NCBI GenBank assembly: GCA_022508605.1
Contig: JAFLUX010000003.1
Span: 1-64,000, forward strand
Direction: 5' to 3'
Length of the DNA: 64,000 bases
Source: Bacteroidales bacterium
Lineage (GTDB): Bacteria; Bacteroidota; Bacteroidia; Bacteroidales; UBA932
A model generated the notes under the pieces. The model did no database searches, had not been told where the DNA came from, and worked only from the letters and a program-made list of their open reading frames with translations. How positions within the stretch are numbered: the stretch's first letter is position 1; every line of letters begins with the position of its first letter. The translations under genes were made by a program, and so were the position numbers. Positions 1-64,000 of this stretch are shown here, piece by piece.

Positions 1-2
1 AG

Positions 3-347
3 TACAGCAAGTCTCTCGCTGCTATCCTTGAGGAATATCCCGATCTCGATGCTACATTCGAGCTCGTGAACTACACTCTCGGCAACAATGTTACCCCTGA
101 GTCCGCATACGGCCGTGTTGGCAATGGCAATGGCCTATGGTATTTCCAGCCGGCGTATCCTGTGGGTGCAGGCGCGAGCGCGGACATTCCTGTGGGCGAC
201 AATGGACTTGAAGGCATTTCCGCGGTGGGTAAGAAGCCCATCGTGCTCGTGACTCTCCACCAGAAGGGCAAGCCCGCAAACGTCGTTCTTGCCGGGTACT
301 ACAAGATTATCATCGAGAAAGATGTGAGTTCGTCCGTTATCGCTTAG
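3..347 (+). CDS. C-terminal part of a protein of unknown function (5' end outside window)
   Basis: The frame is open from base 3 (YSKSLAAILEEYPDLDATFELVNYTLGNN...) to the stop at 347; the ORF-track GTG start at 66 is internal. Confidence 0.6.
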   Translation, partial: YSKSLAAILEEYPDLDATFELVNYTLGNNVTPESAYGRVGNGNGLWYFQPAYPVGAGASADIPVGDNGLEGISAVGKKPIVLVTLHQKGKPANVVLAGYYKIIIEKDVSSSVIA

Positions 348-358
348 GTGCGGAATTT

Positions 359-390
359 TTTGTTATATTGGATAAAAATAGGTATATTTG
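359..390 (+). promoter_or_regulatory. Bacteroidetes-type promoter for the OmpA-like gene
   Basis: TTTG (359-362) - N20 - TATATTTG (383-390), upstream of ATG 427. Confidence 0.75.
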
Positions 391-426
391 CGCGCATTTT
401 CAGATTATTTTATCGTATTTATAGTT

Positions 427-1776
427 ATGAAAAAATTATTTTTAGTCATTTCTTCAGTGTGCGTTCTTGCAACAAGCGCTTTCGCCCAGAAGGACGTTTT
501 CTATCCCGGATTCCAGCTCGGAATCAAGGGTGGAGCCGCTGAGACCATCGGTGAGACGACTTTCACCAATCTCCTCTCTCCCGCCGCAGCTCTCGACCTC
601 GGCTATCAGATCACTCCCGTATTCGGGCTTCGCCTCGACCTCTCCGGCTGGCAGGGAAAAGGCTGGTACTCCGGTCTCGGTGAGGGCTATGCTTTCAACT
701 ACGGACAGGCTGCTCTCGATGCGACTTTCGATCTTTGCAACCTCTTCGGCGGCTACAAGACCCGCGTAGTCAACCCCTACATCTTCGCCGGTGTCGGCGG
801 AGTGGGTTACTTCAACAACGGCGCTGAGATTGCGAAGCTCCCTACCGACAATAAATATTGGGAAGACTTCACCCTCAACGCTGTCGGTCGTGCCGGTCTC
901 GGCATCGACTTCCGTCTCTCCGACCTTCTCTCCATCGAGCTCGAGGCCGTCGAGAACCTGCACAGCGATAAATTCAACTCCAAGACCGGTGACATCTTCG
1001 ATCATCAGATCGCCCTCCTCGCCGGCCTGAAGTTCAACTTCGGCCAGGCTGCCGGCAAGAAGCGCGCCGCTGAGGCCGCCGCTGCCGCCGCCGCTGCCGC
1101 CGCCGCACAGGCCGCTGCCGCCGCCGCACGCGCAGAGCAGGAGCTCAATGCCGCCATCGCCGCCGCACAGAAGGCTATCAAGGCTGCCAAGACTGCCATC
1201 GCCGAGAACGACTTCCTCCCTGAGGACGTTGCCGCCATCAATGACGCCATCAAGGCTCTCGAGGCTGCTATCGCCGCCAAGGACACTGCCGCCATCATCG
1301 CAGGCACCGAGGCTCTGAACAAGGCCGTCGCCGACGCAAAGGCCAACAAGAAGGCTGCCGATGAGGCCAAGGCAAGGGCCGAGGCTGAAAGGCTCGCCGC
1401 CGAGAAGGCCGCATACGAGGCTGCCAAGGCCGCTGCCCTCCTCGAGGCTCAGAAAGCGAAGTCTTCCAACATCGTCTACTATGTCATCGGCAAGTACGAT
1501 ATCCGCAACCAGGAGCGCTACAAGATCAACAACCTTGTCAAGAAGCTCAAGGCCAATCCTGAGCTCAAGGCTGTCCTTTGCGGCTTCGCCGACAGGGAGA
1601 CCGGTACTCCCGACGGCAACATGAAGCTCTCCGAGGAGCGTTCCAATATCGTATGCGAGGCCCTGCAGGCCGCCGGCATCGACGCTTCCCGCATCGAGAC
1701 CTACTGGTACGGCGACACCGAGCGCATCTCCAAGAGCGCTGCAAGGAACCGCGCTACCGTGCTTCTTACGAAATAA
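427..1776 (+). CDS. OmpA-family outer membrane porin with Ala-rich linker
   Basis: Signal peptide MKKLFLVISSVCVLATSAFA, beta-barrel-like N-terminus, poly-Ala helix, C-terminal OmpA-like peptidoglycan-binding region (LSEERSNIVCEALQAAGI..ARNRATVLL). Start set to ATG 427 rather than 388. Confidence 0.85.
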   Translation: MKKLFLVISSVCVLATSAFAQKDVFYPGFQLGIKGGAAETIGETTFTNLLSPAAALDLGYQITPVFGLRLDLSGWQGKGWYSGLGEGYAFNYGQAALDATFDLCNLFGGYKTRVVNPYIFAGVGGVGYFNNGAEIAKLPTDNKYWEDFTLNAVGRAGLGIDFRLSDLLSIELEAVENLHSDKFNSKTGDIFDHQIALLAGLKFNFGQAAGKKRAAEAAAAAAAAAAAQAAAAAARAEQELNAAIAAAQKAIKAAKTAIAENDFLPEDVAAINDAIKALEAAIAAKDTAAIIAGTEALNKAVADAKANKKAADEAKARAEAERLAAEKAAYEAAKAAALLEAQKAKSSNIVYYVIGKYDIRNQERYKINNLVKKLKANPELKAVLCGFADRETGTPDGNMKLSEERSNIVCEALQAAGIDASRIETYWYGDTERISKSAARNRATVLLTK

Positions 1777-1796
1777 ACTCCTTACAGTCAAGTTAT

Positions 1797-1828
1797 AAAA
1801 GGTTGGCCTGAAGGGGCCAACCTTTTTT
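1797..1828 (+). terminator. Rho-independent terminator
   Basis: GGTTGGCC-TGAAGG-GGCCAACC followed by TTTTTT, directly after the OmpA-like gene. Confidence 0.85.
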
Positions 1829-1835
1829 GAGTGAA

Positions 1836-3641
1836 ATGCAAGACATAAGAAACATAGCCATCATCGCGCACGTCGACCACGGCAAGACCACCCTGGTGGA
1901 CAGGATGATTTATCAGGCCAATCTGGTGCGTCAGCCTGAGAGTCTGGGACAGCTGATTCTCGACAACAACGACCTTGAACGGGAAAGAGGCATCACCATA
2001 CTCGCCAAGAACGTGTCCGTGCTCTACAAGGGCGTCAAGATAAACATCATAGACACTCCGGGACACAGCGATTTCGGGGGAGAGGTGGAGCGTGTGCTGA
2101 ACATGGCGGACGGCGTGCTGCTGTTGGTAGATGCGTTCGAAGGCTGTATGCCCCAGACACGTTTTGTCCTGCAGAAGGCCATTTCCATGGGCAAGAAGCC
2201 CATAGTCGTCATCAACAAGGTGGACAAGCCTAACTGCCGCCCCGACGAGGTGCAGGAGGAGGTTTTCGACCTTATGTTCAATCTGGACGCCACTGAGGAT
2301 CAGCTCGACTTCACCACGGTGTACGGCTCTGCAAAACAGGGCTGGATGTCGCTCGACTGGCGCAATCCCACGGACAACATAACCCCTTTGCTGGACACCA
2401 TACTCGAGGTCATTCCCGCCCCGGCAATGGTGGAGGGCACCCCCCAGATGCTGATTTCTTCGCTGGAATATTCGCCCTATGTGGGACGGATTGCAGTGGG
2501 CAGGGTTACACGCGGAGAACTGCGCACCGGTGCGCAAATCAGCCTGTGCAAGCGCTATGATGTGGTGCAGAAGCAGAAAATCAAGCAGCTCATGGTGTTC
2601 GAGGGCTTGGGCAAGGCCAACGTGGATTCCGTGGCCTGCGGCGACATCTGCGCCGTGGTGGGCATAGACGGGTTTGAAATCGGAGACACTATAGCCGACA
2701 GCGAGAACCCCGAGGCACTGCCGCCCATAGCCATAGACGAGCCTACGATGAGCATGCTGTTCTGCATCAACAATTCTCCTTTCTTCGGCAAGGACGGCAA
2801 GTATGTCACCTCGCGCCACATAAAGGAGCGCCTGGACAAGGAGCTGGAGAAGAATCTGGCCCTGCGGGTGAAACCGGGCCTGACGGCCGATTCGTTTGTG
2901 GTGTACGGGCGCGGAGTGCTGCATCTTTCGGTGCTTATAGAGACCATGCGCCGCGAAGGCTTCGAACTGCAGGTGGGGCAGCCCAAGGTGCTCGACAAGA
3001 CAATAGGGGGCCAGCGCTGCGAACCTGTCGAAGACCTTAGCATCGAGGTGCCGGAGGCATTTGTGGGCGCCGCGATAGAGATTTCCACGAGGCGCAAGGG
3101 CGCGTTGGTGCGCATGGAGCCGCGTGGCGACCGCACCCTGCTCGAGTTCGAGATTCCGACCAGGGGCCTGATGGGCCTGCGCTCCAATCTGTTGACCGCA
3201 TCCCAGGGAGAGGCCGTCATCGCCCACCGCTTCAAGGAATATCAGCCCTACAAGGGAGAGATAGAGAGGCGCAACAACGGTTCTTTGGTGTCTCTTGAGA
3301 CGGGCGAGGCCATTGCCTATTCCATAAACAAACTCCTCGACAGGGGGCGTTTCTTCGTGGAGCCGGGCGAGGAAATCTACTGCGGACAGGTGCTCGGAGA
3401 GCATTCGCGGGAGAGGGACTTGAATATCAACATCTGCAAGACGAAGAAACTCAGCAATGTACGTGCGGCCGGCTCCGACGACAAGATTATCCTTCCCCCG
3501 GCAATCAAATTCTCGCTCGAGGAGGCGCTGGAGTATATACAGGATGACGAGCTCGTGGAAGTGACCCCGCATTTCATGCGCATACGTAAAATTATGCTCG
3601 ATCCGCAGTCTCGCAAAAGAAATAGTGACAGTGAGGATTGA
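1836..3641 (+). CDS. typA: Translational GTPase TypA/BipA
   Basis: [45 protein letters not shown]; full-length TypA architecture. ATG at 1836 preferred over TTG 1827. Confidence 0.95.
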
Positions 3642-3668
3642 TATTACCTAAAATTTTTATTACCTTTG
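3637..3668 (+). promoter_or_regulatory. Bacteroidetes-type promoter upstream of/overlapping the yceD start
   Basis: ATTG (3637-3640) - N20 - TACCTTTG (3661-3668). Confidence 0.55.
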
Positions 3669-4052
3669 CAACCCTTTATAGTTAAACTGAATGATTTGCC
3701 CTCCGGCCGCACGGCCTTAGAGTGGACTGCGGACGGGGAGTTCTTTGAAAGTTTCGGCAATCCGGATATACTGGATGCACGTTTGGATGTGGCGGCGGAA
3801 GTCGTGAACCACGGTGCGACGGTCGATGTGGATTGCAGGATAGCGGGCATGGTGACGGTGCAGTGCGACCGTTGCCTGGACGAGCTCGACATTCCGGTGG
3901 AAGCGGAATTTTCGGAGGTGTTCACCCCCGACGCTCCGGACCTCGACCTCAGCCAGGACATCTACGACTACGTATGCGTGTCCCTGCCGCTCCGGAGAAC
4001 TCACCCTGAAGGCGGGTGCAATCAGGAAACTGTAAGGTTTTTGAGCGAATAG
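3666..4052 (+). CDS. YceD/DUF177 family protein (23S rRNA accumulation)
   Basis: CDRCLDELDIPVEAEFSEVF with Cys motifs, located upstream of rpmF as is usual for yceD. Start codon uncertain (TTG). Confidence 0.8.
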   Translation: MQPFIVKLNDLPSGRTALEWTADGEFFESFGNPDILDARLDVAAEVVNHGATVDVDCRIAGMVTVQCDRCLDELDIPVEAEFSEVFTPDAPDLDLSQDIYDYVCVSLPLRRTHPEGGCNQETVRFLSE

Positions 4053-4073
4053 TAAAATTTAAATTATAGAACA

Positions 4074-4256
4074 ATGGCACATCCGAAACACAAAATCTCC
4101 AAGCAGAGAAGAGACAAGAGGCGTACTCACGACTTCGCCCCTGTCCCCACGCTGGCAACCTGCCCCAACTGCGGAGCTACGGTGATGTATCACCGTGTAT
4201 GCCCTGAGTGCGGCTACTACAGAGGTCGCCAGATTATAGTAAAGAGCGCGGAATAA
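4074..4256 (+). CDS. rpmF: 50S ribosomal protein L32
   Basis: MAHPKHKISKQRRDKRRTH...CPNCG..CPECGYYRGR. Confidence 0.97.
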   Translation: MAHPKHKISKQRRDKRRTHDFAPVPTLATCPNCGATVMYHRVCPECGYYRGRQIIVKSAE

Positions 4257-4314
4257 TCCGCCCTCGAAGTTCCGGTCACTGCACAGCCGTAAAGAGGCGT
4301 TGCAGCCCGGCTAC

Positions 4315-4386
4315 GGCCTCATAGTTCAACGGATAGAACGGAAGTTTCCTAAACTTTAAATCGAGGTTCGATTCCTCGTGGGGCTA
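4315..4386 (+). tRNA. tRNA-Arg (anticodon CCT)
   Basis: Cloverleaf: acceptor GGCCTCA/TGGGGCT, anticodon loop TTCCTAA, T-arm CGAGG-TTCGATT-CCTCG; CCA not encoded. Confidence 0.9.
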
Positions 4387-4413
4387 CAAAGATGTCGCTA
4401 CAGTTGCATTCGG

Positions 4414-5652
4414 ATGCGGAAGAGTGTACTATACCTTTTGGTCTGTTGCGCCATTCTCGGCGTTGCAGCTTGCGGACAGCGAGGAGCGAGCTCTCCTGCC
4501 GAAGATGCCCCCGAATTGCTTGCCGCAGTACCGTCAGACGCCCTGTCTGTCGGCATTTTTTCCCGTCTTGACAAAGGTCTCGGGCACATGCTCGACTCCT
4601 CATCGCTTCTCCACCGGCCCGATTACGGCCGCCTGGCGCGCTCGAAGGCCGTCGTGGCGCTTTGCGATGTGGGCAGTCTGACCCCTCTTGTCATAGTGGA
4701 GGCCGGACGGCATGGCTCCGACACCTCCGCAGCTGCCGCAGCTCTCCTCCGTCAGGCCCCCGAACTCGGCCTGAGTGCGGAACTGATAGAACTTCCCCAG
4801 CACAATGCAGTGGCGGTGAGTCCTTCTCCCACTGTGATTTCCATCGTGCGCCGTCACATCGTCTCGGAATCCTCCATACTCGATGCACCCTGCTTCGACA
4901 TGGTGCTGGAGCATCTTGGCGGCACCGATGTAGTGGCCTGCCGCAACAGCGGTGCGCTCAAACTCTTCGACGTCGAGCTTGCTACTTTCACCCGCAGGGA
5001 AGCCGCCTCTTTCCTCAAGGATGCGTGCGAATGGACCGTATTCAGCGGGGAGAAGATGACCCCGGTGTTTCCCTCGTCGGAAAAATACTATTGCAACTTC
5101 ATGTCGTCCGTTGCCGACGGCCAGTCCAAACTCGGGTCGGTGCTCCCCTCCGGGGTGCAGCTGGCGCTCGATTTCCCCGTGGCTTCCATACAGGAATGGA
5201 GGCGCGGCTACGAAACGTGGCTGGATGCGAGAGTGAAGCTCGAACAGTACAACAAGAGACTTTCCGACCTTGCCAAAAAGACGGGCAAGAATCCCCTTAA
5301 CTGGGAAAAGGAAATCGGTGTCAGGGAGGTCGCCGTGCTTGCGGCCCCCGGATACCGCGTAAATATGATACGTGTGAACAAGTCGGTCTCCCGTGACGGG
5401 ACAGTTCGTGCCAATCCCTATACCGGATTCGCCGCGGCTCTGTACGGGGATGCTTTCAATGCGGCCGACAGCTGTATTCTGTACTGCGGCGACTGGATGC
5501 TCTCGGGAGAGCGCCAGGTGCTGGATACCCTGAACTTGGGACATGGACAACCTTCAGGATGGCCATCCAGGGCCCGTGCTGCCGTCTACACTCCTGGCAG
5601 ACGTCTTTATTGGACTAACCAAAGTATAAGAATATGGAATGTCAATCAGTAA
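4414..5652 (+). CDS. Putative lipoprotein of unknown function
   Basis: Lipoprotein signal MRKSVLYLLVCCAILGVAAC; start moved from 4378 to ATG 4414 because 4378 overlaps the tRNA. Confidence 0.7.
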   Translation: MRKSVLYLLVCCAILGVAACGQRGASSPAEDAPELLAAVPSDALSVGIFSRLDKGLGHMLDSSSLLHRPDYGRLARSKAVVALCDVGSLTPLVIVEAGRHGSDTSAAAAALLRQAPELGLSAELIELPQHNAVAVSPSPTVISIVRRHIVSESSILDAPCFDMVLEHLGGTDVVACRNSGALKLFDVELATFTRREAASFLKDACEWTVFSGEKMTPVFPSSEKYYCNFMSSVADGQSKLGSVLPSGVQLALDFPVASIQEWRRGYETWLDARVKLEQYNKRLSDLAKKTGKNPLNWEKEIGVREVAVLAAPGYRVNMIRVNKSVSRDGTVRANPYTGFAAALYGDAFNAADSCILYCGDWMLSGERQVLDTLNLGHGQPSGWPSRARAAVYTPGRRLYWTNQSIRIWNVNQ

Positions 5653-7283
5653 ACAAGCTTTTCGAGAAGAGTTTCAAGGAAAACTGGGATCTTCCTGCCC
5701 TGTCCAACTATGAAGGGATGACCCTGAAATATGGCGATGTGGCAAAGCGTATCGAAATGCTCCACATCTGTTTTCGCTCCTGCGGACTCCGGAAGGGGGA
5801 CAAAGTGGCGTTGTGTTCCAAAAATCAGGCGAACTGGGGAGTCTGTTTCCTCGCGACCCTTACATACGGCGCCGTGCCGGTGCCGATTCTCCATGAGTTC
5901 AAGCCCGATAATGTACAATATCTTGTAAACCACTCGGAAGCCAAGGTGCTCTTCATCGACGACGCCAACTGGGAGGGCATTTCCGAGGCCGAGATTCCCG
6001 GAGTGCAGGTGGTGGTGCAGATGTCCACCCTGAAATATCTGCATGCCGTAAGCCAGGAGCTCGTGGACGTGCGGGAGAATCTTCCCGAGACTTTCATGAA
6101 GATGTACCCTGGCGGCTTCTCCCGGGAGGACATGAATTATTACGAAGACACCCCCGAAGAGCTTGCGATAATCAACTACACTTCCGGAACTTCCGGATTT
6201 TCCAAGGGCGTGATGCTGCCCTACAGGGCGCTGTGGACCAACATCTGTTTCGGTTCCGTGGCAGAACCTCAGATGGGACGCGGTTCCGAGGTGGTGTCCA
6301 TGCTTCCCACGGCGCACATGTACGGGATGATGTTCGAGTTCCTCTATGAAATGACCATAGGGGCCCACGTGCATTTTCTCACGCGGGTGCCCAGTCCGAA
6401 GGTCATCATGAAGGCTTTTTCGGAGATACATCCGGATATCATCATAGCCGTGCCCCTTATAATAGAGAAAGTCTACAAGTCGCAGATAAAGCCGATAGCG
6501 GACAAGCACAAGGTCATGCTGAGCATACCTTTCCTGGATCAGGTGGTGCTCGGCAAGATACGCGAAGGCCTTGTTGCCGCATTCGGCGGCAAGTTCGAGG
6601 AAATCATTCTCGGCGGAGCGGCATTCAACCCCGATGTGGAACAGTTCCTGCACCGCATGAAGTTCCCCTTCACCGTAGGTTACGGCATGACGGAGTGCGC
6701 TCCTCTCATAACCTATGCCCATTGGAACAATACCAGGCTCGGCTCGTGCGGCAAGCCCATAACGGGATGTCAGGTGCGGATAGATTCTTCCGACCCGGAA
6801 AAAATCCCCGGCGAGGTGCAAATCAAGGGCGACAACGTATTCACTGGATATTACAAGAACGAGGAAGCGACCGCGTCCGCCTTCACCGAAGACGGCTGGT
6901 TCAAGACCGGTGACATAGGTGTCATAGACAGCGACGGGTATCTCTACCTCAGGGGACGCTCCAAGTGCATGATACTCGGCCCTTCCGGTCAGAACATCTA
7001 TCCGGAGGAGCTTGAGGCCGTCATCAATAATGTCAATTATGTGGTGGAATCGCTTGTAATCGAGGACAACGGGGCTCTCACAGCCCTGATATATCCGGAT
7101 TATCAGCAGGGACAGAATGACTCGCTGGACGAGGCCGGAGTGAAGGCCCGCATACAGGGCTGCCTGCCCGAAATCAACAAGCTCCTGCCCGGATATGCGC
7201 AGATTCGCAAGATAGAATTTATGCCTGAAGACTTCGAGCGTACTCCTAAGCGCAGCATCAAACGTTATCTGTATCAAAGATAG
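5634..7283 (+). CDS. AMP-dependent synthetase/long-chain acyl-CoA ligase
   Basis: INYTSGTSGFSKGVMLPY, GYGMTECAPLITY, GEVQIKGDNVFTGYYKNEEAT, DGWFKTGDIG. Confidence 0.9.
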   Translation: MECQSVNKLFEKSFKENWDLPALSNYEGMTLKYGDVAKRIEMLHICFRSCGLRKGDKVALCSKNQANWGVCFLATLTYGAVPVPILHEFKPDNVQYLVNHSEAKVLFIDDANWEGISEAEIPGVQVVVQMSTLKYLHAVSQELVDVRENLPETFMKMYPGGFSREDMNYYEDTPEELAIINYTSGTSGFSKGVMLPYRALWTNICFGSVAEPQMGRGSEVVSMLPTAHMYGMMFEFLYEMTIGAHVHFLTRVPSPKVIMKAFSEIHPDIIIAVPLIIEKVYKSQIKPIADKHKVMLSIPFLDQVVLGKIREGLVAAFGGKFEEIILGGAAFNPDVEQFLHRMKFPFTVGYGMTECAPLITYAHWNNTRLGSCGKPITGCQVRIDSSDPEKIPGEVQIKGDNVFTGYYKNEEATASAFTEDGWFKTGDIGVIDSDGYLYLRGRSKCMILGPSGQNIYPEELEAVINNVNYVVESLVIEDNGALTALIYPDYQQGQNDSLDEAGVKARIQGCLPEINKLLPGYAQIRKIEFMPEDFERTPKRSIKRYLYQR

Positions 7284-7284
7284 G

Positions 7285-7686
7285 ATGGAAAAATTCGACC
7301 TCAGATACATGGAGATGGCGGAGATATGGGCAAAAAATTCCTATTGCCGCCGCCGTCAGGTAGGAGCCTTGCTCGTCAAGGGGAGGATGATAATATCCGA
7401 CGGCTACAACGGCACTCCTTCGGGCTTTGAGAACGTATGCGAAGAAAACGGCGTGACCAAGCCCTATGTTCTCCATGCCGAGGCCAATGCGATTTCCAAA
7501 ATCGCCAAATCCGGCAACAGCAGCGAGGGCGCCACGCTCTATGTGACCGCAGCCCCCTGCATAGAGTGCTCGAAGCTCATCATCCAGGCCGGTATACGCA
7601 GGGTGGTGTATAAAGATGAGTACAGGCTGACGGACGGCATAGAACTGCTCGAAAGGGCCGGCATAGAGCTTGAAAAGATAGGCTGA
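7285..7686 (+). CDS. dCMP deaminase family protein
   Basis: HAEANAISKIA and PCIECSKLIIQAGI zinc-binding motifs. Confidence 0.9.
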   Translation: MEKFDLRYMEMAEIWAKNSYCRRRQVGALLVKGRMIISDGYNGTPSGFENVCEENGVTKPYVLHAEANAISKIAKSGNSSEGATLYVTAAPCIECSKLIIQAGIRRVVYKDEYRLTDGIELLERAGIELEKIG

Positions 7687-7687
7687 C

Positions 7688-9223
7688 ATGAACAATAGAA
7701 TCCTGCATTTCTTCATGGGCCTCGCGGCGGGCGCCGTCCTTGTGTTCACGATGCAGACCATCTCCGGCCATCGGAAGATGCAGCGCGCCCGTTATGAGGA
7801 CTGGCGCAAGTTGAACCTTGTGCTCCGGACGGTGGACGAGAACTATGTAGATTCCGTAGACCGCCAGAAAGTGACGGATGCGGCGGTCAGCGCCGCTCTC
7901 GGCGCCCTCGACCCGCATTCGGTGTACATGCCCCCTCGGCAGCTTGAAGCTACCGAAGAAGAACTTTCCGGCAATTTCTCCGGCATAGGCATACAGTTCA
8001 ATGTGCCCAACGATACGGCCGTGGTCATAGAGGTCATACCCGGAGGTCCGGCGGAGAAGATAGGCATGCAGCCGGGAGACCGTCTGCTGCGTGTAGACAC
8101 CGTCGGCATAGCCGGAGTGCATTTCCCGCAGGACAGCATGGTGCGCCGCATGAAAGGCCCCGCCGGGACCAAGGTGACGGTGACGGTGCAGCGCGGCAGG
8201 GAGACCATCCCGTTCGAGATAACGAGGGGGAAGGTGCCCACCTATTCGGTGGATGCCGCATTCATGGTGGGCGACACGACGGCATTCCTGCGCCTGAGCA
8301 AATTCTCCCGCACGACGGCCTATGAATTTGCGGAGGCGGCGCTGAACCTGAAAGCGCAGGGGATGAAGCACCTGATTGTCGACCTGCGCGACAACGGCGG
8401 GGGCTTCTTCGAACAGGCCTGCCAGATTTCCAATATGTTCCTCGACAGGGGACAGCTCATAGTGTATATGGAGGGGCTGCATCGCCGGAGGGAGGATTTC
8501 TATGCCGACGGAAAAGGCATCCTGCGCGATGTGGGACTCACCCTGCTGGTGTCGGACGGCACCGCGTCTTCCGGAGAGATATTCGCCGGGGCCATGCAGG
8601 ACCACAAGAGGGCTACCCTCGTGGGACGGCGCACTTTCGGAAAGGGATTGGTGCAGGAGCCGGTGTATTTCACCGACGGCTCAGGCATAAGGCTCACCGT
8701 GGCCCGGTACTACACTCCGTCCGGGCGCTGCATACAGAAGCCCTATTCGGAAGATTACATCTACGACATCTACAGGCGCTACGACAACGGGGAAATGGTC
8801 TCCGCAGACAGCATGAATGTTGCGAACGGAGGCATCATCCCGGATATATTCGTGCCAATGGACACCACCAAGGTCGGCTCTTTCTACATCAACTGCAACA
8901 AGAAAGCGACCCCCATGCGCTTTGCCTCGGCATTCTTCGACGCCCACCGGGAGGCCCTTAAGGCCATAGGGGACTATGACAGCCTCGTGACCTATCTGGA
9001 CAATGCCGACCTGGAGCGCCGCTTCCTGGACTTCGCTTCCGCAAAGGACGGGCTTCGTCCTACGGCAGCGGAGTGGAAAATCGAGAGGGGATATATGATT
9101 ACCCAGGTGCAGGCGCTTGTCGGGCGCTACTCCAAACTCGGCGACAACGCCTTCTACCACATTTACCTCCAGACCGACGAGGTCTATAAGGCGGCAATGG
9201 CGTCTTCTACCGATTCTCGCTGA
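7688..9223 (+). CDS. S41 family C-terminal processing peptidase
   Basis: PDZ region (VIEVIPGGPAEKIGMQPGDRLLRVD), protease core (LIVDLRDNGGGFFEQA, VSDGTASSGEIFAGAMQDHKRATLVGRRTFGKGLVQ). Confidence 0.93.
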   Translation: MNNRILHFFMGLAAGAVLVFTMQTISGHRKMQRARYEDWRKLNLVLRTVDENYVDSVDRQKVTDAAVSAALGALDPHSVYMPPRQLEATEEELSGNFSGIGIQFNVPNDTAVVIEVIPGGPAEKIGMQPGDRLLRVDTVGIAGVHFPQDSMVRRMKGPAGTKVTVTVQRGRETIPFEITRGKVPTYSVDAAFMVGDTTAFLRLSKFSRTTAYEFAEAALNLKAQGMKHLIVDLRDNGGGFFEQACQISNMFLDRGQLIVYMEGLHRRREDFYADGKGILRDVGLTLLVSDGTASSGEIFAGAMQDHKRATLVGRRTFGKGLVQEPVYFTDGSGIRLTVARYYTPSGRCIQKPYSEDYIYDIYRRYDNGEMVSADSMNVANGGIIPDIFVPMDTTKVGSFYINCNKKATPMRFASAFFDAHREALKAIGDYDSLVTYLDNADLERRFLDFASAKDGLRPTAAEWKIERGYMITQVQALVGRYSKLGDNAFYHIYLQTDEVYKAAMASSTDSR

Positions 9224-10247
9224 ACCAGTGCTTCGTGCCGTTGGCTATGCGGACGAGAAGCAGCATGACCGGCACCTCCACCAGCACGCCTACGACCGTG
9301 GCGAGTGCGGCTCCGGACTGCAGGCCGAAAAGGGATATGGCCACGGCCACTGCGAGTTCGAAGAAGTTGCTTGCGCCTATCATGCCGGCGGGGGCCGCTA
9401 TCGAATGGGGGAGTTTCCATGCCCTGGCCCATCCGTAGGCTATGAAGAAAATGAACAGCGTCTGCACGACGAGGGGCACGGCAATCATGGCTATGTGCAG
9501 AGGATTGGCGAGTATGGTTTCTCCCTGGAATGAAAAGAGTATGACGAGGGTGAGCAGCAGACCGGCCACCGTCACGTTGTCGAATTTGTGTATGAACACT
9601 TCCTCGAACCACGCGGCGCCGCGGCGCTTCGTGACGACCCTCCGCGTGATGATTCCTGCCGCAAGCGGGATGACGACGAACAGGAGCACAGACAGCAGCA
9701 GGGTGTCCATGGGGATGCCTATCCCTCCGACACCGAGCAACAGGGCCACTATCGGGGCGAATGCCACAAGTATTATGAGGTCGTTTATGGCCACCTGCAC
9801 GAGAGTGTAGGCCGGGTCGCCCTTCGTGAGATAGCTCCATACGAAGACCATGGCCGTGCACGGGGCGGCGCCGAGCAGCACGGCTCCGGAGAGGTATTCA
9901 GCCGCAAGGCCGGCATCTATCCAGCGCCCGAAGATTATGAACAGGAAGAAGAACGCGAAGGCGAACATCGTGAACGGCTTTATCAGCCAATTCGTGACGC
10001 ATGTCACTATTAGCCCTTTCGCCTGCCCCGATACGTTGCGGATGCTGCGGAAATCCACTTTCAGCATCATGGGGTAAATCATCAGCCATATCAGTATGGC
10101 CACCGGGGCCGAGACATTGGCGTATTCCAGCTTCCCGAGCGTCCGGGGCACGAATGGAAACAGCTTGCCTATGGCTATGCCGGCCGCTATGCACAGCGCG
10201 ACCCACAGTGTGAGATATTTCTCGAAGAATCCTATTCCCTGCTTCAT
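9207..10247 (-). CDS. ACR3-family arsenite efflux permease
   Basis: PMMLKVDF, GAAPCTAMVFVWSYLTKGDPAYTLVQVAINDLI, GASNFFELAVAVAISLFG match the ACR3 family. Confidence 0.9.
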   Translation of the reverse strand: MKQGIGFFEKYLTLWVALCIAAGIAIGKLFPFVPRTLGKLEYANVSAPVAILIWLMIYPMMLKVDFRSIRNVSGQAKGLIVTCVTNWLIKPFTMFAFAFFFLFIIFGRWIDAGLAAEYLSGAVLLGAAPCTAMVFVWSYLTKGDPAYTLVQVAINDLIILVAFAPIVALLLGVGGIGIPMDTLLLSVLLFVVIPLAAGIITRRVVTKRRGAAWFEEVFIHKFDNVTVAGLLLTLVILFSFQGETILANPLHIAMIAVPLVVQTLFIFFIAYGWARAWKLPHSIAAPAGMIGASNFFELAVAVAISLFGLQSGAALATVVGVLVEVPVMLLLVRIANGTKHWFSENR

Positions 10248-10260
10248 TGCTCCGCGTGCT

Positions 10261-10974
10261 TTATTGCGCGATGAACTGGTAGACTATGTTGCCCTGCTGG
10301 CGGGCCGGGGCCTTGGGGTCGGCGGAAAATTTGCTGAGCCTTGCCGCACGCACGGCGAATGCACGCAGGCATCCGTCAGGCGATGAGCAGCTTTCGTCGA
10401 CTTTCGCCGCTACTACGCTGCCGCTGTTGTCTACGGTAATCAGCACAGTGACTTCGCCCGCGCCCATGCAGCGGTATGCAGGAATGGACAGTTTGCTGGC
10501 CTTGCGGCCCTCCAGATAGTAGGATACGACGGACGGACCGGAATAGCTTCTCTCCTCCTTGCGCTCGCGCGGGGTGTCGGAGGAATAATTCGCATGGTCC
10601 TCATCCTGCGGGGCCTCGAAACCGCCTTTCAACTCCTTTGCAAGCCTCTCGGCGTCTTTGTACAGCTGTTCGGCATCCGTCCCGCGGTCATCTTTCAGTT
10701 CCGCACGGTTCACCGCCACGTTGCGGTAGCCTCCATGCGCCGACCCGAGCTCCTGCTGCAGCCTCTCGCTTATCGCCTGCTGCAGCTCCGCCTCCTGCTG
10801 CAGCTTCTCTGTCTCGGCGAGCAGTCTTTCCAGCTCTTCCTGCCTGCTGAAGTCGAGGATGAAAGAGTGCTCACTCTGGAGAGAGAACCCTATGGAAGTG
10901 GCAAGCAGGACTGCAAGCACCGCAAGATGTATCGTTACGGTGGTATATAGTCCTGCTCTGTCTTCCCTATTCAA
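10261..10974 (-). CDS. TonB-like energy transducer-type protein with coiled coil
   Basis: N-terminal TM, Gln/Glu-rich coiled coil, C-terminal GAGEVTVLITVDNSGSVVAAKVDESC...FAVRAARLSKF as in TonB C-terminal domains. Confidence 0.6.
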   Translation of the reverse strand: MNREDRAGLYTTVTIHLAVLAVLLATSIGFSLQSEHSFILDFSRQEELERLLAETEKLQQEAELQQAISERLQQELGSAHGGYRNVAVNRAELKDDRGTDAEQLYKDAERLAKELKGGFEAPQDEDHANYSSDTPRERKEERSYSGPSVVSYYLEGRKASKLSIPAYRCMGAGEVTVLITVDNSGSVVAAKVDESCSSPDGCLRAFAVRAARLSKFSADPKAPARQQGNIVYQFIAQ

Positions 10975-10976
10975 GT

Positions 10977-11594
10977 CTACTGGCCCTTGATGGATTTCTC
11001 TACCGTGGCTATGATTATGTCTATGGCGACGGTGTTGTGTCCCCCCTGGGGGATTATGATGTCGGCATAGCGCTTGCTCGGCTCGATGAACTGGAGGTAC
11101 ATCGGCTTCACGGTGCGGCTGTAGCGCTCTATCACCCAGTGGACATCCTTGCCGCGTTCGGAAATGTCGCGCTCGACCACGCGCATGAGGCGGTCGTCGT
11201 CATCGGCATCCACGAACACTTTTATGTCCATCTGCTCCCGCAGTTCGGGGCAGGTGAAGATGAGAATGCCCTCTATGATTATGACATCGGCAGGCTCTAC
11301 GAGCTTGGTCTCGGTCTTGGAGCGGGTGCACGATATGAAAGAGTAGATAGGCTGCTGTACGGGGCGGCCCTCCTTGAGTTCCTTGAGCTGTTCGCAGAGA
11401 AGCTCCCATTCTATGGCATCCGGGTGGTCGAAGTTCTGCACTCTTTTCTCCTCGTCGGAGAGGTCGCTCGAATCCTTGTAGTACGAATCCTGCGGGATTA
11501 CCACCACTTTCTGTCCTTTGAGTTTCTCCGTTATGGCCTTTACGACCGTTGTCTTGCCGGAGCCGGAGCCTCCCGCGATGCCTATTACCAACAT
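10977..11594 (-). CDS. udk: Uridine kinase
   Basis: MLVIGIAGGSGSGKTTVVKAI, QDSYYKD, NFDHPDAIEWELL. Confidence 0.95.
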   Translation of the reverse strand: MLVIGIAGGSGSGKTTVVKAITEKLKGQKVVVIPQDSYYKDSSDLSDEEKRVQNFDHPDAIEWELLCEQLKELKEGRPVQQPIYSFISCTRSKTETKLVEPADVIIIEGILIFTCPELREQMDIKVFVDADDDDRLMRVVERDISERGKDVHWVIERYSRTVKPMYLQFIEPSKRYADIIIPQGGHNTVAIDIIIATVEKSIKGQ

Positions 11595-11606
11595 ATCTCT
11601 TATGAT

Positions 11607-13007
11607 TTAAAATTCAGCGTTCTTGGGTGTGCGGGGGAAAGGAATGACGTCGCGTATGTTCTGCATTCCGGTGACGAAAAGCAGCAGGCGCTCGAATCCG
11701 AGTCCGAAACCGCTGTGGGGGCAGGAGCCGAAACGCCTCGTGTCTATGTACCACTCGAGGTTGCGGCGGCTCATTCCCAATTCATCTATGCGGGCCTCGA
11801 GCTTGCCGAGATCCGCCTCTCTTTCGCTGCCGCCTATGATTTCTCCAATCTTGGGGAACAGCACGTCCATGGCCCTGACGGTCTTTCCGTCTTCGTTCTG
11901 CTTCATGTAGAAGGCCTTGATGTCCTTGGGATAGCCCGTGAGGATGACCGGCTTCCCGAAGTGTTTTTCCACGAGGTAACGCTCGTGTTCGCTCTGAAGG
12001 TCGGCGCCCCAGTACACGGGATATTCGAAACTGACCCCCGATGCGGCGGCTTCCTGGAGTATCCGTATGCCTTCCGTATATTCGAGACGCACGAATTCGG
12101 TGCCCACCACGCCCTCGAGACGCTCTATAAGCTCATTGTCGTAGCGGTCGTTGAGGAACTGTATGTCTTCGCGGCAGTTTTCGAGGGCATAGCGCACGAG
12201 GTGCTTGATGAAGTCCTCTGCGAGGTCCATGTTGTCCGTGATGTCGTAGAAGGCCATTTCCGGCTCAATCATCCAGAACTCTGCGAGGTGCCTCGGCGTG
12301 TTGGAGTTCTCGGCGCGGAAAGTGGGTCCGAAGGTGTAAATCTCGCCCAGGGCGGTGGCCCCGAGCTCACCCTCCAGCTGTCCGCTCACGGTGAGGCTCG
12401 TCTGCTTGCCGAAAAAGTCTTTCGAGTAGTCGGTAGTGCCTTTCTTGTTTTTGGGCAGCTTCTCGAGGTCGAGGGTAGTCACCTGGAACATCTGTCCGGC
12501 CCCTTCCGCATCTGCGGCCGTGATGAGCGGGGTGTGCAGATAGACGAAGCCTTTGGAATGGAAATATTCATGGATGGCGAAAGCCATCTGGCTGCGGAGC
12601 CTGAGCACGGCGCCGAAAGTGTTGGTCCTCGGCCTGAGATGGGCGACGGTGCGAAGATACTCGAAGGAAGTGTCTTTCTTCTGCAACGGGTATCTCACCG
12701 GGTCGCATTCTCCGAATACGCTTATTTCCGACGCTCTGATTTCCACTGCCTGCCCGCTGCCCACGGACTCTACGAGCCTGCCGCGCACTCCTATGCAGCT
12801 GCCTGTGCTTATCCGGGAGAGAACCGCTTCCGTTTCCGGGGTCTTGTCGACCACGATTTGTATGTTCTTTATCGTCGAGCCGTCGTTGAGTGCGATGAAG
12901 GCTATTTCCTTGTTGCCCCTTTTTGTACGTACCCAACCTTTGGCGAGGACTTCCGCACCTGCTTCAGTCGTGAGCAGGTCTTTGACTTTTGTGCGAATGA
13001 TTTCCAT
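11607..13007 (-). CDS. asnS: Asparaginyl-tRNA synthetase
   Basis: Class II aaRS motifs; [28 protein letters not shown]. Start set to the [12 protein letters not shown] Met. Confidence 0.95.
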
Positions 13008-13022
13008 TAATTTGTATTTCTT

Positions 13023-13052
13023 AAAAAAGCAGCCCTCTCGAAAGGGGGCTGC
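13023..13052 (-). terminator. Rho-independent terminator of the exbB-exbD cluster
   Basis: Minus strand GCAGCC..GGCTGC stem followed by TTTTTT. Confidence 0.75.
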
Positions 13053-13073
13053 TCGTATCACTCGGGTGGCGTA

Positions 13074-13544
13074 TTATTCGCCGCCCTTTCTTGCCGAATA
13101 CATGATCTTCAGCGCGGAGCATCGTCTAAGCTCCTGCTTCACATCAGTGATGATACCCATCCTGACGTCCTGGTCGGCCCTGATGCTCACCGTCATGAAC
13201 TGGCGGTCGTTTTCACTCTTGGACTCGCGTTCCGCAGCGATGAAGTCGCGGATGTCGTCCGTCGTCTTGAATGAATCGTTGAGCTGGATACGGGCTTCCG
13301 TACCATACATGGCCTGGAGAGACTTGATCGGAGTTCCGATATTGATGTAGGAGTTGAGATCCTTGCGTTCGAGCTTCACGACTTCGGAAGCCTCGGGGAT
13401 CTTCACCACCACCTTGTTCTCGGTTTCACGCATCTGCGTGGTGACCATGAAGAAGAACAGGAGCATGAAAACGATATCGGACAGAGAGCTGCTGGTTGCT
13501 GCCGGCACCTCTTTCTTGTTGTTGCTTCCACCGAATTTTGACAT
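13074..13544 (-). CDS. ExbD/TolR-type biopolymer transport protein
   Basis: N-terminal TM (SLSDIVFMLLFFFMVTTQMRETENKVVVKIPEA), ExbD-like. Confidence 0.85.
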   Translation of the reverse strand: MSKFGGSNNKKEVPAATSSSLSDIVFMLLFFFMVTTQMRETENKVVVKIPEASEVVKLERKDLNSYINIGTPIKSLQAMYGTEARIQLNDSFKTTDDIRDFIAAERESKSENDRQFMTVSIRADQDVRMGIITDVKQELRRCSALKIMYSARKGGE

Positions 13545-13558
13545 AATGATTCCTCCTG

Positions 13559-14140
13559 TTATCTTCTGCGGGTTACCTCCTTGGGCTCTGCCTCGGAAAT
13601 GTACTGGGGCACAGCCTTCTTGACTATCGACTGCTGGTCCTCGTCGAGCTGGTTGAAAGGCTTCGAGTAGTTCTTGCGGGAGAATTCCTCGCGCAGTTCG
13701 TTCACTGCCTTCACCAGTTCGTTCTGGACGGCGATATAGGCCTGGTAACTTGTACCGCGGTCATTCTGAAGGGAGATTACGCCCTTGGAAACGGGGCAGT
13801 CTCCGTAACCCTCTATTTCGATGACCTCCTTCTCGGGAAGGTTGGGGTCGTCGGTGGGGTTGGTCAGAAATTCTTTGATCTTGTCTTTGATTTGGCTGAC
13901 GTCTATGGGATCACTACCTGCAAAGATGTTGTCAGAACTGTTGATCCTCACCTGAATTATGTTTCGGCGATTGACCTTCTGGTCCTCGACTTTCTGATCC
14001 TTGTCCGGCATGGGAGGCAGACGGCGGCTGAGGCCGGTCTGGCTTCCCATAGTCGTAGTCATCAGGAAATAGCACAGCAGCAGGAACGCGATATCCGCGG
14101 TCGAGCTGGTGTTCATTGCCGGTACTTTTTTCTTGCCCAT
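13559..14140 (-). CDS. ExbD/TolR-type biopolymer transport protein
   Basis: MNTSSTADIAFLLLCYFLMTTTMGSQTGLSRRLPPMP. Confidence 0.87.
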   Translation of the reverse strand: MGKKKVPAMNTSSTADIAFLLLCYFLMTTTMGSQTGLSRRLPPMPDKDQKVEDQKVNRRNIIQVRINSSDNIFAGSDPIDVSQIKDKIKEFLTNPTDDPNLPEKEVIEIEGYGDCPVSKGVISLQNDRGTSYQAYIAVQNELVKAVNELREEFSRKNYSKPFNQLDEDQQSIVKKAVPQYISEAEPKEVTRRR

Positions 14141-14142
14141 AG

Positions 14143-14571
14143 TTACTTCCTGCTAGCGATTGCCATACGTATTTCTCCGACGACGATTGCCAGAATGGCT
14201 GCGCCGCCGACGATGTACGTGAGATTGAGAATGGTATCGGTGAGTTTGAGCGTGCCTCCGGAGATGGCAGGACCTGAGTATCCGAGTGCAGGCTCACCCT
14301 TGGCGAGCAGCCATGCGAGACCGCACAGGACCGCTACGCCCACCAGAATGGCGCCTATTTTCAAAAGGCTCTTGGGGTTGTTCTTGGTGCCGACTATGAG
14401 ACCGATGACCACCCAGCTGAACACAGCGAGGCCGATCATGCAATAGGTCCAATAGAGGAGAACATCGACCGCATTGCCTCCGAAGTCATTGGAGAATCCC
14501 CAAATCAGGAGTGCAACGCTGACGACGATCAGCGCCACCATGCCCCATTTGATTATCTTGTTGAGTTTCAT
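14143..14571 (-). CDS. Small membrane protein encoded in the exbB-exbD cluster
   Basis: Four hydrophobic segments; located between exbB and exbD genes. Confidence 0.65.
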   Translation of the reverse strand: MKLNKIIKWGMVALIVVSVALLIWGFSNDFGGNAVDVLLYWTYCMIGLAVFSWVVIGLIVGTKNNPKSLLKIGAILVGVAVLCGLAWLLAKGEPALGYSGPAISGGTLKLTDTILNLTYIVGGAAILAIVVGEIRMAIASRK

Positions 14572-14573
14572 GA

Positions 14574-15353
14574 TTATTTCTTGCCGTTGTACTTGGTGAG
14601 GATGTCGATCAGGCAGATCGAAGAATCTTCCATGTCGATGGTGAGGCCGTCGATCTTGGCGAGGATGTAGTTGTAGAACACCTGGAGAATCATGGCGACG
14701 ATGAGACCGCCGACGGTGGTGATGAGAGCCACTTTCATACCTCCTGCAACAACGTTGGGGCTGATGTCACCGGCTGCCTGGATGGCGTCGAAAGCGTTGA
14801 TCATACCGATAACGGTTCCGAGGAATCCGAGTGACGGGGCGATGGCGATGAAGAGGGAAATCCAGCTGAGGCCGTTCTCCATCTCGCTCATCTGCACGGA
14901 GCCGTAGGAAACGACTGATTTCTCAACCACGTCGACACCCTGGTCGTAGCGGAGCAGACCCTGATAGAAGATGGATGCGACGGGTCCGCGGGTGTTGCGG
15001 CATACATTCTTGGCAGCCTCGATACCTCCGTTCTGGAGAGCCTTTTCGACTTCGGCTATGAGTTTCTTGGAGTTGGACTTGGAGAATGTGAGGTAGAGAA
15101 TGCGCTCGATGGAGAGTGCGAGACCGATGATGAGGCAGATGATGATGAGGGACATGAACCCTGCGCCACCCTCTATGAACTTGGTCTTGAGGGCCTGGTG
15201 CAGAGGCACCTCGTCATTGCCGGACAGAAGGTCTGCGGCTGACATCTCCGTGGATGCGGCGACTTTCTCAGTGGCAGCATCCTGTGCGGATGCGGTGTTA
15301 GCAGTGAAGGCCATCACGCCTGCAACTGCGAGAAAAATGAAAAATTTTTTCAT
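14574..15353 (-). CDS. MotA/TolQ/ExbB proton channel family protein
   Basis: SLFIAIAPSLGFLGTVIGMINAFDAIQ..GDISPNVVAGGMKVALITTVGGLIVAMILQVFYN. Confidence 0.93.
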   Translation of the reverse strand: MKKFFIFLAVAGVMAFTANTASAQDAATEKVAASTEMSAADLLSGNDEVPLHQALKTKFIEGGAGFMSLIIICLIIGLALSIERILYLTFSKSNSKKLIAEVEKALQNGGIEAAKNVCRNTRGPVASIFYQGLLRYDQGVDVVEKSVVSYGSVQMSEMENGLSWISLFIAIAPSLGFLGTVIGMINAFDAIQAAGDISPNVVAGGMKVALITTVGGLIVAMILQVFYNYILAKIDGLTIDMEDSSICLIDILTKYNGKK

Positions 15354-15432
15354 AAATGTTTTGATGTATTAGTTAAAATTAATTTCCTGCGAAATCAGCG
15401 CAATTTAGCAAAAAAAAATCATTAGTCAATAC

Positions 15433-16467
15433 CTATTTTGATATTTCTCCCCTCAGGTTTTTTGTGATTTGCTGTTTAACATATTCATTATCACTACTAT
15501 GTCCCATCAGGAAGAAAAGTTTCCCCAGGGCGCTCTCCGTGGTGATGTCGCATCCGGACAACACGCCGGCATCCTTCAGCGCCCGGCCTGTGGAGTAGAG
15601 GTCCATGTTCACTTTCCCCTTGGGGCACTGCGTCACGTTCAGGAGTATCTTTCCGCTGTCGGCGGACTGTTTCACTATGTCCAGGAACCACTCCCGCGAC
15701 GGGGCGTTGCCGCAGCCGAAAGTCTCTATTATGACGGCCCGTGTGCCGCTTCCGAGCAGTATGTCCGCCACCACCCTTTCGGTTATTCCGGGGTGCACCT
15801 TGAGTATGGAGACCCTCGTGTCGAGCCCGAAGTGCGCCTTGAAGGTCTCTCCGCTCCTCCTGCGTATCAGGTCGTCGTTGTAGCTTATGTCTATTCCGGC
15901 CCTCGCCAGCGGGGGGAGGTTCGGCGAACTGAATGCCTCGAATCCGGAGGCGTCCGTCTTCGTGCTGCGGTTGCCCCTGAGCAGCAGGGAGTTGAAGTAA
16001 ATGCAGACTTCCGGCACGGTGGCGCTTCCGTCCGGCTCCCTTGCCGAGGCTATTTCCACGGAGGATATCAGGTTCTCCTTGCCGTCGGTGCGGGGGCGGC
16101 CTATCGGAAGCTGGCTTCCCGTGAAGATTACCGGCTTGCCCAGGCCTTCGAGCATGAAGCTCAGGGCCGAGGCGCTGTAGGCCATCGTGTCCGTGCCGTG
16201 GAGCACGACGAAGCCGTCGTACAGGGCGTAGTTGTCTGCGATGATTCCGGCGAGTTTCTGCCACATTGCCGGCTCTATGTCGGAGGAGTCTATAGGCGGG
16301 TCGAAGGTGCAGGCTTCTATGTGCAGGGCGAACTTGTGCAGCTCCGGCACCTCGTCCATCAGGCTGCTGAAGTCGAACGGCTTCAGGGCGAGGGTGGAGG
16401 GGTCTTCCTTCATGCCTATCGTGCCGCCGGTGTAGATGAGCAGCACCGATGATTTTTGACGTGTCAT
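15433..16467 (-). CDS. ansA: Type I L-asparaginase
   Basis: LLIYTGGTIGM, VVLHGTDTMAYSASALSFML, FTGSQLPIGRPRTDGKENL. Start moved from 16803 to the MTRQKSS Met. Confidence 0.93.
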   Translation of the reverse strand: MTRQKSSVLLIYTGGTIGMKEDPSTLALKPFDFSSLMDEVPELHKFALHIEACTFDPPIDSSDIEPAMWQKLAGIIADNYALYDGFVVLHGTDTMAYSASALSFMLEGLGKPVIFTGSQLPIGRPRTDGKENLISSVEIASAREPDGSATVPEVCIYFNSLLLRGNRSTKTDASGFEAFSSPNLPPLARAGIDISYNDDLIRRRSGETFKAHFGLDTRVSILKVHPGITERVVADILLGSGTRAVIIETFGCGNAPSREWFLDIVKQSADSGKILLNVTQCPKGKVNMDLYSTGRALKDAGVLSGCDITTESALGKLFFLMGHSSDNEYVKQQITKNLRGEISK

Positions 16468-17231
16468 ATCGAGAAAAGCCGTTTTGCGTTGGCTGTGGTT
16501 ATGTCGGCTATCCGCTCTGCGGGGACTCCCTTGATGTCGGCTATCTTTTCGGCTATCAGGGGGATGTAGGCGCTCTCGTTGCGGGTGCCCCTGAACGGCA
16601 CGGGCGTGAGATACGGGGCGTCTGTCTCCAGCAGCAGGCGCTCGGCCGGTATGTTCAGGAGCTCTGCGGCTATGCGGGCGTTCTTGAACGTGACCACCCC
16701 TCCTATCCCGGCGTACCATTCGCCGTAGCGGCTCATGCGGCCGAACAGTTCCGCACTGCCGCTGAATGCATGGAGATTGCCTCTGAGTTTCATTCCGCGG
16801 CATTCCTCCATCACGGCGAAGAAGTCTTCGACGGCATCCCTGAGGTGTATGTTCACCGGCAGTCCGCGGTCGCGGGCTATCTCCAGCTGGGCCTTGAACG
16901 CTTCTTTCTGCAGCTGCGCGTTTTCTTTCGTGTAGTGGTAGTCCAGTCCTATTTCTCCCACGGCCACCGCGCCCTTGTCCAGCCAGCTGCTGAACGAGTC
17001 CACGTCGTCTTTCCAGTTTTCTCCCACATGGCCGGGGTAGAGTCCCACCATGGGGTGGAGTATGCCGGGATGGCGGGCTGCGAGCGAGAATATGTTAGCG
17101 CGGTCGCCGGGCCCCGTGTCCGGCAGCAGCATCTGCTTTACTCCGGCCGCCACGGCCCTTTCCACCGCCGCGTCTTCCTCTCCGGCGAAGGCCTCGTCCG
17201 CAAGGTGGGTGTGGGTGTCTATCAATTCCAT
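16464..17231 (-). CDS. tatD: TatD family deoxyribonuclease
   Basis: MELIDTHTHLADEAF, GEIGLDYHY, LLLETDAPYLTPVPFRGTRNE. Confidence 0.94.
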   Translation of the reverse strand: MELIDTHTHLADEAFAGEEDAAVERAVAAGVKQMLLPDTGPGDRANIFSLAARHPGILHPMVGLYPGHVGENWKDDVDSFSSWLDKGAVAVGEIGLDYHYTKENAQLQKEAFKAQLEIARDRGLPVNIHLRDAVEDFFAVMEECRGMKLRGNLHAFSGSAELFGRMSRYGEWYAGIGGVVTFKNARIAAELLNIPAERLLLETDAPYLTPVPFRGTRNESAYIPLIAEKIADIKGVPAERIADITTANAKRLFSI

Positions 17232-17260
17232 TCCGCAAAAATACTCTTTTTGCATGAACT

Positions 17261-18430
17261 TCAAAAGCCGCGTATGCCTCTGCGTCCCATGCTGCACCTC
17301 CCGAAAACGTCAGTGCTTATGAAGCCGTCGCCCTCGAGCATGCAAAGCGCGGCGGAAACCTCCCCGGGAGGCAGTCCGAGCGCTGCCGCCGTCTCTTCGT
17401 GGGTGGCCCCGCAGTGCCCCTCGACGTAGAGGGCGCTGCCGACGAGGCACAGCATCATGCGTTCGGAACTTCCGGAGTAGCACCGCCGAACGCTTTCTTC
17501 GAGGCTGGAATGCCGCGCTTCCGCCGTGCTCGCGAAGCCCATCTGGGCGCACAGCTCCGCAGTGTCCGTCACAGGCTCGGCCAGCTTTTCGCGAAGCAGG
17601 CGGAGGCATCCGGCGGAGCGTGCGTCGTCGATGCGCCCCGGCAGGCAGAATACCTCGCGGCCGTACCCTGCGGCGAGTCTGGCGGTCATCGTGCCTCCGC
17701 CCCTGAGTCTGGATTCGGTGAGAACGGTGGCCCGGGACATGCCGGCGATGATGCGGTTGCGGCGCAGGAAGTTGAACGGCACCGGAGCGGTTCCGGGCGG
17801 AAAGTCGGTGATGAGGGCGCAGTTGCCGGCCTCCAGCATCCTGGCGGCTATGCTCCTGTGGCGTCGCGGGTACACGTCGTCTATCCCCACCGGAAGCACT
17901 GCGACTGTGGGCAGGCCGCACGAGAGGGCCGCAAGGTGCGCGGTGATGTCCACTCCCATGGCGAATCCGCTGACTATCATTGGCTTCGTCTCGGCATGCG
18001 ACAAGGCGTACACTATCCGTTCCGTCCATTCCCTGCCATATGGAGACATGTCGCGCGTGCCTATCACCGACACGGCCTCGCGCCCGGCGAAAAGTTCTTC
18101 CCCTCCGCCGAGCATGTATAGCCCTGCCGGAGCATCGGGGCAGTCGTATAGCAGAGGGGGATATCCGGGGCTGCCCATGGGGATGAAACGGCAGCCCATG
18201 CGCGTTATGCGTTCCAGCTCCTCGGTCGCGGCATCGAGGCTGGATGCGCATATCAGATGTCTGTGCTTGTTGTATGGCCCGAAAAAAGAGTCGAGCGTGC
18301 CTGGGCTTTGGCTGAACACCGCCGCCGGGCTGCCGAAATGTGCGACGGCTGCGCGTGCTGCGGCCGGATGATAGCCGAAAATCGCATTCAGTGCGATGCC
18401 GCAGACTGTTTCGTGTCTGGTACTTTCCAT
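17261..18430 (-). CDS. dprA: DNA processing protein DprA
   Basis: AVSVIGTRDMSPYGREWTERIVYAL, VSGFAMGVDITAHLAAL, FLRRNRIIAGMSRATVLTESRLRGGGTMTARLA. Confidence 0.93.
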   Translation of the reverse strand: MESTRHETVCGIALNAIFGYHPAAARAAVAHFGSPAAVFSQSPGTLDSFFGPYNKHRHLICASSLDAATEELERITRMGCRFIPMGSPGYPPLLYDCPDAPAGLYMLGGGEELFAGREAVSVIGTRDMSPYGREWTERIVYALSHAETKPMIVSGFAMGVDITAHLAALSCGLPTVAVLPVGIDDVYPRRHRSIAARMLEAGNCALITDFPPGTAPVPFNFLRRNRIIAGMSRATVLTESRLRGGGTMTARLAAGYGREVFCLPGRIDDARSAGCLRLLREKLAEPVTDTAELCAQMGFASTAEARHSSLEESVRRCYSGSSERMMLCLVGSALYVEGHCGATHEETAAALGLPPGEVSAALCMLEGDGFISTDVFGRCSMGRRGIRGF

Positions 18431-18457
18431 AGTAAGTTTTTCAATAGTTAGTCGTGG

Positions 18458-18489
18458 CAAATATACAAAAAAACCGACCCGGCCGCAAG
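18458..18489 (-). promoter_or_regulatory. Bacteroidetes-type promoter upstream of dprA
   Basis: Minus strand CTTG - N20 - TATATTTG. Confidence 0.55.
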
Positions 18490-18503
18490 GGGCCATGGTC
18501 GGT
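18466..18503 (-). terminator. Intrinsic terminator after queA
   Basis: Minus strand ACCGACC...GGTCGGT stem followed by TTTTTTT. Confidence 0.6.
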
Positions 18504-18527
18504 GCGTATGTCGCGGGAGCCTTGCGC

Positions 18528-19577
18528 TCAGACAATCAGCAGCGCATCGCCGTAAGGCCCGAAACGGTAGTCGTTTTCGAGGGCGCTCGCGTATGCGTTC
18601 ATGACATTCTCGAAGCCTCCGAAAGCGGCTTCCATCATGAGCATGGTGGAGCCGGGCAGGTGGAAGTTGGACACGAATGCGTCCGATATCGAGAAGTCGT
18701 ACGGGGGGAAGATGAACTTGTTCGTCCACGTGTCGTTGGGCCTGATTTCCCTTGCCGTGGTGACGTATGTCTCCAGGGCGCGTATCACGGTCACGCCGAC
18801 TGCGCACACCTTGTGTCCGGCGCGCCTCGTGGCGTTGATTTCATCGGAGGCCTGGGGGCTGATAATCATGTGCTCGCTGTCCACGCGGTGCTTCGAGAGG
18901 TCTTCCACGTCTACGCTGCGGAAATGCCCTATGCCCATGTGTACGGTGATGAATGTCTTCTCAACGTCGGCGAGTATCATGCGGTTCATGAGCTCCCGGG
19001 AGAAATGCAGTCCTGCGGCCGGGGCCGACACCGCGCCTTCGTTGGCGGCGAATATGGTCTGGAAGTTCTCCGCGTCCTCGGCGTCCGGGGTCTCCTTGAC
19101 CCACTCCGGCACGGGGGTCTGTCCGAGGGCGAACAGCGATTCCTTGAACTCCTCGTAAGGGCCGTCGTACAGGAAGCGCAGGGTCCTTCCGCGGGAGGTC
19201 GTGTTGTCTATGACTTCCGCCACCATGCTCTCGTCTTCGCCGAAATACAGCTTGTTGCCTATTCGTATCTTCCTTGCCGGTTCGACTATCACGTCCCACA
19301 GGCGCTGCTCCTTGTTGAGCTCGCGGAGCAGGAACACCATGATGTCGGCCCCTGTCTTTTCCTTCTTGCCGAAAAGTTTGGCGGGAAACACCTTTGTGTC
19401 GTTGAAGACGAACCTGTCGCCCTTGCCGAAATAGTCGAGTATGTCTTTGAAAAGCTTGTGTTCGATTTCGCCGCTGTCCTTGTGGAGCACCATCATCTTG
19501 CATTCGTCCCTCCACCGGGAAGGCTCCCTGGCGATTCTCTCCTGCGGGAGATCGAAATTGAATTGGGAAAGTTTCAT
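18528..19577 (-). CDS. queA: S-adenosylmethionine:tRNA ribosyltransferase-isomerase
   Basis: LPQERIAREPSRWRDECKMMVL, VPAAGLHFSRELMNRM, VHMGIGHFRSV, FVSNFHLPGSTMLMM. Confidence 0.92.
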   Translation of the reverse strand: MKLSQFNFDLPQERIAREPSRWRDECKMMVLHKDSGEIEHKLFKDILDYFGKGDRFVFNDTKVFPAKLFGKKEKTGADIMVFLLRELNKEQRLWDVIVEPARKIRIGNKLYFGEDESMVAEVIDNTTSRGRTLRFLYDGPYEEFKESLFALGQTPVPEWVKETPDAEDAENFQTIFAANEGAVSAPAAGLHFSRELMNRMILADVEKTFITVHMGIGHFRSVDVEDLSKHRVDSEHMIISPQASDEINATRRAGHKVCAVGVTVIRALETYVTTAREIRPNDTWTNKFIFPPYDFSISDAFVSNFHLPGSTMLMMEAAFGGFENVMNAYASALENDYRFGPYGDALLIV

Positions 19578-19648
19578 TTAGTTCCGTTATATGATACTCG
19601 TTATATACGGACGCCGGATGGAAAAAGTTTCAAAAATATTGCGGCGGC

Positions 19649-20260
19649 TCAGACTTTCGCCTCGCGGAACACTTCGAGTATGGAGGGATATGTGTTCTTC
19701 AGATAGGGCGGCAGGCTCGATTTGGCCACCCATGCGGCCTTGCTGATGTCCTCCTCCTTTTGCGGCGTGAGGTCTACGGGGTCCGTGTACAGCATGTCGT
19801 ACCACCAGGTGTGCTTCAGGAACCATGTGCCTTCGCGCAGGTAGCAGTGGTCGGTGACGCAGATGAGGGAGCGCAGTTCGAGAGCTTCCACCCCCGTCTC
19901 CTCGCACACTTCGCGCAGCGCCGTGACGCTTATGTCCTCGCCCGCCTCCTGATGCCCTTTGGGCAGGTCCCACAATCCGTTGCGGCTGATCAGCAGGTAG
20001 TCTCCGCGCCGGTTGGAGACCAGCCCGCCTGCGGCGTTCAGCTCCCGGAACTCGGCGCACAGGCGTCCGTACGTTTTTTCCGTGTCTTCCGTGGGGATGT
20101 ATATGCGGCTGAGGGATTCCGATGCCCTGAACATTGCGACCAGCGTATGTATGTCTATCCGCTCGCCTATGTGGAACTCTATGGAATTGGGGTCCGAAAG
20201 TGCCTGGTCCGAAGGCTCGCAGATGATGATGCAGCGCTTCTCGAAATATATTTTATGCAT
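19649..20260 (-). CDS. NUDIX hydrolase
   Basis: GLWDLPKGHQEAGEDISVTALREVCEETGV Nudix box. Start set to MHKIYFEKR (20260). Confidence 0.88.
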   Translation of the reverse strand: MHKIYFEKRCIIICEPSDQALSDPNSIEFHIGERIDIHTLVAMFRASESLSRIYIPTEDTEKTYGRLCAEFRELNAAGGLVSNRRGDYLLISRNGLWDLPKGHQEAGEDISVTALREVCEETGVEALELRSLICVTDHCYLREGTWFLKHTWWYDMLYTDPVDLTPQKEEDISKAAWVAKSSLPPYLKNTYPSILEVFREAKV

Positions 20261-20314
20261 CGAAATTTTTGTATATTTGTCAACGGTTTGCAAATTTAAT
20301 AAAAAAAGAACGAC

Positions 20315-20746
20315 ATGGCTGCACATTACGAAAGCAAGCACGGTACGGTGGCCATTCCGGCGGAGCAGCTGTACATGAGCTTTACTGACCTGAGCATGCT
20401 CGTGCATGCGCTGCCCCAGCAGTACAGGGATGCCGTGACGGCGGACTACGACAGTCTGAAGGCTACCGTGCAAGGGTTTACGATAAGCGTGAAGGTCGCG
20501 GAGAGGGTGCCTTACAGGCTGATACGCATAGAAGATGACGAAGCGCCGTTCCACTTCGGGGTGACGCTGCATTTCGACCCCGTGCCGGAGGGTACGGACT
20601 TCAGCATAGAGGTGGATGCCGAGCTGAACTTCATGATGAAGGCGATGCTGGGCGGCCGCATAAAGGAGGGACTGGACAAGGCCGTAGACGGTCTTGTGGC
20701 GGTGTCCCAGGGAAAGAACCCACAGTTCCCCTCGGACCTTGGCTGA
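20315..20746 (+). CDS. SRPBCC-like hypothetical protein
   Basis: Intact 143-aa ORF preceded by a TATATTTG element (20272-20279); fold assignment is a guess. Confidence 0.5.
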   Translation: MAAHYESKHGTVAIPAEQLYMSFTDLSMLVHALPQQYRDAVTADYDSLKATVQGFTISVKVAERVPYRLIRIEDDEAPFHFGVTLHFDPVPEGTDFSIEVDAELNFMMKAMLGGRIKEGLDKAVDGLVAVSQGKNPQFPSDLG

Positions 20747-21881
20747 GAGCGTCTCCATACGCCTCAATCCTTTCAAGGGCAGCGACGGGCCGGCAGGAGA
20801 GACGGTACCGTGGAACCGCCACGGACGCATGCTGGACGGGCGCCCCTCGTTCATCACCGATCCGCTCCTGCATGCCGGATGCTATTACGTGCAGGATTCT
20901 TCGGCCATGTTTCCGGGGCATATCTTCCGCAGGGAGCTGAGCCGTATGGGCAATCCGTCCGGACTGAGGGTCCTGGATTTGTGTGCGGCGCCCGGGGGCA
21001 AGACCACGGATCTTGCGACTTCGCTCCGGGAGGCCTGCGGAGACGACTTCATGCTCGTGTCGAACGAGGTCATGAAGGCGCGCGCCAGGGTGCTGTGCGA
21101 CAACGTGGCCCTGTGGGGAGACCCGTCCGTGTGCGTTACGGGCGTGGATCCGGCGGTGATAGGCCGCCTGCTTCCGGACTATTTCGACATAATACTCGCC
21201 GATGTCCCGTGCAGCGGGGAGGGCATGTTCAGGAAAGACCCGCGGGCCGAGAGCGAATGGAGCCCGAAGCTCGTGGAGCTGTGCGCGGCCCGGCAGAAGC
21301 GGATTCTGGCGGACGTGTGGCCTGCACTGCGCGGCGCCGGCGTGCTGATTTATTCCACCTGCACTTATGAAGACGCCGAGAACGATGCCAATCTCCTCTG
21401 GGCGGCAAGGGAACTGGGCGGGGAAGTGCTTCCCGCCGAAGACGCTTTTTCCGACTGGGGCGTGAAGGTGACATCCTGCGGCAACATCCTCAAGGCAGGG
21501 GAAGTCCCCGGAGAAGGGCAGTGGGTCGGGGCGCTGGTAAAGGCGGCGGGAGGCGGCTCCCGCAGGCGCGGCGGCGACCTGTCGGCTCTCAGGCCACTGA
21601 GACCGGGCATACCCGGTCCGCAGCGCAAGGGAAAGGACATGGTGCCCCACCCGGATATGGCGCTTGGCATATTTTTCGACAAGGATTCTTATCCGTGTGC
21701 GGAAGTGGACTTGCAGACAGCCCTCCGTTTCCTGCACCGCGATACGATAGTGCTGCCGGACGCCCCTGCCGGCTACAATGTCATATGTTACAGGGGGCAT
21801 CCCCTCGGCTTCGTGAAGAACTTGGGCGCACGATGCAACAATCTGCACCCTCAGGGGAGAAGAATATTGAAGGATATATGA
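20694..21881 (+). CDS. RsmF/NOL1-NOP2-Sun family rRNA (cytosine-5-)-methyltransferase
   Basis: VSIRLNPFKG, QDSSAMFPGHIF, RVLDLCAAPGGKTTDLA, LADVPCSGEGMFRKDP, IYSTCTYEDAENDANL. Exact start uncertain (overlaps upstream gene). Confidence 0.88.
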   Translation: MWRCPRERTHSSPRTLAESVSIRLNPFKGSDGPAGETVPWNRHGRMLDGRPSFITDPLLHAGCYYVQDSSAMFPGHIFRRELSRMGNPSGLRVLDLCAAPGGKTTDLATSLREACGDDFMLVSNEVMKARARVLCDNVALWGDPSVCVTGVDPAVIGRLLPDYFDIILADVPCSGEGMFRKDPRAESEWSPKLVELCAARQKRILADVWPALRGAGVLIYSTCTYEDAENDANLLWAARELGGEVLPAEDAFSDWGVKVTSCGNILKAGEVPGEGQWVGALVKAAGGGSRRRGGDLSALRPLRPGIPGPQRKGKDMVPHPDMALGIFFDKDSYPCAEVDLQTALRFLHRDTIVLPDAPAGYNVICYRGHPLGFVKNLGARCNNLHPQGRRILKDI

Positions 21882-22810
21882 AGAAAACAGCTATTGTCGC
21901 CGCCGCAGCCATGCTGCTGAGCGTCGCAGCGGCCTCGCAGGACGGCCAGGATGCTTTCAGGACGCGCTATGGGCGGCAGGTGCGTATGGTGGGCGCTGCT
22001 GGCGTGGGTGTGGAAAGCATACTCGACAGCTGGGAGGAGGCTTTCCCGGACGACCCCGCGCTCCATGAGGGCCGCTACAAATACTGGATGGCGAAGGCGG
22101 TCACCACGGAGGTGATACCGCGGAAAGAGCGCAGGTACCTCGGAAGCGAACCCGTGTTGTCGCTTAAGGACAGCACCGGCGCAGATGTGTATTATTTCGA
22201 GGACAATGTATTTACGGACTCATTGTTTACCAAGGCCATGCTTGCCATAGACAAGGCCGTCGCTCTCGCTCCGGAAGAACTCGCCTACAGGGTGGACAGG
22301 ATTACGTCTTTCATGCTGTACGAGAAAGAGAGTCCGGAACTGACCACGAGGGAGATACTGAATCTTGCGGAGTACGACCGCAGGGTTTCCCCGCAGTGGA
22401 CATATTACGGGCAGCCTGTCGACAGGGAGGCATTTTACGCCACGCTGCAGGAGTATTGCTGGAATCTGTTCAAGACCGGCACCCCGGACTCTTACGAGGC
22501 GTTCCGCACGGTGTCGGAAGCGATGCTGAAACTCAATCCCAAAGATGCTTCCAGCCTCAACAACATGGGGTCGTACTGGTTTGTGTACAGGAAAAACGCG
22601 AGGCAGGCCCTGAAATGGTACAACAAGGTGTTCAAGGTCTCTCCGGACGACTACAACGCCGCAAAGAACTGCGTGCTGCTCGCCCGCCGGGAAAAGAACG
22701 AAAAGCTGGAGATGAAATACCTGCCCATGCTCATACGGGCCACGGATTCCGAACAGGAAAAAGCGGCCTGCCAGAGCCGTCTTGAAATGCTGGAAAAGAA
22801 GAAACGATAA
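21878..22810 (+). CDS. Secreted TPR-like protein
   Basis: Signal peptide MKKTAIVAAAAMLLSVAAASQ; NPKDASSLNNMGSYWFVYRKNARQALKWYNKVFKVSPDDYNAAKN repeat-like. Start moved to 21878. Confidence 0.65.
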   Translation: MKKTAIVAAAAMLLSVAAASQDGQDAFRTRYGRQVRMVGAAGVGVESILDSWEEAFPDDPALHEGRYKYWMAKAVTTEVIPRKERRYLGSEPVLSLKDSTGADVYYFEDNVFTDSLFTKAMLAIDKAVALAPEELAYRVDRITSFMLYEKESPELTTREILNLAEYDRRVSPQWTYYGQPVDREAFYATLQEYCWNLFKTGTPDSYEAFRTVSEAMLKLNPKDASSLNNMGSYWFVYRKNARQALKWYNKVFKVSPDDYNAAKNCVLLARREKNEKLEMKYLPMLIRATDSEQEKAACQSRLEMLEKKKR

Positions 22811-22829
22811 AACCACAGTAATTTTTTTT

Positions 22830-25094
22830 ATGAAGAAAAGCAGAATTATCGGCGGCCTTGCCGCCTCCGGAGCCTTGATCGCGCCAGCGACACTCATGGC
22901 CCAACACAGTCCCATCGCTCCTTTCAACGGAAAGATAGGCAAGACGGTGGAAGACACCAAAACTGATTATCCGGCCCACAACCCCGTAGCCCGGCTGGGA
23001 GCGCCCAACGTGGTATGGATAATCCTCGACGACACGGGCTTCGGCGCAAGCTCCGCATTCGGCGGTCTGGTGGAAACCCCGACCCTCGATTATCTTGCAG
23101 ACAACGGGTTGAGGTTCAACAATTTCCATACGGCGTCCATAAGTGCCGCCACCCGCGCCTGCCTGCTTACCGGACACAACCACCATTCCGCCCACATGGG
23201 GCGTTTCAACGACGACAAATACGGAACTCCCGGCTACGATACATATCTGCCGATGGAATACGGAACCATCGCCGAGATTCTTCGCGAGAACGGATATGCG
23301 ACCTTCTGCGTGGGCAAGTACAATGTCACGCCTGTGGTGGATGGCTCCCATGCCGGTCCGTTCAACCGCTGGCCGACCGGACGCGGATTCGACCACTACT
23401 ATGGCTTCAATCCCGCTTCCGGCTCCGACGATCAGTGGCATCCGCTGATTTACCGCGACACCCAGCGCGAACCCGAGGACCCTTATGGACGCCCCGCCAT
23501 CATGCGCCTTGCCGACGAGGCCATCAACTACATAGCCGAGCAGAAGACGGCCGCTCCCGACAAGCCTTTCTTCCTGTATTTCGCTCCCGGAACGACGCAT
23601 ACGCCTTTCCATGCCAGCCAGGAATGGGTGGACATGTACAAGGGCCGCTTCGACTCCGGCTGGACGGAATATTCTAAGAAGACCCTCGAAAATCAGATTC
23701 GCATGGGCGTGGTGCCAGAGGGCACTCAGCTCGCCATCACCAACGTGGACGTCGAGGACTGGGACTCCCTGCCTGCTGATGAGCGCCGCCTGTATGCCCG
23801 CCAGATGGAGGCATTCGCAGGATACCTGTCGCAGACCGACCATGAAATCGGCCGAATAGTGGATTTCCTGCGCGGCGTGGACCAGCTCGACAACACCATT
23901 ATCATGGTGGTGCTCGGAGACAACGGAGCGTCCGGAGAAGGATACCGCACGGGAGGCCGAGAACTCAGCCCCAAGCAGGAGAAAGAGTACATCAAGGCCG
24001 AACTTGCAAAGTACGACCACTACGGCGACGACCGCACCTGGCCTTTCTATCCTACCGGATGGGCGCAGGCCTGCAACACCCCGTTCCGTTACTATAAGAA
24101 GTGGGCCGACTTCGAAGGCGGCACCCGTGACGGACTCATCGTTTTCCACCCTGCCGGCAATCTGCAGGAGGGCGCAATACGCACCCAGTACGCCCATGTC
24201 ACCGACGTGCTTCCCACTACGGTCGAACTTACGGGCACGAACATTCCCAAGGTTATCAACGGTTACAAGCAGGCCCCGGTGGAGGGCATCAGCTTCGCTT
24301 ATGCGGTAAAGTCTCCCGACAACAACGTGGAGGATCGCAAGACCGTGCAGTATTATGAGCTGAACTCCTCCTACGCCCTCTACAAGGACGGCTGGAAAGT
24401 GCAGTTCCCCAACGGCAGCGTCAACAAGCAGCGCGACTTCTTCCCCGATACCGAAGTGCACCTCTACAATCTCAAGGAGGACTTCAACGAATCTACCGAC
24501 CTCGCCTCGCTGTATCCCAAGAAGGTGAAGCAGATGCTCAAGGAATTCGACAAGCTCGCGAAGAAGTACAATGTCTATCCTCTCAAGAACGGAAAGGTTG
24601 CCGATCCGACATATCCCAAAACCACCCGTACCCACTACGACATCCTCATCGGTGCCCGCAGCTGGGTTGAGTATCCCTATTTCGACGGCTCGGACGGCAA
24701 GCCCTACACCGTGCAGGTGTTCATCGACGAGGGAGGCCCCGCATGCAACGGTGTGCTCATATCCCAGACGGAGTGGGCCATCTACGTGCTGGACGGCACC
24801 CCGGTATATGCCACTTCCGGCGGACAGAAGCTCGTGTCGGACAAGAAGCTCCCGGAAGGCTCCAGCGTAGTGAAGGCGGTGGCAGCGCACAAGGACAAGA
24901 AGACGGTCATAAGCCTCTATGTGAACGATGAGGCGGCCGGTTCGATTGCCCTGTCCTCGAAGCGTAACATCCCCGGAAAAATCAATGCCATCAATGTGGG
25001 CCGTCAGTGGGGTGTTCCGGTAAATGCCGACTATGTCTCACCCTTCCTGTTCAGCGGCTCCATCAGAAAGGCCACGATAGACGTGGAGCGTTAG
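22830..25094 (+). CDS. Secreted arylsulfatase, Ser-type formylglycine site
   Basis: NVVWIILDDTGFGASSAFGG; SISAATRACLLTG (S-x-A-x-R sulfatase signature); signal peptide MKKSRIIGGLAASGALIAPATLMA. Confidence 0.9.
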   Translation: MKKSRIIGGLAASGALIAPATLMAQHSPIAPFNGKIGKTVEDTKTDYPAHNPVARLGAPNVVWIILDDTGFGASSAFGGLVETPTLDYLADNGLRFNNFHTASISAATRACLLTGHNHHSAHMGRFNDDKYGTPGYDTYLPMEYGTIAEILRENGYATFCVGKYNVTPVVDGSHAGPFNRWPTGRGFDHYYGFNPASGSDDQWHPLIYRDTQREPEDPYGRPAIMRLADEAINYIAEQKTAAPDKPFFLYFAPGTTHTPFHASQEWVDMYKGRFDSGWTEYSKKTLENQIRMGVVPEGTQLAITNVDVEDWDSLPADERRLYARQMEAFAGYLSQTDHEIGRIVDFLRGVDQLDNTIIMVVLGDNGASGEGYRTGGRELSPKQEKEYIKAELAKYDHYGDDRTWPFYPTGWAQACNTPFRYYKKWADFEGGTRDGLIVFHPAGNLQEGAIRTQYAHVTDVLPTTVELTGTNIPKVINGYKQAPVEGISFAYAVKSPDNNVEDRKTVQYYELNSSYALYKDGWKVQFPNGSVNKQRDFFPDTEVHLYNLKEDFNESTDLASLYPKKVKQMLKEFDKLAKKYNVYPLKNGKVADPTYPKTTRTHYDILIGARSWVEYPYFDGSDGKPYTVQVFIDEGGPACNGVLISQTEWAIYVLDGTPVYATSGGQKLVSDKKLPEGSSVVKAVAAHKDKKTVISLYVNDEAAGSIALSSKRNIPGKINAINVGRQWGVPVNADYVSPFLFSGSIRKATIDVER

Positions 25095-26224
25095 CGTACG
25101 CGCACGCTCCGCGCCGGGTCGATGCGGGAGATGAACAGCGACGGGATGAGGAGAAGCAGCATGATGGCGGCGAATGCCACTGCATCGACCAAGAGGATGA
25201 GAGCGACGTCTATGTGCACAGGCACGAAAGACACGAAATAATTGGCCGGATTGAGCCTTAGAAAATGCGTACTGCCCTGCAAGATACAAAACAGCAGGGC
25301 AGTTGCGTTTCCGGCCGCCATGCCGAGCAGGACCATCCTTGCGGCGACCCTCAGGAATACTCCGGCTATCCCCCTGTCCGTCATGCCCATGCTTTTCAGC
25401 ATGCCTATGGTGGATATGTGGCGGAAAAGCAGGATGAGCAGGCCGGAAATCATGTTGAATCCAGCCACTATCGTCATCAGCAGAAGTATGGCCGACACGT
25501 TGAAGTCGGTCAGGTCGAGCCAGTCGAAAAGCTGCGGATAACGCTCCCGCACGGTCTTTACCCGGAGCATGGCGCCGTCTTCATCGAGCGTGGAGAACCT
25601 CACTTCCTCGGCCTTGTACCAGAGCTGGGGAAGGTCTCTGAACCGCGGTTCGAGCCTTAGCTCCAGCGCACTTGCCTCATCTTCGGACCATCCGCACACT
25701 CTCTGCAGGTCGGATATGGGCACCTGTATCACCATGGACTCGTTGCCGTCGCTTATGCTTTCATAGACGGAGGCCACCTTGAAGCGCCTGGCCTTGAGCT
25801 TGTCGTCCACGAACCAGGTGGTCATGAGGTCGCCTTCGGCAAGATGCATGCGGGAGGCAAGCGTCGAGGGTATGCGCGCCTGCAAAGAAGAGGAGTCGGC
25901 TGCCGGCACGCCTTTCACGAGAACGCCGCACAGGTCGCCGTCGCCCTGTATTATGGCCGGTTTCCAGATTACCGGACTTACGGAAACGACCCCTTTTACG
26001 GATTCTATGGCACCCAGGCATTCCGGCCTTGCGTCCATGGGCTCCTCGCCGGAGTCTATCAGCATGTCTCCGGAAAGCTCCGAGAGGGCCTCGCGTATTT
26101 CATGGCGGAATCCGGAAGATATGGCCGTGGAGATTATCATCACGAAGAACGACACAGCCACCGCCACGGCGGCCAGCCTCCCTTTGAAGCGCAGCTTTCC
26201 TGCTATGAAGCGGCCTGCATTCAT
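25091..26224 (-). CDS. ABC transporter permease, LolC/LolE-FtsX type
   Basis: GKLRFKGRLAAVAVAVSFFVMIISTAISSGFRHEI, C-terminal GMLKSMGMTDRGIAGVFL..FtsX-like helices. Confidence 0.8.
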   Translation of the reverse strand: MNAGRFIAGKLRFKGRLAAVAVAVSFFVMIISTAISSGFRHEIREALSELSGDMLIDSGEEPMDARPECLGAIESVKGVVSVSPVIWKPAIIQGDGDLCGVLVKGVPAADSSSLQARIPSTLASRMHLAEGDLMTTWFVDDKLKARRFKVASVYESISDGNESMVIQVPISDLQRVCGWSEDEASALELRLEPRFRDLPQLWYKAEEVRFSTLDEDGAMLRVKTVRERYPQLFDWLDLTDFNVSAILLLMTIVAGFNMISGLLILLFRHISTIGMLKSMGMTDRGIAGVFLRVAARMVLLGMAAGNATALLFCILQGSTHFLRLNPANYFVSFVPVHIDVALILLVDAVAFAAIMLLLLIPSLFISRIDPARSVRVR

Positions 26225-27231
26225 GGGCAGATATGTCTGTAGCGTTTGTGGAATGCGCCCACCTGCCGCACGAAGGCTATGGTCTCCTGCCCGTTGAAAG
26301 TGCCGTAGTGTACCGCTTCAAGCGCGGCGACCGAGTCTTTCTGCAGATCCGGAATCACGGCCGCGACATTTTCCCATATGGATATGTCCGTGCCGATGTG
26401 GCTGGCATACGACAGGCAGTCTCCTATCCTTCCGACCCCGGCATTGTAGGCCGCGAGGGCGAATTTCCTGCGTTCTGCGGGGTCGCGTGAAATGCCTTTG
26501 TAGCGCTCTTCGAGCACCTGGAGCAGCCTGACCCCTGCCATGATGTTCTCCTCCGGGTCGAAAGTGTCGGTGCAGCCGTATCTTTCGGCAGTGGAGGGGA
26601 GCAGCTGCATGAGCCCCCTGGCGCCGGCCGGTGAGACCGCCTCCACGCGGAATCTGGATTCCTGATATATCAGGGCGGCAAGCAGCTTCCAGTCCCACCC
26701 GAGAGTGTCGGCCCAGGCCTTAAGCAGAGAGTCATAGGGGCTGATGAAATCGGCGCTTACCCGGGTCATGGGGTTGTAGATGTCCAGAAACGGCTGGCGT
26801 ATGATTGCATAGTTCGGATTTTTGGCATATTTTCCGAACCAGTTGCCGGCCTGTTCGGCGGTGCTGCTGTCCGAAGCCCTGAATACCCAGATGCCGCAGC
26901 TGTCGGCGCTTAACCATGTAAGGCTGCTGTCTGTGGGGAGCGAGGCGCGATGGGGGAGGGCGACGATGTCGAGGCTGCCGCTGCGCAGCGAATCGAGGGC
27001 GCGTCCGGCATGCCTGCACAGGCGTATTTTGGTCTCACGTCCCTCGTCTCCGGCGAAACGCCTGAGCATTTCGCGGTTGTATCCAGGCAGGAGCGAGAGC
27101 CCGCTGAAACTCCCCTCGGTGCACACCGCGCAGCGCAGCGGCTGGACCTGTGGCCCCGGCTGCCTGCTGCATGAAAACAGCAGGACCAGCAGCGAGAGCG
27201 CTGCAAAACAGGTTCCGGGGAGTCGTTTCAT
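26221..27231 (-). CDS. MltF-like lytic transglycosylase lipoprotein
   Basis: Lipobox LLFSC; substrate-binding-like N-terminus; LLAALIYQESRFRVEAVSPAGARGLMQLLPSTAERYG SLT domain. Confidence 0.88.
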   Translation of the reverse strand: MKRLPGTCFAALSLLVLLFSCSRQPGPQVQPLRCAVCTEGSFSGLSLLPGYNREMLRRFAGDEGRETKIRLCRHAGRALDSLRSGSLDIVALPHRASLPTDSSLTWLSADSCGIWVFRASDSSTAEQAGNWFGKYAKNPNYAIIRQPFLDIYNPMTRVSADFISPYDSLLKAWADTLGWDWKLLAALIYQESRFRVEAVSPAGARGLMQLLPSTAERYGCTDTFDPEENIMAGVRLLQVLEERYKGISRDPAERRKFALAAYNAGVGRIGDCLSYASHIGTDISIWENVAAVIPDLQKDSVAALEAVHYGTFNGQETIAFVRQVGAFHKRYRHICP

Positions 27232-27233
27232 GC

Positions 27234-29921
27234 TCAGTGCCTGTGATCCGCGTGTTTTTCCGTGGAGAAGTAGAACGGCCAGAAGATGCCGAATTTCAGG
27301 CCTTCGCTGCCGTCGGTTGTGTAGATGTAGTGGTCGGCTGTGAAATAGTCCTTGCGGCGCATCGGCCAGCCGCGTCCGAGATTCTGGTACTTTATGAAGA
27401 TGCATGCCCGCTTCCACTGCACGTTGAGGAATACGTCCATGTACGGGCCGTTCTCATACAGGTTCTTGTTCTGGTTGTGGAAGACTCCCAGGGCCGGATT
27501 CCAGGCGGGGGAGTACCACTGCGTGTTGTAGAATGCATTGATGCCGGCCTGCATGACCATTATGTTGCGCGTGCGCGTCTCGTCGCGCTGCACGACGAAC
27601 TGGAAATACCACCGGAGATTGAGTGCGGCAAGAGGCACCGGCACTATGTCGGGGGCGGAAGAGTACTGCAGGAGCAGCTTGTTGTCGAAGTGCATGGGCC
27701 CGGCGATGAATTCTTTGCGCAGGGATGCGGACAGCACGCTCATGGGCGCGGTGTTCTGCCGCACTATGCCCAGCGTGTCGTAGTATATGTTGCCCGCAAG
27801 GAGCGCATATCCGAGCTTCGCGTCCAAATGCCACCGGGGCACGGAGATGCCGCCCTGGATTTTTGTCGTGGAGATTTTGGAGAAATCGTTCTCCCAGCTG
27901 AAATGATTGGTGCGTATCACCTGCTGATACCAGTTGGGGTTCTCGAGCGTGGTGCTGAAACCCGCCTCGACGCTCACCGGACTCTTGCGGGCCCTGCGGA
28001 AAGGATAGAAGTTGAGGCTGGCATTTGCGCGTATGTCCATGTCCCCGATATTGTAGCCCAATACGTTCAGCTTGGCATAGGCATTCCAGTTGAGGTAGTT
28101 GCGGAATTGCCCTTCGGCTCCGGCATAGGTGTACAGGCTGTTTTCAACATGGCGCTGAGGGCGCACCGACGAACTGTCGAAATAGTGCATCAGCAGGTCT
28201 CCCGCCCCTATGTCGAGTTTGGAAACGATGCTTTCGCTGCCCCATGGCTGGAGGCGTATGAACACTTTGTTGTCGAGCTTCATCGCACCGAGTGAGTCCG
28301 CCGTCTGAGGCCCGAAATTGAATACGTTGTCGTAGAAGGCCTTGGCGGATTCGGTGCTGAGGTTGTCGTAGTAGTTGCGGCTGTATCTGGACCATTCGCT
28401 GCTGTGTCCTATGAATGCCGTGGTAATGTCGCGGTCGAGGACTTCGGACCTCTCCGCCGGAATGTCCGGGGCGAGGCTGTCCGCCATGGCGGAAGTGTCC
28501 TGCGCGGCCTTGATTCTCTCCAGAAAATCGAAAGGTATGCGGTACTGCTGGAACAGATACCAAGTGTGTTTGCTGATTTTGGATGAAGAACCGCTGATGG
28601 CCACGGGGATTTCACGCACTTCCACGGTGGTGTCCCTTATCCACCTGTTGTCGGTTATTCCTCCGTTCTCTTTCCTGTTCACCATGTTGTATATGTACCC
28701 GGCGTGGGCCATGTACTTTTTCCCGAGATAGTTGAGGCGGGTGGAGAAGTTCTTGTTGATGACATTCTCGCTCTCGAGCATCCCGCCTCCTCCGAAGCGG
28801 TCGTAGCCTATGGTGAGGTTGAGTTCCGGGAGTATGTTCTGGGTGGTGAGGATGTGCAGGTTGTCCGATTCTTTTGCGTCTCCCGCCAGCAGGGTGCCGT
28901 AGTAGGCCAGTTCCGTGTGCGGGGTCTTCGTGTTGTAGTTGGGTATGGTGCGCGGCGACCACGACCAGGCCTCCTGGGCGGTGTAGAACTCTATGCCCTC
29001 CTCGCTGGTGCGGTTGAAGAAATTGTAGTATTGCAGCGGAGAGCCGGCCACTCCGAGCCATGTGGCGTTCACGTCCTTGTGCAGGAAGGGGTAGTCGTAG
29101 AAGCGGTAGTTGTAGCTGGTGTCCGGTATGCTCGCATCCAGCCTGTGGAAATCCTGATCCACGGTCCACTGGATTATGCGCTTATACTGCATGGTGTCGT
29201 TTATGGCGAATGTCTCGAGAATCCTGGGGGTGTACTCCGTTATGGAGTCCCGAATCGCCTGTTCGTCCTCTTTTTTGCGGCGCAGGGAGTCCATCATCGC
29301 AAGTCTGCCGGGCAGCGCCTGCTCTATGTCGTATTTGCGGCGTTCCTTGCGGCTGAGCGAGTTATACCACGCCAGATGTTTCGCAAGGGCCACGGCCGCG
29401 GAATCGGCGGCATAGGTGGAGTCGAGGCGTCTCCAGTCGAGGGAGTCGCTGACCGCACGGGCGAGTTCTTCCCGCGCCTTTTCTTCAAGCCCCCATGAGA
29501 GCATGGTGTCAGAACTTGCCTTGAGCGAATCCACGCAGCGTATCAGCGAGTCCCGCACTATGACGTGCGTCATGGAGTCGAGCAGCGCCACATAGTATTT
29601 GAAGCGGAAAGGGTCCGTCAGGCGCAGCGAATCGGGCACGGGTATCGTGTCTCGCGCGGTGAGGCGCGGAAGCGTGTCCGCCGGGAACGTTCCGAGGGTG
29701 TCGGCCTCGTCGGATATGAGCAGGCTGTCGGCTATGTCCACCCGGCCGAAGTCTCCCACGCGCTTGAGCTTGTAGGCGTCGGGGACGTATATCACCGTGT
29801 CCGCCACAGGCTCCGGGACGCTGAACGTGTTCCGGACTCCGGCTGTCCCCGATTCGGCGATGCCTGCGACGGTCGCCGCGACCACCGCTGCCGGGAACCA
29901 TATCCGTGATATGAATTTCAC
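27234..29921 (-). CDS. Putative porin (Porin_10-like large outer-membrane protein)
   Basis: 895 aa with signal sequence; many beta-strand-like segments; N-terminal DTLPRLTARDTIPVPDSLR-type region typical of Bacteroidetes putative porins. Confidence 0.7.
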   Translation of the reverse strand: MKFISRIWFPAAVVAATVAGIAESGTAGVRNTFSVPEPVADTVIYVPDAYKLKRVGDFGRVDIADSLLISDEADTLGTFPADTLPRLTARDTIPVPDSLRLTDPFRFKYYVALLDSMTHVIVRDSLIRCVDSLKASSDTMLSWGLEEKAREELARAVSDSLDWRRLDSTYAADSAAVALAKHLAWYNSLSRKERRKYDIEQALPGRLAMMDSLRRKKEDEQAIRDSITEYTPRILETFAINDTMQYKRIIQWTVDQDFHRLDASIPDTSYNYRFYDYPFLHKDVNATWLGVAGSPLQYYNFFNRTSEEGIEFYTAQEAWSWSPRTIPNYNTKTPHTELAYYGTLLAGDAKESDNLHILTTQNILPELNLTIGYDRFGGGGMLESENVINKNFSTRLNYLGKKYMAHAGYIYNMVNRKENGGITDNRWIRDTTVEVREIPVAISGSSSKISKHTWYLFQQYRIPFDFLERIKAAQDTSAMADSLAPDIPAERSEVLDRDITTAFIGHSSEWSRYSRNYYDNLSTESAKAFYDNVFNFGPQTADSLGAMKLDNKVFIRLQPWGSESIVSKLDIGAGDLLMHYFDSSSVRPQRHVENSLYTYAGAEGQFRNYLNWNAYAKLNVLGYNIGDMDIRANASLNFYPFRRARKSPVSVEAGFSTTLENPNWYQQVIRTNHFSWENDFSKISTTKIQGGISVPRWHLDAKLGYALLAGNIYYDTLGIVRQNTAPMSVLSASLRKEFIAGPMHFDNKLLLQYSSAPDIVPVPLAALNLRWYFQFVVQRDETRTRNIMVMQAGINAFYNTQWYSPAWNPALGVFHNQNKNLYENGPYMDVFLNVQWKRACIFIKYQNLGRGWPMRRKDYFTADHYIYTTDGSEGLKFGIFWPFYFSTEKHADHRH

Positions 29922-30589
29922 TGCCTTGTTTTCTTTCCTTCGAGCAGTTCCGCGATGTAGGCGTTGTTCTTCACAAGCGGCCCGCCGCGGGAGACGAGCT
30001 CTTCAAGTTCTTCGATTTCCAATTCGTCGAGCAGCATTGTGAAAGCCTGGAGCCCGAGCACGTTGTCCGTATTGGCGAGATAGGTTTCCCGGCTGAGTTC
30101 CGCGATTTTTTTCATCTGCGCCCTGAATATGGAGTCGGCGCGCTCCTGCTCTCCGTTGATGGCGAGGGACCCTATGTCGGATTCGCGCTCGTAGTAAATC
30201 TGCGAGACCCTTTCCTGGTAGGCATTGACGGCATCCGTAAGGGGGCTGCCTGTCACTGTCTCCGGATAGTCGAGGTCTATGTATATGTCTTTTGCGTCCG
30301 GCACGAAAACGGCCATGAAACGCTCGTCATACGGGTCTTTGCCGGGATAGCGGAGCATGGCCACCAACTGTATCGTATTGTCGGCCTCTCCGCTGAAAGT
30401 GAACTTGCCGTCTTTCACTGCGGCGGAGTCCACCGGGCCGTCTGCGGAAATCAGATAAACCATGCTGCCGGGCAGCGATGCCATGCTGTCGGTAAGCGTG
30501 CCGTGTACGGTATAGCGCTCTTTGCGTCCTGCGCAGGAGAGGGCGAGGGCGCACACGAGCAATGCGGCTGTCAGTTGTCTAAACTTCAT
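29918..30589 (-). CDS. DUF4369-type lipoprotein
   Basis: MKFRQLTAALLVCALALSCAGRKERYTVHGTLTDS..VYLISADGPVDSAAVKDGKFTFSG. Confidence 0.75.
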   Translation of the reverse strand: MKFRQLTAALLVCALALSCAGRKERYTVHGTLTDSMASLPGSMVYLISADGPVDSAAVKDGKFTFSGEADNTIQLVAMLRYPGKDPYDERFMAVFVPDAKDIYIDLDYPETVTGSPLTDAVNAYQERVSQIYYERESDIGSLAINGEQERADSIFRAQMKKIAELSRETYLANTDNVLGLQAFTMLLDELEIEELEELVSRGGPLVKNNAYIAELLEGKKTRQ

Positions 30590-31478
30590 AGGATTCGAAA
30601 ATCGGGGCTGTTTCGTCGATGTTGCCTCCCGGAGTGTTTACGGGAATCTTCCTGAATGCCAGGATGACGAGGCAAATAAGCAAAAAACAGGCCGTGCTGA
30701 TGAGGGCATAGGTGCCGTAGGGCATGGCATCCATCCAGCTGTCCATGTCCTCCAATGCGTCTATGTGCCCGCAAATCAGTGAGAACGTGTTGTTGACGGC
30801 ATGCATGAGCATGGTAATCTTCAACGAGCCTGTCCTGTAGTACACGTAGCCGAAAAGGCAGCCCATTATGAATGCGGGAACGGCCTGCCACAGGTTGAAG
30901 TGTATTATCGCGAATACCAGGGCCGACAGCGGGATTGCCGCTGCGGGATGCATGCGGGTGCCTTTGAGAAGCCCCCTCAGCACCATGCCGCGGCAGAGCC
31001 ATTCTTCGAAGAACGGGGCGAATATGCCGACGCAGATGAAGTTCAGCAGGAAGTTGCCGCCGGTAAGACTCTGCATGGCCTCTTTGAGATATTCGGGCAT
31101 CTCCGGAAGCAGGGCGTTGATGCCGTCGCAGCAGAATCCGATGGCGAGGGTGCCGGCGCAGGCGAGAAGTGCGCACACGGCGGCTCCGAGCGGAGTGAAA
31201 TTTTCACTGTCGAGCCTGTAGCCGGTGTTTTCGGCCGAACATGAGGCGCTTTTGATGCTGGCGTAGATCATCGGCGGGATGAACATGACGGGGTAGCTGA
31301 TGACCTGTCCATAGGACAATGCGACCTCCGTGCCGAAGGCTGCGATGGCTATCCAGTTCACTATTGCTCCCGCCAGCGCCCCGACCATGAGCAGCGCCAT
31401 GAGGACAAGTATGCCCCCGATGCCCGGCACATACCAGGAAAATTTGTCCAGCAGTTTGTAGTTGCCTCTTCTTCTCAT
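30579..31478 (-). CDS. CPBP family intramembrane metalloprotease
   Basis: EEWLCRGMVLRGLLKG, AIIHFNLWQAVPAFIMGCLFGYVYYRTGSLKITMLMHAVNN. Confidence 0.9.
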   Translation of the reverse strand: MRRRGNYKLLDKFSWYVPGIGGILVLMALLMVGALAGAIVNWIAIAAFGTEVALSYGQVISYPVMFIPPMIYASIKSASCSAENTGYRLDSENFTPLGAAVCALLACAGTLAIGFCCDGINALLPEMPEYLKEAMQSLTGGNFLLNFICVGIFAPFFEEWLCRGMVLRGLLKGTRMHPAAAIPLSALVFAIIHFNLWQAVPAFIMGCLFGYVYYRTGSLKITMLMHAVNNTFSLICGHIDALEDMDSWMDAMPYGTYALISTACFLLICLVILAFRKIPVNTPGGNIDETAPIFESYEV

Positions 31479-31485
31479 GGCGGCG

Positions 31486-32415
31486 TCAGTACAGCGGTGA
31501 GGGATAAACTCCGTCTTTCACGAGGTCCGCGAGCCTTGCGACCACTGAAGGGCGGTCTTCCTTGAAAGTGACTCCGAACCATCTGGCAGGAGTGGAAATC
31601 ACGTCGCAGGCTCCGGAGCCCGCGTGTATCATGCTGTCCACGGCGTAGGGTATGTAGAACTCCTTTTTCAGGTCCTGTCCGTTTTCGGCGAGGAAGCTTC
31701 CGAAGATTTCCGCGCTTTTTTCGAAATAGTCCGGGGTGAAGCACCACATGTTCATGGAGCATAAATCCTTAGGCCTCAGCTCCACCCTCTCGCTGCTCTG
31801 GGAGTTGTCTCCGCGCAGCACTCCGTCGCCGTCGATGCGCACGTCGTGGTGTTCGACGACTGCGGACAGGTGCCCTTCGGCATCGTAGCGGCATATTCCT
31901 CTCGACACTCCGCCCGACTCGCTGAGCGTGTTGCCGGCTTCGAATCCCACTATCGCATATACGCCGTGGCTGTTTTCGTGCGCGCGGCACCAGTCTCCGG
32001 CTATGCGGAAGGACTCGCGTCCGTAGAAGTCGTCGCCGTTGATGACGACGAACGGGCTGTCTATGGCCCCGCTCGCCATCAGTACGGCATGGGCCGTCCC
32101 CCAGGGCTTTTCGCGCTCGGGGTTGAGCGTGAATCCTGAAGGAATCTTGTCGAGCTCCTGTGTCACGAACTCGAACTCGAGCGGCGCGCCGTCGAGGCAT
32201 CTGATGCCGCTGTATTTTTTGCTGACTGTTTCCCTGAACTGCTCGAGGAAGTAGTTGCGGACTATGTAGACCACCTTGCCGAACCCTGCCTGCACGGCGT
32301 CATAAATGGAGTAATCTATGATAGTCTCGCCGGAAGGCCCGAGTCCGTCCATCTGTTTGAGACCTCCGTAACGGCTTCCCATGCCTGCAGCGAGAACCAA
32401 AAGAACCGGTTTCAT
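31486..32415 (-). CDS. Nucleotidyltransferase, sugar-nucleotide pyrophosphorylase type
   Basis: MKPVLLVLAAGMGSRYGGLKQMDGLGPSGETIIDYSIYDA. Confidence 0.85.
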   Translation of the reverse strand: MKPVLLVLAAGMGSRYGGLKQMDGLGPSGETIIDYSIYDAVQAGFGKVVYIVRNYFLEQFRETVSKKYSGIRCLDGAPLEFEFVTQELDKIPSGFTLNPEREKPWGTAHAVLMASGAIDSPFVVINGDDFYGRESFRIAGDWCRAHENSHGVYAIVGFEAGNTLSESGGVSRGICRYDAEGHLSAVVEHHDVRIDGDGVLRGDNSQSSERVELRPKDLCSMNMWCFTPDYFEKSAEIFGSFLAENGQDLKKEFYIPYAVDSMIHAGSGACDVISTPARWFGVTFKEDRPSVVARLADLVKDGVYPSPLY

Positions 32416-32460
32416 AAAAAAATATCTGTTTAATCCGCAAATTTAACTATTTTTGTGATT

Positions 32461-32781
32461 ATGGGAAAATTTAAGGACATTTGGGACAGGGACAAAGACG
32501 GCAACAGGGCCGAGCAGCGTTCTTTCCTGCGTTTCGCCATCATAGCCACCGCGGTTTTCGTACTCTTCCTTTTCGTCAAGAAAGACAATCTGGTGCGCTG
32601 GATACAGGCGGGCTTCACGATAGGCCGGCAGGAAAAGAGGATAGAGGCCCTCAAGGAAGACAATGATAGGCTCGATGCCCAGATGCACATGCTGTCCACG
32701 TCCCGCGACTCCCTCGAAAGCTTCGCCCGCGAACAGTTCGGTTTCGCCGAACACGGGGATGACGTCTATATCGAAGAATAA
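32461..32781 (+). CDS. Septum formation initiator (FtsB/DivIC-like)
   Basis: Single TM then coiled coil IEALKEDNDRLDAQMHMLSTSRDSLESFAREQFGFAEHGDDVYI. Confidence 0.85.
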   Translation: MGKFKDIWDRDKDGNRAEQRSFLRFAIIATAVFVLFLFVKKDNLVRWIQAGFTIGRQEKRIEALKEDNDRLDAQMHMLSTSRDSLESFAREQFGFAEHGDDVYIEE

Positions 32782-32784
32782 GCT

Positions 32785-33459
32785 ATGCTGGTAGTTATCG
32801 AAGGACTCGACGGAGCCGGAAAATCGACGCAGGTCCGGCTCATGAAAGAGTATCTCGGGAAGGTCTGCCCGTCTCTCGAATACATACATTTTCCACGCTA
32901 CGACGCCCCGGTTTACGGAGAGCTTATAGGCACTTTCCTGCGCGGCGGCTTCGGTCCCATGGAGCAGGTGCACCCTCAGCTTGTGGCCCTTCTTTTCGCC
33001 GAAGACAGGCACGGTGCGGCGGATGCCATGCGCAGCGTGCTCTCCGCCGGAGGGACCGTGCTGCTGGACCGCTATGTCTATTCGAACATAGCGTACCAGT
33101 GCGCCAAGATGCCAGACGATGCCGGTGCTGAGAGGCTGAGGCAGTGGATTTTCAATACGGAATACGGAGACTTCCGCCTGCCGAAGCCGGACCTGAACAT
33201 TTTCCTGGACGTGCCGCTGTCTTTCGTGGAAGAGAGTCTGTCGAGGTCCAGGGACGGCCGTGACAGGGACTATCTGAACGGCGGAGGCGACATCCACGAG
33301 GCCGACATGGGATTTCAGAAGAGGGTGAGGGAGATGTATCTGCGCCAGGCTTCCATGGACCCGTCATTCGTGGTCGTGGACTGCTCCGATGCCGACGGAC
33401 GCATGCTTCCGCCGGAAACTATTTTCGACAAGCTCCGCAGCGTATATGAAGGGCGTTAG
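32785..33459 (+). CDS. tmk: Thymidylate kinase
   Basis: MLVVIEGLDGAGKSTQVRLMKEYL, LLDRYVYSNIAYQ. Confidence 0.93.
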   Translation: MLVVIEGLDGAGKSTQVRLMKEYLGKVCPSLEYIHFPRYDAPVYGELIGTFLRGGFGPMEQVHPQLVALLFAEDRHGAADAMRSVLSAGGTVLLDRYVYSNIAYQCAKMPDDAGAERLRQWIFNTEYGDFRLPKPDLNIFLDVPLSFVEESLSRSRDGRDRDYLNGGGDIHEADMGFQKRVREMYLRQASMDPSFVVVDCSDADGRMLPPETIFDKLRSVYEGR

Positions 33460-34468
33460 GCGCATTTGTTCATGGATTGCCGGCACCGTACTGTTCCTGG
33501 CCGGATTCCTGAAACTCATGGATCCGGTGGGCGCCGGACTCGTGGTAGGGGAGTATTATAAATTCCTGCACATCTCTTTCCTCGCCCCCACCGCCGCTTT
33601 TGCCGGTGTGGCGCTGGCCTTTTTCGAGACTCTTGTCGGCGCGGCCATGATTACCGGCATACGGCAGCGTCTTACCGCCGCCGTTTCCGGCGTCATGCTG
33701 GGGTTTTTCACCGTGCTGACCTTCATCATGTGGCGGGTCAATCCCGATATGGACTGCGGCTGTTTCGGCGAGGCCGTGCATCTTTCTCACATGCAGTCGC
33801 TGCTTAAAAACTTGGTGCTGTGCGCTCTGTGGGCCGGGGCGTTCCTTCCTTTCCGCTCTCTCGAAAGCCCAGACAGGATCAAGTCGGTTTCGTTTTCGAT
33901 TACGGTACTGTCCGTCCTTGCGTTCACCGTCTATTCTCTCGTGAGCATTCCTGCCATGGATTTCACTCCGTTCAAGCCGGGAGTCACGCTCATGCAGGCC
34001 CGTCAGGACCCCGATGCCGAGGCTCCGCTGCTGTCCATCTGCTGCGACGAAGATGGGGAATACTGCGACTGGATGCTTGCCAAAGGCCCGGCCGTGGTGG
34101 TCAGCGCATACGACCCCGACAGGATTGGCGCCTCCCGGGCGGCGGCGCTCAGGGAGTTTGCAGGCTCGCTCGACGGAATCGCCCCGACTTTCTTCGTGTT
34201 TTCGGGGGAGTGCCCAGAACTGCCGGACTCTTACAGCGCGGACAGGCGCACCCTCCTTACTCTGAACCGCAGCAACGGCGGCGTCACGCTTCTGTCTGAC
34301 GGGGTGGTGATAGCGAAATGGCCCTCGCGCTCCCTGCCGGACAGGGACCATGTGGCAGAGCTGCTCGGACAGGACCCCGCAGAGGCCATGATGAAAGAAA
34401 ATACCCCGAAGCGTCTGCGGCTCCAGGGTTTTCTGCTCTATGTGTTCGCAGTGCTCCTGCTACTGTAA
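33446..34468 (+). CDS. DoxX/MauE-like membrane protein
   Basis: LAGFLKLMDPVGAGLVVGEYYKFLHI..DCGCFGEAVHLSHMQSLLKNLVL. Start set to 33446, overlapping the tmk end. Confidence 0.75.
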   Translation: MKGVRRICSWIAGTVLFLAGFLKLMDPVGAGLVVGEYYKFLHISFLAPTAAFAGVALAFFETLVGAAMITGIRQRLTAAVSGVMLGFFTVLTFIMWRVNPDMDCGCFGEAVHLSHMQSLLKNLVLCALWAGAFLPFRSLESPDRIKSVSFSITVLSVLAFTVYSLVSIPAMDFTPFKPGVTLMQARQDPDAEAPLLSICCDEDGEYCDWMLAKGPAVVVSAYDPDRIGASRAAALREFAGSLDGIAPTFFVFSGECPELPDSYSADRRTLLTLNRSNGGVTLLSDGVVIAKWPSRSLPDRDHVAELLGQDPAEAMMKENTPKRLRLQGFLLYVFAVLLLL

Positions 34469-36196
34469 GATGCTGAAATTGTAGGGAAGTCTCGCCACAA
34501 TGCGGGGCTTTTCGAGCGTCTTGCGCAGGCGTATGCTGAAATCTTCGCCGTTGCCTCCGCCCAAGGACTCTATCAGGGTCTCCAGCTGTGATTTGGTGGC
34601 GGGATATCCCTTGACGTTCCAGTTTTCGAGGTCGGAGTCGCCCGCGAGGTTGGCGGCATACATAAGCGCATCTTCCAGCGTGCCTATCTCATCCACGAGC
34701 TTGATGTCGAGGGCGTCGGCCCCTGTCCACACATGGCCCTGGCCTATGGCGTCCACTTGCTCCTTCGGGATTCCGCGTCCCTGCGAGACTATGGTGGTGA
34801 AACGGTCGTATATATCCTCTATCGACCTGAGCATGAAATCGTATTCCTCCTTGTCGAAGGGACGCATCAGCGACATCATGTCGGAATGCTTGTTGGAGGA
34901 TATCGTCTCCACTCCCACCTTGAGCACGTCGGATGCGGTCTTGCTGAAGTCCGGAATCATTCCGAACACGCCTATCGACCCGGTGAGGGTGAGCGCATCG
35001 CTGAATATCTTCTCGCAGTTGTTGGAAATCCAGTAGCCGCCGGATGCGGCGTAGTCGCCGTATGAGGCCACGAGCGGTTTTTCCTCTTTGAGGCGGTCGA
35101 GCTCCGCTTTGATTTTTTCGGAGGCGAGCACGCTGCCGCCGGGAGAGTTCACCCTGAGCACTACGGCCTTGACGCTTTTGTCCTTGGCCACCTTTTCTAT
35201 GATGGAAGCGAAGCGGTCGCCGCCCACGTCGGAGTTTTCTCCTCCGTCGATTATCTCACCGTTCGCATAGATGACGGCTATTTTCTTCGAGCCCTTGGAG
35301 GGGAGCACCTTGCTGTCGACATAGCTGCCGAAGTCTATCATGGTCACATCGCTGAACGAATCTTCGACGGCGAATACGGCAAGCTGGTTCTGCAGGGCCT
35401 CGCGGTCGAGCAGGCCGTCCACAAGTCCGCAGTCTACGAAATCCTGCGGCAGGCAGAGCTTCAGACCGTCCACGGCCTCGTTGAGCTGCACGATGCTTAT
35501 GCCGCGGCTCTCGGCTATCTGGGTCGAGAGCGTCTTCCACATCGAATTTACCATGAGCTGATACTGCTCCCTGTTCTCAGGGCTGGAGTTCGAGCGGGTG
35601 AACATTTCTCCCGCTGATTTGTATTTGCCGTGCCGTATGAGCTGCACGTTGACCCCGAGCTTTTTGAGCAGGTCGCCGAGAAAAATCATCTGGCTGGAAA
35701 CGCCGGTGACAGAGGAGGTGGCTCCGGGGTGGGGAGTCATATACACCTTGTCCGCCACTGAGGCGAGGTAGTATGACAGGGTCGTGGGCGCCTCGATGTA
35801 GGAGATTATGGCCTTGCCGCCGTCTTGCCTGAATTTGCTGAGCGACTCGCGCAGCTCTCCTGCCGTGGCGGCGCTGGTTGCGGACCCGTCCGTCTTGAGG
35901 TAGATATACTTGATTCCGGGGTCATCCGCTGCCGTGTTTATGGCCTGCACGGCATCCCACAGTCCTATCGTGCGCACGCTGCGGCTGCCGGACTGGAGCA
36001 TTTCCAGCGGATCGGCTTCCTTGCTTTGTTCGCCTATTACGATTTTTGAAAGGTCTATCTTCAGAACTCCTTCAGACGGCACGGAAGGGGTGCCTGAACC
36101 GGCGGATGCAATGCCGGCGATGACTGAGAACACGAGCGCATTCAACAGAAAGATGCCGCATATCACGGCAAGCATCATTTTCAGAAAATTCTTCAT
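34460..36196 (-). CDS. sppA: Signal peptide peptidase SppA, 67 kDa type
   Basis: IAVIYANGEIIDGGENSDVGGDRF, VKAVVLRVNSPGGSVLASEKI, GDYAASGGYWISNNCEKIFSDALTLTGSIGVFGM. Confidence 0.93.
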   Translation of the reverse strand: MKNFLKMMLAVICGIFLLNALVFSVIAGIASAGSGTPSVPSEGVLKIDLSKIVIGEQSKEADPLEMLQSGSRSVRTIGLWDAVQAINTAADDPGIKYIYLKTDGSATSAATAGELRESLSKFRQDGGKAIISYIEAPTTLSYYLASVADKVYMTPHPGATSSVTGVSSQMIFLGDLLKKLGVNVQLIRHGKYKSAGEMFTRSNSSPENREQYQLMVNSMWKTLSTQIAESRGISIVQLNEAVDGLKLCLPQDFVDCGLVDGLLDREALQNQLAVFAVEDSFSDVTMIDFGSYVDSKVLPSKGSKKIAVIYANGEIIDGGENSDVGGDRFASIIEKVAKDKSVKAVVLRVNSPGGSVLASEKIKAELDRLKEEKPLVASYGDYAASGGYWISNNCEKIFSDALTLTGSIGVFGMIPDFSKTASDVLKVGVETISSNKHSDMMSLMRPFDKEEYDFMLRSIEDIYDRFTTIVSQGRGIPKEQVDAIGQGHVWTGADALDIKLVDEIGTLEDALMYAANLAGDSDLENWNVKGYPATKSQLETLIESLGGGNGEDFSIRLRKTLEKPRIVARLPYNFSILQ

Positions 36197-36214
36197 TTTG
36201 AACAGAAATTTATG

Positions 36215-36222
36215 CAAAAATA
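36215..36222 (-). promoter_or_regulatory. Candidate -7 element (TATTTTTG) for sppA, back-to-back with the hisS element
   Basis: Plus-strand CAAAAATA 19 nt upstream of the sppA ATG; no clear -33. Confidence 0.4.
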
Positions 36223-36239
36223 AGTAATTTTGCGGAATT

Positions 36240-37592
36240 ATGAGCCAGAAACCGTCAATACCGAAGGGGACCAGGGACTTCGGCCAGAAAGAGATGGCCG
36301 CCCGCAACTACATTTTCGATACCGTCCGAAACGTTTTCAAATCTTTCGGATATTCGCAAATCGAAACTCCGGCCATGGAAAACCTCGGCACCCTTCTCGG
36401 CAAATACGGAGACGAAGGGGACAAGCTGCTGTACCGCATACTCAACTCCGGGGACGCTTTTTCCGGGGTGGATTTCGAGAAGGCCCTGACCCCTCAGGTG
36501 TGCGAAAAGGGACTCAGGTACGACCTCACCGTGCCGTTCGCACGCTATGTCGTCCAGCATCAGGGCGAACTTTCATTCCCGTTCAAGCGCTTCCAGATTC
36601 AGCCTGTGTGGCGGGCCGACCGTCCCCAGAAAGGACGCTACCGCGAGTTCTATCAGTGCGATGTGGATGCGGTGGGTTCGCGTTCGCTGCTCTGCGAACT
36701 GGAGCTTGTGCAGATAGTGGCCAGGGTGTTCGAACTTCTGGACATAAGGGTCTGCATGAAGATAAACAACCGCAAGGTGCTGACCGGGCTGGCCGAGCTG
36801 TGCGGCTTCCCTGACAAGGTGGTGGATATAACCGTGGCCATAGACAAACTTGAAAAGGTCGGTATAGAGGCCGTGGAGGAAGAAATGCTCGGCAAGGGTT
36901 TGAGCCGCCAGGCAGTCGACACCCTGCGGCCCGTGCTGCTCCTGGAAGGCACTTTCGGCGGGAAGATGAAGGAGATGCGCTCCATCATGGCAGCATCGGA
37001 AACGGGACTTAGGGGACTGGACGAACTGGAGGAGCTTTTCTCGCTCATCGCCGATGCCGGCATCACCATGCCCTGCGACATGGACCTCTCGCTTGCCCGC
37101 GGCCTTAACTACTACACCGGAGCCATCTTCGAAGTGAAGGCGCTCGACTGGCAGATAGGCTCGATATGCGGCGGCGGACGCTACGACAACCTCACTGGCA
37201 TATTCGGCCTCCCGGACATGTCCGGAGTGGGCGTGTCTTTCGGGGCAGACCGCATCTACGACGTTCTGGAGGGGTTGGGAAAATTTCCCGAGAGCCTGTC
37301 TTCAGGGGCCGAGCTTCTGTTTGCCAACATGGGCAGGGAAGAACTCCGCTTCGTGCTGCCTGTGGCCTCGGCCCTGCGCGGGGCGGGCGCTGCCGTGGAG
37401 ATATATCCGGACACGGCCAAATTGAAGAAGCAGTTCGACTACTGCGCACGCAAGTCCATTCCTTTCATTTCTATATGCGGGGCCGACGAAGCCGCCTCCG
37501 GCAAGGTGCAGATAAAGAATCTTGCGACAGGCGAGCAGCTCTGCTTCGACTCTTCCGACACTGCCGCCATGCTGGAGTTCCTGCGGGGCTGA
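36240..37592 (+). CDS. hisS: Histidyl-tRNA synthetase
   Basis: [67 protein letters not shown]. Confidence 0.95.
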
Positions 37593-37668
37593 GCGCTTGC
37601 CGCTCCGCTTCCTGCAGGGGATGAGGCCGGAGGTCTGCCGTATTTTTCGTGCAAAAATGCGACATGGG

Positions 37669-37699
37669 TTTGCAAATTGAAAAAAAATGCCTACATTTG
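37669..37699 (+). promoter_or_regulatory. Promoter of tRNA-fMet
   Basis: TTTG (37669-37672) - N19 - TACATTTG (37692-37699), 10 nt upstream of the tRNA 5' end. Confidence 0.8.
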
Positions 37700-37709
37700 C
37701 AGTCCACAT

Positions 37710-37785
<76 letters not shown>

Positions 37786-37793
37786 AAACGGAC

Positions 37794-37828
37794 AAGTCCA
37801 GAGTGAAATGCTCTGGACTTTTCTTTTG
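37794..37828 (+). terminator. Intrinsic terminator after tRNA-fMet
   Basis: AAGTCCAGAG-TGAAATG-CTCTGGACTT then TTCTTTT. Confidence 0.8.
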
Positions 37829-37840
37829 CTCATGTGGCAA

Positions 37841-37900
37841 CTAAAACCAATAGAAATTGAATCCATCGACATAAACGATGACGCGCTGCTTCTTTACCAT
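37841..37900 (-). pseudogene. Remnant of an NYN-domain (PIN-like nuclease) gene, first 19 codons only
   Basis: Minus strand ATG..TAG encodes MVKKQRVIVYVDGFNFYWF*; VYVDGFNFY is the N-terminal signature strand/loop of NYN domains. Confidence 0.55.
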
Positions 37901-37915
37901 AGTTTTAGTTTAAAT

Positions 37916-37940
37916 AAAAACCCCTCTGCAATTGAGGGGT
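37916..37940 (-). terminator. Terminator-like hairpin upstream of the NYN remnant
   Basis: Minus strand ACCCCTC-AATTGCA-GAGGGGT then TTTTATTT. Confidence 0.65.
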
Positions 37941-37982
37941 CAACCTTGATATTTCTCAACCAAGGGGGGTTAAGTATTGGCA

Positions 37983-38014
37983 CAAAGATAATATGCCAAT
38001 TGCCATTTTGCAAG
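37983..38014 (-). promoter_or_regulatory. Bacteroidetes-type promoter pointing at the terminator-like hairpin
   Basis: Minus strand CTTG - N20 (CAAAATGGCAATTGGCATAT) - TATCTTTG. Confidence 0.65.
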
Positions 38015-38149
38015 TATTTTGCCATTTTCTTTGCTACGAGGTGCTGGGTGCCCGGAATAAATCGCTCCAAATCACCCCTGAGTGGTTCTAAGAATGCTCT
38101 ATACTGCATAACAAGCCCCGCTGCCTCTGCTGTTAAACACGCCACATTA

Positions 38150-38218
38150 CCGCAAAAACACACAGCAAAACACCACAAAAACTCACAGTGAAATGCCACA
38201 AAAACACACAGTGAATTT
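38150..38218 (+). repeat. Three tandem imperfect 23-bp direct repeats
   Basis: CCGCAAAAACACACAGCAAAACA / CCACAAAAACTCACAGTGAAATG / CCACAAAAACACACAGTGAATTT. Confidence 0.85.
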
Positions 38219-38247
38219 GCGGATAATATATATTCCCACTATCTTTG
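38216..38247 (+). promoter_or_regulatory. Promoter of the ATPase gene
   Basis: TTTG (38216-38219) - N20 - TATCTTTG (38240-38247); -33 overlaps the end of the third repeat. Confidence 0.75.
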
Positions 38248-38269
38248 CAGTGTAGTAAAGCATTTGACT

Positions 38270-39580
38270 ATGGAGTATTTGAAGCGAATCGCGGATGAAC
38301 AGCTTGCCCTGCGCTTGGATGCATTTGGCGCTGTACAAATCAAAGGCCCGAAATGGTGCGGTAAAACAACGACTGCGGAACAGCAGGCCAAAAGCATCAT
38401 CAAGTTGCAAGACCCGGACAATCGTGCAGGTTATTTGGCAACAGCGCGTACAAAGCCTTCAATCTTATTGAAGGGCGATACTCCCCGCCTGATAGACGAA
38501 TGGCAAGATGCGCCTGTTCTTTGGGATGCCGTGCGCAATGCTGTCGATGAGCGCCACCAGACAGGACAATTCATTCTTACCGGCTCGACGGTCATCGACG
38601 ACGGCAAAAATAAGGACGAGGGCAACAGGAGAATGCACACAGGAACCGGACGCATCTCGCCTATGACGATGTATCCGATGAGCCTCTATGAGTCGCGGGA
38701 GTCTAATGGCGAAATATCGCTGCAAACGCTTTTTGGCAATAAAGGATTTGATATTGATGGCATTACGTCTCCTTTGTCTGTAGAAGAACTGATTTTCGCG
38801 GCCTGTCGCGGCGGATGGCCGGCATCGTTGAACGCAAAGAGCGATAAAGCGAAGTTGTTTATCGCAAAAGACTATCTGAATGTAATTTGCGACGAAGATA
38901 TCTCACGGGTTGACGATGTAAAGCGCAGTCCTGCTTTGGCGCGACTGATATTGCGTTCGTATGCCCGCAATCTATGCACGTTGACCCAGAAAACGAAGAT
39001 GCTGGCAGACGTCTCTGTTGAAATGGAGACTGCGTCGATGACGACTTTCGATGACTATGTCGGTGCATTGGAAAAATTGTTCGTCCTTGAAGATATCGAG
39101 GCATGGTGTCCGGCGATACGCTCGGCCACTGCGATAAAAAGCGGCAAGAAGCGCTGTTTTGTCGACCCTTCGATTGCGGTGGCGGCGATGGGGGCTTCGC
39201 CGGCAAGTCTGGAACTCGACCTGCGGACTTTCGGATTCATTTTCGAATGTATGTGCATTCGTGATTTGAAAGTGTATTCTCAATCTTTGGGAGGCAAAGT
39301 TTCCTATTACCGGGACCGTTACGGATTGGAGTCGGACATCGTCCTGCACCTTGACGATGGTCGTTATGCCCTGATAGAGTGCAAACTGGGCAGCAGAGAC
39401 ATCGAAGATGGCGCAAAACACCTGCTGGAAATCCAGCGACTGATACAACAGAAAAACGAGACCGAGAAACAGGCCCCGTTGCGCGAGCCGGATTTGCTGA
39501 TAGTCATTACTGGCGGCGAGTTCGCCTATGCCCGTGAAGATGGCGTAAAGGTGATTCCGCTGGGGTGTCTGAAAGACTAA
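38270..39580 (+). CDS. AAA_14/DUF4143-type ATPase
   Basis: Walker A-like GPKWCGKTTTAEQQAKS, LIDEWQDAPVLWDAVRNAVDE, FILTGST; C-terminal DUF4143/nuclease-like SYYRDRYGLESDIVLHLDDGRYALIECKLGS. Confidence 0.85.
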   Translation: MEYLKRIADEQLALRLDAFGAVQIKGPKWCGKTTTAEQQAKSIIKLQDPDNRAGYLATARTKPSILLKGDTPRLIDEWQDAPVLWDAVRNAVDERHQTGQFILTGSTVIDDGKNKDEGNRRMHTGTGRISPMTMYPMSLYESRESNGEISLQTLFGNKGFDIDGITSPLSVEELIFAACRGGWPASLNAKSDKAKLFIAKDYLNVICDEDISRVDDVKRSPALARLILRSYARNLCTLTQKTKMLADVSVEMETASMTTFDDYVGALEKLFVLEDIEAWCPAIRSATAIKSGKKRCFVDPSIAVAAMGASPASLELDLRTFGFIFECMCIRDLKVYSQSLGGKVSYYRDRYGLESDIVLHLDDGRYALIECKLGSRDIEDGAKHLLEIQRLIQQKNETEKQAPLREPDLLIVITGGEFAYAREDGVKVIPLGCLKD

Positions 39581-39588
39581 TTTGAAAT

Positions 39589-39622
39589 GCCCCCCGAAAG
39601 TCAGGTAAAACTTTCGGGGGGC
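39589..39622. terminator. Strong hairpin between convergent genes
   Basis: GCCCCCCGAAAG - 10 nt - CTTTCGGGGGGC, 12-bp perfect stem; no obvious T-run. Confidence 0.6.
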
Positions 39623-39639
39623 ACATCACGTATTATTAA

Positions 39640-40302
39640 CTATTTACGGAACCATTCGAGTGATTTGCGGCAGAGCTCGGAGACGGCTGCCCAGTCGCCT
39701 GAGGCGATGACTGACTTGGGGAAGAGTTTGCTTCCCATTCCCACGGCCGTGACGCCGCTGGCCGCCCAGGCGCGAAGATTTTCTTCCGCCGGTTCGACCG
39801 CTCCGGTGCACATGACCATGGCCCAGGGCAACGGTCCGAGTATGTTTTTGACGAACGACGGGCCGCCGACGTTTCCGGCAGGGAACACCTTGACCAGGTC
39901 GCAGCCCATTTCCTGGGCTTTCACGATTTCGCTGACAGTGCCGCAGCCGGGGGAGTAGGGAATGCCCCGGCGATTGGCGAGCCTGACTATTTCCTCTACC
40001 ATGCAGGGGGAGACGAGGAAATCAGCTCCGAGCTGGATGTACAGCGATGCCGTGCCGGCATCGAGTATGGTGCCGGCGCCGAGGGCCATTTCCGGACATT
40101 CCGCCCGTACAAAGGCCATGAGCTGTTCGAACACGCGATGGGCACCGTCGCCTCTGTTGGTAAATTCAAAAGCCCTTATGCCGCCGTCATAGCAGGCCTT
40201 TACGACTTTTTTGCTGAGTTCGGCATCGGAACTGTAGAATACGGGCACTATTCCTGTGCCGCGGATGATACCTATGGTATCTATCTTGTTGAACTTTGCC
40301 AT
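39640..40302 (-). CDS. kdgA: 2-keto-3-deoxy-6-phosphogluconate aldolase
   Basis: GIVPVFYSSDAELSKKVVKACYDGGIRAFEFTNRGD, GAGTILDAGTASLYIQLGADFLVSPCM, KVFPAGNVGGPSFVKNILGPLPWA. Confidence 0.9.
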   Translation of the reverse strand: MAKFNKIDTIGIIRGTGIVPVFYSSDAELSKKVVKACYDGGIRAFEFTNRGDGAHRVFEQLMAFVRAECPEMALGAGTILDAGTASLYIQLGADFLVSPCMVEEIVRLANRRGIPYSPGCGTVSEIVKAQEMGCDLVKVFPAGNVGGPSFVKNILGPLPWAMVMCTGAVEPAEENLRAWAASGVTAVGMGSKLFPKSVIASGDWAAVSELCRKSLEWFRK

Positions 40303-40315
40303 GGCAGTCTGTCGT

Positions 40316-41353
40316 TTATCTCGATACACGGCCTGAACCGCCACCCTTGACGAGGGCTTCCACCTCCGCCACGCTGACGCGGTTGTAATCTCCTATGATG
40401 GTGTGCTTGAGAGCCGATGCGGCAGCTGCAAATTCTATGGCTTCCTGGTCGCTGTCCAAGGCAATCAGGCCGTAGAGCAGTCCTCCCATGAACGAATCGC
40501 CCCCGCCCACGCGGTCGACAATGTGGGTTATGTCGTAGCGACGGCTCTGCCAGAGAGTCTTTCCGTCGTAAAGGACGCCTCCCCATGTGTTATGGTCGGC
40601 ATTGATGGAGCCTCGCAGGGTCACCGCCACCTTCTTGCAGCGGGGGAAACGCTCCATCAGCTGGCGGCATACGCTCTCGAAGCGGCTCTGGTCTATGGTG
40701 CCGCCGGTGTTCTCCGCATCGAATCCCTCGGGCTTTATCCCGAACTCCTTCTCCGCATCCTCTTCGTTTCCGAGTATGAGGTCGCAGCCTTCGACAAGGG
40801 CGGGCATGACTTCGGATGCGCTCTTGCCGTATTTCCAGAGTTTCTTGCGGTAGTTGAGGTCGCAGCTCACCTTGACCCCCATTTCGTTGGCAGTCTTTAT
40901 GGCCTCCAGGCAGGCGTCTGCGGCTCCCTGGCTCAGTGCGGGAGTTATGCCCGTCCAGTGGAACCAGTCGGCTCCTTCGAGCACCTTGTGCCAGTCTACC
41001 ATGCCGGGCTTTATTTCTGAGATTGAGGAATGGGCCCTGTCGTAGACGACCTTGCTGCCGCGGGCCACGGCTCCGGTCTCAAGGAAATAGATTCCGACCC
41101 TGTCTCCGCCGGTCACTATGCCGGAGGTGTCGACTCCGAATCCGCGCAACTCCGATATGCACATCGCTGCGATGTCGTTGTCCGGGAGACGGGTAATGAA
41201 GTGGGCGTCGATGCCGTAATTGGCGAGGGAAACGGCTACGTTGGCCTCGCCGCCGCCGAATGTAGCATCGAACTGTCCGGCCTGCGAGAAGCGCAGATGG
41301 CCGGGGGTTGAAAGGCGGAGCATGACTTCGCCGAAGGTTACTACTTTAGACAT
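40316..41353 (-). CDS. kdgK: 2-keto-3-deoxygluconate kinase (PfkB family)
   Basis: VVTFGEVMLRLSTPGHLRFSQAGQFDATFGGGEANVAVSLANYG; DRVGGGDSFMGGLLYGL; adjacent to kdgA. Confidence 0.92.
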   Translation of the reverse strand: MSKVVTFGEVMLRLSTPGHLRFSQAGQFDATFGGGEANVAVSLANYGIDAHFITRLPDNDIAAMCISELRGFGVDTSGIVTGGDRVGIYFLETGAVARGSKVVYDRAHSSISEIKPGMVDWHKVLEGADWFHWTGITPALSQGAADACLEAIKTANEMGVKVSCDLNYRKKLWKYGKSASEVMPALVEGCDLILGNEEDAEKEFGIKPEGFDAENTGGTIDQSRFESVCRQLMERFPRCKKVAVTLRGSINADHNTWGGVLYDGKTLWQSRRYDITHIVDRVGGGDSFMGGLLYGLIALDSDQEAIEFAAAASALKHTIIGDYNRVSVAEVEALVKGGGSGRVSR

Positions 41354-42330
41354 ATTGATTTGCGGTTAGATGAATTGCGTATATGCAGTTCCATTGGGAT
41401 GACCGTGGTGTCTGTGCGCCTTTCCAGGAAAGCCCTTGCGGCCTCCTGCCCCATGCGGAACGGATTCTGTCCCATGGAACTGAGCGAGGGTGTCATGAGG
41501 GAGGTGAAAAATTCGTTGGCAGTGCCCACCAATCCGAAGTCTTCCGGAATCCTGATGCCCCTCTCCTTGAGGGCGTCCGTGGCGCCGAGGGCCGAGAAGT
41601 CTCCCGAACAATACAGGGCGTCGCATCCCGCATCTATGGCCTTGAATCCGGCTTCGTATCCTGTCTCCCTCACTATGCAGTCGTAGAAGATGATGCTTTC
41701 GTCCACTGTCCTGCCGCAGTCTTCAAGAGCCTTGCGATATCCGGCGAGACGGTCTGCGTAGGCTGCCGAAGTCATGTATCCGGCAAGAGTGCCTATGCGC
41801 TGGTAGCCGTTGTCGATGAGGTGGCGCGTGGCCTCGTATGCCCCTTCGAAATTGGCTCCCGTGACCTTCGCCCCCGGGTAGTCCTGAAACACGCGGTCGA
41901 ACTGCACAAGGGGAATCCTTCCGAGCGAAGACAGGTGCGCGGAGTCCTTTGAGGTTATGGCGTGGGACAGCAGCACTCCGGCCACTCTGTTGTTGCGCAG
42001 TGTCTTGAGGGCTTTCACCTCGGCTTCGAAACTCTCTTGGGTCTGGCAAATCAGCACACTGTATCCGGCCTCGTGCAGTATGGATTCCGCGCCGCTTATC
42101 ACATTGGCGAAAAACTGGCGGTGTATTCGCGGCACCACTATGCCCACTATGTCGGACCGGCCGCGGCGGAGGTTTGAGGCCACGATATTGCGCTGATACC
42201 CCATCTCGGCGGCTTTCCGCTGGACGGCTATCCTTGTGCCCTCCTTGACCCTGGGGCTGCCTGCAAGCGCCCTCGATACTGTCGAGGGTGTGATTCCAAG
42301 AGCTTTTGCAATATCTGTTATAGTTACCAT
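41341..42330 (-). CDS. LacI-family transcriptional regulator
   Basis: MVTITDIAKALGITPSTVSRALAGSPRVKEGTR HTH; periplasmic-binding-like effector domain. Start set to 42330. Confidence 0.93.
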   Translation of the reverse strand: MVTITDIAKALGITPSTVSRALAGSPRVKEGTRIAVQRKAAEMGYQRNIVASNLRRGRSDIVGIVVPRIHRQFFANVISGAESILHEAGYSVLICQTQESFEAEVKALKTLRNNRVAGVLLSHAITSKDSAHLSSLGRIPLVQFDRVFQDYPGAKVTGANFEGAYEATRHLIDNGYQRIGTLAGYMTSAAYADRLAGYRKALEDCGRTVDESIIFYDCIVRETGYEAGFKAIDAGCDALYCSGDFSALGATDALKERGIRIPEDFGLVGTANEFFTSLMTPSLSSMGQNPFRMGQEAARAFLERRTDTTVIPMELHIRNSSNRKSICLK

Positions 42331-42338
42331 TGCGGCGG

Positions 42339-42370
42339 CAAAGATATATAAATTTGGGAATTTATACAAA
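42339..42370 (-). promoter_or_regulatory. Promoter of lacI-kdgK-kdgA
   Basis: Minus strand TTTG (42370-42367) - N20 - TATCTTTG (42346-42339). Confidence 0.8.
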
Positions 42371-42384
42371 CGTTTGTATATTTG
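42353..42384 (+). promoter_or_regulatory. Promoter of kduD-gatC-kduI
   Basis: TTTG (42353-42356) - N20 - TATATTTG (42377-42384). Confidence 0.82.
42363..42380. promoter_or_regulatory. LacI-type operator, 18-bp perfect palindrome
   Basis: TATACAAACGTTTGTATA, central CG; overlaps the kduD -7 and the lacI -33. Confidence 0.82.
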
Positions 42385-42413
42385 TCTCCACAAAAACATT
42401 AAAACTAATTCAG

Positions 42414-43214
42414 ATGAGCGGAATTTTCTCACTCGAAGGGCGTAACGCCTGGATTACGGGCGCTGCTTACGGCATCGGATTCGCTATAGCGAAGGCATTC
42501 GTGGAAGCCGGCGCCGAAACGATAGTTTTCAACACATCGAACGAGGCCTCGATGCAGAAGGGGCTCGATGCCTACCGCGAGGCGGGCATAACCAACGTGC
42601 GCGGATATGTGTGCGACGTGACCGATGAAAATGCGGTCAAGGCGCTGGTGGAGCGCATCCACGAAGAAGTGGGACAAATTGACATACTTGTCAACAACGC
42701 CGGCATAATCAAACGCATACCCATGCACGAAATGACCCGTCAGGAATTTCAGAGGGTCATAGACATAGACCTCGTGGGGCCTTACATCTGCGCTGCCGCG
42801 GTGGTGCCGGAGATGATGGAGCGCCGCGAAGGCAAGATTATCAACATCTGCTCCATGATGAGCGAACTGGGCAGGGAGACGGTGAGCGCCTATGCCGCGG
42901 CAAAGGGCGGACTGAAGATGCTGACCCGCAATATATGTTCGGAGTACGGTGGCTACAACATCCAGTGCAATGCCATAGGTCCCGGATACATAGCCACTCC
43001 GCAGACCGCACCCCTGCGGGAGAGGCAGGAGGACGGAAGCCGCCACCCGTTCGACAGTTTCATCTGCGCCAAGACCCCGGCCGGACGCTGGCTCGACCCG
43101 GATGAACTTGCCGGCCCGGCGGTGTTCCTCGCGTCCAAGGCTTCGGATGCTGTCAACGGACACATCCTGTATGTGGACGGAGGCATACTCGCATACATAG
43201 GAAAACAGCCTTAG
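42414..43214 (+). CDS. kduD: SDR oxidoreductase, KduD/gluconate 5-dehydrogenase family
   Basis: AWITGAAYGIGFAIAKAF, LVNNAGIIKRIPMHEM, YAAAKGGLKMLTRN; gene context with kduI. Confidence 0.83.
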   Translation: MSGIFSLEGRNAWITGAAYGIGFAIAKAFVEAGAETIVFNTSNEASMQKGLDAYREAGITNVRGYVCDVTDENAVKALVERIHEEVGQIDILVNNAGIIKRIPMHEMTRQEFQRVIDIDLVGPYICAAAVVPEMMERREGKIINICSMMSELGRETVSAYAAAKGGLKMLTRNICSEYGGYNIQCNAIGPGYIATPQTAPLRERQEDGSRHPFDSFICAKTPAGRWLDPDELAGPAVFLASKASDAVNGHILYVDGGILAYIGKQP

Positions 43215-43230
43215 ACAATCCCCGGCAGCA

Positions 43231-44622
43231 ATGGAACAGGTATTCAGCTACATCATAGGTCTCGGGGCGGCGGTGATGATGCCGGTCATTTTCACCATAC
43301 TCGGCCTGTGCATAGGAATAAAGTTCGGAAAGGCCCTCAAGAGCGGACTGCTCGTGGGGGTCGGCTTCGTGGGTCTGAGCGTGGTCACGGCCCTGCTCAC
43401 TTCGAGCATGGGCGGCCCCCTCAAGACCATAACTGAAATATACGGACTCGACCTCGGCATCTTCGACATGGGGTGGCCCGCTGCGGCTGCCGTGGCATAC
43501 AATACCACGGTAGGAGCCTTCATCATTCCCGTTTGTCTGGGAGTGAACATACTCCTGCTCCTCCTGAGGGCCACGAGCACCATCAACATAGACCTTTGGA
43601 ACTACTGGCATTTCGCTTTCATCGGGGCGGTAGTCTTTTATGCCACGGACAGCATAGGGTACGGATTCCTCGCCGCCGCGGCCTGCTTCGTCATAACCCT
43701 CGTCATGGCGGACCTCACTACGAAAAAGTTCCAGTCATACTACAAAGACCTCGACGGAATAAGCATCCCGCAGCCTTTCTGTCAGAGCTTCGTGCCTTTC
43801 GCCGAAGTCCTGAACCGCGGCATGGACAAGATACCGGGGATGAAGAAGATGGACATAGACGCAGAAGGCATGAAGAAGAAGTTCGGAGTGCTCGGCGAGC
43901 CTCTGTTCCTCGGTGTCGTGGTGGGCGTGCTGATAGGCTGCCTGAGCTGCCGCGGATTTTCCGAAATCGTCGAGAAGATTCCGTCCATTCTGGGACTCGG
44001 CATAAAGATGGGCGCTGTGATGGAGCTGATACCTCGTATCACCTCCCTTTTCATCGAGGGCCTGAAACCCATTGCGGAAGCGACGAAAGAGCTTGTTTCC
44101 AAAAAATTCAAGAACTCTGCCGGCATAAACATAGGCATGAGCCCCGCCCTCGTCATAGGGCATCCCAGCACTCTGGTGGTGTCGCTCCTGCTCATCCCGG
44201 CCACGATACTTCTTGCCGTGGTGCTCCCCGGCAACCGCTTCCTTCCTTTGGCCTCGCTCGCCGGGATGTTCTACGTGTTCCCGGCCGTGCTGCCCGTGAC
44301 CAAGGGCAACGTGCTGAAAACATTCATAATAGGACTGGTGAGCATGACCATAGGGCTTTACCTCGTGACCGACCTCGCGCCCTGGTTCACGCAGGCCGCA
44401 CAGGATGTGTACGAGCGCACGGCCGATGCCGCGGTAGCGATTCCGGAGGGCTTCGAGGGTGGCAGCCTCGATTTTGCCTCCAGCATATTCTCGTGGCTCA
44501 TCTTCCACTGCATACACGATTTCAAGCTCGTCGGAAGCGCCTTGCTCGTGGCCCTTACCACAGTGATGGCCATTTTCAACCGCCGACGCATCATCAAAGC
44601 CTCAATAAACACAAACAGATAA
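43231..44622 (+). CDS. PTS galactitol-type EIIC (GatC-like) permease
   Basis: [87 protein letters not shown], collinear with GatC as remembered. Confidence 0.87.
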
Positions 44623-45542
44623 TGAAAAAGACAATACTGGCCGCCGCCGCGGCATTTCTTTTCACTGCAATGAACGCACAGACAAGCTACACAATCCAGA
44701 CCGCCTGCCATCCGGAGGATGTCAAGCACTATGATACGCAGACACTGCGGGAGCGTTTCGTCATGCCGCAGCCCATGGCCGCCGACGAAATCCGTCTTAC
44801 ATATTCCCTCTACGACCGTTTCATCTTCGGAGGCGCCGTGCCCGTGACCAAGCCCCTCACTCTGGAGACCATAGACCCCCTGAAAGCCCCTTATTTCCTG
44901 TTCAACAGGGAGCTCGGAGTAATAAATGTGGGAGGAGAGGGGACCGTCACCGTGGACGGGAAATCCTATTCGCTCAAATTCAAGGACGCGCTTTACGTGG
45001 GACGCGGCTGCAAGGAGGTCGTCTTCCGCAGCAACAATCCCGCCGAACCCGCCAAGTTCTACATCAACTCCGCCATCGCCCACAAGGCATACAAGACGCA
45101 GCTGATTACGATAGACGGGCGCAAAGGCTCGCTAAAGGCCAATTCCTTTGCCGCAGGCAAGATGGAAGAGAGCAATGACAGGGTAATCAACCAGCTCATA
45201 GTCAGCAACGTGCTCGAAGAAGGCCCCTGCCAGCTGCAAATGGGTCTCACGGAGCTTAAGCCCGGAAGCGTGTGGAACACTATGCCTGCACATACCCACA
45301 CCCGCCGTATCGAAGCCTATTTCTACTTCAACGTGAGCGAGGGCAACATGATATGCCACCTTATGGGCGAGCCTCAGCAGGAAAGGCTGGTGTGGCTCTC
45401 CAACGAACAGGCCATCATGAGCCCGGAGTGGAGCATACACGCCGCCGCCGGAACATCCAACTACATGTTCATCTGGGGCATGGCGGGAGAAAACCTCGAC
45501 TACGGCGACATGGACAAGGTGGCCTACACCGAGATGCGTTAG
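44622..45542 (+). CDS. kduI: 5-keto-4-deoxyuronate isomerase with N-terminal signal peptide
   Basis: [80 protein letters not shown]-terminus [25 protein letters not shown] overlaps the gatC stop (TAATG). Confidence 0.92.
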
Positions 45543-45584
45543 GCTCACAAGGCCCAGGCCGGGCGCAGTCTGTCCGGCTGCCGG

Positions 45585-47042
45585 TTATCGAGTATCGGAA
45601 GAAGACGGAAGCGTGCAGAAAATGCGAAGTCCTGCAAAGGTCAGGGCGGCGTTGAGCGGCAGCAGTTCGTAGCTGAACCTGTAGCCCCCGAACCAGCGTT
45701 CCGAATTGAGCTGCAGCACTAAGCAAATCAGGGGCGACAGGACGGCGACCAAAGGGACTCTGCGGTCTTTCACTCTCCTGCGGGTGAGCACGCCGAAAGC
45801 GAACATGCCGAGTATGGGCCCGTAGGTGTAGGATGCCAGCTTATATACGGCGTCGATTGCGCTGGTGCTGTTGAGCTTCGAGAATATGAGTATGACTGCG
45901 CCCATGCCTGCCGCCATGGCAAGATGCACCCTGTTGCGTGTCCTGCGTACTGCCGTCTCGTCCTTTCCGCCGGTTCCGAGTATATCTACCGTGAACGATG
46001 TGGTGAGCGCGGTGAGCGCCGAACCTCCCGCCCCGAATGCGCTGGCGGTCAGCCCTATGGTGAACAATATCCCGACTATGGCAGGGAGTCTGCCGTCCGT
46101 GGCGACTGCGGGGAACAGCCTGTCGCCGCTTTCCCGGATGCCGTTGGCGTCTGCATAGAGATAAAGCAGCACGCCGAGGCACAGGAAGAAGAATATGACG
46201 AGGTTTTGCAGCAATGTGCTGACGATGAGGTTTTTCTGGCTGTCGGAAGGGCTCTTGCAGCAGAGCGTGTGCTGCATCATGTCCTGGTCCAATCCTGTCA
46301 TGGCGATGACTGTGAACAGACCGCCGAGAAACTGTTTCCAGAAATACTGCGGATGATTGATGTCGTCGAAGTGGAAGACGCGGGACATTTCGCTGCCGCG
46401 TATCGCCTCCACCATGCCGAGCAGGTCCAGGCCGAGGTCGCGGGCTATGAACACGAGCGTAAGCACCACTGCGGTGAGCATGCAGCCTGTGCGCAGCACA
46501 TCGGTCCATACGAGCGAATTGACCCCTCCGCGGCGGGTGTAGGCCAGCACGACTATCATGGCAAGGAATACGTTGAGCACGAAGGGCAGCCCCAGCGGTC
46601 CGAAAGCGAGCATCTGTAGGATGAGGCAGACGAGATAGAGGCGCACGGAGGCTCCCAGCATCTTGGACAGGAAAAAGAACCAGGCCCCTGTCTTGTATGC
46701 GGTAAGGCCGAAACGCCCCTCGAGGTATTGGTATATGGAATAGACGTTGAGGCGGAAATACAGCGGCACGAGCACGAAGGCGATGGCCATGTAGCCGAGA
46801 AAGAAACCCATGCACATCTGCAGATATGCCATCCCGCTGACTCCCACCATGCCGGGCACGGACACGAAAGTGACCCCGGACATGCAGGAGCCAATCATGG
46901 CGAATGCTACCACCCACCAGCCCGTATTCCGCCTGCCGCGGAAAAACGCGCTGTTCTCTCCGCCGCCGGCTGCCATGCGGGAAACAAAAAGCATGGCGGC
47001 AAAATATGCCGCCATCGTAATCAGTATGCCTACCGGTGTCAT
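45585..47042 (-). CDS. Sodium:solute symporter (SSS family)
   Basis: GWWVVAFAMIGSCMSGVTFVSVPGMVG, GLDQDMMQHTLCCKSPSDSQKNLI. Confidence 0.88.
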   Translation of the reverse strand: MTPVGILITMAAYFAAMLFVSRMAAGGGENSAFFRGRRNTGWWVVAFAMIGSCMSGVTFVSVPGMVGVSGMAYLQMCMGFFLGYMAIAFVLVPLYFRLNVYSIYQYLEGRFGLTAYKTGAWFFFLSKMLGASVRLYLVCLILQMLAFGPLGLPFVLNVFLAMIVVLAYTRRGGVNSLVWTDVLRTGCMLTAVVLTLVFIARDLGLDLLGMVEAIRGSEMSRVFHFDDINHPQYFWKQFLGGLFTVIAMTGLDQDMMQHTLCCKSPSDSQKNLIVSTLLQNLVIFFFLCLGVLLYLYADANGIRESGDRLFPAVATDGRLPAIVGILFTIGLTASAFGAGGSALTALTTSFTVDILGTGGKDETAVRRTRNRVHLAMAAGMGAVILIFSKLNSTSAIDAVYKLASYTYGPILGMFAFGVLTRRRVKDRRVPLVAVLSPLICLVLQLNSERWFGGYRFSYELLPLNAALTFAGLRIFCTLPSSSDTR

Positions 47043-47114
47043 TGCCTTAAACTACTGGGCCATTTGTACGGCCCGGCAAAGCTACGGCTTTTTTTTCATT
47101 TTCCGTCCTGCCAT

Positions 47115-48857
47115 TTACCAGCCGAGGACGGCTGCACGGCTTGCATAGGCCTCTGCCTCGGAGGCGCTGAGCTGCCTTGAGCAGGATGCCCTGGCGCCGA
47201 CGGACAGTGCATTGCCCGAGCCGTCGGTGCTGCCGAATTCGCGCCAGCCTGCCGTGGCCGTGGCCGCAGACGGGTTGGGGGAGGGGTTGGTGTACCAGCC
47301 GGATGCCGCTATCGCCGGAGACATGCTGCAATTGACATAGACGACATGGTCGTAACAGTCTGCCTGGCCAGCGGAGCGGCCGAGGTACACGCTGCCGTTC
47401 TTCACCGTCTCATCCGCGGTCAGTTTGCAGTTCAGGAACACGAATCCTTTGGCCCCGGCGGGCTGCACGCGGGCCTGGATGATGTATCCCGCCGCGCGGG
47501 AGCGTATCTCGCAGTCTTCGAACAGGCAGACTTCCGGATAGCCCCAGATGAAGTCCACATGCCCGGCTATCAGGGAATTGTGCACCCAAACCCGGCCTTT
47601 GGTGAGGAAGGTGTCCTGCCAGGACAGCAGGTTGCAGTCCTCTATCGCAAGGCTGCCGGAGGAGTTGAAATAAATCGTCTCCGCCTGCCCTTTCTCCTGA
47701 TTGAAAGTATTCTCTATGGTGAGGTTTTCTATGCGGAGATTGTCGCAGCTTTCAACGAGGGCGAGTCCGCGTCCGCCGGATTTGCCTACGGCAGAGCCTT
47801 TCGCCGGCCTTGACGTGGCGCTGCCTCCGCTGCCGGCGCAGTAGCTCTCGTTGTTGGGGTATGATATCACGGTAGAGCTGCGCGACGCGCCCTTTATGGT
47901 CACATTGTTTTTGTCCCGCAGGAAAAGCATTTCGTGGTATGTGCCCGCGGCTATTTCCACGGTCACCTCCGTGGCCTTGCCGAGAGACGAGGCATAGGTG
48001 AGCGCACCCTGCACGGTGCAGAAATCGGCGCTGCCGTCCTGGCTTACCCTCAGGGTGGAGGCGGTCGGAGCGGACTTTACGGTGAATGTCCATTCTCCGC
48101 TTGCCACAGCCTTCCCTGCGACGCTCTCATCTACCGTCACATAATAGGTCTTTCCGAACTCGAGCACATCATTGTGCAGTTTTATTTCAAGCGTGTTGCC
48201 CTTTATCCGCAGGGGAGTGTAATGCTCTATGCGGTAGCGGCTGCCTGAATGGATGGCATCCATGAATGTGCTGAATGACGATGCATCGGTAATCTGCTGC
48301 AGCGGAATCATGCATCCGTCCTCACGGATAGTTACGGAAGCGAGGTCGGCAAGATCTATCCTGTCCACTTCGCTTCCGTTCTCCGTAAAGACCCGTATCA
48401 TGCCGCTGTTCCCGAGTACGGGGGCGGAAGAGAAGTCCAGACGCAGCGGAGCGTCTATGCACTGCCCGTCCGCGATATCCGGTGCTGGGCTTTCCTCAGA
48501 CGGAGTTGTGAAGCTCAGGTTGCAGAAGTCGGATTTCACGTCGGCGTTCACGGCGCACACGCTGAATGCATAGGCCGTGGATGCCTTGAGTCCGCTGACG
48601 CTCACGCTCGTTGCGGTCTCGCTTCCGCGGGAGGCCTCACGTGAGCCTTCGAGCAGCTTCCAGTTGTAGGACGCTGCACCGTCCACCGCATCCCAGCGCA
48701 GGGTGGCGGAATGCGGATCCATGCTCACCACCGAAAGGTTCGCGGGGCTTTTCAGGCCGTCGTTCCCGGAGGGTTGCTCCGAGGGTGTCGGGGAGCAGGC
48801 GCACGAAAGGAGGGCCGCAAGGGCCAGAGCCTTCATCATCTGAGGAAAACTTTTCAT
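47115..48857 (-). CDS. Pectinesterase (CE8) lipoprotein with N-terminal FN3-like domain
   Basis: Lipobox AALLSCAC; AGTYHEMLFLRDKNNVTIKGASRSSTVI; WQDTFLTKGRVWVHNSLIAGHVDFIWGYPEVCLFEDCEI. Start set to MKSFPQMM at 48857, not 49520. Confidence 0.9.
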   Translation of the reverse strand: MKSFPQMMKALALAALLSCACSPTPSEQPSGNDGLKSPANLSVVSMDPHSATLRWDAVDGAASYNWKLLEGSREASRGSETATSVSVSGLKASTAYAFSVCAVNADVKSDFCNLSFTTPSEESPAPDIADGQCIDAPLRLDFSSAPVLGNSGMIRVFTENGSEVDRIDLADLASVTIREDGCMIPLQQITDASSFSTFMDAIHSGSRYRIEHYTPLRIKGNTLEIKLHNDVLEFGKTYYVTVDESVAGKAVASGEWTFTVKSAPTASTLRVSQDGSADFCTVQGALTYASSLGKATEVTVEIAAGTYHEMLFLRDKNNVTIKGASRSSTVISYPNNESYCAGSGGSATSRPAKGSAVGKSGGRGLALVESCDNLRIENLTIENTFNQEKGQAETIYFNSSGSLAIEDCNLLSWQDTFLTKGRVWVHNSLIAGHVDFIWGYPEVCLFEDCEIRSRAAGYIIQARVQPAGAKGFVFLNCKLTADETVKNGSVYLGRSAGQADCYDHVVYVNCSMSPAIAASGWYTNPSPNPSAATATAGWREFGSTDGSGNALSVGARASCSRQLSASEAEAYASRAAVLGW

Positions 48858-50308
48858 TATCGGAGTTCTACAGGTTTGTATTTGGGTACGAGACTCTTCA
48901 TTATGGTCCAGGCGATGAGGTATGCCAGGCCGCAGAAGCAGAACATGATGAAATAACCGGCCGGTTTGCCCTCGAAGCCGAGGAAATGGAACGCTGCACC
49001 CTGCCCTTCGGCATAGGTGAAGAGGTTGCCGGCAACCTTCTGGATAATCATCGAGCCTATGCCTCCCGCCATGGCGCCTATGCCTGTTATGGAGGCTATG
49101 GTGCTCTTGGGGAACATGTCTCCCACGGTGGAGAAGATGTTGGCGCTCCATGCCTGATGCCCTGCTCCGGCGATGCCTATGAGGATGGCCGGCCACCAGG
49201 GGCTCATGGCCCCGAGGGGTTGTGCAGCAAGGGCGACGAGGGGGAAGAATGCGAATATGAGCATCGCCAGCATGCGTCCGCTGTAGGGATGCATGCCCTT
49301 CTTGTCCACGAACAGCCGCGGCAGATAACCTCCGAAGATGGAAATGACCGTGACTATGGCATACAGGGTGAAAATGAGACCCTGTCCGAGAGGGGAAGAC
49401 GCAGGAGCGTTGAACTGGTCCTGAAAATATGCCGGTGCCCAGAACAGGAAGAACCACCATACGCCGTCGGTAAAGAACTTTCCGAATATGAAGCTCCAGG
49501 TCTGGCGGAACTTGAAGCACTGCATGAACGGGATGCTCTTTTCTTCGGAAGACACGGTCTTTTCGGCCGCCTCCGCCTCGTCGTCCTGATGCATGTAGGC
49601 CAGTTCGGCTTCGTTCACGTGCTTGCTCTTCTCCGGCTTGTCATACATGAACTGCCAGAAGAACATCCAGATGAATCCGAGGCCGCCAATGATGATGAAC
49701 GCCATTTCCCAGCCGAAATGTTTGGCAAGGGGCGGTATCAGCAGGGGAGCGGCCAAGGCGCCCACGGACGCTCCGGCATTGAAGATGGACGTGGCGAATG
49801 CACGGTCTTTCTTCGGGAAATACTCTGCCGTTGTCTTTATGGCGGCAGGGAAGTTGCCGGCCTCGCCGAGGGCGAGGATGCCTCTGCACATAAGGAACAG
49901 ATATACGCTCACCGTGGAGATGCTGAGAGCCATTTCGGACCCGGCCTTCACCGCACGCAGGGCCTGAACGGAGTCGACCCCGTTCACGAACCATGTGGTG
50001 GCGATGCCGCATCCGGCGTGCATCACGGCTCCGAGACTCCACACCCCTATGGCTATCAGATAGCCTTTCTTCGTGCCCATCCAGTCCACGAACTTGCCGG
50101 CGAACAGGCAGGCCACGGCATAGAAGATGGAAAAGAGCGAGGTGATGGTGCCGTAGTCGGCATCAGTCCAGTGAAATTCCGGGGCAATGAACTCCTTGTA
50201 TGTCAGGGAAAGCACCTGACGGTCGAGGTAATTCACGGTGGTGGCGACGAACAGCAGGCTGCAAATCCACCACCGCCAATTGGTCATCAGTTTTTTCTGT
50301 GTGCTCAT
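48857..50308 (-). CDS. MFS transporter, ACS/hexuronate (ExuT-like) family
   Basis: RWWICSLLFVATTVNYLDRQVLSLTYKEF; LALGEAGNFPAAIKTTAEYFPKKDRAFATSIFNAGASVGALAAPLL. Confidence 0.9.
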   Translation of the reverse strand: MSTQKKLMTNWRWWICSLLFVATTVNYLDRQVLSLTYKEFIAPEFHWTDADYGTITSLFSIFYAVACLFAGKFVDWMGTKKGYLIAIGVWSLGAVMHAGCGIATTWFVNGVDSVQALRAVKAGSEMALSISTVSVYLFLMCRGILALGEAGNFPAAIKTTAEYFPKKDRAFATSIFNAGASVGALAAPLLIPPLAKHFGWEMAFIIIGGLGFIWMFFWQFMYDKPEKSKHVNEAELAYMHQDDEAEAAEKTVSSEEKSIPFMQCFKFRQTWSFIFGKFFTDGVWWFFLFWAPAYFQDQFNAPASSPLGQGLIFTLYAIVTVISIFGGYLPRLFVDKKGMHPYSGRMLAMLIFAFFPLVALAAQPLGAMSPWWPAILIGIAGAGHQAWSANIFSTVGDMFPKSTIASITGIGAMAGGIGSMIIQKVAGNLFTYAEGQGAAFHFLGFEGKPAGYFIMFCFCGLAYLIAWTIMKSLVPKYKPVELR

Positions 50309-50318
50309 AAGCGTGCTT

Positions 50319-51758
50319 CTATAAGATGCTTTGTACCGCACTTCTCATGCCCTCTGCCTGTATCTTCCGGAGCGCTCCGGCAAGGCTGACAGTGAGTCCG
50401 GGAACCGCGTTGAGATCTTCTCCCCAGATAAATTCGGCACCGAGCACGCCTTTGGCGACATGGTCGGCCTCGCCATTTGCCCAAAGCTCCCTGAGAAGCT
50501 CGACAATCTTGGCATCGTCGTTGGGGACGATTTCGTCCTCGCCTCTTTTGCCGCCCTTGTAGTATGTGACTATGGCGGCAAGTCCGAGCACCAGTCCGGC
50601 GGGCAGTTCGCCCTTGCGCTCAAGATAGGTCTTCAGGCCGGGGAGGTCGCGGGTCTTGAACTTCGGGAAGGAGTTGAGCATGATGGAGGTCACGAAGTGC
50701 TTGACGAAAGGATTGCGGAAGCGCTCCATGACGTCGGATGCGAATTTCTCCAGCTCCTCCGCCGGCAGATTGAGGGTGGGAAGAAGCTCTTCGAACATCA
50801 CCTTGTGCACATATTTGCCTATCAGAGGGTCTTCGCAGCATTCCTTCACGGTGTCCAGTCCGCTGAGATAGCCGACGGGGCTGAGCACAGTATGCGGGCC
50901 GTTCAGAAGTGTGACCTTGCGCTCGTGGTAGGGTGCCTCCGATGGCACGAAAAGCACGTTCAGTCCGGCCTTGTCGGCAGGGAACTCTTCGGCCACTTCC
51001 TTCGGCGCCTCGATTACCCAGAGGTGGAAGATTTCCGCCTTGTCGAGGAGGTGGTCGTCATATCCTGCGCGTTCGCAAAGCTCTGCGGCGGTCTCGCGCG
51101 GATATCCGGGCACGATGCGGTCTACCAGCGTGCTGTATACTCCGCAGCATTCCTCGAACCAGGTCTTGAATCCTTCTCCGAGCTGCCACAGTTCGATGTA
51201 CTGGCGTATGCATTCTTTCAGATGTTTGCCGTTCTCGAATATGAGTTCGCAGGGGAAGATGATGAGGCCCTTTGTCTTGTCGCCGCCGAAATGGCGGAAA
51301 CGGTTGTAAAGCAGCTGGGTGAGCTTGCCGGGATAGGACGATGCCGGCTTGTCGTCGAGCTTGCAGGCGGGGTCGAAAGCTATTCCGGCCTCGGTGGTGT
51401 TTGAAATCACGAAACGGATTTCAGGCTGCTGCGCGAGGGCAAGATAGTCTTCGAACTGCGTGTATGGATTCAGTCCGCGGGAGATGACGTCTATGAGGTC
51501 GACGCTGTCCACGGGTTCTCCGTTCTGCAGACCCTGAAGATTGAGGTGATACAGGCCGTCCTGCTCGTTGAGCCAGTCCACCATGCCCTTTTCTATGGGC
51601 TGCACTACGACTACCGAGCCGTTGAAGTCGGTCTTCTGGTTGGTCTTCCAGATTATCCATTCGATGAATGCCCTCAGGAAGTTGCCTTCTCCGAACTGTA
51701 TGACCTTTTCGGTGTAGCGCTTTGCCTGGGGCGCAGAGGTTCTGTTTAATCTTTCCAT
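50319..51758 (-). CDS. uxaB: Tagaturonate reductase
   Basis: VIQFGEGNFLRAFIEWIIWKTNQKTDFNGSVVVVQPIEKG, SNTTEAGI, LNGPHTVLSPVGYL. Confidence 0.92.
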   Translation of the reverse strand: MERLNRTSAPQAKRYTEKVIQFGEGNFLRAFIEWIIWKTNQKTDFNGSVVVVQPIEKGMVDWLNEQDGLYHLNLQGLQNGEPVDSVDLIDVISRGLNPYTQFEDYLALAQQPEIRFVISNTTEAGIAFDPACKLDDKPASSYPGKLTQLLYNRFRHFGGDKTKGLIIFPCELIFENGKHLKECIRQYIELWQLGEGFKTWFEECCGVYSTLVDRIVPGYPRETAAELCERAGYDDHLLDKAEIFHLWVIEAPKEVAEEFPADKAGLNVLFVPSEAPYHERKVTLLNGPHTVLSPVGYLSGLDTVKECCEDPLIGKYVHKVMFEELLPTLNLPAEELEKFASDVMERFRNPFVKHFVTSIMLNSFPKFKTRDLPGLKTYLERKGELPAGLVLGLAAIVTYYKGGKRGEDEIVPNDDAKIVELLRELWANGEADHVAKGVLGAEFIWGEDLNAVPGLTVSLAGALRKIQAEGMRSAVQSIL

Positions 51759-51764
51759 AGTGTA

Positions 51765-54491
51765 TTAAAAATTGATTAGTTCTCCGTTTACGGTGAAGTT
51801 GCTGAATACGGCGGTGGACTGTTTTGAATTATCACCGCTGTTTGCCGCCACGCCCAGCTTGATGGTGTCGGAGAGGGTCGTGAATTCTTTTGAAGACACG
51901 CTTCCGAAGTTCTCGCCGCCGTCGAGCGAATAACTCAACTTCACTTTGTTGCCTTCACGCACCATCTTCAATACAGTGGTGCCGTTTCCGGACGGTGCTC
52001 CCAAGGTGAACCCGGACTTCGCCTTGCCGGCTTCGAGACGGGCGTTGCCGTATTTGTTGCCGACTATTGCAAAAGGCAGGTCGTTGGCACTCGCGGAGGC
52101 GCTGCCGTCGATTATAATGATGCCGGCCACTGCCTGATTGCTGTCTTTTGTGGGGTCGTATGAGACGAGTTGCACGGTGGCCGTGAAGTCGCCGGTAAAT
52201 TCGCGGTACACGGCTCCGAAGGCCTGCGCCCCGCTTTCCCACTTGCCGGAAGAGGCTATGGTGAGCCTTTCTCCGCTGACGGCATACAATGCCGATGCCG
52301 CTCCGTTATTTACCCAGTACCAGCCTTCTGAGAGACCTGCGGCAGGTTGGTCGGGGGTATCGGGATCGTCCGTTTCGCCTGTCCCGGGGTTGTCGTTATC
52401 GTCGCCGTCGCTTCCGTTGAAGTCCGTGATGCCTCCGTTGTTCACTGCCACGGGAGCCGAAGTCCATCCCAATTTGCCGTATCCGGCATTGGCGCTGACA
52501 AGTTCGGGAACTTTCTCCGCGGGCGTCGCCACATAGTTGTAGCCCGGCTGGAAATCCGTATAGGTGAGAGGCGTGGCAAGGGTCGCACCGCCGTATGACG
52601 TGTATTTCACGTTTGTCAGAGGATATGGATCACGGGCCTTCGCCGGGCGGTTGTAGTAGACATTCTCCGTTGCATAGAGATAGCCGGCCACGCTGCCCTG
52701 CAGGTTGGACACGTCGCCCTCCTTTGCCGGATAAGTGCAGATGTCGGTAGGCAGCTGCACTCCGTCGAAACAGTTGTATTCCACCAGTACCTTCGCTCCG
52801 TAGGCGGAACCTGCCCCATAGGTGGTGCAGCCGTCATAGAAGTTGTTGTAGACATGTGCCCAGCCGTAGCGCACGCGCGGGTGGCGGGAACTGGAGTTGT
52901 CGAACCAGTTGTGGTGGAATGTCACGGTGATTTGCGTGTCGGAGGTCTGGCTGTTGGAATGGCCCACAAGGCAGCTCTTCTGCGTCTTGATGAACCTGTT
53001 CCAGCTGACCGTCACGTTCTTCGAGCCGTGCGTGATGTCGCAGGAGCCGTCTTCGTAGTCCTTGGTCTGGTTGAGGGACGTGAAAGTGCAGTGGTCCACC
53101 CACACGCCGTCGCATTCCTGCATCGACACCGCATCGGCGCCGTTGTTGGCCTTGGGCTGCTGGAAATTGATGTTCCGTATTATGATGTTGGAAGACCTCA
53201 CGCAGAAGATTCCTATGCGGTCCATGACGAAGTCGTCGGTGCCGTAGAAGCTGAGGTTGGACACATCCTTTACGTCGAACCATGGATGGGCATCGCTGAA
53301 ATCGCGGCCGTCTTCAGGACCGAAAGTGCCGCTGAGCCAGATAATCACAGGGCTGTGATCGCCTTTCCTTTCTGTCTTGGTGCGCTCCAGCAGCCAGGTC
53401 TGGAGGGCCTTGCCGTTGTTGAAATGCAGCACATTGACTGCGGATGCTCCCTCGCCTCCCGTCACTCCGGCGGCCTCGGCGAATCCGTACAGCTTGTCCG
53501 TTTCCACTTCGCCCTCTGCCGGAGGGTTGGTGCATTCGAGCTCGGCAGCTCCGCCGGGATTGACCTCGCTGCCGTCCTCGCTGATGTTCTCATCAGTTAT
53601 GGTGAATGTCAACGTGTTGATTTTCCCGGGGACGAAAGCGATGCTCTGCTTCAGTCCGACCGAACGGAAGATGCTCAGATCTTCATCGTCAGTGATTACG
53701 GAAGCGCTGAGCGAGGAGCCGGCATCGAGCGTCGTGGGATTCAGGACTATGTAGGCTCCCTTGCCCGCATCGAAGGTCCAGTCGTCCCCGGCGTAGCTCA
53801 CGCCGACTTCGTAAAAGCTGTTCTTGCTCTCCCAGCCGACGATGGACGCATTGGTGATGTCCACCTGCACACGGCCGCTGAGAAGTCCCGATGAGGATTT
53901 CAGGGTAAAGCCCTTGATGGCCTTGCCTGACAGCTTGCCTCCCGTGGTGGCGTCTTCAAAGACCACTTTTGCAACGGCCATGAGGCGGTTGAAGTGCAGG
54001 GTTCCGGTCTCCGTGATTACACCGCCCGCGATGGTGATGTCGGCGGGGTCGGAGACGAGCAGGTCTGCGGCCGGGTCGAACGAATCGAGGTTCGGAATGT
54101 TCTGCACGGAGGGCAGCATGAATTTGAAAGTCGATCCGCTGCGTCCGTCCCTCATGTCCTTGGGGTAGTAGGCATGGATGACGTGATTGCCGTCTTCAAG
54201 CTCGGCCTTGCCGGTAAAAATGCCGGTGGTGCCGTCCTGGGCCGTGTTGGTCAGGGACTTGTTGGCGGAATAGTCGCCGTCCTTGAGATAGGTGAATCCG
54301 CAGATATCGCCCGCGTGCCACTTCGGAATCCACCCTCCGGCGGTTTCCTCTATGAAAGTGCGTGTCTGGGGCTGTTCAGCGGAGAAAGTGAGTAAGACTT
54401 CGCCCTCGCGGAGCCTTTCCGCAGACTCCTTGGGCTGGCAGGCTGCTACCACGGCAGCGGCGCACAAAACTGATAAAACTGTTTTTTTCAT
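51765..54491 (-). CDS. Pectate lyase (PL1) lipoprotein with N-terminal fimbrillin-like and C-terminal beta-sandwich-like domains
   Basis: Lipobox VVAAC; fimbrillin-like N-terminus (TRTFIEETAGGWIPKWHAGDICGF..); VWVDHCTF, WFDNSSSRHPRVRYGWAHVYNNFYDG of PL1; C-terminal LamG/DUF1349-like region. Confidence 0.88.
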   Translation of the reverse strand: MKKTVLSVLCAAAVVAACQPKESAERLREGEVLLTFSAEQPQTRTFIEETAGGWIPKWHAGDICGFTYLKDGDYSANKSLTNTAQDGTTGIFTGKAELEDGNHVIHAYYPKDMRDGRSGSTFKFMLPSVQNIPNLDSFDPAADLLVSDPADITIAGGVITETGTLHFNRLMAVAKVVFEDATTGGKLSGKAIKGFTLKSSSGLLSGRVQVDITNASIVGWESKNSFYEVGVSYAGDDWTFDAGKGAYIVLNPTTLDAGSSLSASVITDDEDLSIFRSVGLKQSIAFVPGKINTLTFTITDENISEDGSEVNPGGAAELECTNPPAEGEVETDKLYGFAEAAGVTGGEGASAVNVLHFNNGKALQTWLLERTKTERKGDHSPVIIWLSGTFGPEDGRDFSDAHPWFDVKDVSNLSFYGTDDFVMDRIGIFCVRSSNIIIRNINFQQPKANNGADAVSMQECDGVWVDHCTFTSLNQTKDYEDGSCDITHGSKNVTVSWNRFIKTQKSCLVGHSNSQTSDTQITVTFHHNWFDNSSSRHPRVRYGWAHVYNNFYDGCTTYGAGSAYGAKVLVEYNCFDGVQLPTDICTYPAKEGDVSNLQGSVAGYLYATENVYYNRPAKARDPYPLTNVKYTSYGGATLATPLTYTDFQPGYNYVATPAEKVPELVSANAGYGKLGWTSAPVAVNNGGITDFNGSDGDDNDNPGTGETDDPDTPDQPAAGLSEGWYWVNNGAASALYAVSGERLTIASSGKWESGAQAFGAVYREFTGDFTATVQLVSYDPTKDSNQAVAGIIIIDGSASASANDLPFAIVGNKYGNARLEAGKAKSGFTLGAPSGNGTTVLKMVREGNKVKLSYSLDGGENFGSVSSKEFTTLSDTIKLGVAANSGDNSKQSTAVFSNFTVNGELINF

Positions 54492-54503
54492 CGCTTCCGG
54501 GTT

Positions 54504-54641
54504 TTACAAAATAAAATCGTCTCCGGGCAGGAGCATGTCTCCCGCTCCGTCATCCGTAAAAGCGCTTCCTGCAAGTATCACGCTCTCGCTGAGATAATCG
54601 CCGGTTTCGCACTTCGGAGAAACATATTTTACAGTGTTCAT
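54504..54641 (-). CDS. Unannotated 45-aa small ORF, Y-x2-P-x13-LAGS type
   Basis: MNTVKYVSPKCETGDYLSESVILAGSAFTDDGAGDMLLPGDDFIL*; ends 12 nt before the fimbrillin-PL1 gene; shares motif and spacing with 56276..56416. Confidence 0.65.
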   Translation of the reverse strand: MNTVKYVSPKCETGDYLSESVILAGSAFTDDGAGDMLLPGDDFIL

Positions 54642-54665
54642 GGGACTTGGATATTAAAATTTGGA

Positions 54666-54692
54666 GGTAGCCGGGCGGTCAGGCCCGACTAC
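54666..54692 (-). terminator. Terminator-like hairpin between the fimbrillin/BACON gene and the small ORF
   Basis: GGTAGTCGGGC-CTGACC-GCCCGGCTACC (one mismatch) on the minus strand; weak T-run (TCCAAATTTT). Confidence 0.5.
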
Positions 54693-54701
54693 CCTGAAAA
54701 A

Positions 54702-56258
54702 TTAGTTGGAGTGATACTCTATCTTGTAGAAGCGTAGTGCGTTTCCGGTGGAGTAGATAAGCACTTCACCGGCCTCCACATTGAAGCTGACTACGGACGG
54801 TTCGGCAGCAGATGCTGTGCCTCCGGGCAGGGATGTCTCTGTGTTGTTCTGATTAACCGTAACCATGCGGGTGAGGTCTTCGCTGTCTCCGGTATTGGAA
54901 GCGGTGACGGTGAGCGTACCTGCGGCAGGTGCTTCGAACTTTGCATAACGCTCTTTCGTGCTGCCTTTCCCTCCCCATTGGATGTAGTATGTGCTTCCTG
55001 AGACGTTGTATTTGAGAGTGTTGTTTCCAACGATATAAAGTCCGTTATGGTCGAAACTGACATTCTCATTGGTATTGATTTTTTCGAACGTCTCTTCAAA
55101 TACTGCAACCCATTCAGGATCGCTGAAATCCCATACCCAGTCTATGCTGGCTCCCGGTGCGCGCTGGCTTACAGTAATGGTGGAGGCTTCAGCTCCGGAA
55201 AGCCCGAGCTTAATCCATCCTTCGCGGCTCGCTTCGGTAGTGTTCTCGGAGATGCTGTACGTGACGGTGCCGTCCGCTACGGATGCTTCCGTGACCACCG
55301 TGCCGTCGAACGATACCTGAATATCGCCGTCGGTGCAGTTCTTCGTGGTATAGGCATTCTCAATCGTGAGGCCGGATGCGGCTTCGGGAGCGATGGCATT
55401 CACCGTGGTCGTGGTCACATTGAGGACCGGGTTCGGGTCGTATGTGATGTTCGGGGTTCCGAGGTTGTAGACAGTTCCGATGGAGAGTTTCGCTTTTTTC
55501 TCCGTCGAAAGGGACTCTTTTATCGTTCCCTCCTCATCGAATGTGTATTCGAGGGTAAGGGTGTTCACATTGCTGTCTTTCACCGGCACGGGAATGTAAT
55601 ATGTCGCACCGTTCTCGAAAGTGCCGGAAGAGGGTTTCAGTGTAATGTCGGGCTGGGCGCTTTCTATGGCTGAGAAACTGCCGTCGAGGTTGAATACGGG
55701 GCGGCCCTGGAAGCGAGTGTTGCTGCTCGACAGCTTTATGGAATACACCCCGTCTGTTCCGACGGTGAGCTTGAAATAAGCCATTCCGTGGCGGAATGTT
55801 ATCTGACTGTCGGAAACGACCCCGGTAAGAACGGCAAAGTTCGGATCGTAACTGTCTTTGACTGCTGTCTGGACAGCTCCGAGGTTTTTGTCAATCTCTA
55901 TCTTGCCGCTGGCAAGCGATGCCGGGCGCACTCCGACTGCGGGATAGACGGCATAGAAAGTGTCAGATGCGTCGAGCGGATCTATTTCTCCCTCGAACAC
56001 GGCCGTAGATTCTCCGGCTCCTGATGTGAGTGTGAATGTGTAGGGGGCGGATGTCTGTTCGCCGAACACGGCGATTGCGTCTCCGCTCTGCCATACGATG
56101 CTGACTCCGTCTCCGCCGAGTTCCGTCCTGGTGTCCGCAGGGGCCGATACGTTCAGGGTCATCTTAATACTGCTGTCGGTCTTAGGTGCCGACTCCTTGT
56201 TGCATGCAGTTGCGAACAGTGCGCAGACTGCGAGTGAAATTGTAAAAATCCTTTTCAT
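54702..56258 (-). CDS. Fimbrillin-like/BACON lipoprotein with C-terminal WDFS..ALRFYKIEY module
   Basis: Lipobox ALFATAC; TRTELGGDGVSIVWQSGDAIAVFG; BACON-like CTDGDIQVSFDGT...REGWIKLGLSGAEASTITVSQRAPG; C-terminal module shared with 59414..62743. Confidence 0.8.
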   Translation of the reverse strand: MKRIFTISLAVCALFATACNKESAPKTDSSIKMTLNVSAPADTRTELGGDGVSIVWQSGDAIAVFGEQTSAPYTFTLTSGAGESTAVFEGEIDPLDASDTFYAVYPAVGVRPASLASGKIEIDKNLGAVQTAVKDSYDPNFAVLTGVVSDSQITFRHGMAYFKLTVGTDGVYSIKLSSSNTRFQGRPVFNLDGSFSAIESAQPDITLKPSSGTFENGATYYIPVPVKDSNVNTLTLEYTFDEEGTIKESLSTEKKAKLSIGTVYNLGTPNITYDPNPVLNVTTTTVNAIAPEAASGLTIENAYTTKNCTDGDIQVSFDGTVVTEASVADGTVTYSISENTTEASREGWIKLGLSGAEASTITVSQRAPGASIDWVWDFSDPEWVAVFEETFEKINTNENVSFDHNGLYIVGNNTLKYNVSGSTYYIQWGGKGSTKERYAKFEAPAAGTLTVTASNTGDSEDLTRMVTVNQNNTETSLPGGTASAAEPSVVSFNVEAGEVLIYSTGNALRFYKIEYHSN

Positions 56259-56275
56259 TTTCTGCCCTCCTTAGA

Positions 56276-56416
56276 TTACCAGATGTCAGCCCAATCCTCT
56301 TCTTCGAGCTGGGGAATGCCATTGCCTTCTAAACTTCCGGCAAGGAAACAATCGGAATTAAGCACCTCGAACACTTTTGTGTCGGGTGCAGTGTAGTGTA
56401 GTGTAATGTAATGCAT
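56276..56416 (-). CDS. Unannotated 46-aa small ORF, Y-x2-P-x13-LAGS type
   Basis: MHYITLHYTAPDTKVFEVLNSDCFLAGSLEGNGIPQLEEEDWADIW*; ends 17 nt before the fimbrillin/BACON gene. Confidence 0.65.
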   Translation of the reverse strand: MHYITLHYTAPDTKVFEVLNSDCFLAGSLEGNGIPQLEEEDWADIW

Positions 56417-56439
56417 AACTATGTACTGTTATTGTTTGG

Positions 56440-57918
56440 TTATAGTGTTACTCCGCTTTTGAAAATGGCTATCTCGCGGTAGCCGTTCTTTTCGTTGTTC
56501 ACCATCTCGCCCGAAGCCGCGGACAGCACGGCCTCTATGAAGCGTTGGGCAACAGTTTCCATAGTCTCGTTTTGTGCAAGCACTCCGGCATTGAAGTCTA
56601 TCCAGCGCGGTTTGGCTTCTGCCAGAGGCGTGTTGGTGCTGATTTTCATCGTGGGCACGAAACTCCCGAAGGGCGTGCCGCGGCCGGTGGTGAACAGCAC
56701 AATCTGGCACCCTGATGCAGCGAGGGCCGTGCTGGCCACGAGGTCGTTGCCCGGGGCGCTCAGGAGGTTGAGTCCCTTGACGCTGAGGCGCTCTCCGTAT
56801 CTGAGCACGCCGCGCACTATGCTGCTGCCGCATTTCTGGGTGCAGCCGAGCGATTTTTCTTCCAGCGTGGAGATGCCTCCTGCCTTGTTGCCGGGCGAGG
56901 GGTTCTCGTAGACCGGCATGCCCTGCGAAATGAAGTACTGCTTGAAATCGTTGATGAGCGAAACGGTCTTTGCAAACGTTTGCTCATCTTGGCAGCGGTT
57001 CATGAGCAGGGTTTCGGCGCCGAACATCTCCGGCACTTCGGTAAGGACCGTGGTGCCTCCCTGGGCCACAATCCAGTCGGAGAAAACTCCGAGCAGGGGA
57101 TTGGCCGTGATGCCGCTGAGCCCGTCGGAGCCTCCGCATTTCAGGCCGACGCGCAGCAGGCTTACAGGCACGTCTTCCCGCACGTCCTTCGAGGCGAGCG
57201 CGTGGAGTTCCCGCAGCTGCTGCAGGCCGTATTCCACTTCATCGTCCACTTTCTGCGTGGCGAACATGCGCACGCGCGACTCGTCCACAGGGCCGACAAG
57301 CTCCCTGAAGGCATCCAGCTGGTTGTTCTCGCAGCCGAGGCTGACGACAAGCACACCTCCCGCGTTGGGGTGGTGCACCATGTCGGCCAGTATGCGGCGG
57401 GTGTTTTCGTGGTCGTCTCCGAGCTGCGAACACCCGTAGTTGTGCGGGAACGCAACCACGGCATCCACGCTGCCTTCGCGTCCTGCAATCTCCTCGCGGA
57501 AGCGCCGGGCTATCTCCTCGCAGATCCCGTTCACGCAGCCCACGGTGGGGATAATCCATATCTGGTTGCGTATTCCGGCCTGACCGTCCGGACGGCGGAA
57601 GCCCTTGAAGCAGCGCTTGTGCTCTGCGGGCGCCGTGTCGACGAGGGCGGGGGAGTAGCTGTAGTCCAGCAGTCCTTCAAGATTGGTCTTGATGCACGAA
57701 TGGTCCACCAAGGTGCCGGCTGCGGCATCGCGGGTCACATGGCCTATGGGGAAGCCATATTTGATTACGTCTTCTCCGGAACGGAGAGCCTTGAGCGCCA
57801 CTTTGTGTCCGGCCGGTATGTCGTCTGTGAGTATGACTCCCTCCACGCTCTCGCCTGCGGCAAGGTCCTGAAGGGCGACGGCAACATTGTCCGCCGGATT
57901 TATCCTGATGTACTTCAT
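56440..57918 (-). CDS. uxaA: Altronate dehydratase (UxaA family)
   Basis: IRINPADNVAVALQDL, AFPHNYGCSQLGDDHENTRRILADMVHHPNAGGVLVVSLGCENN, LKCGGSDGLSGITANPLLG. Confidence 0.93.
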   Translation of the reverse strand: MKYIRINPADNVAVALQDLAAGESVEGVILTDDIPAGHKVALKALRSGEDVIKYGFPIGHVTRDAAAGTLVDHSCIKTNLEGLLDYSYSPALVDTAPAEHKRCFKGFRRPDGQAGIRNQIWIIPTVGCVNGICEEIARRFREEIAGREGSVDAVVAFPHNYGCSQLGDDHENTRRILADMVHHPNAGGVLVVSLGCENNQLDAFRELVGPVDESRVRMFATQKVDDEVEYGLQQLRELHALASKDVREDVPVSLLRVGLKCGGSDGLSGITANPLLGVFSDWIVAQGGTTVLTEVPEMFGAETLLMNRCQDEQTFAKTVSLINDFKQYFISQGMPVYENPSPGNKAGGISTLEEKSLGCTQKCGSSIVRGVLRYGERLSVKGLNLLSAPGNDLVASTALAASGCQIVLFTTGRGTPFGSFVPTMKISTNTPLAEAKPRWIDFNAGVLAQNETMETVAQRFIEAVLSAASGEMVNNEKNGYREIAIFKSGVTL

Positions 57919-57930
57919 CCGTTTCGGCGT

Positions 57931-59346
57931 CTAAAAGTTGAAATAGTTCTTTGCGTTGTTGTAGCAGATGTCTTCAATCATGCCGCCTATGAACTCGAAC
58001 TCGGATGCGGGGAGCTTGCCCAGCTCTATGTCGTTTCCGAACACATCGCACAGTATGCGGCGGAAGTATTCGTGGCGGGGATAGGAGATGAATGAGCGGC
58101 TGTCGGTGAGCATGCCCACGAAGCGGCTGATGAGTCCGAGGTTTGAAAGGGACTCTATCTGGCGCCGCATGCCGGTCTCCTGGTCCATGAACCACCAGCC
58201 GGAGCCGAACTGCATCTTTCCGGGCACGGTGCCGTCGTTGAAAGTGTATGCCATGGTCATCATTACTGCGTTGTCCTTGGGATTGAGGCAGTAAAGAATG
58301 GTCTTGGCGAGTTTTTCCTCCTTGGTCAGGCGGTCGAAGAAACGGTGGCCGGCTGCGGCTATGTCGAGGTCATGAATTGCATCGAATCCCGTGTCGGCGC
58401 CCACTTTGGCGAACATTCTGGAGTTGTTGTTGCGTATGGCTCCGATGTGGAATTGCTGTGTCCAGCCGGCTTCCGCATCCATAATCGCCTGATCGAAGAG
58501 GAAGGCGCTGCGGAACTTTTCAAGCTCTTTCTGTCCGGGAGCTATGCCCATGAGCACCTTTTTGAATATGAGTTCTATTTCAAGCTCCTTGTAGTCTGCG
58601 GCATAGAAGTTCTCCAGGCCGTGGTCCGAGAGCTTGCACCCGTTTTCGGCAAAGAAGTCGTGGCGCTTCTGCAGTGCCTCGCGAAGATCGGCGTAGGAAT
58701 CTATTTCCATTCCGGCGGCTTCTCCGAGCTTCTGAAGATATTCCTTGTAGCTTGCAGGATCCTCTATGGCCATGGCCTTGTCGGGCCTCCAGGCAGGAAT
58801 CACCTTGGTGCCGAAAGGATGCTCCGCTATCATGCGGTGCCAGCGCAGGTCGTCTGCCGGGTCGTCGGTGGTGCAGACGACTTCCACCCCGAACTTGCGT
58901 ATGAGAGCCTGTCCGCGGAACTCCGGAGTGGCGAGCTTGGCGTTGCACTCCTCGAAAATCTCGCGGGCTGTGGCGGGGCACAGGAGCTTGTCTATACCGA
59001 ATACCCTGCTGAGTTCCAGATGTGTCCAGTGATACAGCGGGTTGCGCATGGTATACGGAACAGTCTCGGCCCATTTTTCGAAGGTCTCCCAGGCACTGTA
59101 TTTTCCGCCTGTCAGATAGTCCTCGGACACGCCGTTGGCCCTCATTGCGCGCCATTTGTAATGGTCGCCGTAGTGTCCGTCCACCAGCCATAGCTGGGTA
59201 ATGTCGCGGAACTGGATGTTTTCGGCTATCTGCTGCGGAACGAGGTGGCAGTGATAGTCTATGATGGGCATCTTTTCAGCATGCTCGTGGTACAGTCTCC
59301 GTGCGCTTTCGCTGCGGAGCATGAAATTGTCATTGATGAAACCCAT
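57931..59346 (-). CDS. uxaC: Glucuronate/galacturonate isomerase
   Basis: MPIIDYHCHLVPQQIAENIQF, VVCTTDDPADDLRWHRMI, QFHIGAIRNNNSRMF, GMLTDSRSFISYPRHEYFRRILCDVFG. Confidence 0.95.
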   Translation of the reverse strand: MGFINDNFMLRSESARRLYHEHAEKMPIIDYHCHLVPQQIAENIQFRDITQLWLVDGHYGDHYKWRAMRANGVSEDYLTGGKYSAWETFEKWAETVPYTMRNPLYHWTHLELSRVFGIDKLLCPATAREIFEECNAKLATPEFRGQALIRKFGVEVVCTTDDPADDLRWHRMIAEHPFGTKVIPAWRPDKAMAIEDPASYKEYLQKLGEAAGMEIDSYADLREALQKRHDFFAENGCKLSDHGLENFYAADYKELEIELIFKKVLMGIAPGQKELEKFRSAFLFDQAIMDAEAGWTQQFHIGAIRNNNSRMFAKVGADTGFDAIHDLDIAAAGHRFFDRLTKEEKLAKTILYCLNPKDNAVMMTMAYTFNDGTVPGKMQFGSGWWFMDQETGMRRQIESLSNLGLISRFVGMLTDSRSFISYPRHEYFRRILCDVFGNDIELGKLPASEFEFIGGMIEDICYNNAKNYFNF

Positions 59347-59360
59347 ATAAGTATGAACGT

Positions 59361-59399
59361 AAAATTAAAGGGAGCCGGAGCGCTGAAAGTCCGGCTCCC
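59361..59399 (-). terminator. Intrinsic terminator downstream of the DUF4957/5123-like gene
   Basis: Minus strand GGGAGCCGGA-CTTTCAGCGC-TCCGGCTCCC then TTTAATTTT. Confidence 0.75.
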
Positions 59400-59413
59400 G
59401 TATATTCTGAGTA

Positions 59414-62400
59414 TTAGTTGGATTGGTACTTCACGCTGTAGAAACGGAGTGCATTGCCTGTGCTGTAGATGAGCACTTCACCGGCCTCCACATCGAAGCT
59501 GACTACGGACGCACTGGCATTGGATGCCGTGCCTCCGGGCAGGGAAGTCTCTACGCCGCCCTGGTTCACAGTGACCATGCGGGTGAGGTCTTCGCTGCTG
59601 CCTGTGTTGGAAGCGGTGACTGTGACCGTGCCTGCGTAAGGAGCCTCGAACTTGAGATAGCGGTCGTCGGCACTGCCCTTGCCTCCCCACTGGAAGAAGG
59701 TAGTGTTGTACTTGCTCTTCTGAGTTGATACGAGGGTCAGTCCGTCATAAGTGAGGTTCCAGTTCTCAATGTCGGTATTGACGGCGCCGAATTTGGCGAA
59801 TTCCGCCTGCCAGTCCGCTGTGGAGAAATCCCAGCCGTATTCCACGGCAGCGTGAGCGCCTCCGGTCATGTAGGTGAACTCAACCTTGTAGAAGCGGAGT
59901 GCGTTGCCTGTGCAGTATATGAGCACTTCACCGGCTTGCACGTCGAAGCTGACTACGGAAGCATCGGCATTGGATGCCGTGCCTCCGGGCAGGGAAGTCT
60001 CTACGCCGCCCTGGTTTACAGTGACCATGCGGGTGAGGTCTTCGCTGCTGCCTGTGTTGGAAGCGGTGACGGTGAGCGTACCTGCGGCAGGTGCTTCGAA
60101 CTTGAGATAGCGGTCTGAGGTGCTGCCCTTGCCTCCCCACTGGAAGAAGGTAGTGTTGTACTTGCTCTTTGCAGTGGAAACGAGGGTCAGTCCGTCATAA
60201 GTGAGGTTCCAGTTCTCAGTGTCGGTATTGACGGCGCCGAACTTGGCGAATTCCGCCTGCCAGTCCGCTGTGGAGAAATCCCAGCTCAGAGTGACCTCCA
60301 CCTGCTCCTCGGCGTTTCCGAGAGGTTGAACCGCGATGGATGCGCTGCCCTGCTCGGATGCCACATAGTATATGTCATTCTCGGCGGGGAATGCCTGCAC
60401 GCTGAAGGTGTACAGACCGGCCTTGAGAGCCGCGACATCTTCTGCGGCCACGGTGAATTCCGTCTCCGTCTGGGCTTCATTCGCCCTCTTGTTGAAAATG
60501 ACTATGTATGAAGCCGCATTGTCGATTGCATCCCAGTGGAGCTTTACTTCGACTGCATCGCCTTCGGATATCGTGACCGGTTCGACACTGAGCTTGGGAG
60601 TTGCAAGCACCCTGTTGCCGCCAAGTACATCCTTGCTCCATGCAAGTTTGTTTATGCTGACGGCCCCGGTGGAGTAAAGATACACCGTCGCTTCTCCGCT
60701 GACGTTCGGCACGACTATTTTCTGCACTTCAGGATTGGCGGAAGATGCCACCGCTCCTCCCTGGATGCTCAGTCCGTTGTCGTCGTAAAGGGCGACCACG
60801 ACGCTGGCGCCGGTCTTGCCGGGGTCGGACAGAAGGATGTCTACTGAACCGGGAGCATCGACCTTGAAGGAGATGTAGGCTTCCTCAGGCACGCCCTTGC
60901 GGGAGAGTACGGAAGCGCCGGGGAAATTGATGCCGCCGTCTGCGTTGAGCGGATTGGCCTCCGTGCCCACGAGCATGAGCTCATCGCGCACGCGGGAGTT
61001 CTTCACGTCGCCTGCGAAGAGGCTGGCGTCCTGAAGATTCCATGTGTGTGCGGAAGTTATCACATTCTGGGTGAGGTCTTCGGTCTTCTCCACATAGGAA
61101 ATCCACCATTTGGATGCTCCGACCTTGCCTTCGATAAGATCCTGGGCCGCAAGCTGGAAGAAATTGCCCTTGGAATTGTAGCAAGGATCCACATTCATGG
61201 TCTTGAATCCGGCTGCGGCAGCGCTGATGCGGTTGAAGAAACTCTTGCCGTGAGCATAGCTGTAGTTGCCGGATGCGTTGCGGAACGTGGGATCAATGGA
61301 GTTGGCATTGTCCTGGAAAAGCTGCGCCCTGTCGGCATCGCTCGTATCATCGCCCTTGCCGCCGTCCTCAAACAGGAACAGGTTGTCCTTGAGCGTCATT
61401 TCGGTGGCCACGCGGATGGCGAAAATGCCTCGGTTGTTGCCGTCGTCCATCGTGGCGATGTTCTTGACGGTGTTGTTCTCGAAGTCGATGTAGCCGATCT
61501 TGATGGCATCGGATGCATCGATGCGGAACAGCGTGCGGATGCCGTCGTACATGGTGTTGTTCACGAAAACGATCTGGTCGATTTCAGTCGTCTTGCGAAT
61601 GTCCACTGCGTCTCCGCCGCTGCCGGGTATGCCGTACATGTCGCAGGAGTCGAATTTGAACGTTCCGATTTTGACTACGGGATCGCTGTTGCCGTAGAAG
61701 AATCCTGCGGCGTAATTGGTGATCTCGCAATTGACGAACTCTATCTTGTCGACGACCGGGGAACCGCTGGTGTGTTCAACGATTCGGGAACCGCCTACAC
61801 CGTCGAACTTGATGCTCTCGAAATAGATGCTTGCACCCTGTTCAACGAGAGCGTCGGTAAGCTCCACCTTGCCCTGAATCACCGGTTTAGCACCATCGGG
61901 TCCCAGCTCTCCGACTATGCGCAGGCTCTTTGCGGGCTTGGCGCTGCTCATCGAGTAGGGAGTGTCGCTGTAAAGCAGATAGTACTCTCCGCCGTCATTT
62001 ACGGCAGTTTTGAGCTCCGCTTCGGAGGAAAGGGTGACGGCGTTGCCTTTCTCGGCCATCGTGAAAGTGTCTACGCTGCCTCGTGAGGCGCTCATGTAGA
62101 AAAGCGTAATCTGATACTCGGTGGACGGGGCGAGACCCGATACGGTCGCGGCCGCCGCAGATTTTTCGCTCTCGGTGATAGTATAGGAGACACTTTTTCC
62201 TCCCTTCACGGGAACGGCCTCCAGTTCGGTGACTTCAAGGTAATCCGCCACGTCCTTGCTCCAGGACAGGGTCACGGATTCGGTTCCGCGCCCCGTGATT
62301 TCGAGGAACAGGTTGTCCTTGACCGCATAAGTCCTCACATTGCCGTCATAGGCTGCGATTACCGATTCGCTGCCAGGGACTTTCACACCTTCTCCGTTGA

Positions 62401-62743
62401 CCCTGTAGGCCTGGACTGTGAAGTAATACTTCTGGTCTGCCGTCAGGCGGACGGTGTAGGGAACTTCGGAGGGACTCAGCGCGAACGCATTGTCCAACGC
62501 GGTCATGTTTTCATCGGTGTACACGGACAGTTCGTACTCTCCGGCATCCTTGTTTACGTCCCAGGCAAATGTCACTATGTCTCCGGCCGCAGCGTCTACG
62601 CGTGCGCTCAGGTTCTGTGGCTCGAGGCAGCGGGATAGCGACAGTTCGGTGACCTCGTCCCATTCTTTTTGGGCGCAGCCCGCGAGCACGGCAGAAGATA
62701 ACAATGCCAGCAAGAAAACTTTAAGTATAGTCTTTGTGTTCAT
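59414..62743 (-). CDS. PUL lipoprotein: FN3-like, DUF4957/DUF5123-like beta-helix, two C-terminal tandem modules
   Basis: Lipobox SSAVLAGC; FN3-like repeats; right-handed-helix-like IEFVNCEITNYAAGFFYGNSDPVVKIGTFKFDSCDMYG; tandem WDFSTADW..GNALRFYKVEF modules. Start set to MNTKTILK (62743). Confidence 0.8.
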   Translation of the reverse strand: MNTKTILKVFLLALLSSAVLAGCAQKEWDEVTELSLSRCLEPQNLSARVDAAAGDIVTFAWDVNKDAGEYELSVYTDENMTALDNAFALSPSEVPYTVRLTADQKYYFTVQAYRVNGEGVKVPGSESVIAAYDGNVRTYAVKDNLFLEITGRGTESVTLSWSKDVADYLEVTELEAVPVKGGKSVSYTITESEKSAAAATVSGLAPSTEYQITLFYMSASRGSVDTFTMAEKGNAVTLSSEAELKTAVNDGGEYYLLYSDTPYSMSSAKPAKSLRIVGELGPDGAKPVIQGKVELTDALVEQGASIYFESIKFDGVGGSRIVEHTSGSPVVDKIEFVNCEITNYAAGFFYGNSDPVVKIGTFKFDSCDMYGIPGSGGDAVDIRKTTEIDQIVFVNNTMYDGIRTLFRIDASDAIKIGYIDFENNTVKNIATMDDGNNRGIFAIRVATEMTLKDNLFLFEDGGKGDDTSDADRAQLFQDNANSIDPTFRNASGNYSYAHGKSFFNRISAAAAGFKTMNVDPCYNSKGNFFQLAAQDLIEGKVGASKWWISYVEKTEDLTQNVITSAHTWNLQDASLFAGDVKNSRVRDELMLVGTEANPLNADGGINFPGASVLSRKGVPEEAYISFKVDAPGSVDILLSDPGKTGASVVVALYDDNGLSIQGGAVASSANPEVQKIVVPNVSGEATVYLYSTGAVSINKLAWSKDVLGGNRVLATPKLSVEPVTISEGDAVEVKLHWDAIDNAASYIVIFNKRANEAQTETEFTVAAEDVAALKAGLYTFSVQAFPAENDIYYVASEQGSASIAVQPLGNAEEQVEVTLSWDFSTADWQAEFAKFGAVNTDTENWNLTYDGLTLVSTAKSKYNTTFFQWGGKGSTSDRYLKFEAPAAGTLTVTASNTGSSEDLTRMVTVNQGGVETSLPGGTASNADASVVSFDVQAGEVLIYCTGNALRFYKVEFTYMTGGAHAAVEYGWDFSTADWQAEFAKFGAVNTDIENWNLTYDGLTLVSTQKSKYNTTFFQWGGKGSADDRYLKFEAPYAGTVTVTASNTGSSEDLTRMVTVNQGGVETSLPGGTASNASASVVSFDVEAGEVLIYSTGNALRFYSVKYQSN
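59432..60284. repeat. Two tandem copies of a 450-bp repeat (protein module)
   Basis: Near-identical blocks offset by 450 bp (e.g. GAAACGGAGT 59441 / GAAGCGGAGT 59891; TGGAGAAATCCCAG ending 59834 / 60284). Confidence 0.9.
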
Positions 62744-62756
62744 AACGGTCGAAATT

Positions 62757-64000
62757 CTAATAGCCATAATCGTTCTTGATTATACCCTGACTGTTGGTAA
62801 GAGTGTCGTCATAGATGGGCCAGAACATATACTGTTCGGGGTCTCTGGAGTAAATGCCGTTGATGAGTGCATCATAAAGCCCGGTGTCGGCGCCCTTGCT
62901 GTCCACGATCTTGGTGAAATACTCGCTCTTCTTCTCCCATGCTCCGGCGGGCTTCACGGCCTCTCCGTTGAATCCGTAGATGACCACTTTGTCCCCATCG
63001 AGCTGATAGTACACGTCTCCGCCCAGCATGTTGACATTGGCGAAGCGCCCTGTGAGGCTGCGGAGCTCACGCATCTCGGCTTTGGCCTGATCCATCTTCT
63101 CCTTCAGCAGACCCCAGCGGATGAGGTCGAATTTGCGGGTCATCTCTCCGCAGAACTCGAATGCACGTTCATCCACTATTGCGTTGAACATCGCATCCTT
63201 GCCGCTAATCGACTCCACATAGGACTCGGCTTTCTCCTCATGTCCCTTGAAAGCGCGCTCGCGCACCTGGAGGAAGTATGACTTGGCGGCGTTCAGGTCG
63301 CCCAATTCATTGGCTATTTCCGCGGCCATCAGAAGAATGTCGGCGTAGCGGAGGACCACGGGCTTGATGCCGTCATCGTTGCCTCCTGTGTAGGGGTTCT
63401 TGGTCATCCATTCGAAACGGTACTTGCCGAAATACCACCTTTGGATTCCGGGAAGTTCCTGTTCGTCGTCCGAGTTCCAGCGCCAGTTGACGCAGGAGAC
63501 ATCGCGGCGCACGTCATCCTTGTCGTACTTGAACCACATGGTCGGGACAGGACCGGCATCGCCGCCTCTCGTGACCGTGGCACCTCCGGCATAGGACGAA
63601 CCCTCTGAACGGACTGCGAAGCAGTAGTTCCAGCGTCCGCGCCCGTCTGAGAAGGGAATCACGTAGATCGGTTCATGACCGGGACCTGCCGCAAGGTTGT
63701 TGTGATTGCTCTGGTTGATCCATAATGTCTCAAAATCTTCCAGAGAGGCTGTGGACGACTCGATGGCGGCCTTCAGATATGCCAGAGCCTTGGGATAAAG
63801 GACCGAGGCGGCAAGTTCAGGGTCGCTGGAGAGGCGGTTGGAGCCCAAATCGCCTGTGCCTATCATGTCATCGTCAGGACGCTGGGCATAGCCTGATGCC
63901 ATCAGGGCTATGCGGGCATACAGTCCCTGCGCGAACATTTTGTTGACACGGTCGGTGCGTGACGTGGTAGCCGTGGCACCGGGGTAGGGCAGATATTCTA
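62757..64000 (-). CDS. SusD-like outer-membrane lipoprotein (N-terminus outside window)
   Basis: RVNKMFAQGLYARIALMASGYA, GIKPVVLRYADILLMAAEIANELGDLNAAKSYFLQVRERAF, AFEFCGEMTRKFDLIRWG; frame open to the window edge. Confidence 0.9.
   Translation of the reverse strand, partial: EYLPYPGATATTSRTDRVNKMFAQGLYARIALMASGYAQRPDDDMIGTGDLGSNRLSSDPELAASVLYPKALAYLKAAIESSTASLEDFETLWINQSNHNNLAAGPGHEPIYVIPFSDGRGRWNYCFAVRSEGSSYAGGATVTRGGDAGPVPTMWFKYDKDDVRRDVSCVNWRWNSDDEQELPGIQRWYFGKYRFEWMTKNPYTGGNDDGIKPVVLRYADILLMAAEIANELGDLNAAKSYFLQVRERAFKGHEEKAESYVESISGKDAMFNAIVDERAFEFCGEMTRKFDLIRWGLLKEKMDQAKAEMRELRSLTGRFANVNMLGGDVYYQLDGDKVVIYGFNGEAVKPAGAWEKKSEYFTKIVDSKGADTGLYDALINGIYSRDPEQYMFWPIYDDTLTNSQGIIKNDYGY

Follow-up and report, generated by a model that had tools for sequence, protein, structure and literature searches.

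Two short open reading frames (ORFs), each lying directly ahead of a lipoprotein gene, raise the question of what such small peptides are made for in a pectin-utilisation region of a Bacteroidales genome. The window analysed here is the whole 64,000-nt stretch of DNA that carries them. Judged from their sequences and by analogy with a characterised system, both are probably precursors of a RiPP system of the linear polyphosphorylated peptide (LPP) type that is matured in trans, with a KxYxxP...[IL][LC] leader and a variable acidic core.

Two short ORFs and their lipoprotein neighbours

ORF A (54504..54641, minus strand) encodes 45 aa and ORF B (56276..56416, minus strand) 46 aa. A preliminary description of this DNA had placed two peptides of about 45 aa here, with a YxxP motif, 13 residues, LAGS and an acidic tail, ending 12 nt (ORF A) and 17 nt (ORF B) before the ATG of a lipoprotein gene, and each of these features was confirmed in both ORFs. 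Their assignment as LPP-like precursor peptides is based on sequence, on matches to a family HMM (E = 1e-12 for ORF A and 5e-12 for ORF B) and on 11 and 10 syntenic orthologues, respectively. The leader of ORF A, whose border was placed by analogy with LPPs, the consensus of 105 peptides and published leader rules (PMC13381572), would comprise residues 1-23 (MNTVKYVSPKCETGDYLSESVIL; 54573..54641, minus strand) with a YxxP motif of the RRE-binding type, leaving residues 24-45 as the predicted core (AGSAFTDDGAGDMLLPGDDFIL; 54507..54572, minus strand). For ORF B, the putative leader spans residues 1-25 (MHYITLHYTAPDTKVFEVLNSDCFL; 56342..56416, minus strand) and the putative core residues 26-46 (AGSLEGNGIPQLEEEDWADIW; 56279..56341, minus strand). 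Ser26 of ORF A, a predicted kinase target, and Ser28 of ORF B would each be Ser3 of the core.

The window contains the strict motif YxxP-x13-LAGS twice, compared with 0.0 occurrences per simulated window (40 Markov-1 simulations), and the next-best ORF in the window after these two scores E = 4.2 with the family HMM. A search of the same genome with a degenerate DNA pattern gave a single further match, which was spurious. Neither the two ORFs nor the whole peptide family has a significant match in Pfam or NCBIfam, and none was found in the PDB; the precursor assignment, if true, accounts for small ORFs that fall below the 60-aa ORF track and match no such family model. The start of ORF B (56385-56416) consists of an imperfect pentanucleotide repeat, ATTACATTACACTACACTACACTGC, which is a possible slippage site.

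The gene order across the pectin-utilisation region is SusD-like, UxaC, UxaA, ORF B, its lipoprotein, ORF A, a fimbrillin-like pectate lyase, UxaB, a transporter and a pectinesterase, where gene names without Pfam support are readings of the translations. The 908-aa lipoprotein after ORF A (51765..54491, minus strand) joins a fimbrillin-like N-terminus (PF13149, E = 1.5e-7; 32.1 bits, passing the cut-off of 27) to a PL1 pectate lyase domain (PF00544, E = 9e-35). The 518-aa lipoprotein after ORF B (54702..56258, minus strand) has a fimbrillin-like fold, a BACON-like middle region (E = 0.0026) and a C-terminal repeat domain; its AlphaFold model has a pLDDT mostly above 85 over residues 51-370, and the best PDB match of this model is 3ufi, a putative cell-adhesion protein from B. 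ovatus (E = 5e-7). The fimbrillin-like N-terminus first ascribed to both neighbours is thus seen in Pfam for the partner of ORF A, but only at the fold level for that of ORF B, which has no PF13149 match. About 140 aa at the C-terminus of the latter protein (54702-55140) form a domain (YIQWGGKGS...LTVTASNTG) that recurs in a 1117-aa lipoprotein (59414-60400), where it is present in two copies, with 93 of 143 residues identical.

A selected peptide family paired with multidomain lipoproteins

When 60 relatives were searched by tblastn, two other species proved to carry both ORF A and ORF B in unchanged order, and orthologues at the same positions were found in named uncultured Bacteroidales MAGs, many of them from the rumen. 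Among these orthologues, the core of ORF A keeps the pattern xDLTDxGxGxFLxxGxEFxF and that of ORF B IPxLxEEDWSDIW. Several tblastn matches at E 0.2-1 were spurious, for example within large ORFs. The family HMM, which started from 15 unique peptides and grew to 87 by iteration, matched 58 of 80 genomes searched and 112 sites in the genome stretches examined, these surveys combining searches with stretches of genome. In the genome of origin it detects nine peptides at E ≤ 0.003, rising to 12 at E ≤ 0.01, and the family numbers about 12 members there and more than 100 in the genus. Tandem precursors ahead of a single lipoprotein gene were seen at two loci (L135, G072:C130; L155, G032:C2).

The family consensus consists of KxYxxP, Glu at P+3, alternating hydrophobic residues, Glu, [IL][LC]xxS and an acidic Gly/Asp tail. 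The identical 13-residue spacing to LAGS, noted at the outset, holds for ORFs A and B but is no rule of the family: across 105 unique peptides the conserved element is L-x-x-S rather than a literal LAGS, and the spacing is P-x16-S in 60 and P-x15-S in 41. The Ser is kept in 105 of 111 unique peptides, while the residue before it is variable. Asp and Glu together make up 26% of the tail, Gly 14%, and Lys and Arg together 2%; the last five positions include an aromatic residue in 97 of 108 peptides, and the tail mostly terminates in Trp or Phe.

The ratio pN/pS was 0.52 for ORF A (11 orthologues) and 0.55 for ORF B (10), compared with 1.03-1.23 in shifted frames, and a pooled value of 0.31 over 16 close pairs again indicated codon-level purifying selection. 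The conserved Ser is encoded by both of its codon families (63 AGY and 42 TCN in 105 peptides). On this evidence ORFs A and B are real and under purifying selection, in the peptide frame only, which bears out the initial view that they are selected peptides rather than chance ORFs.

The preliminary description also considered translational coupling, in which the ORFs would be regulatory leader peptides (uORFs) that set the expression of the lipoprotein and whose product is dispensable. Their tight position fits this idea, as the gap to the lipoprotein has a mode of 12-13 nt and includes one stop/start overlap, and leader genes that raise downstream translation are documented (PMC4833913). However, Tyr, Pro and Ser are constant across more than 100 peptides despite free codon choice, selection acts throughout the reading frame, and the family co-occurs with the RRE/protease/kinase/exporter operon described below. 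In addition, some peptides in one genome (G054) have no downstream lipoprotein, and one of these precedes the kinase operon. Translational coupling is therefore an incomplete account, and we consider it unlikely.

An ORF lies just downstream in 82 of 87 peptides; about 75 of these 82 ORFs start with a lipobox and 73 have a TKT-type fimbrillin-like signature. For 499 random ORFs of comparable length, the number followed by a lipoprotein start is about 9. The anticipated enrichment upstream of fimbrillin-like lipoproteins is thus real when viewed from the peptides, but it does not hold in reverse, since a peptide of this kind precedes only 7 of 74 Mfa_like_1 genes. The trait therefore belongs to a multidomain, divergent subfamily rather than to fimbrillins at large, and a generic fimbrillin leader was rejected, with 67 of the 74 Mfa_like_1 genes having no peptide. 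The partners share an N-terminal fold or sequence signature with Mfa_like_1 fimbrillins (PF13149; FimA/Mfa1 type V pili), although only 8 of 74 match PF13149 itself. Unlike the classical fimbrillins of about 300 aa, which mostly lack the peptide, they are larger and multidomain, with domains as varied as pectate lyase, BACON, LRR, DUF4874 and peptidase M64. At one locus (L053, G026:C40) an intact peptide precedes a lipoprotein gene whose signal-peptide region is interrupted by a stop codon; a peptide can therefore outlast its partner. No earlier description of this peptide-lipoprotein pairing was found in the literature searched.

One-to-one pairing could also mean that the peptides act unmodified on the fimbrillin-like lipoprotein, either as assembly partners, a role suggested at first for ORFs A and B, or as donor-strand-like subunits. 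Cores are kept together with their partners across species, and core similarity correlates weakly with partner similarity (Mantel r = 0.08, p = 0.01); no co-variation with partner similarity was seen for the leader (r = -0.06). Yet the precursors carry no secretion signal or signal peptide, classical fimbrillins lack the peptide, and both the shared leader and the operon would be left unaccounted for. We consider unmodified subunits improbable, more so than translational coupling, whereas a mature core acting as an assembly partner would be compatible with the LPP-type precursor assignment.

Leader and core also behave as separable modules. In several paralogous peptides, DNA similarity begins near the start codon and is lost after LxxS, and the partners differ. 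The clearest pair (G000:C29:16607, plus strand, and G000:C31:2515, minus strand; L166/L173) is 99.5% identical over 183 bp comprising the 5' region and the leader half, with identity ending exactly at the leader/core border ahead of unrelated lipoproteins, a pattern that suggests module exchange. The reverse, with tail and lipoprotein start alike and leader not, was seen in C42/C57 and C2/C58. A DNA-level shufflon or assembly-break hotspot was considered and rejected, as contig ends were not clearly enriched (12 within 2 kb downstream compared with 8.6 expected), and the C29/C31 exchange therefore remains a single observation.

A candidate maturation and export operon

Most relatives have an operon encoding an HprK-like kinase, an S24/S26 protease, an RRE and an ABC exporter, which in the genome of origin lies on contig C2 in the order kinase-S26-PqqD-ABC (L233:6269-9508). 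A PqqD-like RRE is encoded in 14 of 15 genomes examined, usually within this operon, and matches Pfam PqqD (PF05402, E = 4e-15). The modelled RRE from the genome of origin matches the fold of the lasso RRE-leader complexes TbiB1/TfuB1 (TM about 0.72). In the LPP protein LppB, the leader Tyr and Pro are held by D70, N33 and Y60 (PMC13381572); the counterparts D73, N35 and Y63, mapped by spacing rather than structure, are invariant in 11 of 11 RREs aligned. From the model and these residues, we infer that the operon encodes a discrete PqqD-like RRE able to hold a YxxP leader.

The S26 protease has its catalytic Ser in GxSM, His in HR and Asp in GDG, all invariant in 11 sequences; its PDB relatives are Sec11/SPase, and its match to TIGR02228 is weak. 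The Walker A motif GTGKSTHS is present in nearly all kinase sequences, which match ScmC/HprK-rel-A models weakly, and the exporter matches an MsbA model (E = 4e-72). The operons of G013, G021, G054 and G113 also encode NTP_transf_5 (PF14907), while no NTP transferase adjoins the operon in the genome of origin.

Peptides and operon co-occur. Within the genus, peptides were found in 47 of 50 genomes with the kinase and in 7 of 12 without it (p = 0.005). The corresponding figures in other families were 4 of 5 (5 of 5 at a looser cut-off) and 0 of 13 (p = 0.0016), these genomes having been chosen partly for the presence of peptides and not of the kinase; across the phylum, the kinase was detected in just 4 of 148 genomes searched. 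In G054 (L200) the operon begins with a precursor gene, the order in G030 (L248) is PqqD-kinase-precursor-lipoproteins, and precursors adjoin the operon in G033 (L240), G021 (L285) and G073 (L289), with further cases elsewhere; some adjacency loci were fetched for a nearby match, and the unselected cases are G033, G030, G074 and G077. No precursor adjoins the operon in the genome of origin. In G032 (91% complete), no kinase was found alongside its 22 peptides and operon-type RRE (L246), and G001, G020 and G065 have the kinase with no peptides detected.

The operon content bears on two further precursor classes. Phosphorylated lasso peptides combine a YxxP leader, an RRE, an HprK-like kinase and an NTP transferase (PMC13381572), and the paeninodin-like members, with a YxxP/WxxP leader and a PqqD-type RRE, resemble the present system in all these respects. 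One relative (L234, G013:C1:480000-497000) has a separate lasso-type cluster encoding two Asn-synthetase-like proteins, PqqD and a sulfotransferase-like protein. However, neither an Asn-synthetase-like macrolactam cyclase nor a B2 cysteine protease was found in the operon neighbourhoods examined, where an S26 protease stands in place of the latter, the leader lacks Thr at -2, and just 1 of 81 family members has a match to NCBIfam lasso models (E = 0.18). A paeninodin-like product is accordingly very improbable.

We judge it just as improbable that these are double-glycine-type peptides, cut and exported by a C39-peptidase (PCAT) transporter. LAGS and LLSGS look like a double-glycine site, in many peptides accompanied by Glu at -8 and Leu at -4, and bacteroidetocins and other double-glycine peptides are likewise made from small Bacteroidales precursors with leader and core. 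Their leader differs, however, Gly is just the commonest of many residues before the Ser, and Peptidase_C39 is present in only 3 of 15 genus genomes, with none in the genome of origin (7% of which is missing).

Proposed pathway and relation to linear polyphosphorylated peptides

LPPs are encoded by lppA-K-B-S-D-N (Nat Commun 2026, PMC13381572). Their YxxP leader is bound by an RRE and removed by a SpI-like protease with a Ser-His-Asp triad, and the kinase polyphosphorylates Ser3 of the core, where Thr or Tyr is not accepted (PMC13381572). We propose that each precursor is made together with the downstream lipoprotein, presumably by co-translation; the tight spacing itself is observed. The PqqD-type RRE, acting in trans from contig C2, would then bind the YxxP leader, as its fold, conserved pocket residues and the motif suggest. 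The HprK-like kinase would phosphorylate the conserved Ser at core position 3, as LppK does, and the S26 protease, like LppS, would cut after the hydrophobic pair so that xxS forms the core N-terminus. The MsbA-like exporter would move the acidic core out of the cytoplasm. Outside, we speculate, the core may meet its co-encoded lipoprotein, with its fimbrillin-like domain and often an additional enzyme or binding domain, and act on or with it. A single operon would thereby serve about a dozen precursors scattered over the genome, every one of them paired with a lipoprotein of its own. The initial suggestion of processed signal peptides is supported in the broad sense of leader-bearing precursors. 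The fullest version of this scheme is a peptide-adhesin pairing system in which one LPP-type operon, acting in trans, matures and exports about a dozen phosphorylated peptides. Each peptide would be made for, and act on, the lipoprotein encoded beside it, and recombination at the leader/core border would reshuffle the two modules. This version is one that we offer tentatively and would sooner doubt than adopt.

If these are the Bacteroidales counterparts of LPPs, a rumen-type gut lineage spends about a dozen genes per genome on them. LPPs were stated to be restricted to Bacillota, with their role unknown (PMC13381572), and their link to named surface lipoproteins, in this case within a pectin-utilisation locus, would then offer a concrete handle on what the peptides might do. 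A literature search, which missed most subscription papers, found no earlier reports of such peptides in Bacteroidales.

Both systems share a SpI/S26 Ser-His-Asp protease, a discrete PqqD-type RRE, an HprK-like kinase and an MsbA-like exporter with no cyclase, and in some of the present loci also an NTP_transf_5-type transferase. Their precursors have in common a YxxP leader, a variable C-terminus and a conserved Ser that follows the first two residues of the presumed core. In contrast to the LPP leader consensus YxxPxVLxHQxIxFETxxS (PMC13381572), the leaders described here lack HQ and FET and place the Ser at P+16/17 rather than P+15. As the consensus differs beyond YxxP and the Ser, the peptides are called LPP-like and not LPPs. 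They also differ in their acidic, mostly Trp/Phe-terminated cores. Relative to the Bacillota systems, three features are new: the occurrence in Bacteroidales, the large number of dispersed precursors for each operon (about 12 per genome, mostly far from it) and the one-to-one pairing of each with a fimbrillin-like surface lipoprotein.
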